64,000 nucleotides of DNA from Streptomonospora litoralis (GTDB lineage: Bacteria; Actinomycetota; Actinomycetes; Streptosporangiales; Streptosporangiaceae): positions 677,101-741,100 of the forward strand of contig NZ_CP036455.1 of the NCBI RefSeq assembly GCF_004323735.1, in the 5' to 3' direction. The notes under the pieces are model-generated. The model did no database searches, had not been told where the DNA came from, and worked only from the letters and a program-made list of their open reading frames with translations. Both the position numbers and the translations under genes were made by a program. Positions 1 through 64,000 of the stretch are shown here, one piece after another. Position 1 is the stretch's first letter. Each line of letters opens with the position of its first letter.

Positions 1-57
1 GGAATTCAACGACTGAACGTCCCCGCTCTCCTCGACCCGCATATAGGGCCCGTCCAC
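1..57 (-). CDS. 5' end of an unidentified gene, cut by the window edge
   Basis: On the minus strand a GTG at 57-55 is preceded by GGAGGAA at a normal ribosome-binding distance and opens 19 codons (MDGPYMRVEESGDVQSLNS) that run off the window. Too little is visible to name a family. The competing reading is a plus-strand gene ending in EFND with a TGA at 14-16. I favour the minus-strand reading because of the ribosome-binding site, but the evidence is thin. Confidence 0.35.
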   Translation of the reverse strand, partial: MDGPYMRVEESGDVQSLNS

Positions 58-545
58 GGTTCTTCCTCCCAGTGTGGGGCGCGGCCGATGAGGGAGTGCA
101 CGGCGGTGCGGGGACGGGTGCCTTGCCGTTTGGCCGTGTCGATCGGTCGTAACTGGTTGAGTGGGGTTCATAGGGGGGCAGTCCTCGCTCACCGTGGCAC
201 TCATCTTCTCAGTGGTTACCCGGGCGCTGTCGGTTCTACGCTCTTACTCAGGAGTTAGACAGCTATCTCGGGAGGTTTACGCCGTTGTCCGGATATCGGA
301 CTCAGGGGAATCCGGGTGCGGTTGGGGCCGAATCGGTGATTCGGTGCACACGGTGATGGCTGCCGTCACTACACTGATCGGGTCCTCGGCCGACGGCGCG
401 GTCGGCGCGCCGGCTCGGCCTGCGCGCACCGGCCGGAGCCCTTCGGCGGCCTCCGCGGTTTCGGATGCCGTCGGCCGGTTCGTGCCAGGACGGTTCCCGC
501 GCCGGAGCGCTCCGGCCGGCAGCGTGCGCTAGCTTGGAGTGGACG
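58..545. other. gene-free stretch upstream of the DUF3017 gene
   Basis: About 490 bases with no reading frame that resembles a protein; the open frames here are short, Arg/Ala-rich shadows. It presumably holds the promoter of the DUF3017 gene and of the minus-strand gene at the window edge. I see no clear hairpin, riboswitch or operator in it. Confidence 0.5.
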
Positions 546-926
546 GTGAGCCAGAACACGGTGGAGGAAGCGGTAGCAGCCGAATCGCGCCGACCCGACG
601 ACGAGCCAGAGCCCGACTCCGCTCCCGGGGAGCAGGAGCCCGGTGTCGGCGACGAGGCCCCCGGGTGGCTTTCACAGGTGCCCTATTTCCTTGTGCTGTC
701 CACCATGTCGGCCGGGATCGTGATCGTCGCGGCGGCGCATTTCAAGCGCGGGCCGGCGCTGATCGCCGGTTCGCTGCTGCTGGCCGCGGTCTTCCGCACC
801 GTGCTGCCTCCGCACAAGATCGGAATGCTCGCGGTGCGCAGGAGATGGCTCGACGTCATCACGTTCACCGGACTGGCCGTGCTGCTCATCGTGCTCGCAT
901 GGGTAGCGCCGCAACTGTCCCAGTAG
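546..926 (+). CDS. DUF3017 small integral membrane protein
   Basis: A 126-residue protein. The first ~40 residues are polar and acidic (rich in E, D, P). They are followed by three to four hydrophobic segments (about residues 43-62, 66-80 and 98-120) separated by the basic loop AVRRRW, so it should sit in the cytoplasmic membrane. This acidic-tail-plus-helices layout matches actinobacterial DUF3017 proteins, which are usually next to folD or a TCA-cycle dehydrogenase; here icd follows 270 bases downstream. The GTG at 546 was chosen because GGAG lies about 8 bases upstream and earlier in-frame residues look non-coding. No function is known for the family. Family assignment is from overall pattern. 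Confidence 0.65.
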   Translation: MSQNTVEEAVAAESRRPDDEPEPDSAPGEQEPGVGDEAPGWLSQVPYFLVLSTMSAGIVIVAAAHFKRGPALIAGSLLLAAVFRTVLPPHKIGMLAVRRRWLDVITFTGLAVLLIVLAWVAPQLSQ

Positions 927-938
927 GCGTCTAATAAG

Positions 939-950
939 CTTGATATCGAG
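939..950. promoter_or_regulatory. near-palindrome CTTGATATCGAG upstream of icd
   Basis: An AT-rich dyad lies between the DUF3017 stop and icd in otherwise very GC-rich DNA. Arms CTTGAT and ATCGAG are complementary except for one position. Its size and place suit a dimeric repressor upstream of a TCA-cycle gene. The regulator is unknown. Confidence 0.35.
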
Positions 951-1195
951 ATACTGCAGACGTTCGATCGACGAAGCCGCCGCCCGCTGAGCACCGGTGG
1001 GGACGACCGCCACCGGATCCCGGCCGCGGCGCGTCCGGCGGCTCTGCGGCGAGCTCATGAGGCGTGTCGCGGACACACCGGCCTCCCCGCGGCGCAGCGC
1101 GGCCACCGCCGCGTCCGCCGTGGTGCGACCGGTATGCCCCGGCGCCGCCTCCAGCCACATGACGGCTAGCCGAAACGAAGGGACAGCCACCAGCC

Positions 1196-2413
1196 ATGGC
1201 CAAAATCAAGGTCGAGAATCCCGTAGTAGAGCTCGACGGCGACGAGATGACGCGGATCATCTGGTCCTTCATCAAGGACCGGCTGATCCTGCCCTACCTG
1301 GACGTCGATCTGAAGTACTACGACCTGGGGATCGAGGAGCGCGACCGCACCGACGACCAGATCACCGTCGACGCCGCCAAGGCCATCCGCGAGCACGGCG
1401 TCGGCGTCAAGTGCGCCACCATCACCCCCGACGAGGCCCGCGTCGAGGAGTTCGGGCTGAAGAAGATGTGGCGCTCGCCCAACGGGACGATCCGCAACAT
1501 CCTCGGCGGGGTCATCTTCCGCGAGCCCATCGTCTGCGAGAACGTGCCCCGGCTGGTGCCCGGCTGGACCAAGCCGATCATCGTCGGCCGCCACGCCCAC
1601 GGCGACCAGTACAAGGCCAGCGACTTCAAGGTGCCCGGCCCCGGTACGGTCACCATCACCTACACCCCCGAGGACGGCGGCGAGCCCATCGAGATGGAGG
1701 TCGCCAACTTCCCCGAGGGCGGCGGCGTGGCCATGGGCATGTACAACTACCGCCGGTCGATCGAGGACTTCGCCCGCGCCAGCCTGAACTACGGCCTGGA
1801 CCGCGGCTACCCGGTCTACATGTCGACCAAGAACACGATCCTCAAGTCCTACGACGGCATGTTCAAGGACGTGTTCGAGGAGATCTACGAGAACGAGTTC
1901 AAGGACCGCTTCGAGGCGGCCGGCCTCACCTACGAGCACCGGCTGATCGACGACATGGTCGCCGCCGCCCTGAAGTGGGAGGGCGGCTACGTCTGGGCCT
2001 GCAAGAACTACGACGGCGACGTGCAGTCCGACACGGTCGCCCAGGGCTTCGGCTCGCTGGGCCTGATGACCTCGGTGCTGCGCACCGCCGACGGCCGGAC
2101 CGTCGAGGCCGAGGCCGCCCACGGCACGGTCACCCGGCACTTCCGCCGGCACCAGCAGGGCGAGCCCACCTCCACCAACCCCATCGCGTCCATCTTCGCC
2201 TGGACCCGGGGCCTGGAGCACCGCGGCAAGCTCGACAACACCCCCGCGGTCGTCGAGTTCGCCAACACCCTGGAGAAGGTCGTCGTCTCGACCGTCGAGG
2301 GCGGCCAGATGACCAAGGACCTCGCGCTGCTGGTCGGCGGCGACCAGGGCTTCCTCACCACCCAGGAGTTCCTCGCCGTGCTCGACGAGAACCTGCAGAA
2401 GCGCCTGGCCTGA
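1196..2413 (+). CDS. icd: NADP-dependent isocitrate dehydrogenase
   Basis: Oxidative decarboxylation of isocitrate to 2-oxoglutarate with NADP in the TCA cycle, in the cytoplasm. The 405-residue length and motifs fit the homodimeric, eukaryote-like subfamily rather than the E. coli type or the monomeric type. The substrate loop [12 protein letters not shown] is at residues 94-105, the phosphate-binding stretch [14 protein letters not shown] is at 131-144, and the C-terminal cofactor region contains [11 protein letters not shown]. The ATG at 1196 begins [18 protein letters not shown], the normal N-terminus of the subfamily. It appears to be a single-gene unit followed by a strong hairpin. All expected parts are present and nothing is truncated. 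Confidence 0.96.
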
Positions 2414-2437
2414 GGCGCGCCGCGCCCTTGGGTGCTC

Positions 2438-2469
2438 AGGGCCGCTCCGCCGTGCCGCGGGGCGGCCCT
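2438..2469 (+). terminator. hairpin terminator after icd
   Basis: A 13-base stem (2438-2450 with 2457-2469, one G-T pair) closes a 6-base loop 25 bases after the icd stop. There is no long T run, as usual for actinomycete terminators. Confidence 0.7.
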
Positions 2470-2480
2470 TCGCGTGGGCC

Positions 2481-2503
2481 GTAGCGCCCTGCGACGGCGC
2501 TAC
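2481..2503 (+). terminator. second hairpin after icd
   Basis: A perfect 8-base stem, GTAGCGCC with GGCGCTAC, and a 7-base loop, 11 bases after the main icd hairpin. Probably a back-up terminator. Confidence 0.5.
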
Positions 2504-2706
2504 CGCACGGATACGAAGCGTTATTTCTACCGGTAGTGCGGCGAACGCCACTCTTGTGTGGTTCGCGTGTTTCGCGAGTATTGCCCTATCTTGGAGTCAT
2601 CTGCCCGTTGGGTTCATCCCGCGGACACAGATCCCGAACCATTTAGGCCGACGTGCCGGCCGTGCGCCCGCTGGGGGGTAGGCGCGCGCGGTGCGGAACG
2701 TCCGGG

Positions 2707-2738
2707 AAAGGGCCCGTCGCTGCGGCGACGGGCCCTTT
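2707..2738 (-). terminator. hairpin terminator of the LCP gene
   Basis: A perfect 14-base stem (2707-2720 with 2725-2738) with loop TGCG. Read on the minus strand it lies 66 bases past the LCP stop codon and ends in TTT. It would also stop read-through from icd. Confidence 0.75.
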
Positions 2739-2803
2739 CATTCGGGCAGGGGTTTCGGCGGGGGTGCGGGAGGGGGCCTGCCGGCGCCGGAGCACCGGCA
2801 GGA

Positions 2804-4027
2804 TCACTCCTGCATCGCGCTCTCGGGGATCGGCTCCCCCTCCTGCATCGCGCCGAACATCTCCGCCGAGCGCGCCTCGTCCCACAGCACCACCGAACCC
2901 GCGCCCGCGATGGTGGGCGTGGAGGCCACCGGAACCGCCGACGTCGCCGGGTCCTCGCGCATGGCCAGCGCCATGCCCGCCAGGTCGGTCAGGTGGTCGC
3001 CCTCGTCGACGACGAACGTGTCGGTGCCCTCGGTGACCAGCGGGATCGAGCGGAAGGGGTTGAGCAGCGTACCGGGGGAGGTGGCCTTGGAGATCAGCGC
3101 ACTGAAGAACTCCCGCTGCCGCTGGATGCGGTCCAGGTCGGCGCGCACGGTGGCGCGCGTGCGCACGTAGCCCAGCGCGGTCTCACCGTCCATCTGCTGG
3201 CAGCCGGCCTCGATGTCGAGGTCGGCCTTGGGGTCCTGGATGGCCTGCTCGGGGCACATCTCCACCCCGCCGACGGCGTTGACGATGCCGACGAACCCGG
3301 AGAACCCGACCTCGACGTAGTGGTCGATGCGCACGCCGCTGGCCTGCTCGAAGGTCTGCACGAGCCTGGTGGGTCCGCCGCCCAGAGCCTCGGCGAAGGC
3401 CGCGTTGATCTTGCTCTGGCCGATGCCGGGGATCTCCACGTAGGAGTCCCGCGGCACGCTGACGATGGTGGGTTTGCCCGACTCGGGCACGTAGAGCACC
3501 ATGATCGTGTCCGTGCGCTTACCGCTGGCGTCGCCCGTGCCCAGCTGCTGCTGCTCCTCGTCGCTGAGCCCTTCGCGGCTGTCGGAGCCCACGATCATGT
3601 AGGTCTCGCCGGGCTGGTCCTCCAGCCGTCCTTCGTACTCCAGGGCCGACACGCGCTGCAGCCGGGAATCGGCCCAGACGTAGAAGCCGACGGGGAAGAC
3701 CACCAGCACGACCAGCAGCAGCACCAGGATCGTCCGCCGGCGCCGACGGCGCTGCTCGCGGATGCGCCGCGCGCGCCCGGACCCGTCGTAGCTGCGCCCG
3801 CGCCCGGAACCGCCCGGGGAGGGCCGGCGCCGCGGCTCGTCCTCGGCCGGCGGCATCCGCCGCGTGGGCCCCGCCCGACCCGCCGAAGAGCGCTCCTGTG
3901 AGCGGCGCGGGCGGTAGAGCTTCTCGATCTCGTCGGCCCCGCCGCCGGGGGTGCGGCGGAACACCCCGGTCCGGTCGGCATCACCGCCACCCGACCCGCG
4001 TCCTCGCCCGTAATGCCCGTCAACCAT
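2804..4027 (-). CDS. LytR-CpsA-Psr (LCP) family wall-polymer ligase
   Basis: LCP enzymes move polyprenyl-linked anionic glycopolymers onto peptidoglycan outside the membrane. The 407-residue protein has a ~97-residue Arg/Gly-rich cytoplasmic tail, one membrane helix at about 99-118, and an extracellular LCP domain from about 143 to 310. The domain carries MIVGSDSREGL (144-154), the conserved RTDT (171-174) and SVPRDSYVEIPG (190-201), including the Arg and Asp residues that bind pyrophosphate. It lacks the extra C-terminal LytR_C domain of the second LCP protein in this window (45467-47002). It is transcribed alone, away from the sugar genes. The polymer substrate cannot be told from sequence. 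Confidence 0.9.
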   Translation of the reverse strand: MVDGHYGRGRGSGGGDADRTGVFRRTPGGGADEIEKLYRPRRSQERSSAGRAGPTRRMPPAEDEPRRRPSPGGSGRGRSYDGSGRARRIREQRRRRRRTILVLLLVVLVVFPVGFYVWADSRLQRVSALEYEGRLEDQPGETYMIVGSDSREGLSDEEQQQLGTGDASGKRTDTIMVLYVPESGKPTIVSVPRDSYVEIPGIGQSKINAAFAEALGGGPTRLVQTFEQASGVRIDHYVEVGFSGFVGIVNAVGGVEMCPEQAIQDPKADLDIEAGCQQMDGETALGYVRTRATVRADLDRIQRQREFFSALISKATSPGTLLNPFRSIPLVTEGTDTFVVDEGDHLTDLAGMALAMREDPATSAVPVASTPTIAGAGSVVLWDEARSAEMFGAMQEGEPIPESAMQE

Positions 4028-4246
4028 GGCTCTGGTCGCCCATCTGTGAAGTCACCACATGTGAGGTCAAGGTCAAGCCGTCCCCTTTTACTGCATTGGG
4101 ACTCGCCACAGCCTAGCCAGGTTCCCGCCGTGACCGACCCGTGTCCGCGTTCCCGCCCGCGCAGGTCCCAGAAGGACACCCTCGCCACACAGGTCGCCTC
4201 GTGTGCCGTCGGCGCCACTCACATGCGGCACTGCTCGCCGGGTAGG

Positions 4247-4270
4247 CCGAGGGGCCCGCCGGCCCCTCGG
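4247..4270 (-). terminator. hairpin terminator of the gal operon
   Basis: A 10-base perfect stem, CCGAGGGGCC with GGCCCCTCGG, and loop CGCC, directly after the galK stop codon on the minus strand. Confidence 0.65.
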
Positions 4271-4277
4271 CGGCCGG

Positions 4278-5606
4278 TCAGCGCAGGCGGCGGGCTCCCT
4301 GGGAGGGGAGAGCGACGCGCAGGGCGGGGGCGGTAAAGCCCCGCTCGGCGAAGGCGTCGGTGACCGCCTTCTCGACGGCCTCCAGGCGGGACTCGGGGGC
4401 CAGGGCGACGGCGCTGCCGCCGAAGCCGCCGCCGGTCATGCGGGCTCCGCGGGCTCCGGCGGCGACGGCGGTCTCCACGGCGGTGTCGAGTTCGGGCGTG
4501 GAGATCTGGAACTGGTCGCGCATGGACAGGTGGGAGGCCGTGAACACCGCACCCAGCTCACCCAGCGCGTTCGCGCGCATCAGCCCCACGGCGGCGTTCA
4601 CCCGGTGGATCTCGGTGACCACGTGGCGGACGCGGTCGACGAGCAGCGGGTCGTCCAGGCGGGACAGGCTCGCCTGGAGGTCCTCCACGTCGCGCAGCGC
4701 GTCGACGCCGAGGATGCGGGCGGCGCGGGTGCACTCGTCGTAGCGGGCGGCGTAACCGCCGGTGGTGTCGCTGAGCTTGTGTTCGACGCGGGTGTCGATG
4801 ATGAGCAGCCGCAGCCCCGCGTCCTCCAGCGGGAAGGGGACGTTGCTCGCCGCGCCGCTGCGGCAGTCCAGGTAGAGGGCGTGGCCCTCGGTGCAGCGCA
4901 GCGAGGCGCTCTGGTCGAGGATGCCGGTGGGGGCGCCGACGTAGGCGTTCTCCGCGCGGCGGGCGATCGTGGCCATGGCGGGGCGGTCGGCGGCCAGTCC
5001 GGTCAGGCCGTGGGCTTCGGCCAGGGCGAGCAGGACCGCGCACTCCAGAGCGGCCGAGGAGGACAGGGCGGCGCCGACGGGCAGGTCGGAGTCGAGCAGG
5101 ATGCGCGCGCCGGCCCCGGGCGGCAGGTGCCCGGCCTCGCGCGCCGCCCAGAACACGCCGGCGACGTAGGCGCCCCACCCCTCGACGGGGTCCTGCGGGT
5201 CGAGGTCGGCGACGGCGAAGCCGACCTGCTCGCCCGGGCGCTGGGCGCTGCGCACCTCGGCTGTGCCGTCGTCCGTGGGCGTCAGCGCCAGGGTGACGCC
5301 CCAGGGCAGCGCCATCGGCAGCACCAGGCCGTCGTTGTAGTCGGTGTGCTCGCCCATCAGGTTGACGCGGCCGGGCGCGTGCCAGACCCCGAGCGGGTCG
5401 CGGCCGAACGCGGCGGCGAACGCCGCCGCGGTCTCGTCGGTGTCCACCACGTGCTCCGTCTCCTCCTCTGCCGGTGCCCGGCTCGAATCCTGCGGGCCGC
5501 GGGCGGATTCCCGCAGCCCCGCCGCGGCCGCCGGCGCGGCCGGGGCGGTGGCCGCACCCGCAGATGCGGCCGCGCGCCGGAACGGCGCGAGAAAGCGGTT
5601 CAGCAC
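4278..5606 (-). CDS. galK: galactokinase
   Basis: Phosphorylates galactose to galactose-1-phosphate, the first step of the Leloir pathway. GHMP-kinase signatures are present: GRVNLMGEHTDYND (residues 79-92), the ATP loop VGAALSSSAALE (177-188) and MTGGGFGGSAVAL near the C-terminus. It is the last gene of galT-galE-galK. The start is uncertain. The GTG at 5606 has a good GAGGAGAGG site, but its first ~50 residues are Ala-rich and low in complexity. A second GTG at 5450, with AGAGGAGGAG about 9 bases upstream, gives a 390-residue protein closer to the family length of about 380-390. I list the longer form; the shorter may be the true one. Confidence 0.93.
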   Translation of the reverse strand: MLNRFLAPFRRAAASAGAATAPAAPAAAAGLRESARGPQDSSRAPAEEETEHVVDTDETAAAFAAAFGRDPLGVWHAPGRVNLMGEHTDYNDGLVLPMALPWGVTLALTPTDDGTAEVRSAQRPGEQVGFAVADLDPQDPVEGWGAYVAGVFWAAREAGHLPPGAGARILLDSDLPVGAALSSSAALECAVLLALAEAHGLTGLAADRPAMATIARRAENAYVGAPTGILDQSASLRCTEGHALYLDCRSGAASNVPFPLEDAGLRLLIIDTRVEHKLSDTTGGYAARYDECTRAARILGVDALRDVEDLQASLSRLDDPLLVDRVRHVVTEIHRVNAAVGLMRANALGELGAVFTASHLSMRDQFQISTPELDTAVETAVAAGARGARMTGGGFGGSAVALAPESRLEAVEKAVTDAFAERGFTAPALRVALPSQGARRLR

Positions 5607-5709
5607 GCTCGCCTCTCCTCGGTGGCTGCGCGGGCGGGGTGTCGTCGTGCCGGCCGTGCCGCGGCTGCTCTCGGGCCGCGTCCGCGCCGGCCCGGCTCGG
5701 TTGGGCCCT

Positions 5710-6690
5710 TCAGCCGGCCGCGGTGTCGGCGGCCGTGCGCCCGGTGTGGAACTCCCAGGCGTCGGCGACGATGCGGTGCAGTTCGGGGCGGCGCGGTGTC
5801 CAGCCGAGTTCGCGCCGCGCGCTCTCGCTGGAGGCGACCAGGGTCGCCGGATCGCCGGGGCGGCGCTCGGCGGAGACCGCCGGGACGGGGTGGCCGGTGA
5901 CCTTGCGGCACACGTCGATGACCTCGCGCACGGAGAACCCGGTGCCGTTGCCGAGGTTGAAGACGCGGTGCTCGCCGGGGCGGCAGCCGTCCAGGGCCAG
6001 CAGGTGGGCCTCGGCGAGGTCGGCGACGTGGATGTAGTCGCGCACGCAGCTGCCGTCGGCGGTGGGGTAGTCCTCGCCGTAGACGGCGACGGACTCGCGC
6101 AGGCCGCGGGCCACCTGCAGCACGATCGGGATGAGGTGGGTCTCGGGGTCGTGGCGCTCGCCGAGCCCCGCGTAGGCTCCGGCCACGTTGAAGTAGCGCA
6201 GGCTGACCGCGCCGATGCCGTGCAGGCGGGCGTACTCGGTCAGGGCGGTGTCGATGGCGGCCTTGGAGGCGCCGTAGGGGTTGCCCGGGCGCACGGGGGC
6301 GTCCTCGGGGATCGGGGAGGACTCGGGTTCGCCGTAGACGGCGGCGGTGGAGGAGAAGACGATGCGCCCGACCCCGTGGGTGCGCATCGCTTCCAGCAGC
6401 GCCAGGGTGCAGCCGAGGTTGCCGTCCCAGTAGCGCTCCGGGTGGGCCACCGACTCCGGCACCACCGATCGCGCGGCGAAGTGCAGGACTGCCTCGGCTC
6501 CGGTCTCGGCCAGCACCTCGGCGCCGCGCTCGCGGATGCCGCCCTCGAACAGGCGGCAGCCCGCGGGGACGGCGTCGCGGTGCCCGGTGGACAGGTCGTC
6601 GAGTACGGACACCTCGTGGCCTGCTTCGAGCAACTGGGCCGCGACGACACTGCCGATGTAGCCGGCGCCGCCGGTGACGAGGACTCTCAA
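5710..6690 (-). CDS. galE: UDP-glucose 4-epimerase
   Basis: Interconverts UDP-galactose and UDP-glucose, completing the Leloir pathway and linking it to the UDP-sugars used by the surface-polymer genes of this region. It is a 326-residue extended short-chain dehydrogenase. The NAD-binding GGAGYIGS is at residues 7-14, the catalytic Ser/Thr stretch SSTAAVYG at 113-120, and the YxxxK pair is Tyr139 and Lys143. The start is TTG at 6690, chosen because AAGGAG lies just upstream and the codon overlaps the galT stop in a TTGA arrangement, which suggests translational coupling. A gap of about 100 bases separates it from galK. Confidence 0.94.
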   Translation of the reverse strand: MRVLVTGGAGYIGSVVAAQLLEAGHEVSVLDDLSTGHRDAVPAGCRLFEGGIRERGAEVLAETGAEAVLHFAARSVVPESVAHPERYWDGNLGCTLALLEAMRTHGVGRIVFSSTAAVYGEPESSPIPEDAPVRPGNPYGASKAAIDTALTEYARLHGIGAVSLRYFNVAGAYAGLGERHDPETHLIPIVLQVARGLRESVAVYGEDYPTADGSCVRDYIHVADLAEAHLLALDGCRPGEHRVFNLGNGTGFSVREVIDVCRKVTGHPVPAVSAERRPGDPATLVASSESARRELGWTPRRPELHRIVADAWEFHTGRTAADTAAG

Positions 6691-7865
6691 CGCTGCTCCT
6701 TGCTGTCGGTGGGGTGGGCCGCGGCGGCCTGCGAGGGCAGGGCGGTGCGGATGCGCTCGGCGGCGTCCTCGGGGGCGACGTCGTTGATCCACGCCGCCAT
6801 GCCCGACTCCGACCCCGCGAGGTACTTCAGTTTCCCAGGGGCGCGGCGCAGCGTGAACAACTGCAGGTGCAGCCCGAACTCGCCGTCGGGGGTGCCGTCG
6901 GGCGCGACGGGTGCCTGGTGCCAGGCCGCGATGTAGGGCGTGGGCGGATCGGTGCCCTCGCCGGGCTGGGGGAACAGGGTGTCGAAGCCGCGCACCAGGT
7001 CGAGGTACATGCGGGCGAGTTCGTCGCGCTGGGCGGTGTCGAGTTCGGCCAGGGTGGACACGCGCCGCAGCGGGAAGAGGCGGACCTCGTAGGGCCAGCG
7101 GGCCGCGGCGGGTACGAACGCGGTCCAGTGCTCGCCCTCGGTGACGATACGGGTGCCGGCTCGGCGCTCGTCGGCGACGACCCGGTCGAAGAGGTTGCCG
7201 CCGGTGGCGGCGCGGTGCTTGCGGGCGGCCTCGGTCATGGCCTCGATACGCGGCGGCACGAACGGGTAGGCGTAGATCTGGCCGTGGGGGTGCTGCAGGG
7301 TCACCCCGATCTCGATCCCGCGGTTCTCGAAGGGATAGACGTGGGCGACGTCGGATCGGGCGCCCAGCGCTTCGGTGCGGTCGGCCCAGGCTTCGACGAC
7401 GGTGCGGGCCCGTTCGGGCGAGAGGTCGCCGAAGGAGGCGGAGTGGTCCGAGGTGAAGCACACGACCTCGCAGCGCCCGGCGCCCGGGCGCGCGGTCAGC
7501 GCGGGGTCGTCGTCCGCGGCCGGTTCGGGCGGGGCCGGGGCGGGCGCCAGGGAGGGGAACCGGTTCTCGAAGACGACCACGTCGTAGTCACCCGCCGGGA
7601 TCTCGCTCAGGCGGTCGCCGCGGGTGGGATCGAGCGGGCACTCGTCGGGCGGCGGGAGGAACGTGCGGTTCTGCCGGTGGGCGGCGAGGGTCACCCATTC
7701 GTCGAGGAGCGGGTCGTAGCGCAGCTGCGAGCCGGAGGAGAACGGCGGCAGCGGCCTGCGGTCCGCGACCTCGGCCCGGCCGGTGTCGGGGGATTCGTCG
7801 TAGTAGATGATCTCCCGTCCGTCAGCGAGCCGTCCCGTCGATCGAAAAACCTGTCGAGTTCGCAC
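6687..7865 (-). CDS. galT: galactose-1-phosphate uridylyltransferase
   Basis: Transfers UMP from UDP-glucose to galactose-1-phosphate through a uridylylated histidine. The 392-residue protein has the active-site HPHGQ at 192-196, with His194 as the expected nucleophile and Gln196 stabilising the intermediate. It is first in the operon galT-galE-galK. The start is GTG at 7865; there is no ribosome-binding site, but a -10-like TAGACT ends 6 bases before it, so the message may be leaderless. An alternative internal start is possible but would remove the usual N-terminal region. Confidence 0.93.
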   Translation of the reverse strand: MRTRQVFRSTGRLADGREIIYYDESPDTGRAEVADRRPLPPFSSGSQLRYDPLLDEWVTLAAHRQNRTFLPPPDECPLDPTRGDRLSEIPAGDYDVVVFENRFPSLAPAPAPPEPAADDDPALTARPGAGRCEVVCFTSDHSASFGDLSPERARTVVEAWADRTEALGARSDVAHVYPFENRGIEIGVTLQHPHGQIYAYPFVPPRIEAMTEAARKHRAATGGNLFDRVVADERRAGTRIVTEGEHWTAFVPAAARWPYEVRLFPLRRVSTLAELDTAQRDELARMYLDLVRGFDTLFPQPGEGTDPPTPYIAAWHQAPVAPDGTPDGEFGLHLQLFTLRRAPGKLKYLAGSESGMAAWINDVAPEDAAERIRTALPSQAAAAHPTDSKEQR

Positions 7866-8209
7866 AAGTTCAGTCTAGAGCATGCGGTATTCGACTTCAT
7901 TGGACCGCATATGAATGATGTTGATCGGCCTTCGGTGGATGTGCCCGAAGCGCGGCCATCTTTCCGGTCCGCGGTCACCCGGCGCGCCCTCGGCGCCGGC
8001 GGGTGCGCCGCCTTCGGGGGTTCCATGACCTGGGCTACGGTCGGCGTAGGCCGCACAAGGGCGAACCCGCCCATGCCGCCGGGCTCGCAGGGCGGCGCGG
8101 GCGGACACGCCGCACCGGCGCGCCGGATGCGCCGCGGGCGGCGCCCTGCGGCCGAACCACGGCAGGCGACGGCGGGCGGACGAGTGCAGCGGAAGGAGGC
8201 CCGGGGCGA
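7866..8209. other. divergent promoter region between galT and the YihY gene
   Basis: About 340 gene-free bases between two divergent genes. The part next to galT (7866-7930) is notably AT-richer than its surroundings and should hold the gal promoter and any operator. The part next to the YihY gene is GC-rich and shows only the ribosome-binding site at 8191-8199. Confidence 0.5.
7872..7877 (-). promoter_or_regulatory. possible -10 element of the gal operon
   Basis: TAGACT on the minus strand ends 6 bases before the galT GTG, so transcription would begin at or next to the start codon. No convincing -35 hexamer is visible at the right distance. Confidence 0.35.
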
Positions 8210-9424
8210 ATGGCCGCGATGACGGCGCTGAAGGACCGGGCGCGCCACTACCGCAACCTCGCCATGGAGACCTACTGGTCGGTGCGGCGCCGCCGTCCCG
8301 CGATCGACCACGCCGTGCGGGCCTTCGAGCGCTACTCCGACGTCGGGGGCGACCGGCTCGCCGCCGCGGTCACCTACTACGCCTTCCTGTCCTTCTTCCC
8401 GCTGCTCGCGCTGGCCTTCGCCGCGGTCGGCTACGCCGCCGCCGTCGAACCGGCCGCCCGCGACTACCTGGACCAGGCCATCCGCGAGACGCTGCCCGGC
8501 CTGGCCGAAGGACTGCCCGTCCAGGAGATCGCCGAGGCACGCACCGGTGCCGGCATCCTGGGCCTGCTCGGCCTGCTCTACGCGGGCGTGGGCGCCTTGG
8601 GCTCGGTCCGCGAGGCGCTGCACCGGGTCTGGCTGAAGGACGTCGGCGACGGACCCAACTTCGTCGTCGCCAAGCTCCTCGACATCCTGGTGATGGCCGT
8701 GCTGGGCCTGTGCCTGCTGGGCTCGGTCGCGCTGACCAGCGTCGCCCAGGCGGCCACACACTGGCTGCTGGGGTTCCTGCAACTGCAGGATTCGCTCGTG
8801 GCGGTGGGTGCGACCCGCGCGCTGGGTCTGGCCATCGCCGTGGCGGTCGACACGGTCATCTTCCTGGTCGTCTTCTCCCGCCTGTCGGGCACCCGCCGCC
8901 CGCTGCGCCTGCTGTGGCGCGGCGCGCTGCTGGCGGCCTTCGGCTTCGAGATCCTCAAGGCCGCGGCCGCCCTGCTGATCAGCGGCACGCTCAGCAACCC
9001 GGTCTACGCGTCTTTCGCGGTGGTCGTCGGCCTGCTGGTGTGGATCAACCTGGTGATGCGGATGCTGCTGCTGTGCGCCGCCTGGACCGCCACGTGGCTG
9101 CCGGTACCGCCGCCGTACCAGGGCGCGGTGCCCTCGGGCCTGCCGATAGGCCTCTCCGACGAGGAGCCTCCGCGGGAGGTGGTGCGCCAGGACCTCGGCC
9201 CCTCGGCGGCGGTGCTGCCCGCCCGGCCCACCGATCGCCTGATGCGCCGCTCGCGCCGGTTGGACCGGCGCCGGCGGGCCGCGGCCGCGCTGCGGCGCCT
9301 GGCCGTCCCGGCGGCCCTGGCGGGTGCGGCCGCCGGGGCACTGGCCTGGCGCAGGCGCCACAGGCGGGACGGGGACGGCGACGATCGCGGCGCCGCTCGC
9401 GATCGGCGCGCCGGTCGCGCCTGA
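8210..9424 (+). CDS. YihY/BrkB family membrane protein
   Basis: A 404-residue membrane protein of the YihY/UPF0761 family, once mistaken for RNase BN; its cellular role is unsettled. Six hydrophobic segments are visible between about residues 35 and 290. The first contains the family hallmark AAAVTYYAFLSFFPLLAL near residues 46-63, and the last is followed by WTATWLPVPPPYQG. After ~300 the protein becomes a charged cytoplasmic tail with a final short hydrophobic stretch and poly-Arg end. The ATG at 8210 follows GGAAGGAGG; a second ATG at 8219 is also possible. It stands alone, divergent from the gal operon. Confidence 0.85.
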   Translation: MAAMTALKDRARHYRNLAMETYWSVRRRRPAIDHAVRAFERYSDVGGDRLAAAVTYYAFLSFFPLLALAFAAVGYAAAVEPAARDYLDQAIRETLPGLAEGLPVQEIAEARTGAGILGLLGLLYAGVGALGSVREALHRVWLKDVGDGPNFVVAKLLDILVMAVLGLCLLGSVALTSVAQAATHWLLGFLQLQDSLVAVGATRALGLAIAVAVDTVIFLVVFSRLSGTRRPLRLLWRGALLAAFGFEILKAAAALLISGTLSNPVYASFAVVVGLLVWINLVMRMLLLCAAWTATWLPVPPPYQGAVPSGLPIGLSDEEPPREVVRQDLGPSAAVLPARPTDRLMRRSRRLDRRRRAAAALRRLAVPAALAGAAAGALAWRRRHRRDGDGDDRGAARDRRAGRA

Positions 9425-9978
9425 TTCCGGCGGTTCCGGCGCTGCTGTCCCAGGGCGCCCCAAGCCCGCTCCCACGCGCGGCGCGGGCCCGGCACGCGCT
9501 TCGCCATCGCGACATCCGTCCAACCAGAGACCGTCTGGAGTGACGGTTCGCGCCCCGAATACGTTATCGAGATCACGTATCGGTTACTTCGGGGCAGTCT
9601 TCTCTGTGATTGTGTAGCGTGATCTTGAAGCGCCGATGCGGACGACGGCGTGCCCGCCGCGTCCGTCTGGCGCTCCGTGCGGTCGGCCCCGCGCCTCGCC
9701 CGGTCCGGGCGCGCCCGCACAAAAGCGCGCGGCCGCACCGGCGCCTCGGTGTTCCCGGACTGCATCCGGCCGGACCGGCGTGGTGCACGCAGACCGGCTC
9801 CATCGTCGCGCAGCGCCGCCCATCGCCGGCGTCCGTATTACTCGCCCGATGTCATTTCGCCCGATCCACCCAGGAACGGAACCTGCATGACACGTACTGA
9901 CGAATCGGGCAGAGGCTCGCCTAGGGTGCGGTCAGCGTCGGTGCGCGAACCGGCCGGACGACAGTGCGGAGGTTGACC
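9425..9978. other. gene-free stretch with one long hairpin
   Basis: About 550 bases between the YihY gene and the GCS2-family gene. The one structure I can support is at 9553-9594: CCCCGAA pairs with TTCGGGG, and inside it TACGT pairs with ACGTA around TATCGAGATC. It could be a terminator or an operator. The rest is GC-rich and shows no protein-like frame; it probably also holds the promoter of the next two genes. Confidence 0.45.
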
Positions 9979-11229
9979 GTGGCCATCGAATTCAACGACT
10001 CCCAGCGGGCCACTCTCGGCGTGGAATGGGAACTGCAACTCGTCGACGTGCACACCCGGCACCTGCGCCAGGAGGCCCAGCAGGTCCTCGGTGAACTGCC
10101 CGACCTCAGCGAGGCATCGGACAGCCCGCCGCTGCGCCACGAGCTGATGCAGTGCACGGTGGAGGTCGTCACCGGCATCTGCGAGACCGTCGAGGAGGCC
10201 CGCAACGACCTGGCGGGCAGCATCGCGCGGCTGAACAGCGTGCTGGAGCCCCGCGAGGCCGCGCTCATCTGCGCCGGGACGCATCCCATCGACGACTGGC
10301 GCGACCAGACTCTCTCCCCGATACAGCGCTACGGCGAACTCATCGACGAGATGCAGTGGCTCGCGCGGCGCATTCTCACCTTCGGCGTCCACGTGCACGT
10401 CGGCGTGCGGTCGCGGGAGAAGGCGATTCCCATGGTCAACGCGCTGGCCGACTACCTGCCGCACTTCCTCGCCCTGACCGCCTCCAGTCCTTTCTGGAGC
10501 GGCCATGACACCGGGCTGGCATCCAGCCGGTCGATCATCTTCGGCGCGCTGCCCACGTCGGGTCCGCCGCCGCGTCTCGAACACTGGGACGCGTTCGAGG
10601 AATATATGGAAACCCTGCTCCGAGCGGGGACCATATCGAGTATCAAGGAAGTCTGGTGGGACGTCCGCCCGCACCCCGATTTCGGCACCATCGAGATCCG
10701 GATGTTCGACGGCATTCCCACACTGCGCGAGGTCGGCATGGCCGCCGCGTTGTCCCAAAGCCTGGTTCGGCTGTTCGATCAGCAGTTGGACCGCGGCTAC
10801 GGGCTTCCCAATCCACCCTCATGGGTGGTCAACGACAACAAATGGCGGGCCACCCGCTACGGCCTGGACGCCCGGATCATCACCGACGACCAAGGGCACA
10901 CCATGCCGCTGCGCGACGATCTGCACGAGCTGCTCCGCGAGCTCGAACCCGTCGCGGCGCGGCTGGGCTGTGCCGAGGACCTCGGCGTCGCCTCGGAGAT
11001 CCTGGACAAGGGCGCGTCCTATGAGCGTCAACGTGCCGTCATCGACGACGGCGGCACCCTGAACGACGTCGTGGACTCGCTGGTGGCGGAGTTCCGCGCC
11101 GACGGCTTCCCCGCGGCGCCCCTCTCCGCGAACTCCCCCGACCCTGCCACCGGTCACCAGGCGGCACGCGGCGGCACCGGTACCGACTATGCGACGAAGA
11201 ACAGGGGGCCATCCCATGCAGGGGCGTGA
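9979..11229 (+). CDS. carboxylate-amine ligase of the glutamate-cysteine ligase 2 (YbdK) family
   Basis: A 416-residue ATP-dependent ligase of the GCS2/YbdK group, which joins an amino acid carboxylate to an amine, in some members glutamate to cysteine. Visible family signatures are GVEWELQLVD (14-23), ICAGTHP (97-103) and the metal/ATP region FGVHVHVGV (135-143), followed by PHPDFGTIEIRMFD. Actinomycetes make mycothiol and ergothioneine rather than glutathione, so its true substrate is uncertain. The GTG at 9979 has GGAGG six bases upstream and gives the canonical start MAIEF. Its end overlaps the next gene by 14 bases, so it is probably coupled with the M20 amidohydrolase, suggesting a paired ligase/hydrolase function on related amides. 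Confidence 0.85.
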   Translation: MAIEFNDSQRATLGVEWELQLVDVHTRHLRQEAQQVLGELPDLSEASDSPPLRHELMQCTVEVVTGICETVEEARNDLAGSIARLNSVLEPREAALICAGTHPIDDWRDQTLSPIQRYGELIDEMQWLARRILTFGVHVHVGVRSREKAIPMVNALADYLPHFLALTASSPFWSGHDTGLASSRSIIFGALPTSGPPPRLEHWDAFEEYMETLLRAGTISSIKEVWWDVRPHPDFGTIEIRMFDGIPTLREVGMAAALSQSLVRLFDQQLDRGYGLPNPPSWVVNDNKWRATRYGLDARIITDDQGHTMPLRDDLHELLRELEPVAARLGCAEDLGVASEILDKGASYERQRAVIDDGGTLNDVVDSLVAEFRADGFPAAPLSANSPDPATGHQAARGGTGTDYATKNRGPSHAGA

Positions 11230-12457
11230 CCTGCGGGAGCAACTGAACGCTTTTCTTGCTCGCCACGAGCGCGAGTTCACCGAGTTCCGGCGCGATCTGC
11301 ACATGCATCCCGAACTCGCCTTCGCCGAGCACCGCACCACCCAGCGGCTCGCCGACCGGCTGCGCAGCGTCGGACTCGCACCCCGGTCGCTGCCGCACAC
11401 CACCGGCCTCGTCTGCGACATCGGCGCCGGCGAAGGCCCCACGGTCGCGCTGCGCGCCGACATCGACGCGCTTCCCCTCACCGACGAGAAGGACGTCCCC
11501 TACCGCTCGACCGTCCCCGGTGCCGCGCACTCCTGCGGCCACGACGTGCACACCACCGTGCTGCTGGCCACCGGGCTGTTCCTGGCGCAGCAGGCCCGCG
11601 CCGGTGCGCTGCCCGGCCGGGTGCGGCTGCTGTTCCAGCCGGCCGAGGAGCTGCCCGGCGGGGCGCGCGAGGTCGTCGACGCCGGCGGAATCGACGGGGT
11701 AGACCGCATTTTCGCGCTGCACTGCGATCCGCGGCTGCTCACCGGCCAGGTCGGGCTGCGCAGCGGTGCCATCACCGCCGCCTGCGACCAGGTGCTGGTG
11801 CGGTTGTCGGGCGCCGGGGGACACACTGCGCGGCCGCACCTGACCTCCGACCTGGTCTACGCGCTGGGCAAGGTCGTCACCGAACTGCCCGCCGCCCTTT
11901 CGCGGCGGGTGGACCCGCGGGCGGGCTTCAGCCTGGTGTGGGGGCGCGTCAGCGCGGGATCTGCACCCAACGCCATTCCCGACGACGGCGTGGCCGAGGG
12001 GACCGTGCGCTGCCTGGACGACGACGCCTGGCACGCCGCGCCCGAGCTCATCCGCGAGCTGGTCGACTCCGTCGTGGCCGGCTACGGCGCCCGCGCCGAG
12101 GTCGACTACCGCCGCGGAGTCCCGCCCACGGTCAACGAGTCCACCAGCGTGCGGATGCTGCAGGACGCCTGTGCGCAGGCACTGGGCCCCGAAGCCGTCG
12201 CAGACACCCCCCAGAGCCTGGGCGGCGAGGACTTCGCCTGGTACCTGGAGCACGTTCCCGGCGCGCTGGCCCGGTTGGGGACGCATTCGCCGCAGTCCAG
12301 CTCGCCGATGCTGGACCTGCACCGCGGTACCTTCGACGTCGACGAGCGGGCGATCGGCGTCGGCGTGCAGCTGATGTCGGCCACCGCGCTGACCGCGCTG
12401 TGGGAGTGCGCCCGCGCCGCTGACGGCGACCCCGTGCAGAACGCCGCGCTGGCCTGA
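11216..12457 (+). CDS. M20 family amidohydrolase (AmiA/IAA-hydrolase type)
   Basis: A 413-residue zinc-dependent hydrolase that removes acyl groups from N-acyl amino acids or opens related amide bonds. Metal-binding motifs are in order: LHMHPEL (28-34), LRADIDALP (79-87), HSCGHDVH (105-112), PAEELPGGAR (around 140) and GEDFAWYLE (around 341). The dimerisation insert GAGGHTARPH is present. The ATG at 11216 overlaps the upstream ligase gene by 14 bases. In M. tuberculosis related amidohydrolases (amiA1/amiB1) lie near deoD, add and lpdA, as here. Substrate unknown. Confidence 0.88.
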   Translation: MQGRDLREQLNAFLARHEREFTEFRRDLHMHPELAFAEHRTTQRLADRLRSVGLAPRSLPHTTGLVCDIGAGEGPTVALRADIDALPLTDEKDVPYRSTVPGAAHSCGHDVHTTVLLATGLFLAQQARAGALPGRVRLLFQPAEELPGGAREVVDAGGIDGVDRIFALHCDPRLLTGQVGLRSGAITAACDQVLVRLSGAGGHTARPHLTSDLVYALGKVVTELPAALSRRVDPRAGFSLVWGRVSAGSAPNAIPDDGVAEGTVRCLDDDAWHAAPELIRELVDSVVAGYGARAEVDYRRGVPPTVNESTSVRMLQDACAQALGPEAVADTPQSLGGEDFAWYLEHVPGALARLGTHSPQSSSPMLDLHRGTFDVDERAIGVGVQLMSATALTALWECARAADGDPVQNAALA

Positions 12458-12634
12458 CGAAGGCATATTCCGCGCTCGGCCCCCTGACCGTCGGGCCGCT
12501 GCACGCGCGCACCGCCGTCGCCGCGGGCGCGGCGCGCCGGCACTGCGCCGGCGCTCCCGTGGCACCGCCGAAGTGCGACGGGTGCCGCCGTCGGCGCTCC
12601 CCACCGGCTCGGCACGGGTGGCATCCTGATCTGT

Positions 12635-13732
12635 ATGAGCCACCCGATGAGCCTGGACGAGATCCGGCGCGCGCCCAAGGTGCTGTTGCACGACCACCTC
12701 GACGGCGGGCTGCGTCCCGAGACCGTCGTCGAGCTTGCCGAGGACGCCGGCTACACCGCGCTGCCCGAGAGCGACGCCGCCGAACTGGGGGTGTGGTTCC
12801 GCAACGCCTCGGACTCCGGGGCTCTGGAGCGCTACCTGGAAACCTTCACACATACCGTCGGGGTGATGCAGACCCGCGAGGCCCTGGAGCGGGTCGCCGC
12901 CGAGTGCGCCGAGGACCTGGCCGCCGACGGCGTCGTCTACGCCGAGGTGCGCTATGCGCCCGAGCAGCACCTGGATGCCGGCCTGTCGCTGGACGAGGTG
13001 GTCGAGGCGGTGCTGGAAGGTTTCCGCGTCGGCCAGAGTCGCGCCGCCGAGCAGGGGCGGCCGATCATCGTGGGCACGCTGCTGACGGCGATGCGCCACG
13101 CGGCCCGCTCCCGCGAGATCGCCGAGCTCGCGGTGCGCTACCGCGACGTGGGTGTGGTGGGCTTCGACATCGCCGGTGCCGAGGCCGGTTACCCGCCGAC
13201 CCGCCACTTGGACGCCTTCGAGTACATGCGCCGGGAGAACGCGCACTTCACCATCCACGCGGGCGAGGCGTTCGGGCTGCCCTCCATCTGGGAGGCGCTG
13301 CAGTGGTGCGGCGCCGACCGCCTGGGCCACGGTGTGCGCATCGTCGACGACATCGACTACGCCGAGGGCGGCAAGGTCCGGATGAGCCGGCTGGCCCGCT
13401 ACGTGCGCGACCAGCGGGTGCCGCTGGAGATGTGCCCCAGCTCCAACGTGCAGACGGGCGCGGCGCCCTCGATCGCCGAACACCCCATCGGCCTGCTGCG
13501 CGAGCTGCGCTTCCGGGTGACGGTCAACACCGACAACCGGCTGCAGAGCGGCACGAGCCTGTCGGAGGAGTTCGCCAAGCTCTCGTCGGCCTTCGGCTAC
13601 GACTGGGACGACATGGAGTGGTTCACGGTCAACGCGATGAAGTCGGCGTTCCTGCCCTTCGACGAGCGGCTCGCGCTGATCAACGGACGGATCAAGCCGG
13701 GGTTCGCGCAGCTGAAGTGGGCGACGAGATGA
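12635..13732 (+). CDS. add: adenosine deaminase
   Basis: Deaminates adenosine and deoxyadenosine to inosine in purine salvage. The 365-residue TIM-barrel protein has the zinc-binding [10 protein letters not shown] (19-28), the catalytic HAGE (near 207) and the later LGHGVRI. The usual C-terminal SDDP-type motif appears as NTDNR (near 298-302), a variant common in actinobacterial members. ATG at 12635; a second ATG four codons later is equally possible. It overlaps the next gene by ATGA. Purine nucleoside phosphorylase, which would use the inosine produced, lies 1.4 kb away on the other strand. Confidence 0.94.
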
Positions 13733-14373
13733 AGCCGCTGTCCTCGCCGGCGTCCCGCGTCCTGGGCTGGGGCTGGGTCGCGGTCGTCGCGCTGCTGCTG
13801 GTCGACCTCGCCTTCCGCGGCAGCGGCGCCTCCAGCCTGGTGGCGGGGTCGGTGCTGCTGATCACCGTGGGTGTCGCCTATGTGCTGTGGCTGCGTCCGC
13901 GGGTGGTGCCCGGCGCCGAGGGAGTGCGCCTGGTCAACCCGCTGCGTGACACCTTCGTCCCGTGGTCGGTGTTCACCTGGGCCGACGTCACCGACGCGCT
14001 GCGCGTGCACGCGGGCGAGGACGTGTACCGCTCCTGGTCGCTGCGCGAGACCAGGCGCGCCCGGGTGCGCGAGAACCTGCGCCGCGCCGATGACGGGTCC
14101 GGCGTCGCCGCACAGGCCGACGACGACCCGCGGTCGATGCGCCCGGTCGACCACGCGGCGCGGCAGCTGCGCGAAGAGGCGCAGCGGCGCCGGGCGCAGC
14201 CCACGGCCGGTTCCGTGCCCGGCGAGGCCGCCGCTAGCGCCTCCGAGGACGCGGCGCCGGACGGCGGAGGCCGCGGCGCGCCGCGCACGCCTTCCACCGT
14301 GTGGGCGCCCGACGCCGTCGCCGCGCTCGGGATTCCGGTGTTCCTGCTGATCATGGTGCTGCTGCTGATCTGA
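13729..14373 (+). CDS. PH-domain-like membrane protein
   Basis: A 214-residue protein with two hydrophobic helices at about residues 10-27 and 32-49, a bacterial PH-like domain (about 55-115, containing [13 protein letters not shown] and [10 protein letters not shown]), a disordered polar linker of ~75 residues rich in A, R, E and D, and a last membrane helix at the very C-terminus (about 196-214). It starts at 13729, overlapping the adenosine deaminase stop by ATGA, so the two are translated together. Similar small membrane proteins of unknown role are common in actinobacteria. The domain call is from pattern only. Confidence 0.65.
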
Positions 14374-14375
14374 GT

Positions 14376-14404
14376 CAGGCCGCGGGCCGTTCGAACGCGG
14401 CCTG
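14376..14404 (+). terminator. hairpin terminator after the add operon
   Basis: A perfect 9-base stem, CAGGCCGCG with CGCGGCCTG, and an 11-base loop, starting 2 bases past the stop codon. Confidence 0.65.
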
Positions 14405-15004
14405 GACGCACCCGGCGACGACCGGAGCGGCTCTGCGCGGGGCGGGTGCGTGCGCCGTCCGATGGGTGCGCTGCGCCCTCTGGGTCGTCCGGGACCGAGC
14501 CCTTGCGGGGGACGGGTCTGTCTCCCGCCTCTACCGGTTCCGGGGCTCTCCGTTGCTCTGGCGGACGTACAGCGTCATCGGGGGGCGTCGCGTGCGGCCG
14601 GGTCGCTCGTCGGGGGTTGACCGCGTCGCCGATCGATGGTTAGGTAAGGCATGCCTAAACGTTGATCGGTGGGACGGCGGGCTGAAGCGGATCTCCGTTC
14701 CGCCCCCAGCGGGTTAGGCGGCATGGGTCAACTGAATAGTGGCGCGCCGCCGCCGGCACGGATCGCCACCCGTGCGCCGGCGCGGGCGCACCGGTCGCGG
14801 GGACCGGTCGGCCCGCACAGCGGCGCGAAGTACCACCTGAAATGCGGCACGGGGCTCGCCACGGGGTCTGCGGGGACCTCGCTCCGCGCCGCATCCGAAG
14901 ATCCCGCCGCCGGTGTGCGCGCGGTCGGCGCCCACCCCTCCCGGGCCTCGGGAGGCTGCTCGCCACGCGGGCGTCGGCACCGGCCATCGGCAGTGGGACT
15001 CATC
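14405..15004. other. 600-base gene-free region with an iron box
   Basis: Between two convergent transcription units. Open frames here are Arg/Ala/Gly-rich and resemble no protein. Contents I can support are the DtxR-type box at 14640-14658 and a small hairpin at 14937-14955 (CCTCCCG with CGGGAGG). A small RNA or a very short gene controlled by the box is possible but cannot be shown. Confidence 0.45.
14640..14658. promoter_or_regulatory. DtxR/IdeR-type iron box
   Basis: TTAGGTAAGGCATGCCTAA is a 19-base interrupted palindrome that matches the classical DtxR/IdeR/DmdR operator TTAGGTTAGGCTAACCTAA at 15 of 19 positions, including both TTAGGT/CCTAA ends. Such boxes normally overlap promoters of siderophore, ferritin or iron-uptake genes. 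Here no gene starts within several hundred bases on either strand. Confidence 0.7.
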
Positions 15005-15058
15005 GGACGCGCGCACCCGGCGGCCCTGCGCGGAAGAGCCGCCGGGTGCGCCGCGTCC
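15005..15058 (-). terminator. long hairpin terminator of the PNP gene
   Basis: A 20-base stem with one bulge: the inner 13 bases 15012-15024 pair perfectly with 15038-15050, extended outward by GGACGCG with CGCGTCC. It lies about 60 bases downstream of the PNP stop on the minus strand. Confidence 0.7.
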
Positions 15059-15121
15059 GCGGTCGTGAGCGTTCTCGGCCGTGCCCGGACGCACCACGGG
15101 TCCGGACGCGGCGGCGCGGCC

Positions 15122-15952
15122 TCAGATACGCGAGAGCGTCGCGTTGAGCAGGCCGCCCAGCCGCCGAGCCCGCTGCTGGATCACATCCAGCGCCTTGAGC
15201 GAGTCGAACCGCTCGAAGACCGCCCCCATCGCGTCGTTGCTCACGACGGAGAGCCCCAGCACCTCCGCACCCATCTCCACGGCGGCGATGGTCTCCAGTG
15301 CCATGGAGCGGCCCACCAGATCGGCACCCGCCACCCGCAGCATCGCCAGCTCCGCCGGTGTCTGGAACTGCGGGCCCAGCAGCGAGGCGTAGACGCCTTC
15401 CGTCAGTGAAGGGTCGGCCTCCTGGGCCAGCGCCCGCAGCCGCGGGCTGTAGGCCTCGGTCAGGTCGACGAAGTCGGGACCCGCCAGCGGCGAGGTCGAG
15501 GTCAGGTTGATGTGGTCGCGCAGCATGATCGGCTGCCCCACCGAGAAGTCGGCGCGCAGCGATCCGGCCGCGCCGGTGAGCACGACCGTGGACGCACCGG
15601 CCGCGATGCCCGTGCGCACCGCGTGGGCGATCCGCATCGGGTCGTGCTCTTCGTAGAGATGGGTGCGGCCGCAGAAGACCGCTACCCGCTTGTCGCCGAC
15701 CCGGGTGCTGCGCACCGTCGAGTCGTGGCCGGCCGCCGTGGGCGCCACGAATCCGGGAAGGTCGGTCATGTCCAGTCGGATGTCTGCGGTGCCCAGTTCG
15801 TCGGCCGCTCCCGACCAGCCCGAGCCGAGGATGACCATGGCGTCGTAGGAGTCGGTACCGGTGCGGGCCTTGAGCTCGTTCGCCGCCTGCAGGGCCAACT
15901 GCTTGGCCTGGGCGGTCCTGGTCGTTGGGCGCACTTGCGTGGATTCGCTCAC
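15122..15952 (-). CDS. purine nucleoside phosphorylase (trimeric type)
   Basis: Splits inosine and guanosine with phosphate into base plus ribose-1-phosphate. The 276-residue protein is of the low-molecular-weight trimeric family. It has the phosphate loop VILGSGWSG (40-48), the His region GRTHLYEEHDP, the purine-site GPQFQTPAEL and the base-binding SNDAMG near the C-terminus. ATG at 15952. It works in series with adenosine deaminase encoded at 12635-13732. The neighbourhood with lpdA and add resembles the deoD region of M. tuberculosis, from memory. Length and motifs are intact. Confidence 0.93.
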   Translation of the reverse strand: MSESTQVRPTTRTAQAKQLALQAANELKARTGTDSYDAMVILGSGWSGAADELGTADIRLDMTDLPGFVAPTAAGHDSTVRSTRVGDKRVAVFCGRTHLYEEHDPMRIAHAVRTGIAAGASTVVLTGAAGSLRADFSVGQPIMLRDHINLTSTSPLAGPDFVDLTEAYSPRLRALAQEADPSLTEGVYASLLGPQFQTPAELAMLRVAGADLVGRSMALETIAAVEMGAEVLGLSVVSNDAMGAVFERFDSLKALDVIQQRARRLGGLLNATLSRI

Positions 15953-16173
15953 ATCTCAGGACAGTACCCCTGCGTAGTCGAACTCGTCCGGAACGCAACG
16001 CAGTGTGTTCGAAACCGGTCGGAACCGGTTGGCCGGCGATCGCGTCCGAGACGGGAAACCGCCGCGGCGCGCAGCGCGTAGGCCAGGATGGAAATCCGGA
16101 CGCGACTCGCGGCGCGGCCCCGCCGGGGTCGATGCGCCGATCGCGCGGCAGCCCTACCCGAAAGGACGCAGAC

Positions 16174-16395
16174 ATGGCGAAGCACCGGTTGTCGGTGGTC
16201 ACCTACCGCGAGGACGACGGTCGTTACGTCGCCCAGTGCCTGGAGGCCGACATCTCCAGTTTCGGCGGCACCCGCGCAGAAGCCGAGGAGATGATCACCG
16301 AGGCGCTGGAGCTCTACCTCGAAGACGAGCCGGTGCCCGCCCCGGTGAGCGACGCGGCGGTGGGCACCGTCGAGGTCGAGGTCGCCGATGGGTAG
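16174..16395 (+). CDS. HicB-like antitoxin
   Basis: A 73-residue protein with the HicB RNase-H-like half-fold: the strand pattern LSVVTYREDDGRYVAQCLE followed by the helix TRAEAEEMITEALELYLED. HicB binds and blocks HicA and often represses its own promoter. The short acidic tail holds no clear DNA-binding domain. The ATG at 16174 has AAAGGA upstream and an in-frame extension upstream looks non-coding. It overlaps the hicA-like gene by 8 bases, antitoxin first. Confidence 0.85.
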   Translation: MAKHRLSVVTYREDDGRYVAQCLEADISSFGGTRAEAEEMITEALELYLEDEPVPAPVSDAAVGTVEVEVADG

Positions 16396-16759
16396 CAGGG
16401 GCGGCAAGCCGAAGTCGGGCAAGCAGCTCCTCAAGGAGTTGCAACGGGAGGGCTGGACGGTCGCGGGCGTCAAGGGCAGTCACACCAAGCTCCGCGGCCC
16501 CAACGGCAAGGGCATGGTGGTCATCCCCGTACACGGCAACGGAGACCTGCCCCGGGGCACGCAGCGCAGTATCGAGCGCCAGGTCGAGGAGGTCCGCAAG
16601 CAGCAGAACGACCAGCCGGCGACAGGCGTCCAGGACGCCCTCCGCAACAGGCAGCGGAAGACGGGCGGGAAGGCGCGCAAGGACGGGGCGGAACCCTCCG
16701 CCGGTCGGCGGCGGGATCAGAGCCCGAAGCGGTCGCGGCCGAATCGCCGGGGCGGCTGA
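16388..16759 (+). CDS. HicA-like toxin with C-terminal extension
   Basis: HicA toxins are small double-stranded-RNA-binding-fold mRNA interferases. Residues 8-70 fit the family: a lysine-rich start, LLKELQREGW, then GSHTKL with the catalytic His at 32, and the strand MVVIPVHGNGDLPRGTQRS. Canonical HicA proteins are about 60-80 residues; this one has 123, with about 50 extra residues of very basic, disordered composition (K, R, Q, N, G). The gene overlaps the antitoxin by 8 bases. The pair sits in a conserved housekeeping neighbourhood with no sign of a mobile element. Confidence 0.85.
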   Translation: MGSRGGKPKSGKQLLKELQREGWTVAGVKGSHTKLRGPNGKGMVVIPVHGNGDLPRGTQRSIERQVEEVRKQQNDQPATGVQDALRNRQRKTGGKARKDGAEPSAGRRRDQSPKRSRPNRRGG

Positions 16760-16820
16760 TCCGCGTTCGTCGCCGCCGGCCGCGGGCACGGTTCCGGCAG
16801 TGCGGCCGGCCGTCGCCTGC

Positions 16821-17285
16821 TCAGCGCCAGGCCGGAGAACACGGGCGGGAGCGCAGGTCGTCGAGGTAGAACGGGGGCGCGCCGGCCTTTTCGGCGGCAT
16901 CGGCGAGCATAGCCAGGTACAGCGCCGAAGGCAGGCCGCCCTCGTAGTCGTCGAGGACGTGGGTCCAGGCGGTGGCCTCGCCCTCCAGCAGGGTGCTCGC
17001 CCGCACCCGGACGCGCGTGTAGAGGCCGAAGGCCGCGCCGGCGCTGCCGTCGACGTGGGTTTCGTCGCATTCGCCGATGTCGTAGAGGGCCGCGAAGACG
17101 CTCGCGCCGCGCTGCTCGACGATGGTCGCCAGCGCGCCGCCCCACGGCCCCGACTCCCCGCCGAACGTCAGCCGCCAGCCTTCCAGCCAGCCGGTGCCCA
17201 ACAGCGGCGAGCGCGGAGCGTGCCCCGCCATCTGGTCGGGGTCGAGGTTGCAGCCGTAAGCGGCGTAGAGAGCCACGGCGACCAT
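16821..17285 (-). CDS. gamma-glutamylcyclotransferase-like (GGCT fold) protein
   Basis: A 154-residue protein with the GGCT/AIG2-like fold. The N-terminal LYAAYGCNLDP (6-16) corresponds to the substrate-binding YxYGSN-type loop of the family, and WTHVLDDYEGG carries an acidic residue in the expected catalytic place. Members split gamma-glutamyl peptides, but most actinobacterial ones are untested. The ATG at 17285 has no ribosome-binding site, so it may be leaderless; a GTG three codons in is the alternative. It is divergent from lpdA, as its apparent counterpart Rv3304 is next to lpdA in M. tuberculosis (from memory). Confidence 0.75.
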   Translation of the reverse strand: MVAVALYAAYGCNLDPDQMAGHAPRSPLLGTGWLEGWRLTFGGESGPWGGALATIVEQRGASVFAALYDIGECDETHVDGSAGAAFGLYTRVRVRASTLLEGEATAWTHVLDDYEGGLPSALYLAMLADAAEKAGAPPFYLDDLRSRPCSPAWR

Positions 17286-17429
17286 GCTAGACGCGGCCCT
17301 TCGCCCCCGTTGAGATTTTCGCGGCTCGGCATGGCGGACAATGGGTAGCAGGCAGACGAGAGACGTTCCAGGCGGCGGCCCGCGAGGCAGCGGCGCATCG
17401 GCGCGCCCGCCAGAAGGAGTGAAGCAGCT

Positions 17430-18809
17430 GTGACCAAGGTCGTGATCATCGGTGGCGGGCCGGGAGGCTACGAGGCGGCGCTGGTCGCCGCGCAGCTCGG
17501 CGCGGACGTGACGATCGTGGACCGCGACGGGATCGGCGGCGCCTGCGTCCTGACCGACTGCGTTCCCTCCAAGACCCTCATCGCCACTTCCGTGCGGTCC
17601 ACCTATGTCCAGGAGGCCTCGAGGCTGGGGATCGAGATCGCCGAGGCGGACGGCCGCCCCGACGTCTCGGTCGACCTGAAGACCGTCAACGCGCGGGTGA
17701 AGCGGCTGGCCCAGGCGCAGTCCGACGACACCGCCGCGCGCGTGGTCAAGGAGGGTGTGGAGGTCATCCCGGGCGAGGCGCGCCTCGTGGACCCCAGGAT
17801 CGTCGCCGTCGGGGACCGCCGCATCAGCGCCGACATCGTGCTCGTCGCCACCGGCGCCCACCCGCGGGAGCTGCCTTCGGCCAAACCCGACGGTGAGCGC
17901 ATCCTGACCTGGCGCCACCTCTACGACCTGGAGGAGCTTCCGGAGAAGCTGATCGTCGTGGGCTCCGGCGTCACCGGCGCGGAGTTCGCCAACGCCTACC
18001 AGGGCCTGGGTACCGAGGTGACCCTGGTCTCCTCCCGCGAGCGCGTGATGCCCACCCAGGACGCCGACGCCGCCGAGGTGCTGGAGGGTGTCTTCCGCCG
18101 CCTGGGCATGACCGTGCTGGGCAGGACGCGCGCGGAGTCGGTCACCAACACCGGCGACGGCGTGGTGGTCACCCTCTCCGACGGCCGCACCGTCGAGGGC
18201 AGCCACTGCCTGATGACCGTCGGCATGATCCCCAACACCGCCAACATCGGCTTGGAGGAGATCGGGGTGCGCCTGGACGACGGCGGTTTCGTCCAGGTCG
18301 ACCGCGTCTCGCGCACCTCGACGCCGGGCGTCTACGCGGCGGGCGACTGCACGGGGGTGAACATGCTGGCGTCGGTAGCGGCGATGCAGGGCCGCATCGC
18401 GATGTGGCACGCTCTGGGCGAGGCGGTCTCGCCGCTGAAGCTCTCCACGGTCGCCTCCACCGTGTTCACCCACCCCGAACTCGCCTCGGTGGGCGCCACC
18501 GAGGGGGAGGTCCGCAGCGGCAAGATCGACGCCCGCGTGGTCAACCTGCCGCTGGACACCAACCCGCGGGCGAAGATGACCAACAGCAAGGACGGGTTCG
18601 TCAAGCTGATCTGCCGCCAGCACACCGGCATCGTGATGGGCGGCGTCATCGTGGGTCCTCGCGCCAGCGAGCTCATCCTCGCGGTGTCGGTGGCGGTGCA
18701 GCAGCGCCTCACCGTCGACGACCTCGCGCACACCTTCGCGGTCTACCCCTCGCTTTCGGGCAGCGTCACCGAGGCGGCCCGCTCGTTGATGCAGGGTTCG
18801 CCGGAGTAG
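17430..18809 (+). CDS. lpdA: NAD(P)H-quinone dehydrogenase of the LpdA type
   Basis: A 459-residue FAD-dependent pyridine-nucleotide disulfide reductase. The FAD loop GGGPGGYEAA is at 8-17, the disulfide motif CVLTDC is at 39-44, the NAD loop VGSGVTGAEFA is near 174-184, and the second FAD motif TPGVYAAGDC follows. True dihydrolipoamide dehydrogenases end with a catalytic HAHPTxSE; here the same place reads FAVYPSLSGS, so the His-Glu pair is missing. That matches LpdA (Rv3303c), characterised as a quinone reductase rather than a lipoamide dehydrogenase. The GTG at 17430 sits 4 bases after an AAGCAG-rich leader containing AAGGAG. Monocistronic, closed by a strong hairpin. Confidence 0.9.
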   Translation: MTKVVIIGGGPGGYEAALVAAQLGADVTIVDRDGIGGACVLTDCVPSKTLIATSVRSTYVQEASRLGIEIAEADGRPDVSVDLKTVNARVKRLAQAQSDDTAARVVKEGVEVIPGEARLVDPRIVAVGDRRISADIVLVATGAHPRELPSAKPDGERILTWRHLYDLEELPEKLIVVGSGVTGAEFANAYQGLGTEVTLVSSRERVMPTQDADAAEVLEGVFRRLGMTVLGRTRAESVTNTGDGVVVTLSDGRTVEGSHCLMTVGMIPNTANIGLEEIGVRLDDGGFVQVDRVSRTSTPGVYAAGDCTGVNMLASVAAMQGRIAMWHALGEAVSPLKLSTVASTVFTHPELASVGATEGEVRSGKIDARVVNLPLDTNPRAKMTNSKDGFVKLICRQHTGIVMGGVIVGPRASELILAVSVAVQQRLTVDDLAHTFAVYPSLSGSVTEAARSLMQGSPE

Positions 18810-18845
18810 GCGGCGAGTAGGGCCGGGCGGCCCCGGCCCGGACAC

Positions 18846-18885
18846 GCGAAAGGCCCCGGCGGGCGCGCCCGCCGGGGCCTTTCGC
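18846..18885. terminator. bidirectional hairpin terminator between lpdA and the TPM gene
   Basis: A perfect 18-base stem (18846-18863 with 18868-18885) with loop CGCG between two convergent genes; it can stop transcription from either side. Confidence 0.85.
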
Positions 18886-18911
18886 TGCGTGAAGGACGCG
18901 AGTGGGACCGG

Positions 18912-20180
18912 CTAGAAGTCGAACCCGCCGAAGTCGCCTCCGCCGAAGCCGCCGAAATCGCCGCCTCCGCCGAAGTCGCCTCCCATATCGCCGCCCATGT
19001 CACCGCCCATGTCGCCGCCGAGCATGCCGCCGCCCATCATGGACCCCATCATCGAGCCCATCATCATGCCGGTGAACATGCCCATCATCATGTCCATGCC
19101 GAAGTACCCGCCCGCGTAGGGCGCGTAGGCCGGTCCGGCGTCGTAGTAGGGCCGGCGCCGCCCGTCGACCTCGACCTGGCGGACGTCGGGGTCGCGGCCG
19201 GAGAGGACCGCCTGGGCGCACGAGGGGCAGGCCGGTACCGAGCGGTCGGTCCCGCCCGGAGGCGCCCACGTCACGTCCTGCTGCGAGGGGCCGTGCTGGG
19301 GGTTGAAGAAGCAGGGCTGGCGCCGCTCGGGCAGCGGCTCGCCGTTCATCCGGGCGCGGGTGGCGACCATGTGGTAGCGGCCGTCCTCCAGCGCGTTGGT
19401 GACCTGCTTCACCTGGTCCGGCTCGGAGATGGTGTCGAGCGTGGCCTTGGCGCGGTCGTAGGAGTCCATCGCGCGGCTGTAGTCGGTGCGCGTGTCCTCG
19501 TCGACCTTGGAGAGGTCGATCTCCAGGCCGGCGATGTCCTCGCCGAGGCGGACGACGTCCTCGTTGGCCATCTGCTTGATCTCGGCCAGCTCCTTGGCCT
19601 TCTGCTCGTCGCGGCGCTTCTTGCCGCGGTAGAGGAAGAAGCCGCCGCCGGCCACGCCGACCACCAGCAGGCCGAGCAGCATCGTCCCGAACACGTCGGA
19701 GGCGGCGTCGGCGGACTGCCGCTCCTCGACGGTGTCGGGGACGGCCACGAGGGTGTCGATCTGGCCCTCGCCCTGGGAGAGGAGCTGCTGTTCGAGCTCG
19801 TCGTTCCCCTGGGCGGTGAGTTCGGTGGAGTTGATCACCAGCTCGTCGGAGCCGGCGAGCACGGCGTAGGTGCCGTCGCCGACCTCGGGCTGGATGTCCT
19901 GGATGTAGTTGTTGACGCTGGCCTCGGAGTTGAGCGTGCCCGAGGGGAGCACGACGTAGTAGGTGGGGTTGGCCGCCGAGTCTGCGGCGTCGGCCAGCGC
20001 ATCCCGTTCGGCCTGGGGCAGCTGGTCGGTGGTGATGTCGGGGTCGATGTAGACGTTGTCGTTCCGCAGCGCGTCGACGACCTCGCCCGACGCCGGGACG
20101 GAATCGGCGCTGGCGGGTGCCATGGCCGCAGCGCTGAGCCCTGCGGCGAGCAGGGCGGGTACTACCAAGCGACGCATCAT
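18912..20180 (-). CDS. TPM-domain membrane protein with Met/Gly/Asp-rich tail
   Basis: A 422-residue exported protein. A signal peptide (1-26, cut near ASA-DS) is followed by a TPM-like extracellular domain (about 28-150) and one membrane helix (165-184). The cytoplasmic part is helical (about 190-275) and then carries a Cys290 and CPSC (318-321) zinc-ribbon-like region. The tail (359-422) is extraordinary: a methionine-rich block at 362-386 (about half Met) followed by repeated GGDM, GGDF and GGF. The extracellular-TPM-to-cytoplasmic layout is typical of actinobacterial homologues; function unknown. The ATG at 20180 (a tandem ATGATG) follows GAGAGGAACG. A perfect palindrome lies about 50-70 bases upstream of the start. 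Confidence 0.8.
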   Translation of the reverse strand: MMRRLVVPALLAAGLSAAAMAPASADSVPASGEVVDALRNDNVYIDPDITTDQLPQAERDALADAADSAANPTYYVVLPSGTLNSEASVNNYIQDIQPEVGDGTYAVLAGSDELVINSTELTAQGNDELEQQLLSQGEGQIDTLVAVPDTVEERQSADAASDVFGTMLLGLLVVGVAGGGFFLYRGKKRRDEQKAKELAEIKQMANEDVVRLGEDIAGLEIDLSKVDEDTRTDYSRAMDSYDRAKATLDTISEPDQVKQVTNALEDGRYHMVATRARMNGEPLPERRQPCFFNPQHGPSQQDVTWAPPGGTDRSVPACPSCAQAVLSGRDPDVRQVEVDGRRRPYYDAGPAYAPYAGGYFGMDMMMGMFTGMMMGSMMGSMMGGGMLGGDMGGDMGGDMGGDFGGGGDFGGFGGGDFGGFDF

Positions 20181-20231
20181 GATCGTTCCTCTCGCCTCCC
20201 TCACTTGCACAGACGAACAGGAAGGCTGGAA

Positions 20232-20247
20232 GGTTCCCGCGGGAACC
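20232..20247. promoter_or_regulatory. perfect 16-base palindrome upstream of the TPM gene
   Basis: GGTTCCCGCGGGAACC lies 52-67 bases before the TPM start codon, between it and the terminator of the upstream gene. The position and symmetry fit a dimeric repressor site; no regulator is named by the sequence. Confidence 0.4.
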
Positions 20248-20268
20248 GGCGGCTGTCGGATCCAGACT

Positions 20269-20301
20269 ACGGGCGGCCCGCCGCTGCGGCGGGCCGCCCG
20301 T
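20269..20301 (-). terminator. hairpin terminator of the symporter gene
   Basis: A perfect 14-base stem (20269-20282 with 20288-20301) with a 5-base loop, 25 bases past the symporter stop on the minus strand. Confidence 0.75.
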
Positions 20302-20325
20302 CGAGCGGGTCGCAGGTGGGAGGCG

Positions 20326-21813
20326 TCAGGGGGCCGAACCCGTGCGGGCCGCGGCCCCGGTGCGGTCGCCGGAGGAGTCGTCACCGCCCGACGCGGCCGC
20401 GTCCTCGGCGGTGTCGGTGTCGGTCGCGGCCTCGCTCCGGGCTGCCTCGGCCGCGGCCTCCTCGGCGTCGGCCCGCAGGCCCGCGCCGGTGTCGGGAGCG
20501 ACGAAGCCGTTCAGGCCGCGCGTGGCGTGGAAGCGCGCCACGTCCATGATCTTCTCGCGCTTGGCGACCAGAGCCGGCACGAACGCCTGTCCGGCGACGT
20601 TGGTGGCGGTGCGGCCCATGTCGAGAATCGGGTCGACGGCCAGCAGCAGGCCGACGCCCTCCAGCGGCAGCCCCACCGTGGACAGGGTCAGGGTCAGCAT
20701 GACGGTGGCGCCGGTGGTGCCGGCGGTGGCGGCGGAGCCGATCACCGACACGAAGACGATGAGCAGGAAGTCGGTCGGGCTCAGCGGCACGCCGTAGAAC
20801 TGCGACACGAAGATCGCGGCGATGGCCGGGTAGATCGCGGCGCAGCCGTCCATCTTGGTGGTGGCGCCGAAGGGAACGGCGAAGGACGCGTAGTGCCGCG
20901 GCACGCCGAAGTTGGTCTCGGCCACGCGCTCGGTCACCGGCATGGTGCCCATCGAGGAGCGCGAGACGAAGCCGAGCTGCACCGCCGGCCACACCCCGGT
21001 GAAGAACTTCAGCGGCGACAGCCCGTGCAGGCGCGCCAGCACCGGGTAGACGACGAACAGCACCAGCGCCAGCCCGATGTAGATCGCCAGCGCGAACCGG
21101 CCGAGGGCGCCCACGGTCGTCCAGCCGTAGCTGTAGACGGCGTTGCCGAGCAGCCCGATGGTGCCCAGCGGGGCCAGCCGGATAACCCACCACAGCACCT
21201 TGAGGACCACGCTCAGCGCGGAGCGGGTGAAGGCCAGGAACGGTTCGGCGGCCGACCCCACACGCACGGCCGCGACGCCGATCGCGATCGCGATGACGAT
21301 GAGCTGGAGGGCGTTGAAGTCCAGGGCGGTGGTGAGGGAGCCCGCCTCCTCGGTGGTGCTTGCCGTCAGCCCGAGGAAGTTGACGGGGACCAGGCTCTCC
21401 AGGAACGCCAGCCACGAGCCCTGCGAAGAGGCGTCGGGTGCCTCGGCGGTGCCGGCGTCCACACCGCTGTTGACGCCCGGCTGGATGAGCAGGCCCAGCC
21501 CGATCCCGATGGCGACGGCGATCAGCGCGGTGATGGCGAACCACAGCAGGGTCTGCCCCGCGAGCCGGGCGGCGTTGGAGGTGTGGCGCAGGTTGGCGAT
21601 GGAGGAGATGACCGCCAGCACGATGAGCGGCGGGACGATCGTGCGCAGCAGCGTCACGAACGTGGAGCCGACGGTGTCGAGGGTCAGCGCCAGCCAGTTG
21701 GGGTCCTCGGCGGTGCCGCCCAGCTGGCGGGCGACCACGCCCAGGGCGATGCCGACGACCAGAGCGGCGAGGACCTGGACGGTGAAGGGTATGCGTCGCA
21801 GTGCGGATAGCAC
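20326..21813 (-). CDS. dicarboxylate/amino-acid:cation symporter (DAACS family)
   Basis: A 495-residue transporter of the GltP/DctA family that moves C4-dicarboxylates or acidic amino acids with protons or sodium. Eight hydrophobic segments and two re-entrant loops are recognisable; the serine-rich first loop appears as SRSSMGTMPVT and the family motif ATNVAGQAFVPAL marks the second re-entrant region. The last ~60 residues are a disordered acidic Ala/Asp/Ser tail beyond the usual ~430-residue length. GTG at 21813 with GGGAG 8 bases upstream. Immediately upstream lies the 2-kb repeat element copy A, so the promoter must fit in roughly 21814-22130 unless the element itself supplies one. Substrate cannot be fixed from sequence. 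Confidence 0.9.
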   Translation of the reverse strand: MLSALRRIPFTVQVLAALVVGIALGVVARQLGGTAEDPNWLALTLDTVGSTFVTLLRTIVPPLIVLAVISSIANLRHTSNAARLAGQTLLWFAITALIAVAIGIGLGLLIQPGVNSGVDAGTAEAPDASSQGSWLAFLESLVPVNFLGLTASTTEEAGSLTTALDFNALQLIVIAIAIGVAAVRVGSAAEPFLAFTRSALSVVLKVLWWVIRLAPLGTIGLLGNAVYSYGWTTVGALGRFALAIYIGLALVLFVVYPVLARLHGLSPLKFFTGVWPAVQLGFVSRSSMGTMPVTERVAETNFGVPRHYASFAVPFGATTKMDGCAAIYPAIAAIFVSQFYGVPLSPTDFLLIVFVSVIGSAATAGTTGATVMLTLTLSTVGLPLEGVGLLLAVDPILDMGRTATNVAGQAFVPALVAKREKIMDVARFHATRGLNGFVAPDTGAGLRADAEEAAAEAARSEAATDTDTAEDAAASGGDDSSGDRTGAAARTGSAP

Positions 21814-22130
21814 GGTGTGACTCCCGGGTCAGGACGTGGACGGCGCCCCGCGGGTGGCGGGGTACCTCGGGGGAAGTCGGCGCTGCCGGTGGCGACCGGT
21901 GCGCCGGGACCGGGCCGGTGGAGGTCTCAGCTCCGTCGACACGCCTGCGACGCGATACGGCACAGGTCGATGTGCCGCCGCCCGGTCAGACCCCAAAGAT
22001 TCGTCACGAACGAGCACAATGCCGACCATCGCCGCGTTATTCCCCGGTCGGCGCCCATTGTCACGCGGATCACACGGTGGGTGCAGGAGCGTCACAGGTC
22101 CGCCGACCCGGCGCAGGGGTGGCGGTGCGT

Positions 22131-22805
22131 GGCGGCGGGGCGGGTTGGGCCTGCTGTGCGGTCTTGTTGGTCTGCCGGGCGACGGGTGGCCTCACGGAAA
22201 AGCGGCGGCGACGGTGGCGGATGGCCGGGCCTGCGCCCATCGGTTCGGGTGCTCGCCGGTGGTCCGTGTGGGGGGCGGCAGCGGTCCGCTGGGCGGCCTT
22301 GTTGGTCTGCCGGGTGGCGGGTGGTCTTGCCTGGAAAGCGGCGGCGAGGGCGGCGGTGGGCCGGGCCCGGTCACCGGTTCGGGTGCTCGCCGGTGACGGT
22401 TGCGGCGGGGCGGGTTGGGCCTGCTGTGCGGTCTTGTTGGTCTGCCGGGCGACGGGTGGCCTCACGGAAAAGCGGCGGCGAGGGCGGCGGATGGCCGGGC
22501 CTGCGCCCATCGGTTCGGGTGCTCGCCGGTGGTCCGTGTGGGGGGCGGCAGCGGTCCGCTGGGCGGCCTTGTTGGTCTGCCGGGAAGCGGGTGACCTCAC
22601 GGGGAACGACGGGCACCGAGGACAGCGGAGGGCTGCCCCCGCGGTCGACGGGTCGGGTGCTCGCCGGTGGCGGTTGCGGCGGGTCGGGTCTGCTGGGCGG
22701 TCTTGCTGGTCGGCCGGGCGGCGGGTGGTCTTGCCTGGAAAGCGGCGGCGAGGGCGGCGGTGGGCCGGGCCTGCGGTCGGCGGTTCGGGTGCTCGCCGGT
22801 GGCGG
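22131..22805 (+). repeat. array A1: five direct ~135-base repeats, G-rich strand on top
   Basis: The shared box GGGTGCTCGCCGG recurs at 22247, 22381, 22517, 22655 and 22787, a spacing of 134, 136, 138 and 132 bases. Each unit also holds a TTGTTGGTCTGCCGGG-type box and a GGAAA/GAAAAGCGGCGGCG box. There is a higher-order period of 270 bases: about 22132-22314 repeats at 22402-22584 with only two or three changes. The top strand is strongly G-rich with many GGG runs. Confidence 0.9.
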
Positions 22806-22926
22806 CGGCCAGCGGGGGCCGCCCCCCCGGGGGTGGGTATTCATCACAACACCTCCGTGCGGAGCCGGTGTTGCACTCACCCCCTGAACCCGCGTCCCTG
22901 CAGACAGACGCGGCGCGGCTTGGCCC

Positions 22927-22987
22927 GTCTATCGCGAACTTATGGTCGCAGGTAAGCGTATTCCGCGGCCATAAGTTCGCGATAGAC
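22927..22987. repeat. 61-base palindrome of copy A
   Basis: Two perfect 19-base arms, GTCTATCGCGAACTTATGG and its complement, flank a 23-base spacer. It is the most AT-rich part of the element. The same structure, including the spacer with one change in its middle part, is present in reverse at 49369-49427. Confidence 0.85.
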
Positions 22988-23126
22988 GCCGGGTGAACCG
23001 GCATACCGGACATACCGGCACCGGTTGGCCGACGTGGTACCGCCGTGTTGTGGCCGGACTCGCACCGGGCGGAGGCCGCGCGGCGGGGTGCGGTCGCGGG
23101 CGCCCGCACGGCCCCGGTGGTGCGCC

Positions 23127-23481
23127 GGATCGGGGGCCGAGGTGGCGACGACACGTCGCTCGTGGCGCCCGAGCGCGGCCTCCGGGTGCCCCACCCCCGA
23201 TGGGGTGGACTTTTGGGGGGCTATGCCCGTTTTGCGGGTGGCCTCGGCGGGCGCGGTGGCGACGAGGTGCACGAAAAGTCGACGTCAGGGGCGTTCTTTG
23301 CGCCATTCGGCGCGCCTCGTGCGCCACCGCCGCCGCAGCGCGGCTGCGAGCCCACCGGGAACTCGGGCATCAGTGGGCAAAACACCCCCCGTTCTTTCGT
23401 ATCGCGGAATGACAATGCGAGGACAGCACCTCGGGGCGACACCGAGGCGGATGCCGCCGCACGTATGTGCATCTCGTGGCC
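23127..23481. repeat. conserved 355-base core of copy A
   Basis: Aligns end to end, without a visible large gap, with the reverse strand of 48957-49312. A block of 57 bases (23269-23325) is identical in both. It contains a chain of short hairpins: CCACCCC-CGAT-GGGGTGG, CCCG-TTTTG-CGGG, GGCG-TTCTTTG-CGCC and GCGCC-ATTC-GGCGC, the last two inside an outer GCACGA...TCGTGC pair. The loops and arms are kept in copy B. I read this as a structured DNA or RNA, not a gene. Confidence 0.75.
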
Positions 23482-23560
23482 CCGACCCGGCTGCCCGACC
23501 GCCGCCTCGACCGCCGCAGGCCCGGCCCCGCCGCCGTCGTCGCCGCCCCCGTCGCGCGCG

Positions 23561-24095
23561 CCACCGGCGGGCACCCGGCCCGTTGGGCGCGGGCCAAGCC
23601 CTCCGCCACCGTTGCCGCCGCTTTTCAGTCAAGACCACCCGCCACCCGGCAGACCACAAGGCCGCCCAGCAGACCCGAGCCGCCCCGCCGCACGCCCAAC
23701 CGGCGAGCACCCGACCCGTCAACCGCAGGCCCGGCCATCCGCCGACCTCGGCGCCGCTTTTCAGTCAAGACCACCCGCCACCCGGCAGGCTGACAAGGCC
23801 GCCCAGCGGATCCGAGCCGCCCCGTCGGCTGCCGCCACCGGCGGGCACCCGACCCGTCAACCGCAGGCCCGGCCATCCGCCGACCTCGGCGCCGCTTTTC
23901 AGTCAAGACCACCCGCCACCCGGCAGGCTGACAAGGCCGCCCAGCGGATCCGAGCCGCCCCGTCGGCTGCCGCCACCGGCGAGCACCCGGCCCGTCAACC
24001 GCAGGCCCGGTCATCCGCCGACCTCGGCGCCGCTTTTCAGCCAAGACCACCCGCCACCCGGCAGACCACAAGGCCGCACAGCAGGCCGGAGCCGC
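23561..24095 (-). repeat. array A2: four ~137-base repeats, inverted relative to A1
   Basis: The reverse complement of the A1 box appears as GCACCCGGCCCG or GCACCCGACCCG at 23571, 23707, 23845 and 23983, followed by a trailing partial unit to about 24095. Units starting at 23707 and 23845 are identical over 137 consecutive bases, so this is a very recent tandem duplication. The top strand is C-rich, mirroring A1. Confidence 0.9.
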
Positions 24096-24112
24096 CATCC
24101 CCGCCCCTGCTT

Positions 24113-24153
24113 CCCCGGCTCCTGCCGCCCTCACCAGCCGGCAGGAGCCGGGG
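24113..24153 (-). terminator. hairpin terminator of the acyl-CoA carboxylase operon
   Basis: A perfect 15-base stem (24113-24127 with 24139-24153) with an 11-base loop, 27 bases past the biotin carboxylase stop on the minus strand and just outside the repeat element. Confidence 0.8.
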
Positions 24154-24179
24154 GCTCACGCACGTACGGATCGGTCTTG

Positions 24180-25964
24180 TCATTCGTCCTTGATCTCGCA
24201 GACCACGCCGCCGTTGCTGAGGCCGTCGCCCGCGGCCACCGACAGCCCGGTGACCACGCCGGGCTTGTGCGCGGTGAGCGGCTGCTCCATCTTCATCGCC
24301 TCGATGACGACCACGGGGTCGCCCTCGGCGACGGTCTGGCCGTCCTCGGCGACCACCTTGACCACCGTGCCCTGCATCGGCGAGACCAGCGCGTCGCCGC
24401 CCGCCGCGGCCGCCGTGCCGCCGGTGCGGCCGCCGCCGCGTCGGCCGGAGCGCCCGGCGGGCTTCTTGGCCCCCGACGCCCCCGCGCCGCCGGCCGCCGC
24501 ACCCAAGCCGGCGGGCAGCACGACCTCCAAGCGCCTGCCGCCCACTTCGACGGTGACCGGTTCGCGCTCGCCGGGTTCGGCCTGCTCGACGGGTTCGGAG
24601 TAGGGCTCGATGCGGTTGTCGAACTCGGTCTCGATCCAGCGTGTGAACACCGAGAACGGGGCATCGGGGGCCGCAGGCGCGAAGGCCGGGTTCTCGATCA
24701 CGGCCAGGTGGAAGGGGATGGCCGTGGGCATGCCGCCGACCTCGAACTCGGCCAGTGCCCGCCGCGAGCGCTGCAGCGCCTCGGCGCGGGTGCGGCCGGT
24801 CACGATCAGCTTGGCCACCATCGAGTCGAACGCCTGCGGCACGGTGAACCCGGCCTCGCAGCCGGTGTCCACGCGCACCCCCGGGCCGCCCGGCAGGTTC
24901 AGCGCGGTGATGGTGCCCGGCGCCGGCATGAAGCCGCGGCCGGCGTCCTCGGCGTTGATGCGGAACTCGAAGGAGTGGCCGCGCAGGTCCGGGTCGCCGT
25001 AGCCCAGCTCCTCGCCGTCGGCGATGCGGAACATCTCGCGGACCAGGTCGATCCCGGCGACCTCCTCGGTGACCGGGTGTTCGACCTGCAGCCGGGTGTT
25101 GACCTCCAGGAACGAGATGGTGCCGTCGGTGCCCACCAGGAACTCGCAGGTGCCCGCGCCCACGTAGCCGGCCTCGGCCAGGATCGCCTTGGAGGAGGAG
25201 TACAGCAGCTCCACCTGCTCGGCGCTGAGGAAGGGGGCCGGTGCCTCCTCGACGAGTTTCTGGTGGCGCCGCTGCAGCGAGCAGTCGCGGGTGGAGACCA
25301 CCACCACGTTGCCGTGGGTGTCGGCCAGGCACTGGGTCTCGACGTGGCGCGGCCGGTCGAGGTAGCGCTCCACGAAGCACTCGCCGCGGCCGAACGCCGC
25401 CACCGCCTCGCGCACCGCCGACTCGTAGGCGTCGGCGACCTCCTCGGCCGACCGGGCGACCTTGAGGCCGCGCCCTCCGCCGCCGAAGGCCGCCTTGATG
25501 GCGATCGGCAGCCCGTGCTCCTCGGCGAATGCCACGGCCTCCTCGGCGCCGGAGACCGGCTCGGGCGTGCCGGCTACCAGGGGCGCACCCACCTTCTGGG
25601 CGATGTGGCGGGCGGCGACCTTGTCGCCCAGCGCGTTGATCGCCGCGGGCGGGGGGCCGATCCAGGTCAGTCCGGCGTCGATGACCGCCTGCGCGAAGTC
25701 GGCGTTCTCGGCGAGGAAACCGTAGCCGGGGTGGACTGCGTCGGCGCCGGTGCGCTCGGCGACGTCGAGGATCCTGCCGATGTCGAGATAGCTCTGGGCC
25801 GGACTCGTCCCGCCCAGCGCGTGGGCTTCGTCGGCGACCTTGGCGTGCAGGGCGTCCAGGTCGGGTTCGGCGTAGACGGCCACGCTGGCGATGCCGGCGT
25901 CGCGGCAGGCGCGTGCGATGCGGACCGCGATCTCGCCCCGATTGGCGATCAGTACTTTGCGCAC
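24180..25964 (-). CDS. accA: acyl-CoA carboxylase alpha subunit (biotin carboxylase + biotin carrier)
   Basis: A 594-residue fusion of biotin carboxylase and biotin carrier protein, the shared alpha subunit of actinobacterial acetyl/propionyl-CoA carboxylases. The carboxylase part opens with [14 protein letters not shown], has the ATP-grasp loop [12 protein letters not shown] and the catalytic [17 protein letters not shown] variable linker (about 470-520, Gly/Ala/Arg-rich) leads to the carrier domain, where EAMKM holds the biotinylated lysine at about residue 558. ATG at 25964. It is the last gene of beta-epsilon-alpha on the minus strand; the biotin ligase that loads it lies at 31121-31990. 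This corresponds to AccA3 of mycobacteria. Confidence 0.95.
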
Positions 25965-26078
25965 GGTGGGTCTTCCTCCTGATCCGGCGTCCGCGGGGGC
26001 CGCGCCGGGTTGGGACGGATCTTCAGAGCTGGTGGGCCGGCGCCGCCACCGCGGTCCCGGCCGTGGTCGGGGGCGGCC

Positions 26079-26327
26079 TCAGCCCGGCCGGTAGGCTCCG
26101 CGCCACGCGCCCGGACCGGGCGCGGGCGGTGTGCGCAGCGTCCGGGAGCGGTCGCGCCAGCCCGACGGGGGCGCGGGCGCCGCGCCGGCGCGGGCCCCCC
26201 GGGCGGCGCGGGCGCGCGCGGTCAGCACCGCGACCAGGGCCGCGGCCTCCTCGGGCGCGGGTTCGCCGCGGACCAGCCGCAGGAACGTCGCCGAACCCGG
26301 TCCCTGCCCGGCTGAATCGGTCGTCAT
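26079..26327 (-). CDS. acyl-CoA carboxylase epsilon subunit
   Basis: An 82-residue protein. The N-terminal part FLRLVRGEPAPEEAAALVAVLTARA (written here in pieces: FLRLVRGEPAPEE, then AAALVAVL) is the hallmark of actinobacterial epsilon subunits, which tighten the alpha-beta complex and raise its activity. The rest is low-complexity Ala/Arg/Pro ending in WRGAYRPG, a typical C-terminus of the family. The ATG at 26327 follows GGGAAGG. It sits between the beta and alpha genes, the usual place. Confidence 0.85.
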   Translation of the reverse strand: MTTDSAGQGPGSATFLRLVRGEPAPEEAAALVAVLTARARAARGARAGAAPAPPSGWRDRSRTLRTPPAPGPGAWRGAYRPG

Positions 26328-26442
26328 CGCCTTCCCGCCTCCGCATCGGGGTGCCGCGTTCCCGTCTGTCCTCCACTGCCCGGGCGCGACGCCACCGACC
26401 GCCGGGGGGTGCCGCAACCACCGCCGGGCGCCGTCCCGCGCT

Positions 26443-28047
26443 TCACAGCGGAATGTTCCCGTGCTTCTTCGGCGGCAGTTGGGCGCGCTTGTTCGCCAGC
26501 GACCGCAGCGCCTTGGCCACCGAGGTGCGGGTCTCGGAGGGCAGGATGACCCCGTCGACGTAACCCCGCTCCGCGGCGGAGTACGGGTTGAGCAGGGTGT
26601 CCTCGTAGTCCTCGATCAGCTGCGCGCGTTCGGCCTCGGCGTCCTCGGCGGCGGCCAGCCTCCGCCGGTGCAGGATGTTGACCGCGCCCTGCGCGCCCAT
26701 GACCGCGATCTGGGCGGTAGGCCAGGCCAGGTTGATGTCGGCGCCCAGGTGCTTGGAGCCCATGACGTCGTAGGCGCCGCCGTAGGCCTTGCGGGTGATG
26801 ACGGTGACCAGCGGGACGGTGGCCTCGGCATAGGCGTAGATGAGCTTGGCGCCGTGGCGGATGATGCCGTTCCACTCCTGGTCGGTGCCGGGAAGGAAGC
26901 CCGGCACGTCGACGAAGGTCAGCACGGGCACGTTGAACGCGTCGCAGGTGCGCACGAAGCGCGCCGCCTTCTCGGAGGCGTCGATGTCCAGGCACCCCGC
27001 CAGGCTCATCGGCTGGTTGGCGACCACACCCACCGGCCGGCCCTCGACACGGCCGTAGCCGACCACGATGTTGGTGGCGAACTGTGCCTGGACCTCCAGG
27101 AAGGCGCCGTCGTCGAGGACACGCTCGACCACCCGGTGCATGTCGTAGGGCTGGTTCGCCGAGTCGGGGACGAAGGTGTCCAGCTCCCGGTCGGCGTCGG
27201 TGATCCCGTCCTCGCCGGGGGCCTCCGTCTCGGGCGGGTCCTCCAGGTTGTTGGCGGGCAGGTAGGACAGCAGGTCGCGCACGTAGTCCAGCGCGTCGTC
27301 CTCGTCGGCGGCCATGTAGTGGGCGACACCGGACTTGGCGTTGTGCGAGCGTGCGCCGCCCAAGTCCTCCATCGTTACGTCCTCGCCGGTGACGGTCTTG
27401 ATGACGTCGGGGCCGGTGATGAACATCTGCGAGGTCTGGTCGACCATGACGGTGAAGTCGGTCAGCGCCGGGGAGTAGACGTGGCCGCCGGCGGCGGCGC
27501 CCATGATCAGCGAGATCTGCGGGATGACGCCGGAGGCGCGGGTGTTGCGCTGGAATATCTCGCCGTAGAGGCCGAGGGCGACCACGCCCTCCTGGATGCG
27601 CGCGCCGCCGCCCTCGTTGATGCCCACGACCGGGCAGCCGGTCTTCAGCGCGTGGTCGAGGAGCTTGACGATCTTCTCGCCGTAGACCTCGCCGAGTGAG
27701 CCCCCGAAGACGGTGACGTCCTGGCTGAAGACGGCGACGGGCCGGCCGTCCACCGTGCCGTGTCCGGTGACGACGCCGTCGCCGTAGGGGCGGGCGGCGT
27801 CGAGTCCGAAGTTGGTGGAGCGGTGCCGCGCGAAGGTGTCGAACTCGACGAACGACTCGGGGTCGAGCAGCGCGTCGATGCGCTCGCGCGCGGTCATCTT
27901 CCCCTTCGCGTGCTGCTTTTCGACTGCTCGCTCGGAGCCCGCGTGCACCGCCTCGTGCCGGCGGCGCTGCAGGTCCGCGAGCTTGCCCGCGGTGGTGTGG
28001 ATGTCGATCTCGGCCGCGGGCCGCGGTTCAGGGGCTTCGGTGGCCAT
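26443..28047 (-). CDS. acyl-CoA carboxylase beta subunit (carboxyltransferase, probably propionyl-CoA)
   Basis: A 534-residue carboxyltransferase of the PccB/AccD5 type that carboxylates acetyl- or propionyl-CoA using the biotin arm of the alpha subunit. N-terminal crotonase-fold signatures include [12 protein letters not shown] (115-126) and [16 protein letters not shown] (183-198). The C-terminal half has [12 protein letters not shown] and [10 protein letters not shown]. In S. coelicolor PccB an Asp at the last-named site favours propionyl-CoA, whereas acetyl-CoA-preferring enzymes carry Ile; here it is Asp (about residue 427), so methylmalonyl-CoA is the likely product. ATG at 28047 with GAGGCG upstream. 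First gene of the beta-epsilon-alpha operon. Confidence 0.93.
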
Positions 28048-28362
28048 AACGCCTCACGATAGCCCCGCCCGTCGGCGCCGCGGTGACGTCCCCGTGGTTA
28101 CCGGTCGGTAGGTGGCCTCGTGCACAGCCCTGGCTTGCACCGACGCGGATGGCGTCCGCCTGCGAACCACCGATTCGAACGCCGCCGCCGATGCGTCCGC
28201 GGGCCCCCGCGCGGGTACCCGCACCAGTGAGAAGGGGCGAACGCGATCCCCGGCCCGGGCGACCTTGTTCCGGCCTGCCGCCGGGGCCGCGCCCAGGGGC
28301 GATGCCGGACCGGCAGTCCCCGTTCAACAATGGTTCAGACCAATCTGGGTAAGGTCGTGCAC
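28048..28362. other. divergent promoter region between the carboxylase operon and ppc
   Basis: About 315 gene-free bases between two divergent CO2-fixing units. AT-richer patches at 28048-28070 and 28320-28362 presumably hold the two promoters. No palindrome long enough to name an operator was found. Confidence 0.45.
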
Positions 28363-31005
28363 ATGACAGCGGTAAGCGCGGAACGCGACAGTGCTCGCCA
28401 GGAGATGCCCGACCAGTTGCGCGGCGACGTGCGGCTCCTGGGCGAGATGCTCGGAACGGTCCTGGCCGAAAGCGGCGGAGAGGACCTTCTCGCCGACGTC
28501 GAGCGGCTGAGGCGCGCCGTCATCGGCGCCCGGGACGGCTCGGTCGACGGCGAAGAGATCACCCGGCTGGTGGCATCCTGGCCGCTGGAACGCGCCAAAC
28601 AGGTGGCCCGCGCCTTCACCGTCTACTTCCATCTGGCCAACCTCGCCGAGGAGCACCAGCGCATCCGCGCCCTGCGCGAGCGCGACGACGCCGACCACCC
28701 GCCGCGCGAGTCGCTGGCCGCGGCCGTGCGCGCCGTCCGCGACAGCGCCGGCGAGGACGCGCTGCGCGAGCTGGTGGACGGCATGGAGTTCCACCCGGTG
28801 CTGACCGCCCACCCCACCGAGGCCAGGCGCCGCGCGGTCTCCACGGCCATCCTGCGTGTCAGCGGCCAGCTGGACCGGATGCACGGCTCCCATCCCGGCA
28901 GCAGTGCCGAGGCCGAGGCCAAGCGGCGCATGTTGGAGGAGGTCGACCTGCTCTGGCGCACCTCCCAGCTGCGCTACACCAAGCTCGACCCGCTGGACGA
29001 GGTGCGCACCGCGCTCGCCGCCTTCGACGAGACCATCTTCCAGGTCGTCCCGGAGATCTACCGGTCCCTGGACGCCGCCATCGACCCCGAGGGCACCGGC
29101 CGCGAACCCGCCCGCGCCCGCCCGTTCGTGCGCTACGGCAGCTGGATCGGCGGCGACCGCGACGGCAACCCGTTCGTCACCCACGACGTCACCCGCGAAG
29201 CCATCTCGATCCAGTCCGACCACGTGCTGCGCGCCCTGGAAAACGCTTGCGGCCGCATCGCGCGGACCCAGACCGCTTACGGCAACCTCACCCCGGCGAG
29301 CGCCGAGCTGCGCGACGCGCTGGCGGCGGCCGAGGCCGGCTATCCGCGGACCATGGCAGAGATCACCAAGCGCTCGCCCAACGAGCCGCACCGCCAGGCG
29401 CTGCTCTTCGCCACCGAGCGCCTGCGCGCCACCCGCGAACGCGACGCCGACCTGTCCTACTCCGGTCCCGACGAGTTTCTGGCCGACCTGCGCCAGGTCC
29501 AGGACTCGCTGGCCCGAGCCGGAGCCGACCGCCAGGCCAACGGCGAGCTGCAGCACCTGATCTGGCAGGCCCAGACGTTCGGCTTCCACCTCGCCGAACT
29601 GGAGATCCGCCAGCACAGCGAGGTGCACGCGCAGGCGCTGCGCGAGCTGCGGGCCGGCGAGGAGCCCTCGGAGCGCACCCAGGAGGTGCTGGCCACCCTG
29701 CGCGTGGTGTCCTGGATCCAGGAGCGCTTCGGCGTCGAGGCGTGCCGCCGCTACATCGTCAGCTTCACGCGCTCGGCCGACGACATCGCGGCCGTCTACG
29801 AGCTGGCCGACTACGCCATGCCCAGCGGGCAGGCGCCGGTACTCGACGTCATCCCGCTGTTCGAGACCGGCGCCGACCTGGAGGCGTCGCCGCACGTGCT
29901 GGACGGCATGCTGGAGCTGCCGCGGATGCGGGAGCGCCTGGAGCACACCGGACGGCGCATGGAGGTGATGCTGGGCTACAGCGATTCCGCCAAGGACGTC
30001 GGCCCCGTGAGCGCCACCCTGCGCCTCTACGACGCCCAGGCCCAGCTCACCGCCTGGGCCGAGCGCAACGGGGTGCGGCTGACGATGTTCCACGGCCGCG
30101 GCGGGTCCCTGGGGCGCGGCGGCGGCCCGGCGAGCCGGGCGCTGCTCGCTCAGGCCCCCGGCTCGGTGGCGGGCCGGTTCAAGGTCACCGAGCAGGGCGA
30201 GGTCATCTTCGCCCGCTACGGCCAGCGCGCCATCGCCCACCGCCACATCGAGCAGGTCGGCCACGCGGTGCTGCTGGCCAGTACCGACGAGGTGCAGGAC
30301 CGGGCCCGCGCGGCGTCGGCGAAGTACCGCGAGCTGGCCGACCGGATCGCCGAAGCCGCCCACGGCGCCTACCGCGCGCTGATCGACGCCGAGGGCTTCG
30401 CCGAGTGGTTCTCGCGGGTCAGCCCGTTGGAGGAGCTGGGCGAGCTGCGGCTGGGTTCACGCCCCGCGCGGCGCAGCGCCGCGCGCGGACTGGACGACCT
30501 GCGCGCCATCCCGTGGGTCTTCGCCTGGACCCAGACCCGGGTGAACCTCCCGGGCTGGTTCGGCCTGGGCACCGGGCTCGGCGCGGCCGGCGCACCGGAC
30601 GAGCTGCAGGCCGCCTACAACGAGTGGCCGCTGTTCTCGTCGCTGCTGGACAACGCCGAGATGAGCCTGGCCAAGACCGACCGCACCGTCGCCGAGCGCT
30701 ACCTCGCCCTGGGCGGCCGCCCCGAGCTGACCGAGCTGGTGCTCGACGAGTACGACCGCACCCGCGACCTCGTGCTCAAGGTGACCGGGCACCACCGGCT
30801 GCTGGAGAACCGCAGTGTCCTCTCGCGCGCCGTGGATCTGCGCAACCCCTACGTCGACGCGCTGTCCCACCTGCAGCTGCGGGCGCTGGAGGCGCTGCGC
30901 GGCGAGGAGGCCGAGGCGCTGTCGGAGGAGGACGAGCGCCACCTGGAGCGGCTGCTGCTGCTGACGGTCAACGGTGTGGCCGCCGGGTTGCAGAACACCG
31001 GCTGA
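28363..31005 (+). CDS. ppc: phosphoenolpyruvate carboxylase
   Basis: Carboxylates phosphoenolpyruvate to oxaloacetate, refilling the TCA cycle. The ~880-residue protein shows the catalytic motifs in order: [14 protein letters not shown] with the catalytic His, [41 protein letters not shown], and the conserved C-terminal NTG. The ATG at 28363 was chosen because it follows GTAAGGT within a short leader; an ATG 11 codons upstream at 28330 is the alternative. The inhibitor-site Lys/Arg region near the C-terminus is kept, so aspartate/malate feedback is likely. Placed divergently from the acyl-CoA carboxylase operon. Confidence 0.96.
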
Positions 31006-31120
31006 GCCCGCCCGCCCCCGGTCGGCGCTTCCGTTCGCGCCCCGCGCCTCCCGCCGACCCGCGGCGGGCCGGGGCGCACCGGCGTACGCGCGCGGCGGCC
31101 GGGGGCGGTTGAATGGTGTC

Positions 31121-31990
31121 ATGACCGCACCGACCGAATCCGCGGGCGGCGCTTCGGGCGCCCCGCACCGGCCGCCGCTGCGCAGCGAGGAGCTGGCGGA
31201 CGCCCTGATCCGCCCCGGCGGGCTGTGGCGTTCCGTCGACGTTCTGGCGGAGGTCGGCTCCACCAACAGCGAGCTGCTCGACCGGGCGCGGCGCGGCGAG
31301 CCCGGCGGCGCCGTGCTGGCCGCCGATCACCAGACCGCCGGGCGGGGGCGGCTGGCCCGCGGCTTCGCCACCCCCGCGCGGGCGGCGCTGACCGCCTCGG
31401 TCCTGGTGCGGCCCGAGACCCCGCCGACGCGGCTGGGCTGGCTGCCGCTGCTGATGGGGGTCTGCGCGGTCCGCGCCCTGCGGCGGTGCGCGGACGTCGC
31501 CGCCGTGCTGAAATGGCCCAACGACGTCCTGGTCGCGGGCAGCGAGCACAAGCTCGCGGGGATCCTCTCCGAGGCCGCCTTCCCCGCACCGGGCGCAAGC
31601 GGCGGCGGTACCGGCGTCGTCATCGGCATCGGGCTCAACGTTTCTCAGCGCCGCGACGAGCTGCCCGTCGAGACGGCCACGTCGCTGGCGCTCTGCGGCG
31701 CCGGCACCGACCGCGCGGAGTTGGCCGTGGCGCTGCTGGAGGAGTTCGCGGACGCCTACACCGCATGGGCGGCCGCCGGCGGCGACGCCGGGCGCTCGGG
31801 CCTGGCCGGGGAGTACGGGTCCTCCTGCGGCACGCTGGGCCGCCGTGTGCGCGTCCACCTGCCCGGCGGGGGCGAACTGCTCGGCGAGGCCGCCGGGATC
31901 GACGACGCGGGTCGCCTGACCGTCCGCGACGCCGCGGGTGCGGAGACCGCGCACAGCGCCGGAGACATCGTGCACCTGCGTCCGGAGTGA
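31121..31990 (+). CDS. birA: biotin--[acetyl-CoA-carboxylase] ligase (class I BirA)
   Basis: Makes biotinyl-AMP and loads it on the carrier lysine of the alpha subunit encoded at 24180-25964. The 289-residue protein has no N-terminal helix-turn-helix, so it is a class I, non-repressor ligase. The biotin-binding loop is GRGRLARG (74-81), followed by KWPNDVL and the KLAGILSE stretch; the C-terminal SH3-like domain contains GELLGEAAGIDDAGRL. ATG at 31121; there is only a weak G-rich site upstream. Synteny with acc, purK and purE is as in mycobacteria (from memory). Confidence 0.92.
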   Translation: MTAPTESAGGASGAPHRPPLRSEELADALIRPGGLWRSVDVLAEVGSTNSELLDRARRGEPGGAVLAADHQTAGRGRLARGFATPARAALTASVLVRPETPPTRLGWLPLLMGVCAVRALRRCADVAAVLKWPNDVLVAGSEHKLAGILSEAAFPAPGASGGGTGVVIGIGLNVSQRRDELPVETATSLALCGAGTDRAELAVALLEEFADAYTAWAAAGGDAGRSGLAGEYGSSCGTLGRRVRVHLPGGGELLGEAAGIDDAGRLTVRDAAGAETAHSAGDIVHLRPE

Positions 31991-32058
31991 GTACCGCGGT
32001 CGGCAGCCGCCGTTCGCACCGGCCCTTCGCCACTTTTTGAATGCCTTCGGTTATTAAT

Positions 32059-32094
32059 TGATCACTCCCGGTTACTTTCTGCGGGAGGTGGTCA
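32059..32094. promoter_or_regulatory. hairpin upstream of the CAP-domain gene
   Basis: TGATCACTCCCG pairs with CGGGAGGTGGTCA (one bulged base) around an 11-base loop, in an AT-rich patch 80-115 bases before the next gene and 70 bases after birA. It may be the birA terminator or an operator. Confidence 0.4.
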
Positions 32095-32173
32095 GAGTCA
32101 CCGTTGCATCCGGATCCCGCCCCGGGTGCCGGTCGGGACCAGACCCGGTCGAAGCAGAGGGGAGATCCGTCCC

Positions 32174-32842
32174 ATGGGCCGAGTATCCGATCCGAGGCCG
32201 TCCGCCGTCCCGGCCGTCCGGCGCCGCGCCGCCGCGGCGCTCGCGGGTGCCTGCTGCGCGCTCGTCCTGTGCCCGTCCGCCGCCGACGCCGATCCCGGGC
32301 CGCCGGAGCCGCCCGCGCCGCCCGGGGCTGCCGTGATCGGACGGCCGAGCGTGCCGGATGCCGCCTTCCCCGAAATCCCGGTGCCGCCCGCTTTCGGCCC
32401 GCCGGGAACCGCGTCGCCCGGTGCCCCGGGGACGGCGGAGAACGGGCCGAGCGAGCCGCGGCGCCGCGACCGGGCCGACGCGCTGGCGCGGCGGGTCAAC
32501 CGGTCCCACACCGCGGCCGGGTGCGCCCGCCTGCGCCGCGACGCCCGGCTGGACTCCGCGGCGCGCAAGCACTCCCGCGACATGGCCGAGCGGGGAGTGC
32601 TCAGCCACACCGGCGGAAACGGGGACTCTCCCGGCGACCGGGCCGCGGCCGAGGGCTACGCGAAGTGGTCGGGCGAGCTGATCGCCGTGGGCCAGCGCAG
32701 CGCCGGCGAGACCGTGCGCGACTGGCGGCACAGCTCGGGTCACCGCCGCATCATGCTCGACTGCGGCCACACCGAGCTGGGCACGGGCGTCGTCGAGCGC
32801 GGCGGGCGGCTCTACTGGACGCTGGAACTGGGGCGGGCGTGA
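32174..32842 (+). CDS. secreted CAP (SCP-like) domain protein
   Basis: A 222-residue exported protein. The Arg-rich start and hydrophobic stretch with signal-peptide ending ADA-DP (about 14-40) are followed by a Pro-rich spacer (about 40-95) and a CAP domain of about 115 residues. Seen in it are RVNRSHTAAGCARLRRDARLD in pieces (LARRVNRSHTAAGC, then LRRDARLD), the metal-site region HSRDMAERGVLSHTG and HSSGHRRIMLDCGHTELG. Two Cys residues (in AAGCARL and LDCGH) could form the fold's disulfide. Bacterial CAP proteins occur on cell surfaces and spores; the activity is unknown. ATG at 32174 with GGGGAGA upstream. Confidence 0.85.
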   Translation: MGRVSDPRPSAVPAVRRRAAAALAGACCALVLCPSAADADPGPPEPPAPPGAAVIGRPSVPDAAFPEIPVPPAFGPPGTASPGAPGTAENGPSEPRRRDRADALARRVNRSHTAAGCARLRRDARLDSAARKHSRDMAERGVLSHTGGNGDSPGDRAAAEGYAKWSGELIAVGQRSAGETVRDWRHSSGHRRIMLDCGHTELGTGVVERGGRLYWTLELGRA

Positions 32843-33011
32843 GCGGGCGCGCTGTGCGGCGGTCCCGGGATGCCGACCGGGCGGCGCCACCCCGCCGGGG
32901 AGGGGGAACCCGGCTACGCGAACCGCGGGCATGGCGGTACGGCGGCGGTACGGCACCCGCCGGAGCTTGAGGGCAGCGCCTGAGCGGGGGCGAAGCGCGG
33001 CGGGGTGTTCC

Positions 33012-33041
33012 TTGACGCGCACCGCCCCCACGTACTAAACC
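33012..33041 (+). promoter_or_regulatory. possible sigma-70-type promoter of the adenylate cyclase gene
   Basis: TTGACG (33012-33017), an 18-base spacer and TAAACC (33036-33041), about 80 bases before the cyclase start. The -35 is good, the -10 is weak. Confidence 0.35.
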
Positions 33042-33123
33042 GACAGTGATACGCGGGTGACGTCCCCTCAGCCCGGCCGCAGCCGCCTTCCCCGCAGCAC
33101 CGACCTCCAACACGAGAGTTGCC

Positions 33124-34131
33124 ATGTCGTCGCGTCCCGACCCATCGGAGATCGAAGCCGTCCTGCTCGGTGGCGAGGCGCGCTACACGCGCGAGGAGGC
33201 CGTACAGCTGGCCGGAGCCGACGGCGACTTCTCCAAGCGGGTGTGGCGCGCGCTGGGTTTCGCCACGCGCGGTGAGGACGCCGTCGCCTTCACCGACGGC
33301 GACGTCGAGGCACTGCGCATCACCTCCGAGCTGATGAAGAACGGCGTGCTCGACGAGGACGCGGCCATCCGGTTGGCCCGCGCGATGGGCCAGACCATGG
33401 CCCGGCTCGCGGAATGGCAGACGAGCATCCTCTCCACGCTTTCCCACGCCCCGGAGAAGAGCACCGACGAGGAACCGCACGGTCCGCTGGTGGGCTTCTC
33501 CCAGGAGCTGATGCCCGACATCGAGAGCCTGCTGCTCTACATCTGGCGCCGCCAGCTGGCCGCCTCGGTGGCGCGCCGCATCGCGTTCCTGCGCAGCAGC
33601 GAGGACGCGGCTCCCACCTACTTCCCGCTGGCGGTCGGCTTCGCCGACCTGGTGTCCTTCACGACGCTCAGCCGCGAACTCGACGAGGTCGAGCTCGCCG
33701 AGGTGGTGGAGGGGTTCGAGTCCACCGCCACCGACATCGTCGCCTCGGGCGGCGGCCGCGTGGTCAAGACGCTGGGCGACGAGATCCTCTACGTCGCCAA
33801 CACCGGCGCCCAGGCGGCCGAGATCGCGCTGCAGCTGGCCGACGGCGTCAAAACCCACATCGAGGTGCCCGACGTGCGGGTCGGCCTGGCCTACGGCCCG
33901 GTGCTGGCGCTGCTGGGCGACGTGTTCGGCACCACCGTCAACCGCTCGTCGCGGCTGACCTCGTTCGCCCGCCCCGGCACGATCCTCATCGACGACGCGC
34001 TCGCCGAGCTGCTGCGCGACGATCCCGCTCTGCAGGTGGTCGCGGTGCGGGCGCGCCACGCCCACGGGTTGGGCCAGCTGCAGCCCTACGCGCTGCGGCG
34101 CAGCTTCGAGCCCGCCGGGCCCGAAGCCTGA
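33124..34131 (+). CDS. class III adenylate cyclase with N-terminal regulatory domain
   Basis: Makes cyclic AMP from ATP. The 335-residue soluble protein has a helical N-terminal domain (about 10-155, with YTREEAVQLAG and ARRIAFLRSSED) like the pH-responsive autoinhibitory domain of mycobacterial Rv1264, then a cyclase domain (about 165-335). Catalytic residues are all visible: metal-binding Asp175 (VGFADLVSFT) and Asp219, adenine-specifying Lys215 (KTLGDE) and Asp266 (GDVFGTTVN), and transition-state Asn273 and Arg277 (TVNRSSR). So it should be an active ATP cyclase. ATG at 33124. It stands alone and converges on purK. Confidence 0.92.
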   Translation: MSSRPDPSEIEAVLLGGEARYTREEAVQLAGADGDFSKRVWRALGFATRGEDAVAFTDGDVEALRITSELMKNGVLDEDAAIRLARAMGQTMARLAEWQTSILSTLSHAPEKSTDEEPHGPLVGFSQELMPDIESLLLYIWRRQLAASVARRIAFLRSSEDAAPTYFPLAVGFADLVSFTTLSRELDEVELAEVVEGFESTATDIVASGGGRVVKTLGDEILYVANTGAQAAEIALQLADGVKTHIEVPDVRVGLAYGPVLALLGDVFGTTVNRSSRLTSFARPGTILIDDALAELLRDDPALQVVAVRARHAHGLGQLQPYALRRSFEPAGPEA

Positions 34132-34154
34132 CCCGGCGGCCGCCGGCCGCCGGG
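34132..34154. terminator. bidirectional hairpin between the cyclase gene and purK
   Basis: CCCGGCGG (34132-34139) pairs with CCGCCGGG (34147-34154) around a 7-base loop, directly after the cyclase stop and 10 bases from the purK stop. Confidence 0.65.
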
Positions 34155-34163
34155 CCCTGCGGG

Positions 34164-35321
34164 TCAGCCCTGGTCGCCGCGCAGGTAGGAGGCGGCGTCG
34201 CGGGCGCGGGCGAGGAGGTCGTCGGGGTCGTCGCCGACCACGTCGACGTGGCCGATTTTGCGTCCCGGGCGCACCTCCTTGCCGTAGAAGTGCACCTTGA
34301 CCTCGGGGTCCTTGGCCATGACGTGGATGTAGCGCCCGTAGACGTCGGGGTCCCCGCCGCCCAGCACGTTGGCCATCACCGTGTAGGGCGCGGTGGCGCG
34401 GGGCGAGCCCAGCGGCAGGTCCAGCACGGCGCGCAGGTGCTGCTCGAACTGGGAGGTGCGGGCGCCGTCCATGGTCCAGTGGCCGGAGTTGTGCGGGCGC
34501 ATGGCGAGTTCGTTGACGACCACGCCGTCCGCCGTCTCGAACAGCTCCACGGCGAGCAGGCCGACGACGTCCAAGGCGTGGGCGAGGTCGATCGCCAACT
34601 GCTGGGCGGCGGTGGCCTTGTCGTCGTCCAGCCCGGGTGCGGGGGCGACGACCTCGTGGCAGACGCCCTCGCGCTGGACGGTCTCGACGACGGGGTAGAC
34701 GGCGAGCTGACCGTAAGGGGACCGGGCGACCTGCACCGCCAGTTCCCGGCGGAAGGCGACCTTCTCCTCGGCCAGCAGCTGCACGCCGTTCTCCTCGGCG
34801 CGCTGCAGCACCTCCAGCGCCTCTGCGCTGTCGCCGACGACCCACACGCCCTTGCCGTCGTAGCCGCCGCGCGCCGCTTTGAGGACGAGCGGCCAGCCGG
34901 TCTCGGCGCCGAAGGCCTCGATCTGGCCGATCGCGCTCACCGCGCGCCAGCGCGGGCAGGGGACCCCCAGCTCCGCGGCGCGGGTGCGCATGCGCAGCTT
35001 GTCCTGGGCGTGCCGGAGTGCACCGCGGCCGGGCCGCACCACGGCGCCGCCGTCCTCGATCTCGCGCAGCACGGGCTCGGGGACGTGCTCGTGGTCGAAG
35101 GTCAGCACGTCGCAGGACTTGGCGAATGCCGAGATGTCGGCGAGTCCGCGGTCGTCGCCCAGGTGGACGTCTCCGCACACCCGCGCCGCGCTGTCGGACG
35201 GCGACCCCGCCAGCACGCGGAAGTCCACGCCCAACGCGATCCCCGCCTGGTGGGTCATGCGGGCCAGCTGCCCGCCGCCGACCATCCCCACGCGGGGGAC
35301 GGGCCGTTTATGCTCGCTCAC
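34164..35321 (-). CDS. purK: N5-carboxyaminoimidazole ribonucleotide synthase
   Basis: Converts AIR, ATP and bicarbonate to N5-CAIR in purine synthesis; PurE then rearranges it. A 385-residue ATP-grasp protein with GMVGGGQLARM (about 11-21) near the start, the ATP loop KAARGGYDGKGVW, and the metal-site NELAMRPHNSGHWT. The GTG at 35321 follows GAGGAA, giving MSEHKRPVPRVGMVGGG; in-frame codons further upstream look non-coding. In many bacteria purE and purK are adjacent, but here purE (40105-40650) is nearly 5 kb away on the other strand with six genes in between. Confidence 0.94.
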   Translation of the reverse strand: MSEHKRPVPRVGMVGGGQLARMTHQAGIALGVDFRVLAGSPSDSAARVCGDVHLGDDRGLADISAFAKSCDVLTFDHEHVPEPVLREIEDGGAVVRPGRGALRHAQDKLRMRTRAAELGVPCPRWRAVSAIGQIEAFGAETGWPLVLKAARGGYDGKGVWVVGDSAEALEVLQRAEENGVQLLAEEKVAFRRELAVQVARSPYGQLAVYPVVETVQREGVCHEVVAPAPGLDDDKATAAQQLAIDLAHALDVVGLLAVELFETADGVVVNELAMRPHNSGHWTMDGARTSQFEQHLRAVLDLPLGSPRATAPYTVMANVLGGGDPDVYGRYIHVMAKDPEVKVHFYGKEVRPGRKIGHVDVVGDDPDDLLARARDAASYLRGDQG

Positions 35322-35446
35322 TGTTCCTCGACTCGTCGACGACTGCAACGTAGGGGTGCTCGAAGGGCGGGGAGTAGGCTGGCACAGCACCCAGCGGCGC
35401 CCCACGGAATTCTAGTGACCACCTGGGCAAGGAGCGGATTCCCCCT

Positions 35447-35944
35447 ATGCGACCGATGAACAGGCTGCCCCGATGGCTGCCCCGGCTGGTCCGCGAACTG
35501 GCCAAGTTCGGCACGGTCGGCGGGGTGGCCTATGTGGTCCAGCTGGCGGCGACCAACGTGCTGTGGCTGGTGTTGGACGCTCCGCCGCTGGTGGGCCAGG
35601 CGCTGGGGGTGCTGATCGCCACGGTCGTAGCCTTCCTCGGCAACCGGTTCTGGACGTTCAGCCATCGGGCGCGCACCGGCCTGGCTCGGGAGTACGCGCT
35701 GTTCTTCGTGCTCAACGCGGTGGGGCTGGGCATCCAACTGGCGACGCTGGGTACCTCGGTCTACATCCTCGGCCTGGACGGCCCGCTCGCGCAGAACATC
35801 GCCGGCAACGTCATCGGCGTGGGCCTGGGCACGCTGTTCCGGTTCTGGTCCTACAAGCGGTGGGTCTTCCCGGCGCCGTCGGAGCCCGCGCAGGATGTCG
35901 AAGGCGGGGTGGCCGCTTCGGCGCGCCAGCCCGAACCCTCTTGA
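35447..35944 (+). CDS. GtrA-like membrane protein
   Basis: A 165-residue protein with four membrane helices (about 17-37, 47-66, 80-104 and 112-133). GtrA proteins are thought to flip or pass polyprenyl-phosphate-linked sugars across the membrane. The family repeats are present: GNRFWTF after helix 2 and FRFWSYKRWVF after helix 4, with the opening FGTVGGVAYVVQL. ATG at 35447, with a second ATG three codons on. It is divergent from purK; a GtrA-like protein also sits by purK in M. tuberculosis (Rv3277, from memory). It could serve the surface-polymer enzymes encoded further on. Confidence 0.88.
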   Translation: MRPMNRLPRWLPRLVRELAKFGTVGGVAYVVQLAATNVLWLVLDAPPLVGQALGVLIATVVAFLGNRFWTFSHRARTGLAREYALFFVLNAVGLGIQLATLGTSVYILGLDGPLAQNIAGNVIGVGLGTLFRFWSYKRWVFPAPSEPAQDVEGGVAASARQPEPS

Positions 35945-36097
35945 GGCGGGGCGCGCGGGATAAATTCTCGGCATCCTCGGGTAAAGGATTCTTGTAGCGC
36001 GGAGAATTGGCACCGTTTGTCCGTTGTGTGGCGAGCGTGCTTTCGGGCGACCCTCACCTTTACGGCGCGCATCATAGGGAAATACGTGCCGACGTTT

Positions 36098-36103
36098 TAC
36101 GAT
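36098..36103 (+). promoter_or_regulatory. possible -10 element of the response regulator gene
   Basis: TACGAT ends 7 bases before the ATG at 36111, in an AT-rich leader with no ribosome-binding site, so the transcript is probably leaderless. No clear -35 hexamer. Confidence 0.3.
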
Positions 36104-36110
36104 CAGCCCT

Positions 36111-36779
36111 ATGACCTGCGTTTTGCTGGCCGAAGACGATACGTCGATCTCCGAGCCCCTCGCGCGCGCACTCCGGCGTGAAGGATACTCCGTCGATGTG
36201 ACAGTCAACGGCAATGAGACCCTCGACCGCGCCCGTGTGGGCGACATCGATCTGATGGTCCTCGATCTCGGCTTGCCCGAAATGGACGGTTTGGAGGTGG
36301 CCCGTCGGCTGCGCACCGAGGGCCACGGCACACCGATCCTCATCCTGACCGCGCGCGCGGACGAGGTCGACACCGTGGTGGGACTCGACGCGGGCGCCGA
36401 CGACTACGTCACCAAGCCGTTCCGCCTGGCCGAGCTGCTCGCCCGCGTCCGCGCCCTGCTGCGCAGGGGAGGCGCCGAGGTCCCGGTCGTGCACGGGGTC
36501 CGCATCGACAACGACTCGCGGCGCGCCTGGATCGGAGACCGCGAGCTGCAGCTCACCACCAAGGAGTTCGACCTGCTGCGGGTCCTGGTGCGCGACGCCG
36601 GCAAGGTGGTCACCCGCGAGCAGATAATGCGCGAAGTGTGGGACACCAACTGGTGGGGATCCACGAAGACGCTGGACATGCATATATCGTGGCTGCGTCG
36701 CAAGCTCGGCGACGACGCGAACCAGCCGTCCTACATCACCACCGTGCGGGGTGTCGGCTTCCGGTTTGAGCGCGATTAG
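36111..36779 (+). CDS. OmpR-family two-component response regulator
   Basis: A 222-residue DNA-binding regulator. The receiver domain (1-115) has the acidic pocket Asp9/Asp10, the phospho-acceptor Asp52 (VLDLGLPEMDG), Thr80 and Lys102 (VTKPF). The winged-helix output domain (about 125-222) includes LTTKEFDLLRVLV and the recognition region TLDMHISWLRRKLG. Its partner kinase starts 70 bases downstream. The regulator likely begins with a leaderless ATG. Target genes are not visible; the nearby envelope genes (GtrA, DedA) are candidates. Confidence 0.94.
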   Translation: MTCVLLAEDDTSISEPLARALRREGYSVDVTVNGNETLDRARVGDIDLMVLDLGLPEMDGLEVARRLRTEGHGTPILILTARADEVDTVVGLDAGADDYVTKPFRLAELLARVRALLRRGGAEVPVVHGVRIDNDSRRAWIGDRELQLTTKEFDLLRVLVRDAGKVVTREQIMREVWDTNWWGSTKTLDMHISWLRRKLGDDANQPSYITTVRGVGFRFERD

Positions 36780-36849
36780 TCGGGCCTGCCCCGCCGTCCG
36801 GGCCCGAGGCGAGACCGCGGGCCGTACGGACCGGGCAGTGGGGGTGTGA

Positions 36850-38142
36850 ATGCGCAGGCGGATGGTGTTCTCCACGCTCGTGGTCGCCGTCATCGCGGTC
36901 CTGCTGCTGGGGCTGCCACTGGGTGCGCTCACCTACACCAGCATCTACGATCAGGCCGAGCGGCAGCTGGAGCAGGAGGCCCAGGTGATCGCGGCCGAGG
37001 TCGACAGCGAACTCGAGGCGCAGAACAGCGTCGACCTCGACCGCCTCACCGAGGTGCATCCCGAGCGCTACATCGAGATCCGGCTGGCGGCGACCAACGA
37101 GGTACTCACCGCCGGGGGTTGGAACATCGACCCGCGTGCACCAGGCGGGCCGCCGACCGTGCGCGCCACGGCCAGCTCGACCACCGGCAACACCGTCACG
37201 GTCTGGCGCGATACCGACCGCGTACGCGAGGGCATCGTCAACGCCTGGGCGGGGATCGCGTCGCTGTCGCTGCTGGCCATCGGCGTGGCCGTGGGCCTGG
37301 CGATGCTGCAGGCGCGGCGGCTCACCCTGCCCCTGGTCGACCTGGCGGCCACCGCCGAGCGGCTCGGCTCGGGCATCGTGACGCCCTGGGGGCACCGCTA
37401 CGGGATCTCCGAAGCAGACCGGGTGGCCGAGGTGCTCGACCGCAGCGCCGAGCGGATCGCCGGACTCATCGCCACCGAGCGGCACTTCGCCACCGACGCG
37501 TCCCACCAGCTGCGCACGCCGCTCACCGCGCTGTCGATGCGGCTGGAGGAGATCATCGCCGAAGCCGACAGTCCCGACACCGTCCGCGAGGAGGGCGAGG
37601 CGGCGCTCGCCCAGACCGAGCGGCTGGTCGACACGGTCGAGGGCCTGCTGGGCCGCGCGCGCAAGAGCCAGCAGCCCGAGACCGAGCCGATCGCCCTGGA
37701 CGACGTCTTGCGGCGTTTCGTCGGCGAGTGGGCGCCCATCCTGCGCAAGGAGGGGCGCGATGTCGTGCTGACCGGTGAACGCGGCCTTTCAGCCGTCATA
37801 CCCGCGACCGATCTCACCCAGATCGTGGCCACGCTGGTCGACAACGGGCGCCGCCACGGCGCCGGCACCGTGACCCTGCGCACGGTCGACGGCGGCGGGT
37901 CGGTGCGCGTGGAGGTCAGCGACGAGGGGGCGGGAGTTCCCGACGACATCGCCGGGCGGATCTTCGAACGCGAGATCACCGGCGGCGAGGGCACCGGTCT
38001 GGGGCTGGCCCTGGCGCGCCACATCGCCGAATCGGAGGGCGCACGGGTCGAGCTGATCCAGTCGCAGCCCACCACCTTCGCCCTGTTCCTGCCGCCGGCG
38101 CCGGGGCCCGTCTCAGGGGCGTCGGCCAGCAGCCCGGTGTGA
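36850..38142 (+). CDS. sensor histidine kinase
   Basis: A 430-residue membrane kinase, partner of the upstream regulator. Helix 1 is at 7-28, a ~100-residue extracellular sensor at 29-130, helix 2 at 131-154, then a HAMP linker. The phosphorylated histidine is His219 in ATDASHQLRTPLTAL. The ATP domain shows the N box LVDNGRRHG, the G1 box DEGAGVPDD and the G2 box GTGLGLALAR. The sensor part is rich in Glu/Asp (EQEAQVIAAEVDSELEAQ) and has no cysteine, so no named ligand. ATG at 36850 after a G-rich stretch. Confidence 0.93.
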   Translation: MRRRMVFSTLVVAVIAVLLLGLPLGALTYTSIYDQAERQLEQEAQVIAAEVDSELEAQNSVDLDRLTEVHPERYIEIRLAATNEVLTAGGWNIDPRAPGGPPTVRATASSTTGNTVTVWRDTDRVREGIVNAWAGIASLSLLAIGVAVGLAMLQARRLTLPLVDLAATAERLGSGIVTPWGHRYGISEADRVAEVLDRSAERIAGLIATERHFATDASHQLRTPLTALSMRLEEIIAEADSPDTVREEGEAALAQTERLVDTVEGLLGRARKSQQPETEPIALDDVLRRFVGEWAPILRKEGRDVVLTGERGLSAVIPATDLTQIVATLVDNGRRHGAGTVTLRTVDGGGSVRVEVSDEGAGVPDDIAGRIFEREITGGEGTGLGLALARHIAESEGARVELIQSQPTTFALFLPPAPGPVSGASASSPV

Positions 38143-38151
38143 CGGCGGCGG

Positions 38152-38790
38152 TCAGTAGCCCCGGTCGATCCAGTCCTGCAGGTGCGGTGCCTCGGCGCCG
38201 ATGGTGGTGGTGTCGCCGTGGCCGGTGAGGACCACGGTCTCGGGCGGCAGGGAGAGCAGGCGGGTGCGGATCGATTCGACGATGGTGGGGAAGTCCGAGT
38301 AGGACCGGCCGGTCGCTCCCGGGCCGCCCTGGAACAGGGTGTCGCCGCTGAAGACCGCGCCGATGGAGGGAGCGTGCAGGCAGACCGCGCCGGGGCTGTG
38401 CCCGGGCGTGTGCAGCACCTCCAGTTCGATGTCGCCCGCCTGCAGCCACTCGGCGTGCAGCAGCGGAGCGTCGGGCTCGCGGTCGGGATAGACCATCGCC
38501 CACAGTTCGGTGTCGTCGGGGTGCACCAGAATGGGCGCGTCGGTCCCATCGGCGAGTTCCGCCGCTGCGTTGACGTGGTCGTTGTGGGCGTGGGTGCACA
38601 CCACCGCCATCAGCTCGCGGCCGCCCAGCGCCCGGGCGATCGCCTCGGGGTCGTGGGCGGCGTCGACGACGATCGCCGTACGCTCGTTGCCGACGACCCA
38701 GACGTTGTTGTCGACCTCCCACTCGCCTCCGTCGAGGCGGAAGGTCCCTGAGGTGACGACCCTCTGGACCCCGTCGGGCGTCTCGGCCAT
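38152..38790 (-). CDS. MBL-fold metallo-hydrolase (glyoxalase II-like)
   Basis: A 212-residue metallo-beta-lactamase-fold hydrolase. The two-metal site is complete: THAHNDH (His67, His69, Asp71, His72), HTPGHSPG, the bridging Asp in SGDTLF and TGHGDTT. Related actinobacterial proteins are annotated as hydroxyacylglutathione hydrolase-like, but these organisms use mycothiol, so the natural thioester is unknown. ATG at 38790. Its stop lies 9 bases from that of the histidine kinase, convergent, with no clear terminator between them. Confidence 0.88.
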   Translation of the reverse strand: MAETPDGVQRVVTSGTFRLDGGEWEVDNNVWVVGNERTAIVVDAAHDPEAIARALGGRELMAVVCTHAHNDHVNAAAELADGTDAPILVHPDDTELWAMVYPDREPDAPLLHAEWLQAGDIELEVLHTPGHSPGAVCLHAPSIGAVFSGDTLFQGGPGATGRSYSDFPTIVESIRTRLLSLPPETVVLTGHGDTTTIGAEAPHLQDWIDRGY

Positions 38791-38992
38791 TCAGCGGACC
38801 TCCGTCCGGCTCGGGTGCTGCTGGCGGTGCATCTGCGGCGACGCCCCTCGACGTGGTGCGGCCGCTCGGGGCGCGCGTCCGACTGCGCCCGGCCGCGGTG
38901 TCGGATCTCCGGGCCGCAGCGGGCGCGCGGCACCACCGTACCGGCGCCGGCCGGCGGAGTGCAGGCCCCGCGCCCGGCGAGTGCGAAACGGT

Positions 38993-39763
38993 TCACCTGC
39001 CGCCGTGATCGGTCCGGGAGGCCGGGGCCGCGGCGTCGGCCGCCTCGTCCGCGGACCGGGCGTTGCCCGCGTTCCGGCTGCGCAGCAGGTTGCGGCGGAC
39101 CCGGGAGACCACGAACCACACGCACATCAGGCCGATGGCGACGAGCACGGCGTTGCTGAGCAGGCCGCTCCAGCGCTCCAGCACCGGCGCGATCGCCGGA
39201 CCGAAAGCGAACCCGAGCCCGATCCAGATGCTGTTCCACACCGCGCTTCCGGTGAAGGTGTAGGCGGTGAAGCGCCAGATCCCCATCCGCTCGATACCGG
39301 CCGGGATGGAGACGAGGCTGCGCACGAGCGGCACACAGCGCCCGATCAGCACCGCGGGACCGCCCCACCGGGCGAAGAAGCGCTCCGCCTTGTCGAAGTC
39401 CTCCAGGTCGAACAGCGGCAGCTTGTCGACGATCCACCGCGTCCGCCGGCGGCCCAGCAGCGCTCCCACGCCGTAGAGCAGCCACGCGCCGACGACCGCA
39501 CCCAGGGTCGCCGAGAGGATCGCCAGCCACAGGTTCATCTTCTGGTCATAGGCCAAGAACCCCGCGCCGGGCAGGACGGCCTCGCTGGGCACCGGCGGGA
39601 AGACGGTCTCGATCAGCAGCGCGAGTCCGACGCCCACCTCGCCGATATCGGTCATCAGACTCAGCACCCAGCCGATGAAGCCTTCGTACTCGGCTCCGGG
39701 AACCCCCTGCGCGGCCGGCTTCGCCGCGGCGGATGAGAACAGGGGCCAGGGCGTGGGGTTCAT
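38993..39763 (-). CDS. DedA family membrane protein
   Basis: A 256-residue DedA/SNARE-associated (VTT-fold) protein. These proteins are required for envelope integrity and include transporters that recycle undecaprenyl phosphate. Family marks are the re-entrant loop ETVFPPVPSEAVLPGAGF and the region RFFARWGGPAVLIGRCVPLVRSL (in pieces: FFARWGGPAVLIGR, then PLVRSLVSIPAG), with three to four further hydrophobic segments and a short polar tail. The start at 39763 gives MNPTPW; upstream in-frame codons look non-coding. It is near GtrA and the two-component system, all membrane or envelope functions. Confidence 0.88.
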   Translation of the reverse strand: MNPTPWPLFSSAAAKPAAQGVPGAEYEGFIGWVLSLMTDIGEVGVGLALLIETVFPPVPSEAVLPGAGFLAYDQKMNLWLAILSATLGAVVGAWLLYGVGALLGRRRTRWIVDKLPLFDLEDFDKAERFFARWGGPAVLIGRCVPLVRSLVSIPAGIERMGIWRFTAYTFTGSAVWNSIWIGLGFAFGPAIAPVLERWSGLLSNAVLVAIGLMCVWFVVSRVRRNLLRSRNAGNARSADEAADAAAPASRTDHGGR

Positions 39764-40104
39764 GCGATACCAGCTCCGTCGCACGTAGTCGGGGCAAGCG
39801 GGGAACAGGCGGGAACCGGGGGCCGGCGGCGGCGCGCCACCGGTGCCCGCACGCCCGACGAATTCTGCCGCATCGCCGCGTCCGGGCGGGGCGCCCGCCG
39901 CCGAGTCCGCCCGCGGCGGACTACGCTGAACTGCGGTTCCGCCGCGGAGCCGGATTCCCGCGGCCGCCTCCGGCCGCGGCGGCGCCTGCGTAGTGCGCGG
40001 CGCGGCGCATCCCGCCGTAGGATCGCCCACGTCACCGGGCGGCGAACGTGGGCCGCCCGCCCCGCCAGTGCGGCCGTGCCGCCGACCCGCAAAGGAGACC
40101 AGAA
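39764..40104. other. divergent intergenic region between the DedA gene and purE
   Basis: About 340 bases, very GC-rich. Apart from the AAAGGAG site before purE (40091-40097) I see no hairpin, dyad or promoter hexamer pair that I would name. Confidence 0.45.
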
Positions 40105-40650
40105 GTGACCGAGGACGCCCCCGCCGTCGGCATCGTCATGGGCAGCGACTCCGACTGGCCGGTCATGGAGGAGGCAGCCAAGGCGCTGGAGGTGTTCGGC
40201 ATCGCCTACGAGGCCGACGTCGTCTCCGCGCACCGCATGCCGCACGAGATGATCGCCTACGGCAGCCAGGCCGCCGAGCGCGGGCTCAAGGTGGTCGTCG
40301 CCGGCGCCGGCGGCGCCGCCCACCTGCCGGGCATGCTGGCCTCGGTCACCCCGTTGCCGGTCATCGGGGTGCCCGTTCCGCTGCGCCACCTCGACGGGAT
40401 GGACTCGCTGCTTTCGATGGTGCAGATGCCGGCCGGGGTCCCGGTGGCGACGGTGGCCGTGGGCGCCGCCCGCAACGCGGGACTGCTGGCGGTGCGCATG
40501 CTCGCCGCCCACGACACCGAGCTGCGCGAGCGGATGAGCGGGTTCCAGGAGGAGCTGCGCAGCCAGGCTCAGGAGAAGGGCGCGCGGTTGCGCCGCCAGG
40601 TTTCGGGCGACGCCTCTACCGGCTTCGGCGGCGCACCCGACCAGCCGTAG
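40105..40650 (+). CDS. purE: N5-carboxyaminoimidazole ribonucleotide mutase
   Basis: Moves the carboxylate of N5-CAIR to C4, the step after PurK. The 181-residue protein has the phosphate loop GSDSDW (13-18), the catalytic SAHRMP with His43, [12 protein letters not shown], and [18 protein letters not shown]. It is a class I PurE, consistent with the presence of purK. The GTG at 40105 follows AAAGGAG with a 7-base spacer. The last ~20 residues form a polar tail beyond the core. A hairpin follows. Confidence 0.94.
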
Positions 40651-40693
40651 TCGCACGCCGCGCAGCGGAGCGGGCCGGTGCGGCCGCCGCACG

Positions 40694-40711
40694 CGCCGCC
40701 GAGCGGCGGCG
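40694..40711. terminator. hairpin between purE and a convergent gene
   Basis: CGCCGCC (40694-40700) pairs with GGCGGCG (40705-40711) around loop GAGC, between two convergent stop codons. Confidence 0.55.
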
Positions 40712-40717
40712 GGGAGG

Positions 40718-41341
40718 TCAGTCCCGGCTCCAGCGGGCCCACACATCGGAGGGGACGCGGTCGACGAGGTCGGTCAGCGCCTCCAGCCGCGACTCGGGGT
40801 CGGCCGGCCCGCCGCCGTCGCTGGTGCAGATCAGCACGTCGCGGTCCAAGACCAGGTCGGTGAAGCCGTGCCTGCGCAGGTCGGCGCGCAGCGATTCGGA
40901 GAGCAGTTCGACGGCGAAGCGGGTGTCCGGCCCCTCCGCGTAGACGTCGTCGCTGCCGTCGGCCGCGGGGACGTCGCGGATGTAGACGTAGGGCACCAGG
41001 ACCGGCAGCGCGACGGCGCACACCTCGATCCGCTGCCAGGGCCCCTCGGAGGTGCCGCGGTGCACGTAGTCGAAGATGCGGAACGGGCGCCCGTGGTGGC
41101 GTCCGGTGAGTTCGTGGTGCACCCGCCCAAGCGGGCCGGGCGGCAGCGCCGTGCGCGGCCAGCCCTGAATGGCACCCTGGTGGCGCTCGGTATAGGTCCA
41201 GCCGTGGGTCTCGGCGAGCTCCCGGCGCTCAGCGGCGCGCTCCGCCTCGACCGGTGGCGCGTCGACCCGGCCCGCCCGGCCCTCGCCGGAGGGGTCGGAG
41301 CTGTCGCCGACCAAGGCGCGGAGGAGGCGCGGTCGTCGCAT
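40718..41341 (-). CDS. conserved-looking protein of unknown function
   Basis: A 207-residue soluble protein that I do not recognise. No signal peptide or membrane segment is seen. The first ~45 residues are charged; then follow GWTYTERHQGAIQGW, a GRPFRIFDYVHRG segment and alternating beta-like stretches (IEVCAVALPVLVPYVYIRD, in pieces IEVCAVALPV and LVPYVYIRD), and a C-terminal helix-rich part with LTDLVDRVPSDVWARW. Codon use and third-position GC are like those of its neighbours, so it is likely a real gene. ATG at 41341. The next gene on this strand lies about 120 bases upstream. Confidence 0.65.
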   Translation of the reverse strand: MRRPRLLRALVGDSSDPSGEGRAGRVDAPPVEAERAAERRELAETHGWTYTERHQGAIQGWPRTALPPGPLGRVHHELTGRHHGRPFRIFDYVHRGTSEGPWQRIEVCAVALPVLVPYVYIRDVPAADGSDDVYAEGPDTRFAVELLSESLRADLRRHGFTDLVLDRDVLICTSDGGGPADPESRLEALTDLVDRVPSDVWARWSRD

Positions 41342-41463
41342 GGTCGCCTCCTACCCCTCGACCGGGTACGTGAACCGGCCGCGTCCGAGAGCGGCGGCCA
41401 CCCGACGCCTGTGCACAACCATGACCTCTCCCTCACTCCCTCGGGGGCGCCGGCGCTGCTCGC

Positions 41464-41880
41464 TCACCCCAGCAGCCGGGGCCACTCGATGGCCGGGCAG
41501 CGGTCCATGACCATGGTGCGCCCCGCGGCGCTCACCCGCTCGGCGGCGTCCGCGTCGACCACGCCCAGCTGGAACCACACGGTCGCGATGTCGGGGCGGG
41601 CCAGCGCCTCGTCGGCGATCCCGCCCGCGTCCTCCGAGCGGCGGAAGACGTCGGCGACGTCGACCTCGAAGGGGATCTCGTCGAGGGAGGCGTAACCCGG
41701 CTCGCCGTGGACGGTGGCCGCACTGGGGTGCACCGGCACGATCCGCTTGCCGCGCTCCTTGAGGAACCTGGCCACGCTGTAGGCGGGCCGCTGCGGGTTG
41801 TCGCCCAGCCCGACCACCGCCCACACGCGGCTCTCGGTCAGCACCCGGCGGATCGCCGCCTCGTCGGAGACTGCGCTCAT
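41464..41880 (-). CDS. CoA-binding domain protein (YccU-like)
   Basis: A 138-residue Rossmann-fold protein of the CoA_binding_2 family. The signature VWAVVGLGDNPQRPAYSVARFL (in pieces: WAVVGLGDNPQRP, AYSVARFL) near the start binds CoA or a nucleotide. VPVHPSAATVHGEPGYASL and the conserved Cys in MDRCPAIEWPRL complete the family pattern. The biochemical role is unknown. Three ATGs are possible (41901, 41886, 41880); I chose 41880 because GGGG stands 8 bases upstream. Confidence 0.8.
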   Translation of the reverse strand: MSAVSDEAAIRRVLTESRVWAVVGLGDNPQRPAYSVARFLKERGKRIVPVHPSAATVHGEPGYASLDEIPFEVDVADVFRRSEDAGGIADEALARPDIATVWFQLGVVDADAAERVSAAGRTMVMDRCPAIEWPRLLG

Positions 41881-41976
41881 GCTCATGTCCCCATCATGCA
41901 CCGCGCGGCAAAACCGGCTCGCGCGGGGCGCACCGGCTACGGGAATCGGCGGCGCGGGAAACCGGCGGCGGGCCGG

Positions 41977-43308
41977 TCAGGGGCGGCCGAGGGCGCGGTA
42001 GGTCCAGCCGCGCGCACGCCAGTGGGCAGGGTCGAGCGCGTTGCGGCCGTCCACGATCCGCGGCTCGGCCACCACCTTGGCCAGTTCGTCGGGGTCGGCG
42101 TCGCGGAACTCCGCCCACTCCGTCAGCAGCAGCACCACCTCGGCGTCGCGGGCGGCCTCCAGCATGCTGTGCGCATAGCGCAGGTCCGGGAACTCCTGCT
42201 TGGCGCGCTCCAGCGCCTCGGGGTCGTAGACGGTGACCTTGCCGCCGAGATCGGCGATCGCCGAGGCCACGTGCAGTGCCGGGGAGTCGCGGATGTCGTC
42301 GGAGTTGGGTTTGAACGCGGCTCCGAGCACCGCCACCGTGCGCCCGGCGAAGCTGCCGCCGATGAGCCCGCGCGCGATATCGACCGTGCGCGCCCGCCGC
42401 CGCTGGTTGATGGCGTCCACTTCGCGCAGGAAGGACAGCGCCGGCTCGACGCCCAGTTCGTCTGCGCGGGCCATGAACGCGCGGATGTCCTTGGGCAGGC
42501 AGCCGCCGCCGAAGCCGAGGCCGGGCCCCAGGAACTTGCCGCCGATGCGGTCGTCGTAGGACAGCGCCTGGGCGAGCTTGATGACGTCGGCGCCGGCGGC
42601 CTCGGACACCTCGGCCATCGCGTTGATGAAGGAGATCTTGGTGGCGAGGAAGGCGTTGGCGGAGACCTTCACGAGTTCGGCCGTGGGCAGGTCGGTGACC
42701 AGGAAGGGAATGCCCTGCTCCAGTTGCGGCGCGCACAGTTCGCGCATGGCGGCCTCGACGACGGGGGAGCCGGTGCCGATCACGATGCGGTTGGGCCGCA
42801 GCGTGTCCTCGACACCGAAGCCCTCGCGCAGGAACTCCGGACTCCAGCCCAGGTGGATGTCGGCGCCGGCGGGCGCGCGCTCGGCGATGCGCTCGGCCAG
42901 GCGCCCGGCGGTGCCTACCGGCACGGTCGACTTGCCGATGATGACGGCGGTGCCGGTCAGCCGCGAGGCGAGGGCGTCCACGGCGGCCTCGACGAAGGCG
43001 AGGTCGGCGGCGTTGGAGTCGGCGCGCTGCGGAGTGCCGACGCACAGGAAGTGGATGTCGGCGAAGGCGGCCGCCTCGTCGTAGTCGGAGGTGAAGCGCA
43101 GCCGCCCGTTGTCGAGGTTGCGCACGAGGACCTCTTCCAGGCCCGGCTCGTAGAACGGCACCCGGCCCGCGGAGAGGCTGTCGATCTTGGCGTGGTCGAC
43201 GTCGAGTCCCAGCACCTCGTAGCCGAGTTCAGCCATGCAGGCGGCCTGCGTGGCACCCAGGTACCCGGTGCCGATGACGGAGATCCTGCTGCGCGTTCCT
43301 GCGACCAA
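41977..43308 (-). CDS. UDP-glucose 6-dehydrogenase
   Basis: Oxidises UDP-glucose twice to UDP-glucuronate, a precursor of acidic surface polymers. The 443-residue protein has the NAD loop VIGTGYLGATQA (11-22), the STVPVGTAGRL stretch (127-137) and the catalytic cysteine Cys270 in GFGGGCLPKDIRAF. The start is TTG at 43308 with GGAAGGA 7 bases upstream; the open frame continues upstream but its translation is Arg/Pro-rich and not family-like. The close relative UDP-ManNAc dehydrogenase is encoded at 60455-61780. First gene of the surface-polymer region. Confidence 0.93.
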   Translation of the reverse strand: MVAGTRSRISVIGTGYLGATQAACMAELGYEVLGLDVDHAKIDSLSAGRVPFYEPGLEEVLVRNLDNGRLRFTSDYDEAAAFADIHFLCVGTPQRADSNAADLAFVEAAVDALASRLTGTAVIIGKSTVPVGTAGRLAERIAERAPAGADIHLGWSPEFLREGFGVEDTLRPNRIVIGTGSPVVEAAMRELCAPQLEQGIPFLVTDLPTAELVKVSANAFLATKISFINAMAEVSEAAGADVIKLAQALSYDDRIGGKFLGPGLGFGGGCLPKDIRAFMARADELGVEPALSFLREVDAINQRRRARTVDIARGLIGGSFAGRTVAVLGAAFKPNSDDIRDSPALHVASAIADLGGKVTVYDPEALERAKQEFPDLRYAHSMLEAARDAEVVLLLTEWAEFRDADPDELAKVVAEPRIVDGRNALDPAHWRARGWTYRALGRP

Positions 43309-43752
43309 TGGTCCGTCCTTCCAAGCTGAGCTGCCCTCGCTGCCAACCGCGCCGGCACGGTGCCCGCCCCGCGGCGTTGGCATGCTACCCCCGGGTGTGC
43401 ACGGGGCGGCGTCGGCGCCGGTGCGCGTACCGGTGCCGTCCGCGCGGCGCCGGGCGGCCGTCCGAAGGCGTGGCGCCCGGTTTCCTCTCGCGTGCGGCCG
43501 TTCGGGCCGGTGGGATCCGCGCGCGTCTGTGCGGAGAGTGTTTCCGTCTTCGTGCCCGTCGCAACGTCGAACCGGCCACACGGCACCGCGGGGCGGGTGG
43601 AGTCGAGAGATCGCCGATGATCCATGCGATGGTGCGCGCACAGTGTGGCGCTGGGCGAGCAACCGGTCGACCACAAGATTACCCGTGGGTAAAGGATCGC
43701 GGTACCCGGCCCGCCCCCGCCGCTTCGCGCTGTGCGGAGGTGCTGTATCCGG
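43309..43752. other. gene-free stretch upstream of the UDP-glucose dehydrogenase gene
   Basis: About 440 bases between two minus-strand genes. A 14-base dyad TTACCCGTGGGTAA at 43679-43692 sits in an AT-rich patch about 60 bases past the membrane protein's stop; it could be an operator or a weak terminator. The remainder, which should hold the dehydrogenase promoter, shows nothing I can name. Confidence 0.4.
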
Positions 43753-44487
43753 CTACGGGCCGGTGTTGCGGTCCTCCCACCGCGGCGGGGTCGAGCCGGT
43801 CTCCTCGCCGGCGCCGGCGTATCCCGAGCGGCGCGGCTCGTTCCACCCGGCCGACTGCGGCCCGGTGGGATCGGACACGTGGTAGCGCGGCGGCATGCCG
43901 TCGGCGTCCCAGGACATCGTCTGCGTGGTCTGCACGCCTCCCGGCGGCGTGGCGCCGGACTCCGCGGACTGCTCGCGCCACCCGCCCCGCGGTCCGTAGT
44001 CGTCGTAGCCGGCAGGTTCGTAGCCGCTGTACGGCCCCTCGTAGTCCGCCTCGCGGCGGATCCGGCGGCGCCAGCGCGACGGCGGCAGGGCGGAGATGAA
44101 CAGGGCGGCGCCGACCACCGCGAACACGGGCCCCCATGCGAACCACGGGGCGAGACCGTCTGCCGGCTGCAGCAGGTCGCGCACTCCCGGCATCTGCACC
44201 GGGAGCCCGGCCGTCTGGACGACACCGGCCGCACCGAGCACCAGGCCGGGCAGCAGAGCCGCCAGCGGCGACAGCCGCGAACCAGTGGCCAGTCCGAGCA
44301 GCAGCCCCAGGACCGCGAGGACGGCGACGGAGGGCACCCACTGCGCGACGCCGGGCACGGCGGCCAGGTCGTAGCCGAGGCCGATCCCGGAAGTCCAGTG
44401 CGGTCCCCAGGCCAACCCGGCCGCGAATACGGGGGTGAGCAGGATTCCGACGATCAGGCCGAGGAAATGGCGCAATCCGTTGGACAT
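43753..44487 (-). CDS. membrane protein with disordered C-terminal tail (paralogue 1)
   Basis: A 244-residue protein with four hydrophobic segments in the first ~145 residues and a ~100-residue tail rich in G, P, Y, R and Q (EADYEGPYSGYEPAGYDDYGP, in pieces EADYEGPYSGYEP and AGYDDYGP). The membrane part has GSRLSPLAALLPGLVLG and ends in LFISALPPSRWRRR. The next gene upstream encodes a protein of the same plan (GARVSPLAAF, LFISSLVPSRWRSR), so the two arose by duplication. No family known to me. The start at 44487 uses AGGAG about 10 bases upstream; ATG 44505 is the alternative. Confidence 0.7.
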   Translation of the reverse strand: MSNGLRHFLGLIVGILLTPVFAAGLAWGPHWTSGIGLGYDLAAVPGVAQWVPSVAVLAVLGLLLGLATGSRLSPLAALLPGLVLGAAGVVQTAGLPVQMPGVRDLLQPADGLAPWFAWGPVFAVVGAALFISALPPSRWRRRIRREADYEGPYSGYEPAGYDDYGPRGGWREQSAESGATPPGGVQTTQTMSWDADGMPPRYHVSDPTGPQSAGWNEPRRSGYAGAGEETGSTPPRWEDRNTGP

Positions 44488-44625
44488 GGCACGGACTCTC
44501 CTCATCGCCGACGCGCGGAAGTCTCACGCTAGCCCGGACTGGCGGCCGTGTGCCAGGGGCCGGGCCGGCACCCGCCGGTCCCGCCCTCGACGAGAGCCGG
44601 TGTCCCGGGCGGAACCGCCGATTCG

Positions 44626-45297
44626 CTAGCGACGTTCGTCGCGCTGGAACTGCAGGGTGTCGCTCTCCGGCTCGGGGGAGGTCGCCGCCCAGCGGGGCCG
44701 CCCCACGCGGCGGCGCCGCATCGGTGTCGTCGTCTTGTCCGGGTCGCCCTGCGGCTCGGGGCCCGGGGCGGAGCCGCCGCCTTCGCTGGGACCGGGGGCG
44801 GTGATCGGCGGCCCGACCGGTTCGGGTGCGTGCTCGGTGCGGGGACCGTATACCTCGTCGGCCGGCTCCTGCGGCGCCGGGGCGGCGCGCCGGGAGCGCC
44901 AGCGCGACGGCACGAGCGAGGAGATGAACAGCAGGGTGCCCAGCGGCAGCGCCAGCAGCAGTCCGGGGCCCAGCGGGTGGAACGCCGAATCGTCGGGTAT
45001 CCAGCCGGGCAGCAGCGCATCAGCGCTGCCCGGAGCCAGCACCGGCCACAGCGCATAGCCCAGCACCAGGCCTCCGCAGCAAAACGCCGCCAGGGGCGAG
45101 ACGCGCGCCCCCGCCAGAAAACCACAGGCGATCCCGACCGCCATCAGCACGCCGACGGCAGTCAGCGACAGCGGGCCGCCGAAGCCTTCGCCGCCCTCGG
45201 CCGTGGCCGAAACCCGCCCGGCGGACCACGCCAGCGCGATCCACAGGGCCGGGGCGGCGGCCGTCCCGGCCAGCAGGCCGATCAGGTGGCGCAGCAT
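44626..45297 (-). CDS. membrane protein with disordered C-terminal tail (paralogue 2)
   Basis: A 223-residue protein, tandem paralogue of the one at 43753-44487: LRHLIGLLAGT matches LRHFLGLIVGI, four hydrophobic segments follow, then LFISSLVPSRWRSR and an unstructured Pro/Glu/Arg tail ending in QFQRDERR. The ATG at 45297 follows GAGGAGG. Its role is unknown, but both lie next to an LCP ligase gene on the same strand and may share its operon (170-base gap), which suggests an envelope role. Confidence 0.7.
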   Translation of the reverse strand: MLRHLIGLLAGTAAAPALWIALAWSAGRVSATAEGGEGFGGPLSLTAVGVLMAVGIACGFLAGARVSPLAAFCCGGLVLGYALWPVLAPGSADALLPGWIPDDSAFHPLGPGLLLALPLGTLLFISSLVPSRWRSRRAAPAPQEPADEVYGPRTEHAPEPVGPPITAPGPSEGGGSAPGPEPQGDPDKTTTPMRRRRVGRPRWAATSPEPESDTLQFQRDERR

Positions 45298-45466
45298 CGT
45301 GCCTCCTCAGCAGTACGCCGTCGGTCCCCGGCACGCATCCGGGTTTTCCACCGTATCGCCCGCGTGGCGGGGCTTTTCGGACGCGCGTGCCGCTGGCGGC
45401 CCCGGCTCGCCGCCGGGAGGGCTGCCCGCGCGGTCGCCGACGCAGCGGCCTGTCACAGCCGCGACG

Positions 45467-47002
45467 TCAGTCCGAGCAGACCTTTTCGCGGGCGGAGGAG
45501 GTGTCGGCGCCCTCGTCGTCCGGCTCCTCGGGAGGGGCGGAGGATGCGGCGGCAGCCTCCGGCGGCGGCTGCACCTCCCGGTAGTTGAACCCCACCACGA
45601 CCTGGATCCGCCGGTCGAGCTGCGGGTCCTCCTCCAGCGAGGCGCCGGGCACGGACTCGGCGACCATGGCGGCCTCGGCCTTGTGCCCCGGTGCGTGGCG
45701 CAGGACGGTCTCCGCCACGTCGTGGCGTGACCAGTTGCGGGCGGGAGCGGGCACCCGGAACCCGGCGTCCGAGAACGCGCGGCTCACGTCGGCGCCCAGC
45801 CCGGTGACGCCGGTGCCGTTGAAGACCTGCAGGCTGATCTCGCCCGGCCGGGGCGGCGGCGGGCTCTGCGCCCCGGCCGCGGAGCCGGCGGGCTCCTCCT
45901 TCTCGCCGTCGAGCGGCTTGTCGGCGTTGATCTTGGCGAACATGTCCGCGGCCGCCTGGCGGTCCCAGGTCACCGCGACGTCGCCGTGCGGGGTCCGGTA
46001 GTTCGTCCGGTCGACGGGGACCGTGGTGAACGTGACGTCGTCCAGGCCGATGCCCCGCAGTTGGCCGGCCAGTTCGTTGATGGTGTCGGTGTCGAGGCCC
46101 TCGTCGACGGTGATCGAGCCGAGCGCGGTGTCGACGAAGGAGCCGAAACGCTGCGGGTCCGACAGCGTGTCGGTGCTCAGCGCGGTCTCCAGCATGGCCG
46201 AGAGGACCTGCTGCTGGCGGCCGATGCGGTCGAGGTCGCCGCCGGCGGTCTGGCGCGTCCGGGCGAACGCCAGCGCGCGGGTGCCGCCGACACGGTGCGT
46301 ACCCGCCGCCATGTCCAGGTGCGCCTTGGGGTCGTGGATCGGCTGCGGCAGGCAGACCTCGATCCCGCCGAGGGCGTCGACCATCTCGACGAAGCCGGTG
46401 AAGTCCACCTCGACGTAGTGGTCGATGCGCACGTGGGTCGCCGACTCCACCGTCTCCACGGCCAGCGACGGGCCGCCGAGGGAGTAGGCGGCGTTGATCT
46501 TGTTCTTGCCGTGGCCGGGGATGTCGACCCAGGAGTCGCGGGGGATGCCCACGACGCTGATGCGGTCGCGGTCGTGGCCGAGGTGGACGAGCATCATCGT
46601 GTCGGACCGACGGCCCTCCGCTCGCCCCACCCCAAGCTCGTTCTGCGTGTCCCGGTCCATCCCCTCGCGCGTGTCGGAGCCGATGACCAGGAAGTTCAGT
46701 GCTCCGGTGGTCCCTGCCCGCGGTCGGTCGCCGTCGACCATCCCGCCGAACACGTCGGAACGGTCGATCCGCCCCGAGACCCACCCCGTCAGCGACCACG
46801 CGGTACCCGAAGCCAGCAGCACCACCACCGACATGGTTCCCGCCAACAGCAGCGCCGCGCGCTTGCGGCGCACCCGGCCGCTGGGCGGAGTGAAGCCGCG
46901 CCCGGGCGGCTGCGGCGGGGTCGGCGCGGACCTAACGCGACGGAAACCGCCGCCGTCGGCCTCGTCGTCGCCGCGCCGGTCGTCCCCTGGGCCCTCGCTC
47001 AC
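45467..47002 (-). CDS. LCP-family wall-polymer ligase with LytR_C domain
   Basis: A 511-residue LytR-CpsA-Psr enzyme. A short basic cytoplasmic tail (1-48) and one helix (49-70) precede the extracellular LCP domain (about 103-260) with FLVIGSDTREGM (104-115), RRSDTMMLVHL and VVGIPRDSWVDIPGHGKNKINAAY (in pieces: GIPRDSWVDIPG, KNKINAAYSLGG). A LytR_C domain (about 385-485; EISLQVFNGTGVTGL) follows, then an acidic tail. It is likely to attach the polymer made by the surrounding sugar genes to peptidoglycan. GTG at 47002. It differs from the LCP protein at 2804-4027 by the extra C-terminal domain, the layout of mycobacterial CpsA (Rv3267). Confidence 0.92.
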   Translation of the reverse strand: MSEGPGDDRRGDDEADGGGFRRVRSAPTPPQPPGRGFTPPSGRVRRKRAALLLAGTMSVVVLLASGTAWSLTGWVSGRIDRSDVFGGMVDGDRPRAGTTGALNFLVIGSDTREGMDRDTQNELGVGRAEGRRSDTMMLVHLGHDRDRISVVGIPRDSWVDIPGHGKNKINAAYSLGGPSLAVETVESATHVRIDHYVEVDFTGFVEMVDALGGIEVCLPQPIHDPKAHLDMAAGTHRVGGTRALAFARTRQTAGGDLDRIGRQQQVLSAMLETALSTDTLSDPQRFGSFVDTALGSITVDEGLDTDTINELAGQLRGIGLDDVTFTTVPVDRTNYRTPHGDVAVTWDRQAAADMFAKINADKPLDGEKEEPAGSAAGAQSPPPPRPGEISLQVFNGTGVTGLGADVSRAFSDAGFRVPAPARNWSRHDVAETVLRHAPGHKAEAAMVAESVPGASLEEDPQLDRRIQVVVGFNYREVQPPPEAAAASSAPPEEPDDEGADTSSAREKVCSD

Positions 47003-47417
47003 AGCACCCTCCGTCCGCTCGCCGCTCCGCAGTCCCGCGCGGGCGGAACGGGTCGGCGGCGCGGCCGCAAGCGCGCCCCGCCCACGCCGGTTCCGCGTGA
47101 ACCCACCGGCCCTCGTTCCGCGTCTCTAGGTTGTCACCGAATCCACCGATGGGTCGCCCGATGTCGCCTCTCGGCGTGTTGCCCACTTCCTGGTGTGCGC
47201 GCGGCGCGGGCGCCCGGTGGCATCCGGAGCTGTACCTGGGACGCGCGCCGTGCGCGCACGGTTCGACCCACGGCGCGGTGCGCGGGCCGGTGCCGGGCCC
47301 GAACCCCTTTCGGCGAAGCGGGAGTGGCCGGTCGCGGCCGGAAAGTGCAGTACCGTATCGACTGCAGAGCCGCGAAGCAGCCTCGCACCCCGTGCAGCCC
47401 GATCGTTGGAAGCGCCT
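47003..47417. other. divergent region between the LCP gene and a glycosyltransferase gene
   Basis: About 415 bases between two divergent genes of the polymer region. Slightly AT-richer patches at 47128-47150 and 47345-47370 may hold the two promoters, but no hexamer pair is convincing. The GGAAG site of the glycosyltransferase is at 47408-47412. Confidence 0.4.
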
Positions 47418-48422
47418 GTGACCTGGCCGGCCGTATCCGTTGTCATGCCCGTCCTCAACGAGGAGCGCCACCTGGCCTCCGCGGTGAGCCACGTCCTCGC
47501 CCAGGAGTACCCGGGCGAGCTCGAGGTCGTGCTCGCTGTGGGGCCTTCCCACGACCGCACCCGCGAGGTCGCCGACCGCATCGCCGCGGACGACGCCCGC
47601 GTGCGGGTCGTGGCCAACCCGACCGGACGGACCCCGGCAGGGCTCAACGCCGCCATCGGGGCTTCCTCGCACTCGATCGTCGCGCGCGTGGACGGGCATG
47701 CGATGATGCCCGCCGACTATCTCGCGGTGGCGGTGGGCACCATCGAGGAGACCGGGGCCGACAACGTCGGGGGCATCATGGCGGCCGAGGGCGAGACCCC
47801 GTGGGAGAAGGCGGTGGCCGCCGCCATGACCTCCAAGGTCGGTGTGGGCAACGCCCGCTTCCACACCGGGGGCCGGGGCGGGCCCGCCGACACCGTCTAC
47901 CTGGGCGTCTTCCGCCGCTCGGCGCTGGAGCGCGTCGGCGGCTACGACGAGGCGTTCCTGCGCGCCCAGGACTGGGAGATGAACCACCGCATCCGCACCA
48001 GCGGGGGCACGGTCTGGTTCGAGCCGCGGATGCGCGTCTCCTACCGGCCCCGCCCCACGGTGCGGGCCCTGGCCAAGCAGTACTTCAACTACGGCCGCTG
48101 GCGCCGGGTGGTCTCCCGCCAGCACAAGGGCACGATCAACCTGCGCTACCTGGCCCCGCCGACGGCGCTGGTCGCGATCGCGCTCGGCCTGGTCGGCGGC
48201 CTGCTGTTCTGGCCGGCCTGGCTGGTGCCCGGGGCCTACCTCGCCGCGATCGTGGCCGCCTCCGTCCCCTTGGGCCGCGGGCACTCCGCCACGGCCCGGC
48301 TGAGCATCCCGCTCGCGCTGGCCACCATGCACATGGCCTGGGGCGCCGGTTTCCTCACCAGCCCCCGGCACCTCGGCGCGAACTCCCGCGTGGCCCGCGG
48401 CGCACGGGAGCAGCACGCGTAA
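47418..48422 (+). CDS. family 2 glycosyltransferase
   Basis: A 334-residue GT-A enzyme. The N-terminal AVSVVMPVLNEERHL (5-19) binds the nucleotide sugar; VARVDGHAMMP replaces the usual DxD region as DGH, and the acceptor side shows FLRAQDWEMNHRIR. Two C-terminal hydrophobic segments (about 250-295) anchor it to the membrane. This plan resembles succinoglycan/exopolysaccharide GT2 enzymes. The GTG at 47418 follows GGAAG with a 6-base spacer. Donor and acceptor are not predictable. Repeat element copy B begins about 60 bases after its stop. Confidence 0.9.
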   Translation: MTWPAVSVVMPVLNEERHLASAVSHVLAQEYPGELEVVLAVGPSHDRTREVADRIAADDARVRVVANPTGRTPAGLNAAIGASSHSIVARVDGHAMMPADYLAVAVGTIEETGADNVGGIMAAEGETPWEKAVAAAMTSKVGVGNARFHTGGRGGPADTVYLGVFRRSALERVGGYDEAFLRAQDWEMNHRIRTSGGTVWFEPRMRVSYRPRPTVRALAKQYFNYGRWRRVVSRQHKGTINLRYLAPPTALVAIALGLVGGLLFWPAWLVPGAYLAAIVAASVPLGRGHSATARLSIPLALATMHMAWGAGFLTSPRHLGANSRVARGAREQHA

Positions 48423-48479
48423 CGACGAGACGGCCGCGGGGCCCTGACCACAGCGCCTAGAGGCCGTGTTCAAGAACAC

Positions 48480-48885
48480 CGGTCTGCTGTGCGGTCCTGT
48501 TGGGCTTTGTTGGTCGGACGACGGGCGGTCTTCACCGGAAAGCCGCGGCGACGGTGGTGGATGGCCGGGCCTGCGGTGGGCGGGTCGGGTGCCCGCCGGT
48601 GGCGGTGGTCGGCGGAGGGCGGCCCCGGTCTGCTGTGCGGCCTTGTTGGTCGGCCGGGTGGCGGGTGGTCTTGGCTGAAAAGCGGCGCCGAGGTCGGTGG
48701 GTGGCCGGGCCTGCGGTTGACGGGCCGGGTGCTCGCCGGTTGGGCGTGCGGCGGGGCGGCTCGGGTCCGCTGGGCGGCCTTGTCAGCCTGCCGGGTGGCG
48801 GGTGGTCTTGACTGAAAAGCGGCGCCGAGGTCCGCGGAGGGCTTGGCCCGCGCCCAACGGGCCGGGTGCCCGCCGGTGGTGGTCG
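48480..48885 (+). repeat. array B1: three ~138-base repeats, G-rich strand on top
   Basis: The box GGGTGCCCGCCGG or GGGTGCTCGCCGG occurs at 48587, 48727 and 48864 (spacing 140 and 137). Corresponds to array A2 read in reverse. The outer end, CTGCTGTGCGG near 48484, matches the outer end of A2 near 24080. A 14-base dyad GTGTTCAAGAACAC (48466-48479) abuts the array. Confidence 0.85.
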
Positions 48886-48956
48886 CGGCGGAGGGGCGGC
48901 GTTGGCGGCGGGGCCCGGCCTGGGGTGGTCGGCGGCGGTCATGCAGCAGGTTCAAG

Positions 48957-49312
48957 GCCACGAGATGCACGTAGATGCGGCGGCATCGGCCTCGGCGCCG
49001 CCCCGAGGCGCCACCCTCGTACGGTCATTCCGCGATACGAAACAACGCGGGGTGTTTTATCCGCCAATGCCCGATTCCTCGTTGGGTCCGCACCCGCGCT
49101 GCGGCGGCGAGGGCGCACGAGGCGCGCCGAATGGCGCAAAGAACGCCCCTGACGTCGACTTTTCGTGCGTCTCGTGGCCGTTGCGCCCGCCGAGGTCGCC
49201 CGCAAAACGGGCATAGGCTCCCAAAAGTCCACCCCATCGGGGGGTGGGGCACCCGTCGGCGACGCCCGGGCGCCACGAGCGACGTGTCGTCGCCCCCTCG
49301 GCCCCCGATCCG
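48957..49312. repeat. conserved core of copy B
   Basis: The reverse strand aligns along its whole length with 23127-23481. The block 49112-49168 is the exact reverse complement of 23269-23325 (57 bases). The same short hairpins are present, for instance GCCCG-TTTTG-CGGGC, which has one more base pair than in copy A. Confidence 0.75.
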
Positions 49313-49368
49313 GCCCCCTTCGGGTCGTGCCAGCGCCGGTATGTCCCTATGTCGGCCCATCCGGCGAT

Positions 49369-49427
49369 GTATCGCGAACTTATGGCCGCGGAATACGCTT
49401 TCCTGCGACCATAAGTTCACGATAGAC
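49369..49427. repeat. palindrome of copy B
   Basis: Arms GTATCGCGAACTTATGG and CCATAAGTTCACGATAGAC with one internal mismatch, the reverse of the palindrome at 22927-22987. The spacer differs from the copy A spacer by one base in its middle part. A further shared stretch, GGGCCAAGCCGCG, follows on the outer side. Confidence 0.8.
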
Positions 49428-49549
49428 GGGCCAAGCCGCGGGACCGGTGCCACCTATTGCGGGGTCTCGACCAGACAGCGGCCGCAATCCGGTGGAAACC
49501 GCGCAATAGATGCGCCGACCGGCCCCCGGTGGCCCAACGCCGCCCCCCG

Positions 49550-49785
49550 CCGCAACCGCCACCGGCGGGCACCCTACCCGTCGACCGCGGGGGCAGCCCT
49601 CCGCTGTCCTCGGTGCCCGTCGTTCCCCGTGAGGCCACCCGCACCCCGGCAGATCAACAAGACCGCACAGCAGACCCGACCCGCCCCGCCGCCGCCCACT
49701 GCCACCGGCGAGCACCCGACCCGATGACCGCGGAGCCCGGCCCTTCGCCGTCCTCGGCGCCGCTTCTCCGCACGACCGCCGGACA
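49550..49785 (-). repeat. array B2: two ~140-base repeats, inverted relative to B1
   Basis: GCACCC boxes at 49569 and 49712. Corresponds to array A1 read in reverse, with fewer units (two against five). It ends just before the GDPD stop codon at 49791, leaving no room for a separate terminator. Confidence 0.8.
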
Positions 49786-49790
49786 CCCGG

Positions 49791-50567
49791 CTAACCGTCC
49801 TTCAACGCCGCCACCACTCCCGGCACGTCGTCCACGACCACGGCGTCCACGCCCGCATCGGTGAAGCGGGCCGCGTCCACCGGGTCGGGGCACCAGGAGA
49901 CGACCTCCAGGCCCGCGCGGTGGGCGACGTCGACGGTGTAGGCGACTTCGCGGCGGCCCGGGCGCGGGGGATCGCCGGCGAGGCCGAAGGAGCGGGCGTC
50001 GATCGCCACGATCGCGCAGCCCAGGCCGGCGGCGCCGGCCACCGCCTGGTCCAGCGGGTTGCGCACGAAGGGCATCCACGCCAGGGGGACCTCCGGAGCG
50101 TTCTCGCGCAGCCACAGCAGCGCCGCCGGGTCGAAGGAGCAGACGAACACGCGCTCGCGGCCGGCCGCCGCGCGCCGGCGCGCGGCCTCGCGGCGCAGCG
50201 CCGGCAGCAGCAGGGCCGCGGTCCGCCTCTCGGGTGCGTCGACCGCGTCCTCCATCACGGTCTTGACGTCCACGTCGATCCCGATCCCGACGGGCACGGC
50301 CGCGAGCGCCTCCTCCAGGCCCAGCAGACCCGCGTCGCGGCACTCCTGCTCGGGCAGGTCGACGATCACCCTCCCGTCGGGCAGCGCCGCGTCGTGGTGG
50401 AGTACGAGGGCGTCGTCGGCGGTGCGCCGTACGTCGATCTCGACCCACTGCGCCCCGGCGCCGACCGCCGCCAGGTAGGAGGCCGCCGAGTTCTCCGGAT
50501 AGCCCGACTCGCCGCCGCGCCCGGAACCGCGGTGCCCGATCACCTCGGGCGCGCTGAAGACGGTCAC
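49791..50567 (-). CDS. glycerophosphodiester phosphodiesterase family protein
   Basis: A 258-residue GDPD TIM-barrel protein that splits glycerophosphodiesters into an alcohol and glycerol-3-phosphate; some relatives cut teichoic-type polymers. Active-site motifs are IGHRGSG (10-16) with His12, YPENS (23-27), VEIDVRRTADD (42-52) and the second catalytic His in LHHDA (56-60). No signal peptide is seen, so it acts in the cytoplasm. The GTG at 50567 overlaps the upstream cytidylyltransferase stop (GTGA), so the two genes are coupled. The pairing of a cytidylyltransferase with a GDPD by a polymer exporter fits a role in polyol-phosphate turnover. Confidence 0.85.
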   Translation of the reverse strand: MTVFSAPEVIGHRGSGRGGESGYPENSAASYLAAVGAGAQWVEIDVRRTADDALVLHHDAALPDGRVIVDLPEQECRDAGLLGLEEALAAVPVGIGIDVDVKTVMEDAVDAPERRTAALLLPALRREAARRRAAAGRERVFVCSFDPAALLWLRENAPEVPLAWMPFVRNPLDQAVAGAAGLGCAIVAIDARSFGLAGDPPRPGRREVAYTVDVAHRAGLEVVSWCPDPVDAARFTDAGVDAVVVDDVPGVVAALKDG

Positions 50568-51346
50568 GCCCCGGCCTCCCTCTGCGCAGCCCCGGCCGAC
50601 TCCCCGCCGCGCAGGCGCAGCAGGGCCTCGGCGATCTCCACGTCGCCCGGATTGGTGACCTTGATGTTGGACTCGTCGCCGGCGATGATGCGCACCTCCT
50701 CGCCGGGCAGGTAGCGCAGCACGACCCCGCAGTCGTCGGTGGCCACCAGGGCGGGGTCGGCCAGTGCCGACCGGTAGGCACGGCGGATCACGCTTAGGCG
50801 GAAGCCCTGCGGCGTCTGCATCCGCCGCAGCGAGGAGCGGGGCGGCATGTCGCGCAGCACCTCGGCGCCCCCGGTGCCGGGGGCCACCTCCACCACCGTG
50901 TCCCCGGCGGGCACGGCGACGCCCACGGCCCCCGATTCCGCCAAGGCCCCGACGCACGCGCTGATGACCTCCGGGGTCACGAGCGGGCGCGCGGCGTCGT
51001 GGATCAGCACCAGGTCGTCGTCACCGCGGTGCTCCACCGCCCGCAGCGCCGCGGCCGAGGTCTCGGTGCGGTTCTCTCCACCCGGCAGGACGGCCGAGAC
51101 CTTGCCCATGCCCGCGCCCGACGCGACCTTCTCCGCCTCGGGCAGGTGTGCCGCGGCCATCAGCAGGACGACGTCGTCGACCTCCGGCGCGGCGCAGAAC
51201 GCGGCGAGGGCGTGCTCCAGTACCGGTCGGCCCGCCAGGGGCAGCAGCTGCTTGGGTCGCCCGGCGCCCATCCGCGCGCCGATTCCCCCCGCCAGCACCG
51301 CCGCCGTGACGTGCGGGCGCGCGGCCGGGGCCGAGTCCTGCGGCAT
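50564..51346 (-). CDS. ispD: IspD/TarI-type cytidylyltransferase
   Basis: A 260-residue CTP-dependent nucleotidyltransferase. AAVLAGGIGARMGAGRPKQLLPLAG (in pieces: LAGGIGARMG at 18-27, PKQLLPLAG with Lys32) binds CTP, HDAARPLVTPEV is the metal and substrate region, and TPQGFRLSVIRRAY follows. The family makes CDP-methylerythritol for isoprenoids (IspD) or CDP-ribitol for wall polymers (TarI), and motifs alone do not separate them. True ispD normally lies by ispF. Here it lies by a polymer exporter and is coupled to a GDPD gene, which favours a wall-polymer role or a shared one. ATG at 51346 with GGAGGGAA upstream. Confidence 0.85.
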   Translation of the reverse strand: MPQDSAPAARPHVTAAVLAGGIGARMGAGRPKQLLPLAGRPVLEHALAAFCAAPEVDDVVLLMAAAHLPEAEKVASGAGMGKVSAVLPGGENRTETSAAALRAVEHRGDDDLVLIHDAARPLVTPEVISACVGALAESGAVGVAVPAGDTVVEVAPGTGGAEVLRDMPPRSSLRRMQTPQGFRLSVIRRAYRSALADPALVATDDCGVVLRYLPGEEVRIIAGDESNIKVTNPGDVEIAEALLRLRGGESAGAAQREAGA

Positions 51347-51608
51347 CGACTTCCCTCCTGCTGTGGCCGCCGGTGCGGCACGGTCTGCGCCCGCGGGCGC
51401 CGGTCGCCGTCGAGGGCTCGGTGCGCCCCGCACGGCACGAGCCGAGGTTAGCCCACCCGCGCCGGTGGACCCGGGCGTAGGCGCATGAGCGCCCGCACCC
51501 GCACCGCCCTTGCGCCGGTCCGTTCGAAGGCGCGCCGGTAAGCTTGGCCCGCCGCCGCGCCCCGCGGACCGACGGCTGCGGCACAGACGCACTCCGAAGG
51601 AGGTGGCG

Positions 51609-52436
51609 GTGGCGTCACGGGCGCTGGCCGTCTGGCAGAACCGGCGGGTCGTGGGCCTCTTGGTGCGCCGCGACCTGAAGGTGAAGTACCAGAGCTCGAT
51701 CCTCGGCTACGCGTGGTCGATGCTGGAGCCCCTGGCGATGGCGGGGGTCTACTTCTTCGTCTTCGGCCTGATCTTCGACACCGACCGCGGCGTCCCCGGC
51801 GGCGGCGACGCTCCCGGCGGCTACCCGCTGTTTCTGATCTCGGGTCTGCTGCCGTGGCTGTGGTTCGCCCAGTCGCTCAGCCAGGCGCCCAACGCGATCA
51901 TGTCCCACAGCAAGCTCATCACGACGATGAAGGTGCCCAGGGAAGTCTTCCCGGTCCAGGCGGTCGCGGCGAAGTTCGTCGACTACCTCTTCACCTGGCC
52001 GGTACTGCTCGTCTTCGTCTTCGCGCTGGGCGGGCGCACCACCCCCGCGGGCCTGCTGGTGTGGCTGCCGCTGGCCGTCACGGTGCAGCTCGTCTTCTCG
52101 CTGGGTATGACGCTGCTGCTGGCGTCGGTGAACGTGCTCGTGCGCGACGTCGAGCGCGTGGTGCGCATCCTGAACCGGGTGCTGTTCTACTCCTCGGCGA
52201 TCATCATCCCCTCCGGCCTGGTGCTGGAGTCCGACCGCTTCCCCGCCTGGTTCGTCACGCTTTTCCAGTGCAATCCGCTGCTGGGTATCTTCAAGATGCA
52301 CCACGCCGTCTGGTACCCCGCCGACGCGCCCGGCGCGCCCGTCCTCGCGACGAGTATCGGGGGCGCTGTGCTGATGCTGGCCGCGGGATACCTGACGTTC
52401 CGGCGCCTGGAGACCTCCGTGCTGAAGGAGCTGTGA
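51609..52436 (+). CDS. ABC-2 type polysaccharide/teichoic-acid export permease (Wzm/TagG-like)
   Basis: A 275-residue permease with six membrane helices, half of an exporter for lipid-linked polymers. The N-terminal amphipathic part VRRDLKVKYQSSILGYAWSMLEPL (in pieces: RRDLKVKYQSSILGY, WSMLEPLAM) is the classic ABC2 signature of Wzm/TagG, followed by ISGLLPWLWFAQ. The GTG at 51609 follows AAGGAGG; a GTG two codons earlier is also in frame. It overlaps the ATPase gene by TGATG. Transcribed divergently from the cytidylyltransferase gene. Confidence 0.92.
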   Translation: MASRALAVWQNRRVVGLLVRRDLKVKYQSSILGYAWSMLEPLAMAGVYFFVFGLIFDTDRGVPGGGDAPGGYPLFLISGLLPWLWFAQSLSQAPNAIMSHSKLITTMKVPREVFPVQAVAAKFVDYLFTWPVLLVFVFALGGRTTPAGLLVWLPLAVTVQLVFSLGMTLLLASVNVLVRDVERVVRILNRVLFYSSAIIIPSGLVLESDRFPAWFVTLFQCNPLLGIFKMHHAVWYPADAPGAPVLATSIGGAVLMLAAGYLTFRRLETSVLKEL

Positions 52437-53365
52437 TGGCCGAGCCCGTGATCGAGGCCGAAGGGCTCGGCATCCGCTTCTCTGCGCACCGCAAGCGGCG
52501 GCGGAGTCTGCGCGAGGTCCTCCTCGGCGCCCGGCGCGGCCCCGCGGCGGCGGGCGGCTCCTTCTGGCCCGTGCGCGGCGCCTCCTTCAGCGTCCACCGG
52601 GGCGAGTGCGTCGGGATCGTCGGCAAGAACGGCACCGGCAAGTCCACCCTGCTGAAGATGATCGCCGGGGTCCTGATCCCCGATGAAGGCCGGGTGGAGG
52701 TCCGCGGCAGGGTGGCGCCCCTTCTGGAGTTGCGCGCCGGGTTCAACGGGCAGCTCACCGGGCGCGAGAACATCCGCCTCGTGGGTTCCCTGCACGGGAT
52801 GAGCCAGGAGGCCCTCGACGAGCGCTTCGACGAGATCGTGGACTTCGCCGACCTGCGCGGCGGCTACATCGACATGCCCGTGCGCCACTACTCCAGCGGG
52901 ATGAAGGTGCGCCTGGGCTTCGCGCTGGTGGCCCAACTGGAGCACCCGATCATGCTGGTCGACGAGGTGCTGGCCGTCGGCGACCAGGAATTCCGGCAGA
53001 AGTGCTACGCCGCGATCGAGCGCATGCTGGCCGACGGCCGAACGATGGTGCTGGTCTCCCACAGCGACGCAGACCTGCGCCACTTCTGCGGCCGCGGCCT
53101 CTACCTCAAGGACGGGGCGGTCGCGCTGGACTCCGGCATCGACACCGTGCTCGACGCCTACCAGCAGGACCTCACCGCCGAGGAGGGCGGCCCGGCCCCC
53201 TCCGGGGAGGCGCGCGAGGAGCCCGCCGGCGAGCGCGCCGCGCCAGGCGCGCCGTCCCGGCGAGGGGGCGCCGAGGCCGCCGCGGGAACCGATGCCGGGC
53301 GAAAAGACCCCGGCGCGAGGCGGCGGATCCGCGGGCGCGACGGCGGTGGAGGCGGCGCCGCCTGA
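52436..53365 (+). CDS. ABC exporter ATPase (Wzt/TagH-like)
   Basis: A 309-residue ATPase that powers the adjacent permease. Walker A is GKNGTGKST (63-71), the signature is HYSSGMKVRLGFA (151-163), Walker B is IMLVDE (172-177) with the H-loop VSHSDADL. About 40 residues before Walker A match the insertion typical of Wzt/TagH. After ~240 there is a ~70-residue disordered tail (A, G, R, E-rich) rather than a carbohydrate-binding domain, so substrate choice would not depend on a Wzt-C domain. The ATG at 52436 overlaps the permease stop. Confidence 0.92.
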   Translation: MAEPVIEAEGLGIRFSAHRKRRRSLREVLLGARRGPAAAGGSFWPVRGASFSVHRGECVGIVGKNGTGKSTLLKMIAGVLIPDEGRVEVRGRVAPLLELRAGFNGQLTGRENIRLVGSLHGMSQEALDERFDEIVDFADLRGGYIDMPVRHYSSGMKVRLGFALVAQLEHPIMLVDEVLAVGDQEFRQKCYAAIERMLADGRTMVLVSHSDADLRHFCGRGLYLKDGAVALDSGIDTVLDAYQQDLTAEEGGPAPSGEAREEPAGERAAPGAPSRRGGAEAAAGTDAGRKDPGARRRIRGRDGGGGGAA

Positions 53366-53555
53366 TCCGGGCCGCCTGATCCGCGCGGCGGCGCCGGCCG
53401 CCCTCACCGACCGCGCCGGCGCGCGCCTCGGGGCGCGGGAGCTTTCCAGGCCGGGACGAACCGGGACGACACGCAGGTTCGCGGGTGCCGATGGTTGCCA
53501 TCACTACCCCGCCGGGTACACGGTGAACGCGAGGCCGCGTGGGAGGGGCACTGCC

Positions 53556-54569
53556 GTGTCTGATGTCGATGCGCGCGCGGGCCGCGGGGGCGGCAGGCGC
53601 ACGGGGCGGTTCATCGGGCGGTCGCGCGGCGGTCGGATGAGCCCGGCCGCCATGTCCCGCATCGGGCTGGTGCTGGCCGTCGCGGCTGCGCTGTGGTTCA
53701 CCGAGGGCGGGCTGCGCGGCGCCGTGTGCGGGGCGCTGCTGCTGGGCGCCGTCGCGGGCACCGACCTGCTCGCCGAGCGGCTGCGCAATGGGCGCCGCGA
53801 CCGGCTGGACCTGTGGCTGGCCCAGGTGCTGGGGCGGCTGCGCGAATACGTCGTCTACGCCGGACTGGCCATCGGCGGCACGGCCGCCGGTGTGCCCGAC
53901 GCCTGGGCCTGGGCGGCGGGCGCGCTCATCGCGCTGGCGCTGCGCGACTCCGCCGCGGCGGCGCGCAGCGCTCGGGTGGGCGAGCCGGAGTGGACACCGG
54001 AGTCGGGACTCGCCAGACCCGTCGACGCCGTCGATCCCAGCCGCCACCTCGACGACGGCTCACCCGGCGACCCTTCGCTGACCGCGGAACTGCTGGGTGA
54101 CGGCGATTCGGGTGAAGGCGAGGGCGGTGCGGACGACGGTCGGCGCTCCGACCGCCGCGTGCCCCGGTTCGGGCCGCCGCCGGGTATCCGCACCGTGCCC
54201 AAGGGTGCCGCGTGGCCGGGCTGGGATGCCGGCCGCGCGGAAGTCTGGGGCGAGCCGAGGGCCGAGACGCCGGACGCCCCGGACGGCACGCGGTCCTCAG
54301 CCGCCGAAGACCCGCACGGCGACTCCGCCGACCGCGCGGAGAGCACCGCCGCGACCGGCGGCCGCCGCGGCCGCGCTCCCGCGGACCGGCGGCGCTCCCC
54401 GCCGCTCGCGCGCCTCGCGGCCTTCCCCCAGGCCGCGCGCTTCGGGGCGGTGGCGCTGACGATAACGATTTGGGACGTCCGAGTGACGTTCATCGCACTG
54501 ATCGTGGGCTGCGCCCTCGCGCTCACCGGTGAACTCATCGGCGGCCCGGCCAGAGACACCGCGAGGTGA
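53556..54569 (+). CDS. DUF5941-like membrane protein, first half
   Basis: A 337-residue membrane protein. After a basic start there are four hydrophobic segments (about 35-75 and 98-130). A ~150-residue polar linker (rich in D, E, R, S) follows, and then a last membrane segment in ERFALISLT-like context, here RFGAVALTITIWDVRVTFIALIVG (in pieces: RFGAVALTITIWD, VRVTFIALIVG). This C-terminal stretch and the LREYVVYAGLAIGG part resemble the DUF5941 domain, a degenerate CDP-alcohol-transferase-like fold usually fused to a nucleotidyltransferase. GTG at 53556 with GGGAGGGG upstream. Family call is from memory of the pattern. Confidence 0.55.
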   Translation: MSDVDARAGRGGGRRTGRFIGRSRGGRMSPAAMSRIGLVLAVAAALWFTEGGLRGAVCGALLLGAVAGTDLLAERLRNGRRDRLDLWLAQVLGRLREYVVYAGLAIGGTAAGVPDAWAWAAGALIALALRDSAAAARSARVGEPEWTPESGLARPVDAVDPSRHLDDGSPGDPSLTAELLGDGDSGEGEGGADDGRRSDRRVPRFGPPPGIRTVPKGAAWPGWDAGRAEVWGEPRAETPDAPDGTRSSAAEDPHGDSADRAESTAATGGRRGRAPADRRRSPPLARLAAFPQAARFGAVALTITIWDVRVTFIALIVGCALALTGELIGGPARDTAR

Positions 54570-54572
54570 ACC

Positions 54573-55217
54573 ATGGGCGCTTCCCCGGCACCGCCCGCAC
54601 GCGACGGCGTGGACCTGCGCTTTCTCCGTGACGACGGACATGTGAGCACCGCTCTGGGCCGCCTCGCGGCCGGCGGGCTGCCGCCGTTGCTGCCCACGCT
54701 GGCCGGTGCGCTCGTGGCGGGTGTGCTGATGCTGACGGGGCTGCACCAACTGTCAGGTATTACCCTGTTCGCACCGGTGGCGGCGCTGCTGCTCTCCGGG
54801 GTCGCATCGGGTCACCCGCACGACGGACGATTCGACCGGCTGGTCCCGCCCCTCCTGCGCGCGACGGAGTATCTTTACCTCCTCGCGCTCGGTTACGGGT
54901 CCGGTGTGCCCCTTCCGCTGGTCTTCGCGCTCTTGACCGCGGTGGCGCTGCACCATGCCGACGCAGTGCACCGCACCCGCACCGGTCTGCGTCCGTCCGC
55001 CTGGGTCATGCGGGCCATGCTCGGATGGGACGGCCGGATGCTGGTTGCGGCCGTCGGCGGGGCACTAGGTTGGCTGCCGTTCATCTACGGTGTGCTGACG
55101 GGTTACCTCGCCGTGCTGCTCGTCTGGGAGGCCACGACGAGCTGGCTGGCGGCCCCGATCGCGGAAGCCGGGGCTCCGCGCAACGAATCGGGAGGCGTGG
55201 ACGCCTCCACGAGTTAA
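54573..55217 (+). CDS. DUF5941-like membrane protein, second half
   Basis: A 214-residue membrane protein starting 4 bases after the previous stop. RDDGHVSTALGRLAAGGLPPL, in pieces (RDDGHVSTALGRL, AAGGLPPLLP), opens it; then come two hydrophobic pairs, the stretch DRLVPPLLRATEYLYLLAL (DRLVPPLLRATEY), ALHHADAVHRTR and the GWDGRMLVAAVGGALG region. This order of elements is what DUF5941-containing proteins show, so this gene and the preceding one look like one domain split over two genes. The exact function is unknown. ATG at 54573; GAGGTGA overlaps the previous stop. Confidence 0.55.
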   Translation: MGASPAPPARDGVDLRFLRDDGHVSTALGRLAAGGLPPLLPTLAGALVAGVLMLTGLHQLSGITLFAPVAALLLSGVASGHPHDGRFDRLVPPLLRATEYLYLLALGYGSGVPLPLVFALLTAVALHHADAVHRTRTGLRPSAWVMRAMLGWDGRMLVAAVGGALGWLPFIYGVLTGYLAVLLVWEATTSWLAAPIAEAGAPRNESGGVDASTS

Positions 55218-55233
55218 GGAGGAACACGCCCAC

Positions 55234-55965
55234 ATGCTCGGTATGGTGCTGGCCGCAGGAGCGGGCCGCCGACTGCGCCCCTACACCGACACCCTGCCCA
55301 AGGCGCTGGTGCCGGTCGACGGTGACACGACCATCATGGACATCTCGCTGCGCAACCTCGCCGCAGCGGGCCTGACCGAGGTGGTCGTCGTCGTGGGCTA
55401 CCGCGCCGAGGCGGTCGAAGCGCGCAAGCAGGAGATGGAGCGCCGCCACGGCGTGCGGCTGACCCTGGCCTACAACGACAAGGCCGAGGAGTGGAACAAC
55501 GCCTACTCCCTGTGGACCGCGCGCGAGTACTTCTCCGAAGGCGTCCTCCTCGTCAACGGCGACACCGTCCATCCGGTGAGCGTGGAAGAGACGCTACTCG
55601 CCGCCCGCGGTCCCGAACTCCTCCTCGCGGTGGACAGCGCCAAAACTCTCGCCGACGAGGAGATGAAGGTGATCTTGGACGACTCCGGCCACATCAGCCG
55701 GATCACCAAGCTCATGGACCCCGCTGAGGCGGCCGGCGAGTACATCGGCGCGACCCTGATCGAGGGCTCGCTGTCGGCGGGACTGGCCGATGCGCTCCAG
55801 GCCACCTGGGAGCGCGACCCCCAGCTGTACTACGAGGACGGCTTCCAGGAGCTGATCGACCGCGGCGGCAAGGTCGCCGTCGCGCCGATCGGCGAGGTCG
55901 ACTGGGTAGAGGTCGACGACCACGACGATCTGGACCGCGCCAGGGAGATCGCATGCCGCTACTAG
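55234..55965 (+). CDS. sugar/polyol-phosphate nucleotidyltransferase
   Basis: A 243-residue NTP-transferase that activates a phosphorylated sugar or polyol. VLAAGAGRRLRPYTDTLPKALVP (in pieces: LAAGAGRRLRPYTD, LPKALVPVDG) is the NTP loop, NNAYSLWTAR and LLVNGDTVH carry the metal-binding Asp, and VDWVEVDDHDDLDRA is the second acidic site. This sequence type is closest to CTP-using phosphocholine/inositol-phosphate cytidylyltransferases. The next genes encode a glycerol-1-phosphate dehydrogenase and a CDP-alcohol transferase, so glycerol-1-phosphate is a reasonable substrate and CDP-glycerol the product. ATG at 55234 after AAGGAGG; its end overlaps the next gene by 13 bases. Confidence 0.85.
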   Translation: MLGMVLAAGAGRRLRPYTDTLPKALVPVDGDTTIMDISLRNLAAAGLTEVVVVVGYRAEAVEARKQEMERRHGVRLTLAYNDKAEEWNNAYSLWTAREYFSEGVLLVNGDTVHPVSVEETLLAARGPELLLAVDSAKTLADEEMKVILDDSGHISRITKLMDPAEAAGEYIGATLIEGSLSAGLADALQATWERDPQLYYEDGFQELIDRGGKVAVAPIGEVDWVEVDDHDDLDRAREIACRY

Positions 55966-57020
55966 CCCGCATGGTCAACGCGCCGCTGGCCATCGACGTG
56001 CGCCAGGGTGCCATCGCCTCACTGGGAACCGTGCTGGCCGACCGCCGCATCGCCAACGAGGGCCGCATCGCCGTGGCGGTGGGCCCGGGCCAGGGCTCCC
56101 AGATCGCCGCCGAGCTGGACCTGCCGAACTGCGAGGTCTTCAAGGTCGAGGGCGGCAGTGTCGACGTTGCCACCGAACTGGGCAAGAAGCTGCGTTCGGG
56201 AGCCTACGAGGCCGTGGCCGGCATCGGCGGTGGAAAGACGATCGACGTCACCAAGTTCGCCGCGGCGATGGCCGGCATCCCCATGGTCGCCGTGGCCACC
56301 AACCTCTCCCACGACGGCATCGCCTCGCCGGTCAGCTCCCTGGAGCACGAGAGCGGCAAGGGGTCCTACGGCGTCACCATGCCCGTCGCGGTCGTGGTCG
56401 ACGTCGACTACGTGCGTGCCGGGCCCCAGCGCCTGGTGCGCTCGGGCATCGGCGACGTGGTGAGCAACCTGTCGGCCATCGCCGACTGGGAACTGGCCGG
56501 ACGCGAGCAGGGCGAGCCCGTCGACGGGATGGCCGTCACGTTCGCGCGCACCGCCGCCGAGGCCATCGTCAACCGCCACGACACCGTCGACTCCCAGGAC
56601 TTCCTGACCGCACTGGCCGAGGCGCTCGTGCTCTCCGGAATGGCCATGTCGGTCGCCGGTTCCAGCCGCCCGGCGAGCGGCGCCTGCCACGAGGTGCTGC
56701 ACGCCATCGACCAGCTGTATCCGGGCACCAGCAACCACGGGGAGCTGGCCGGTATCGGCGCGCTCTACGCCTACTTCCTGCGCAGCCGGTACCAGGGTCT
56801 GGGGGAGGGGCGGATGGACGACATCCTGGCCTGCCTCCGCCGCCACGGCCTGCCGGCCCTCCCGAAGGACGTGGGCTTGGACGAGGAGCAGTTCGCACGC
56901 GCGGTGGCCCACGCCCCCGCCACCCGGCCGGGACGCTACACGGTACTGGAGCACCTGGCCCTTTCGGACGACGAGATCAGGCGGAGCGTGGCGGAATATG
57001 GCGAAACCATCGATCGCTGA
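55953..57020 (+). CDS. sn-glycerol-1-phosphate dehydrogenase-like protein
   Basis: A 355-residue member of the G1P-dehydrogenase (AraM/EgsA) branch of the iron-containing alcohol dehydrogenase superfamily. The NAD loop is GIGGGKTIDVTKF (90-102); NLSHDGIASP has Asp121; predicted metal ligands are Asp168 (GIGDVVSN), His246 (GACHEVLH) and His262 (NHGE). The product would be glycerol-1-phosphate, the mirror image of the bacterial backbone glycerol-3-phosphate. ATG at 55953, overlapping the nucleotidyltransferase by 13 bases and the CDP-alcohol transferase by 23 bases, so the three are translated as a unit. A related dehydroquinate-synthase-like activity is a less likely alternative. Confidence 0.85.
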   Translation: MPLLARMVNAPLAIDVRQGAIASLGTVLADRRIANEGRIAVAVGPGQGSQIAAELDLPNCEVFKVEGGSVDVATELGKKLRSGAYEAVAGIGGGKTIDVTKFAAAMAGIPMVAVATNLSHDGIASPVSSLEHESGKGSYGVTMPVAVVVDVDYVRAGPQRLVRSGIGDVVSNLSAIADWELAGREQGEPVDGMAVTFARTAAEAIVNRHDTVDSQDFLTALAEALVLSGMAMSVAGSSRPASGACHEVLHAIDQLYPGTSNHGELAGIGALYAYFLRSRYQGLGEGRMDDILACLRRHGLPALPKDVGLDEEQFARAVAHAPATRPGRYTVLEHLALSDDEIRRSVAEYGETIDR

Positions 57021-57768
57021 GGTGCGTTCGGGCGGCCAGCCCGAAGGCATCAAGGAGCGGCTGAACGAGGAGCACTGGGCGGGTCGGCTCTACATGCGCG
57101 ACCTCTCGCCCTACTTCAGCGTCGTGTTCATCCGCATGGGCGTGCCGCCCAACCCCATCACCTACCTGATGATGGGCACGGGCGTGCTGGGCGGCGCCGT
57201 CCTGGCCCTGGGCGGTCTCTGGTCGGCGCTGCTGGCGGTCGTGCTGGTGCAGCTGTACCTGCTGCTGGACTGCTCCGACGGCGAGGTCGCGCGGTTCACC
57301 GGGCGCACCAGTGTCGCGGGCATCTTCCTGGACCGTATCGGCCATTACCTGGCCGAGGTCGCCCTGCTCATCGGGCTCGGCGTGCGCGCCCAGGGCGGGC
57401 TCGACGCCGGCGGCTGGGTGATCGGCGGCATGGCCGCGGCGCTGGGCGCCGCCCTGATCAAGGCGGAGACCGACAACGTCGTGGTGGCCCGCGCCAAGGC
57501 GGGGCTGCCCGAGAAGATCTCCGACGCCGCCCTGCAACCCCGCTCGCCGCGGCTGGGCATGGCCCGCAAGGCGGCCGCGGCGCTGCGGTTCCACCGGGTC
57601 ATCCAGGCCGTCGAGCTGTCGTTTTTGGCCCTGGCCACCGCCGTCGTCGACCTGGTGCGCGGCGACCTGCTCGCGACCCGGGCCCTGGTGGTGGTGTGCG
57701 TGGCGGTGGCAGTCCTGCAGACCTTCCTGCACATGGTCAGCGTGCTCGCGTCGCGGCGCCTGGAGTAG
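56998..57768 (+). CDS. CDP-alcohol phosphatidyltransferase family protein
   Basis: A 256-residue membrane enzyme with about six hydrophobic segments. It has the family active site D91-xx-DG-xx-AR-(8)-G-xxx-D112, but the last position of the motif, normally Asp, is His116 (LDRIGH). Members join a CDP-alcohol to an acceptor alcohol or lipid. With the coupled dehydrogenase and nucleotidyltransferase it would use a CDP-polyol made from glycerol-1-phosphate. The ATG at 56998 overlaps the dehydrogenase by 23 bases. The N-terminal cytoplasmic part KERLNEEHWAGRLYMRDLSPY precedes the first helix (in pieces: KERLNEEHWAGRL, YMRDLSPY). Confidence 0.9.
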   Translation: MAKPSIAEVRSGGQPEGIKERLNEEHWAGRLYMRDLSPYFSVVFIRMGVPPNPITYLMMGTGVLGGAVLALGGLWSALLAVVLVQLYLLLDCSDGEVARFTGRTSVAGIFLDRIGHYLAEVALLIGLGVRAQGGLDAGGWVIGGMAAALGAALIKAETDNVVVARAKAGLPEKISDAALQPRSPRLGMARKAAAALRFHRVIQAVELSFLALATAVVDLVRGDLLATRALVVVCVAVAVLQTFLHMVSVLASRRLE

Positions 57769-57783
57769 CGGCCGCGGGCCGCT
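57767..57783 (+). terminator. short hairpin at the end of the CDP-alcohol gene run
   Basis: AGCGGCC with GGCCGCT, loop GCG, overlapping the stop codon of the CDP-alcohol transferase. Short but perfect. Confidence 0.4.
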
Positions 57784-57926
57784 CGGGTGGTCCGCGGGCA
57801 GTCGGGTCGGCCGCGTATGCCGCGTCACACCGGCAGCGCGAGCCGATCGCCCTTATCCTTTCGTTAGCAGCGCCATGCGATTGTCATCCTGCGTCCACCA
57901 TGCGTCCACGTTCACGAACGGTTCCT

Positions 57927-58952
57927 ATGACCAGTCCAGGTCTGCCGACCCCTTTTGAATCCGCGTCCGCCGAGTCACCCGCGGTCGCGGCCGAAGAGGC
58001 CGCTGTCCGCGACGCATTCCCTTCCCGTACCGTTAACGTCGAGGGCACTTCCGACATGGAGGACCCCTCGGTCGGCCAGGGAGGGGAGCAGCGCTTGAGG
58101 ATCTCCTGCGTCATCCTGACGATGGGGACCCGCCCGGCCGAGCTGCGCCGGGCCGTCACCAGCGTGCTGGAGCAGGAGGGCGCCGACCTGGAGCTGGTCG
58201 TCGTCAGCAACGGGGCCGAGCTGCCGCCGCTGCCCGAGCAGGTCGTCACGGTCCACCTGCCCGAGAACATCGGGATCCCCGAGGGGCGCAACCACGGGGT
58301 CAAGGCGTGCAGCGGCGATATCGTGCTGTTCCTCGACGACGACGGCTGGTACCGCTCGCGCGACCTGGCCCGCCACGTCAGCCGGCGCTTCGCCGCCGAC
58401 CCCGGGCTGGGCATCCTCACCTTCCGCATCGTCGACCCCGACGGCGGTCCGGACCAGCGGCGCTATGTGCCGCGGCTGCGCGCCGGAGACCCGCTGCGCT
58501 CCAGCCGGGTCACCACGTTCCTCGGCGGGGCCGCGGCCGTGCGCCGCGCCGCGTTCGAGAAGGCGGGCGCGCTGCCGGGCGGCTTCTTCTACGCCCATGA
58601 GGAGAGCGACCTCGCCTGGCGCGTGCTCGACGCCGGCTACCACATCGAGTACGACGCCGAGGCGGTGATGTACCACCCCTCGACCCATCCCAGCCGCCAC
58701 GAGGACTTCTACCGGCTCAACGCCCGCAACCGCGTCTGGCTGGTGCGCCGCAACCTGCCCTGGACGCTGGCGCTGGGCCACCTGGCGGTGTGGATCGGCA
58801 TCACGGTGCTGCGCGTGCGTTCGCTGTCCGCGCTGCGGGCGTGGTTCCGCGGCTTCGGCGAGGGATGGCGCGGCGACTGCGGCCCCCGCTCGCCGATGCG
58901 CTGGTCCACCGCCTGGCGCATGACCCTGGCCGGGCGCCCGCCGATCATCTGA
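57927..58952 (+). CDS. family 2 glycosyltransferase
   Basis: A 341-residue GT-A enzyme. ISCVILTMGTRPAELRRAV (in pieces: ISCVILTMGTRP, AELRRAV) is the nucleotide-sugar loop, VLFLDDDGWY holds the DDD metal motif, and the acceptor side has FFYAHEESDLAWRVLDAGY. One weak hydrophobic segment lies near 285-305. Rhamnosyl/galactofuranosyl-type enzymes have this layout, but the donor is unknown. The start is uncertain: ATG 57927 gives a ~56-residue polar extension, ATG 58056 with GAGGG upstream gives a 298-residue protein. It lies just after the CDP-alcohol genes, separated by 158 bases. Confidence 0.88.
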   Translation: MTSPGLPTPFESASAESPAVAAEEAAVRDAFPSRTVNVEGTSDMEDPSVGQGGEQRLRISCVILTMGTRPAELRRAVTSVLEQEGADLELVVVSNGAELPPLPEQVVTVHLPENIGIPEGRNHGVKACSGDIVLFLDDDGWYRSRDLARHVSRRFAADPGLGILTFRIVDPDGGPDQRRYVPRLRAGDPLRSSRVTTFLGGAAAVRRAAFEKAGALPGGFFYAHEESDLAWRVLDAGYHIEYDAEAVMYHPSTHPSRHEDFYRLNARNRVWLVRRNLPWTLALGHLAVWIGITVLRVRSLSALRAWFRGFGEGWRGDCGPRSPMRWSTAWRMTLAGRPPII

Positions 58953-59011
58953 GCATCGGCGCTGGGCGCTTCGCCGCCGTCGGCTGACGCCCGGTCACAG
59001 CTTTCCACTGC

Positions 59012-60226
59012 TCACAGCGGCATGCGCTTGACGGGCTCCGCGGTCGGCTCCACGTCGGCGGCCACGGGCGCGCGATCGGCCCGGACCTCGCCGCCGAGTT
59101 CGATCCGGGCCTGCTCCGGCAGGGGCATGCTCGGCGCGGCCGTCCCGGCCCACTCCTGCAGGTGGCGCACGAACGCCTCCGCCTGGATCGGCCAGTGGTA
59201 GGACGCGCGGGCGATGGCGTGCCCGGCGGAGCCGAAGCGCTCGCGGGTCTCGGTGTCGTCGCGCAGCCGCAGCACCGCGTCCGCCGCCGCTGCGGCGTCG
59301 CCGTAGGGGACGACCGTGCCGCACGCCCCCTCGGGGCGCTCGGAGACCAGCGAGACCGCCGCCGGGTTGGGTGTGCTGATGACCGGCAGCCCGTGGGCCA
59401 TGTACTCGACGACCTTGGTCGGCAGCGAGCTGCGGTAGTTCGGCGTGTCCTGCAGCAGGCAGATACCCGCCAGGGAGCCGCCGATCATGCGCAGCGCCTG
59501 GTCGTTGGGGACGAACCCGTAACACTCGACGGCGCCTTCGTGCTGAGCTTCGCGCAGCATCGGCCGGATTCCGGGGTCGGCGGCGCCGATGATTTCGACG
59601 CGCACGCCGTGCGGGCGCAGTCGGCGGCCCATCTCGACCAGTTCGTGGGCCCCACGGGCCTCTGACAGGTGCCCGAGGTAGACCACCCGGTCGGTGCCGG
59701 GGCTCCGTTCGGGCTGCTCGGGGACGTAGGTGGTGTTGGGAACGACCGGGTGCGGCTGGGCGAAGCGGTCGCGGTAGCCCTCCTCGGCGAGCAGCAGGTG
59801 CATCTGCTGCTCGGCGCGCCGCTCGAAGCCGCGCACCACCGGGCCCAGCGGGCGCCGCAGCGGGCGCGGCATCCACGGCTTGGTCAACAGCGCCGCCGCG
59901 GCGTCCTCGTGGACGTCCCACACGGTGGCGGGGCGCCGGCGCGGCAGCGCCATCAGGAGTTCGGGATCGTGGAAGAGCAGCACGTCGGCCTGCGGAGCGT
60001 GGTGGGCCAGGGCGGCGCGGGCCGCCCGCAGCGACCCCAGGCGGCGCCGGCCCGACGCCCGCGGGACGTCCACCGGATCGAGTTCCTGCCACGGCGTGAC
60101 GCCGCGGTCGGCGAACGGCGCCATGTAGGTGACCCGATGTCCGGCGTCGAGCAGGGCACGGATCTGGCGGTGCAGAATGCGCGCGTCTTCGGGATGGTGC
60201 ACCACGGTGGCAACGAGAGCGTGCAT
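59012..60226 (-). CDS. family 4 glycosyltransferase
   Basis: A 404-residue GT-B enzyme. The N-terminal domain starts VATVVHHPEDARILHRQ and contains DVLLFHDPELLMALP; the C-terminal donor domain has VVYLGHLSEARG and the family GT4 motif KVVEYMAHGLPVISTPNP, with the EX7E-type arrangement around it. No membrane segment. It likely adds a sugar to a lipid- or polymer-bound acceptor in the cytoplasm. ATG at 60226 is preferred; the frame can be opened from GTGs at 60241 and 60238. Converges on the preceding plus-strand GT2 gene. Confidence 0.88.
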   Translation of the reverse strand: MHALVATVVHHPEDARILHRQIRALLDAGHRVTYMAPFADRGVTPWQELDPVDVPRASGRRRLGSLRAARAALAHHAPQADVLLFHDPELLMALPRRRPATVWDVHEDAAAALLTKPWMPRPLRRPLGPVVRGFERRAEQQMHLLLAEEGYRDRFAQPHPVVPNTTYVPEQPERSPGTDRVVYLGHLSEARGAHELVEMGRRLRPHGVRVEIIGAADPGIRPMLREAQHEGAVECYGFVPNDQALRMIGGSLAGICLLQDTPNYRSSLPTKVVEYMAHGLPVISTPNPAAVSLVSERPEGACGTVVPYGDAAAAADAVLRLRDDTETRERFGSAGHAIARASYHWPIQAEAFVRHLQEWAGTAAPSMPLPEQARIELGGEVRADRAPVAADVEPTAEPVKRMPL

Positions 60227-60454
60227 ATGCGAGTTCACCACTTCCGAACGCCGGTTTCCGGGCGATTCTCCCAGTAGAGCTGTTTGCCCGGTTCTCGACC
60301 CTAGTGGGAAGAGGAAACAGCACGTGAAAAGCAGGGTTACACCCGGAGGTTATGTGCGTGAATCCGGCGCGCCCCTGTGCAGTCGCGCCGGTCGCCACCA
60401 CGCTGAGCGGGACGGACGGCGAAAGGACACAGGGGCGCAAGGATAGCGGGAGAC

Positions 60455-61780
60455 TTAGAGGACGACTACCCCATCGCGGTTGATCGGGGCGGTGGTGCGG
60501 CCGTCCTCGTGCACCGACGCGGGATCCAGCCGGCGCAGTACACCGCGGGTGTCCAGGAGCAGCCGCGCGTGCTCGGTCAGCAGTTTGGGCGTGTAGGCGC
60601 TGTGGTCGGTGAGCAAAATGGTCAGGTCGGCCTCGGCCATGGCCTGCTCCAGGTCGGTGGCCCGGGGCAGCGGCTCGCCGTTGAGGCTCCACTCCTCGAC
60701 GTGCGGGTCGTGGTAGGTCAGCGTGGCGCCCTTCTCGGCGAGCTTGCGGGCGACCGGGCGGGCCGGCGATTCGCGCTGGTCGGCGATGTCGGCCTTGTAG
60801 GTGACGCCCAGTAGCAGCACGCGCGAGCGCGACAGCGCCAGCCCCGCGTCGTTGAGCAGTTCCAGCGAGCGCTGCAGCACGTATGAGGGCATGCGCGCGT
60901 TGATCTCCTGGGCGAGTTCCACGAACCGGAACGGATAGCCCAGGGTCTTGACCTTGTAGGAGAGGTAGTTGGGGTCGATCGGGATGCAGTGGCCGCCCAC
61001 CCCGGGGCCGGGGTAGAAGGCCTGGAACCCGAACGGCTTGGTGGCGGCGCAGGAGATGGCGTCCCAGAGGTCGACGCCCAACTCCTGGCAGAAGATCGCC
61101 ATCTCGTTGACCAGGGCGATGTTGACGTGCCGGTAGGTGTTCTCCAGCAGCTTGGCCATCTCGGCCTCGCGGGTGCCCTGCGCCTGCACGACGGTGTCGA
61201 CGAAGCGGCGGTAGAAGGCCGCGGCGGTTTCGCCGCAGCGCTCGGTCATGCCCCCGACGACCTTGGGCGTGTTGGCCACGCCGAACGTGGCGTTGCCGGG
61301 GTCGATCCGCTCGGGCGAGAAGGCCAGGTGGAAGTCGGACCCGGCGACCAGGCCGGACTCCTCCAGCAGCGGCCGCAGCACCTCCTCGGTGGTGCCCGGG
61401 TAGGTGGTGGACTCCAGGACGACCAGGGTGCCCGGGGCCAGGTGGGCGGCTATGGCCCGCCCGGCAGCGGCGACCGCCCCGAGGTCGGGGCCGCCCTCGT
61501 CCGAGAGCGGGGTGGGGACGCAGATGACGACGTTGCGCGTACCGGCGATCACCGAGGCGTCCGTGCTGGCGGTGAAGCCGCCCTCGACCATCTCGGCGAT
61601 GTCCGCAGAGTCGAGGTCGTCGATGTGCGAGTGGCCGGAGTTGAGGCCGTCGACGACCGCGGGGCTGACTTCCAGTCCGGTGACGGCGAGCCCGGAGCGC
61701 GTGGCCTGGTGGGCCAGCGGCAGGCCGACGTAGCCCAGACCGATGACGACCAGATCCGATGTTGGGGTAGCGACGTCCAC
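60455..61780 (-). CDS. nucleotide-sugar dehydrogenase (UDP-HexNAc 6-dehydrogenase, WbpA/WecC-like)
   Basis: A 441-residue enzyme that oxidises a UDP-HexNAc to the uronic acid. The NAD loop is VVIGLGYVGLPLA (11-23), VVLESTTYPGTTEEV (120-134) is the family's second motif, and the catalytic cysteine is Cys265 in GPGVGGHCIPIDP (258-270). This GGHCIPxDP form separates it from the UDP-glucose dehydrogenase at 41977-43308 (GGGCLPKD). The GTG at 61780 has GAGGGTGA upstream; ATG 61804 and GTG 61837 are longer alternatives with poorer sites. Together the two dehydrogenases point to an acidic polymer with more than one uronic acid. Confidence 0.92.
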   Translation of the reverse strand: MDVATPTSDLVVIGLGYVGLPLAHQATRSGLAVTGLEVSPAVVDGLNSGHSHIDDLDSADIAEMVEGGFTASTDASVIAGTRNVVICVPTPLSDEGGPDLGAVAAAGRAIAAHLAPGTLVVLESTTYPGTTEEVLRPLLEESGLVAGSDFHLAFSPERIDPGNATFGVANTPKVVGGMTERCGETAAAFYRRFVDTVVQAQGTREAEMAKLLENTYRHVNIALVNEMAIFCQELGVDLWDAISCAATKPFGFQAFYPGPGVGGHCIPIDPNYLSYKVKTLGYPFRFVELAQEINARMPSYVLQRSLELLNDAGLALSRSRVLLLGVTYKADIADQRESPARPVARKLAEKGATLTYHDPHVEEWSLNGEPLPRATDLEQAMAEADLTILLTDHSAYTPKLLTEHARLLLDTRGVLRRLDPASVHEDGRTTAPINRDGVVVL

Positions 61781-62270
61781 TGGGTCACCCTCGCCTTCGT
61801 TCATTATCCAGGTGGGACTTCCGAGGTGCCGTTGCACTGCCAGGTCGATCCCTGCCTACGCGTGCAGCACTCCTGGCGCTTGCTATGACCAAGGACGCGT
61901 GGACGCGGCCGCACGTTGGCATCAGCGGCGGCCTGTGACCTGTTGCGGACAGTTTCGCGGTTCGACCCTGCGGGTTCCCGATCCGGTGTACGGCGTGCGT
62001 CGATCATTGCCCGGTGCGCCCTGACGACTGCATAAGCGCAGGGGAGCACGCTGTCGTGGTTCCCGACTGTAGAGCAGCGCAACAGTGCCACCCCGCTGTA
62101 CCAACCATTCGTTTGGAGGAATTTACCTCCAGGCCACCTGTGATTTCGCGTTTAACCGCTTTGGTGCCGAATGGCGGATGAATGGTGGAAACGCCCAGGA
62201 AGGAGGATTTTCCGGGGTGGTGCCGCGTGGGCGCGGCTCGGGTTCGCCGGGGCGGCCCTGACTCACCCGT
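61781..62270. other. gene-free stretch between two minus-strand polymer genes
   Basis: About 490 bases. The part 62040-62170 is AT-richer than its surroundings, and a small perfect hairpin TGGAGG-AATTTA-CCTCCA lies at 62114-62131. It may hold the promoter of the dehydrogenase gene and the terminator of the next gene. No protein-like frame. Confidence 0.4.
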
Positions 62271-63998
62271 CTACCAGCCGCCGCGCAGGTCCCGGTACGA
62301 CTCGATGTACCGGTGCGCCGCGGCCTCCCAGGTCCGGTGGCGGCCGACGCGCTCGCGGGCGGCCCGGCCGTAATCGGAGCGGGTCTCGGGGTCGGCGGCC
62401 AGCTTCTCCAGGCAGTCGGCGAGCTCGCCGGGGCACTCCGGCGGTACGACCTCGCCGGTCGTCCCCGGCTCGACGATCTCCCGCAGCGCGTCCAGATCAC
62501 CCGCCACCACCGGAAGTCCTCCGGCCATCGCCTCGACCGGCTTCAGCGGTGTCACCAGCCGGCTCACGCGCTCGTCGCGCCGCGGCACGCAGAAGACGTC
62601 CAGGGCGGCGTGGTGGCGGCGGACCTCGTCGGCGGGCACGCGCCCGGGGAAGTGTGCCGCCCCTTCCAGGCCGGCCGCGGCGGCGCGTTCGCGCAGGGCG
62701 CCGAGTTCCGGGCCGTCGCCCACGATCAGCGCGTGCGCCGCCACCCCGCGGCGGCGCAGCTCGGCGACGGCGTCGACCAGCGTGTCCAGGCCCTCGTAGC
62801 TGTAGCAGCTGGTGGTGGTGCCCACGACGAAGTCGTCGGCGCCGATTCCCAGTTCGCGGCGCAGCCCGCCGCCGTCGGGCAGCGGTTCCAGGAAGGACTC
62901 GTCCACCGCGTTGGGCACCACGGTCACCTTGGCGGGATCGACGCCGCGGCCGGTGATCTCGGCGCGCATGGTTTCGCCCAGTGTCACCACGAGGTCGGCC
63001 GCGTGCATGCAGGCGGTCTCGCGGGCGCGCTCGGCCCGGTAGTACGCGTCCTCGGTGCTGCGCGAGGGGTCCCGCGAAAGCCACGACTCCTCGAGGAATC
63101 CGCGCACCTCGTAGACGACCGGTGCGCCCAGGCGGCGGCCCAGTTCTAAGGCGAGTTCGGCGTTGCCGTGGTTGCTGGCGGCGTGCAGCACGTCCGGGCG
63201 CAGCCGCTCGGCCAGTGGCAGCGCCAGGCGCAGCCCCGCCCGCAGCTCCGCGGCGTGGTCGGCGGGCGCCAGCCAGGGCAGCAGCCGGTGGTAGCGGATG
63301 CCGTCGACCTCCACGTTGCTCCGGGTGTCGAAGACCCCTTTGCTCAGCGGATAGCCCGCGCGGGTCGCCACGTGCGGCTCCAGGCCCGCTGCGCGCTGTC
63401 CCAGGGCGATGCGGTGGGTCCGCTGGGTGTAGCCGGCGTTGGTGTGCGGCAGTGCGTTGGTGACCAGATGTAGGATCCGCAGGCCGGTATCGGTCGATTC
63501 CTGATCGTTCATCGTGTCGTGGTGTAGCGTTCGCCCCCTCGGCGCTACCGTGAGGGGGTGCCACTGGCCCGGGGGGTCTTCACGGACCGCGCGGCCTGTC
63601 GTCAGTGCCAGCCGATGCGCCAGTCCGGCGCGGATCCGGCCCTCGGGCAGTCTCGCGATCAGTTCCTCGGCCGGCCCGGGCTGCTCGACCGCCAGCGCGA
63701 ACGCCGCGAACCGGGCGACACGACGGTTGGAGGCTCCATGGGCGGCGCCGCGCACGGTGTCGAGCGCCTCCGCCCGGCGGCCCGCGTCCCACAGGGCGTA
63801 GGCGCGGGCGAGGGCGCCGGTGCGGCCGAGCGCCGAACGCGCGCCCTGGCGTGCCGGTCCCGGCAGCAGCCGCAGGCCGAGCAGCGGCAGCCGAGCGGGT
63901 TCGGTCCTCAGGTGCCGGCAGGTCAGGGTCGCGGTGAAGGTGGCCGCTTTCACGAAGTTGCGCACGGTGGGGTATCCAACCACGTCTGAGTGATCCAC
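62271..63998 (-). CDS. family 4 glycosyltransferase (WbuB-like), start near the window edge
   Basis: The frame is open for 575 residues. Residues ~165-575 form a complete GT4 enzyme: ILHLVTNALPHTNAGYTQRTH (in pieces: LHLVTNALPHTNAGY), VVYEVRGFLEESWLS, TVVPNAVDESFLEP, and the donor motif TPLKPVEAMAGGLPVVAGD. The first ~160 residues are Arg/Ala-rich with a helical, TPR-like look (AYALWDAGRRAEALDTVR), an N-terminal extension seen in some actinobacterial GT4 proteins. The GTG at 63998 lies 2 bases from the window end, so the true start may be outside. A shorter form could begin at the ATG before NDQESTDTG (about 63512). Confidence 0.8.
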   Translation of the reverse strand: MDHSDVVGYPTVRNFVKAATFTATLTCRHLRTEPARLPLLGLRLLPGPARQGARSALGRTGALARAYALWDAGRRAEALDTVRGAAHGASNRRVARFAAFALAVEQPGPAEELIARLPEGRIRAGLAHRLALTTGRAVREDPPGQWHPLTVAPRGRTLHHDTMNDQESTDTGLRILHLVTNALPHTNAGYTQRTHRIALGQRAAGLEPHVATRAGYPLSKGVFDTRSNVEVDGIRYHRLLPWLAPADHAAELRAGLRLALPLAERLRPDVLHAASNHGNAELALELGRRLGAPVVYEVRGFLEESWLSRDPSRSTEDAYYRAERARETACMHAADLVVTLGETMRAEITGRGVDPAKVTVVPNAVDESFLEPLPDGGGLRRELGIGADDFVVGTTTSCYSYEGLDTLVDAVAELRRRGVAAHALIVGDGPELGALRERAAAAGLEGAAHFPGRVPADEVRRHHAALDVFCVPRRDERVSRLVTPLKPVEAMAGGLPVVAGDLDALREIVEPGTTGEVVPPECPGELADCLEKLAADPETRSDYGRAARERVGRHRTWEAAAHRYIESYRDLRGGW

Positions 63999-64000
63999 CG

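Follow-up and report, generated by a model that had tools for sequence, protein, structure and literature searches.

A probable family of foldback-shaped, non-autonomous transposons at about 100 loci of the Streptomonospora litoralis chromosome

Architecture of the composite repeat and size of the family

The window analysed, a stretch of 64,000 nucleotides of the S. litoralis chromosome, harboured two copies of a composite repeat (A and B). Copy A was found between the 3′ end of a biotin carboxylase gene and the 5′ end of a dicarboxylate symporter gene, and copy B was flanked by the 3′ ends of a glycosyltransferase gene and a GDPD gene, the nearest named relatives of a glycosyltransferase of the window in the genome collection including those of Streptomonospora sp. 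PA3 (89%), S. alba (87%) and S. mangrovi (86%). The modules of both copies were located as follows:

22132-22805, plus strand: left arm of copy A, five A units of ~135 bp directed at the core (TRF, repeat finding)
22836-22895, plus strand: S module of copy A, optional, hairpin-like by eye
22926-22990, plus strand: P palindrome of copy A, 82 genomic sites at ≤3 mismatches
22991-23115, plus strand: D module of copy A, separating P from C
23116-23480, plus strand: C core module of copy A, non-coding
23563-24096, minus strand: right arm of copy A, four A units in the reverse direction (TRF, repeat finding)
48462-48477, plus strand: T1 terminal inverted repeat of copy B, GGCCGTGTTCAAGAAC, with CTA immediately outside (48457-48459)
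48477-48890, plus strand: left arm of copy B, three A units (TRF, repeat finding)
48957-49314, minus strand: C core of copy B
49370-49428, minus strand: P palindrome of copy B
49441-49530, minus strand: Q module of copy B, optional
49547-49791, minus strand: right arm of copy B, two A units, ending at the GDPD stop codon (49791-49793, minus strand)

Three tandem arrays were detected by TRF, two of them in copy A (22132-22805, period of 135 bp, 5.0 copies, score 713; and 23542-24096, period of 138 bp, 4.0 copies, score 813) and one in copy B (48522-48900, period of 137 bp, 2.7 copies). According to repeat finding in the window, the five direct units in the left arm of copy A were spaced by 135/135/135/134 bases, the four in its right arm by 136/138/138, and the three in the left arm of copy B by 140/137, while long inverted pairs linked the two arms within each copy. 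Hence, both the order of array, palindrome, core and inverted array that the earlier note had described, and its counts of 5 + 4 and 3 + 2 units, were recovered with these methods and module mapping in the two copies, which lay in opposite orientations. Copy B had been correctly located by that note, but it proved to be wider than 48480-49785, with the CTA at 48457, the terminal repeat at 48462-48477 and its end at ~49791; likewise, the core was present, but what had been taken as a single core comprised the sub-modules S or Q, P, D and C. One recognisable terminal repeat was retained in copy B; for copy A, none was found on the left or on the right, which makes it a poor type copy. A CRISPR array was ruled out, as the ~135-bp units were contiguous and did not form short repeats with unique spacers, in agreement with the previous reading of the arrays.

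The element had been presented as having two copies, and its reality had been made dependent on their recurring elsewhere. They belonged, in fact, to a family occupying roughly 100 loci of the 5.7-Mb chromosome, which was estimated to account for ~2% of the 5.81-Mb genome (~100 spans of ~1 kb). In particular, the P palindrome appeared at the 82 sites given above, a 40-base piece of the core at 51 sites and the terminal-repeat pattern at 63 sites, while the reversed-pattern control gave 0 sites for each of them. Moreover, a 661-base core query yielded at least 39 further long matches (~460-660 bases, 81-98% identity) distributed chromosome-wide, copy B not being among the matches listed. A total of 116 loci were mapped, corresponding to 114 stretches fetched around pattern sites and the two window copies. 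All of them had at least one module: P was present in 80, some C in 76 and both in 56, so that P occurred without detected C in 24 of 80 loci and C without P in 20 of 76, and a recognisable terminal repeat was found in 52 of the 116. Element spans had a median of 1023 bp and a maximum of 1964 bp (n = 101), about half of them exceeding 1 kb, and the 22 elements with two ends ranged from 225 to 1849 bp. The shortest of these were two derivatives of 225 and 288 bp (L107, 1464-1688, and L167, respectively) that kept little besides their ends.

A full-length member was ~1-1.9 kb long and consisted of terminal repeats, two arms of one to five ~135-bp units and a core, following the plan T2 end, inward array, core, inward array and T1 end. 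The core presented the optional modules S, Q or R followed by P, D and C in this order, usually including the 61-bp palindrome, or otherwise it carried X, an alternative module of ~200 bases that, in 12 copies, stood in place of P together with the initial portion of D. Across 91 mapped loci with 325 units, those of opposite arms pointed towards one another, the sole exception (L120) being two elements side by side, and the orientation of the core along the chromosome was free. Among the 19 two-ended copies enclosing a core, 14 carried T2 at the end nearer to P and T1 at the end nearer to C, three showed the reverse polarity (L054, L073 and L086) and two had T1 at both ends (L109 and L180). 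Furthermore, two X-bearing elements lying ~20 kb apart (L129 and L146, at 4.78 and 4.76 Mb) were nearly identical in X, which may point to recent local copying, and an 815-bp element (L071, G000:C1:952606-953420) was placed between two sequences resembling, by eye, tRNA-Met genes.

Ends, target sites and genomic setting

Where the outer ends were retained, they read TA followed by AGCCGTGTTTAAGAA and then the T1 or T2 sequence. At the three positions just before the terminal repeat, C was seen 58 times, T 66 times and A 61 times among the 74 mapped ends, while positions farther out were mixed. TA was found on both sides of 14 of the 22 two-ended copies, nine of which had the form C-TA...TA-G, and the other eight did not have TA on both sides. 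The possibility of an IS5-type derivative with a 4-base duplication was also considered and rejected, as the same four bases appeared on both sides in only two of the 22 copies (L060 and L067). The title of a 1991 report by Tenzen and Ohtsubo is said to describe an IS630-associated transposon preferring TA in CTAG.

The earlier note had proposed empty-site orthologues as a sign of mobility. The joined flanks of five elements were compared with five congeners, and junction-spanning matches were obtained for three of them: L060 in congener G107, L122 in G107 and G030, and L167 in G128. In addition, a fourth congener (G147) gave split matches for L060 and L122 that were consistent with empty sites. 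For L122, the frame ended in ...PGQL-TAG in G107 and in ...RGQR-TAG in G030, while in this genome it ended in ...PGQL-TA-A, the element splitting the stop codon of the gene and the final A of TAA being its own base. In the case of L060, the congeners kept the TA beside the right-hand flank, and for L167 the alignment was poor right at the junction. No empty site was found in the five congeners for L109, whose flanks were 1.7-4.2 kb apart with other sequence between them, nor for L174, which was matched on one side only. Because of the shared ends, the TA on both sides and the uninterrupted sites in congeners, the element is read as a transposon, which bears out its earlier description as a MITE-like passenger.

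The composite is therefore considered, with a probability of roughly 0.87, to represent one family of non-autonomous, foldback-shaped DNA transposons with a target choice like that of IS630/Tc1-mariner and with recombination between copies. The enzyme responsible would have been an IS630/Tc1-mariner-type transposase, which was not found in this genome; cutting at the terminal repeats, it would have inserted the element at the TA within CTAG. Many insertions would lie at gene ends or close to them, as these positions would be tolerated. Subsequently, homologous recombination would have exchanged core modules and led to the gain or loss of array units, and many copies, copy A included, would have lost their ends. 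It is very unlikely that ectopic recombination or gene conversion, instead of transposition, was what spread the arrays: signs of recombination between copies were present, and terminal repeats were absent from a group of four close relatives (copy A and the loci at 607 k, 647 k and 1077 k), both of which would fit such a spread, but it leaves the insertion into TA with terminal repeats and the empty sites unexplained.

The genes neighbouring 101 elements, as predicted by a simple codon-bias caller, were convergent in 30 cases, tandem in 49, divergent in seven and unclear in 15, compared with nine convergent, 28 tandem and eight divergent among the window's own gene pairs. Moreover, gene 3′ ends were the closer ones, at a median distance of 76 bp from the elements (n = 109), against 240 bp for 5′ ends (n = 63). 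Most of this placement at gene ends would follow from a target of TA in CTAG close to stop codons. The distribution along the chromosome bears on another suggestion of the earlier note, a DNA site that organises the chromosome, to which a part in segregation may be added. Inward arms around a palindrome at ~100 sites, one per ~56 kb, and a mild excess in a single bin of 0.5 Mb (18 of the 103 sites, P-value of 0.045) would suit such a role; however, the spacing of the 103 sites was as expected at random (CV of 1.02, random range of 0.82-1.18), the core orientation was free and the palindrome was absent from five congeners, so this role has hardly any probability.

Core modules, palindrome and exchange between copies

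The absence of a transposase gene noted earlier was confirmed for the core. In the 58 C copies compared, 91 of 95 indels were not multiples of three and all six frames carried stops, in 33-38 of the copies. Thus, a conserved frame in the core was excluded and the core is predicted to encode no protein; open reading frames ran through the arrays, the indel and stop analysis covering core C only.

The palindrome itself was real, as previously claimed: when folded as RNA, P of copy A (22926-22990) reached −45.6 kcal/mol, versus −16.7 (sd of 2.6) over 200 shuffles (z of −11). Its arms stayed paired across 77 copies, where 1174 of 1309 cells were Watson-Crick, 94 G-U, 18 A-C and 23 other, as read on the P-to-C strand. 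One pair clearly varied (C-G in 29 copies, T-A in 26, T-G in 17, C-A in four and T-C in one). The excess of G-U may reflect shared descent, since 80 of the 94 cells were located in two pairs, while elsewhere G-U and A-C were equal (14 and 14). Regarding conservation, the mean pairwise identity between copies was 0.89 for P and R, 0.84 for C, 0.83 for Q and D, 0.81 for T1, 0.79 for T2 and 0.76 for A units, the value for P being, if anything, too low, as it was computed on copies of mixed strand. The R module, a near-perfect 54-bp palindrome, looked like an insertion into the core accompanied by a duplication of three bases, CGC (e.g. L009 compared with copy B), and may be a nested mini-element.

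A palindrome more alike between copies (0.89) than the ends (0.79-0.81) is not predicted by mobility alone. P may be of use to the element or to the host; alternatively, conversion may keep its inverted repeats alike. A once-mobile element that is now kept by the host for the P hairpin, acting, for example, as an intergenic two-way transcription terminator or mRNA end, or as a protein-binding site, would account for P being, together with R, the most conserved module (C 0.84, A 0.76), for the pairing of its arms retained in 77 copies, for the nearby gene 3′ ends with common convergent pairs, and for the persistence of P in the 24 loci where no C was found. On the other hand, C likewise persisted without P in 20 loci, the 12 X-type copies did without P, no T run was observed by eye beside P, the G-U excess came mostly from two pairs and may be due to shared descent, and the CTAG target alone may explain the closeness to stop codons. 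Taken together, this alternative is regarded as unlikely. Also unlikely, and offered as speculation, is a bacterial lineage of the foldback class whose facing arms would keep ~100 copies exchanging modules and whose P would have been adopted by the host as a dispersed 3′-end or DNA-binding signal.

The structured RNA locus suggested by the earlier note did not find support for the core either. Both strands of the 58 C copies were folded with RNAalifold, giving weak consensus structures with almost no two-sided change and no convincing covariation, and the Rfam scan of the window gave no match at gathering thresholds. The strong P hairpin, the R, S and Q palindromes recognised by eye and the lower consensus energy of C in the P-to-C sense (−55 vs. 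−47 in antisense) could be expected from a family of large structured non-coding RNA genes, but the difference between senses was small and about 100 copies were recognised in one genome only, which renders such a gene family highly improbable.

Coming back to the transposon family, its copies show signs of having exchanged modules by recombination. The distances obtained from the two halves of C had a correlation of 0.056, versus 0.27 for random column splits (minimum of 0.19 out of 20). Furthermore, the nearest-neighbour core belonged to the same class in 39 of 58 cases, versus 38.6 by chance from the class sizes (12 X-type and 46 other), X-type and other cores forming no separate groups. 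Array units, in turn, kept their position. The nearest neighbour of 187 of 254 units at another locus was located in the same arm (mean of 130 and maximum of 158 in 500 shuffles), and for 103 of the 254 it also shared the rank within that arm (mean of 54 and maximum of 75). When neighbours of the same locus were allowed, the nearest one was within the own locus for 44 of the 254 units. This set excluded two hits in L080 that had been flagged as exceptions in orientation; the centre computed for this locus was displaced by a stray match to D at 6488, and its order is the usual one. Thus, the match of units by position that had been noted between copies A and B held family-wide. As unit positions were kept, whole elements would have moved and modules would have been exchanged later, an order of events that is itself inferred; the earlier proposal that the composite moved or duplicated as a whole fits these units, but it overlooked the shuffling of modules among copies.

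Host range and relation to known elements

The family was recognised in this genome only among the genomes searched, and no Nocardiopsaceae-wide set, which the earlier note had proposed to gather, was obtained. The P palindrome was absent from the five congeners and, allowing ≤3 mismatches, from 393 other genomes of the class, and the T2 30-mer was absent from 199 other genomes of the family. The exact P pattern was not found in an 85k-species collection, which may omit the source species itself. Moreover, neither P nor the terminal repeat was found in IMG/VR, the core had no match among plasmids or phages and T2 had none in plasmids, considering that pattern searches detect near-identical sequences only. 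When the core was compared with 200 genomes of the family, scoring the best three candidates per genome, 108 of them matched at E ≤ 0.001, the window's own genome included, and the best match beyond it had an E of 5e−7 over 72 bases. These matches were read as chance GC-rich likeness because those listed were short, and diverged relatives may be missed because the best three candidates per genome were scored. Similarly, the regions orthologous to copy B in 80 relatives contained only one short, chance-like match to D (46 bases, 78%). The family looks private to this lineage, as judged from these searches, and it is not brand new, given that C copies differ by about 16%.

The search of the genome with PF13358 identified one IS630 in three near-identical copies, whose ends (TA followed by GTGTTCTGCGCCTGAAATCC) were unlike those of the element (TA followed by AGCCGTGTTTAAGAA). 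One of these copies (G000:C1:1968776; L170 and L181) was inserted exactly at the TA beside the T2 end of an element, and the other two were located in CTAG. No DUF4096 transposase (PF13340) was found in the genome, and no element combining these terminal repeats with a transposase gene was seen with the two profiles. We infer the mobilising enzyme because no partner with matching ends was found; it may have been lost or may belong to a family other than PF13358 and PF13340.

Foldback architecture is familiar from eukaryotic transposons, such as the FB elements of Drosophila, which have long inverted arms of tandem sub-repeats around a middle domain, and Tm1 is reportedly a Mutator/Foldback element of nematodes. 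The long inverted arms of tandem sub-repeats around a core found here follow the same plan, a likeness of plan only, FB and Tm1 being eukaryotic. TIMEs, which are said, by title, to be mosaic non-autonomous elements derived from Tn3, share with this family the mosaic and non-autonomous nature, but here the signature was TA. As in MITEs, no transposase gene was present in the C core, terminal inverted repeats were observed and TA was duplicated (14 of 22); the ends shared with an autonomous IS that also characterise MITEs were not found, as those of the resident IS630 differ and no DUF4096 match was obtained. Regarding size, MITEs are given as 50-1000 bp in PMC4596501, compared with 225-1849 bp for the two-ended copies and more than 1 kb for about half of the 101 spans. 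The element thus works like a MITE with an IS630-like target choice, yet it is not a standard one, often being larger, with arms made of facing tandem arrays and without a parent IS found.

BrickBuilt and MITE464/PgRS of Porphyromonas gingivalis are non-autonomous, intergenic elements with terminal inverted repeats and a variable internal tandem array (PMC4596501). According to the same text, BrickBuilt has one array of 23-nt units, its 19 copies in the strain studied include four with both ends, and these ends closely resemble the ones that IS5-family elements have in its host. It would be the nearest bacterial parallel among the systems compared, as a MITE with one internal minisatellite: both are non-autonomous and intergenic, with terminal repeats, tandem repeats in variable copy number and most copies lacking an intact pair of ends, while here two facing arrays of ~135-bp units surround a core at ~100 loci, with TA at CTAG and no matching IS found. 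Correia elements, with a length of 100-155 bp, resemble this family in having no transposase, terminal repeats and TA duplication, and NIMEs in their mosaic make-up of 20-bp dRS3 and 30-160-bp RS repeats, concentrated in intergenic arrays of 200-2700 bp, although neither presents facing arms with a fixed core in the portion of PMC3898611 at hand. Insertion into TA with its duplication is also shared with ISY100, of the IS630/Tc1-mariner group (PMC2170065), but here there was no transposase gene and the resident IS630 ends differed. Finally, MITEPsy1 of Pseudomonas syringae, listed in PMC3189936 as a 100-nt element with the targets CTAG or YTAA, the annotation 'IS5?' and a duplication of 4 nt, is similarly non-autonomous with terminal repeats and a CTAG target, while a 4-base duplication would fit only two of 22 copies here.

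In the literature searched, no bacterial element was found in which two tandem arrays face each other across a core. Nor did that literature show a bacterial mobile element of foldback design whose core is reshuffled between copies, the MITE-like kind as such being known. A bacterial foldback family would allow asking what gives rise to arms of tandem repeats and how non-autonomous elements keep recombining once the transposase is gone. As a separate observation, a different palindromic insertion of ~217 bp was present in S. mangrovi (L229, 4487-4709), adjoining the 3′ end of the glycosyltransferase gene and reading CTA-GGGCGTGTTTTATGGATGCC...CCATAAAACACGCCC-TAG, with a terminal repeat that resembles that of the foldback family.
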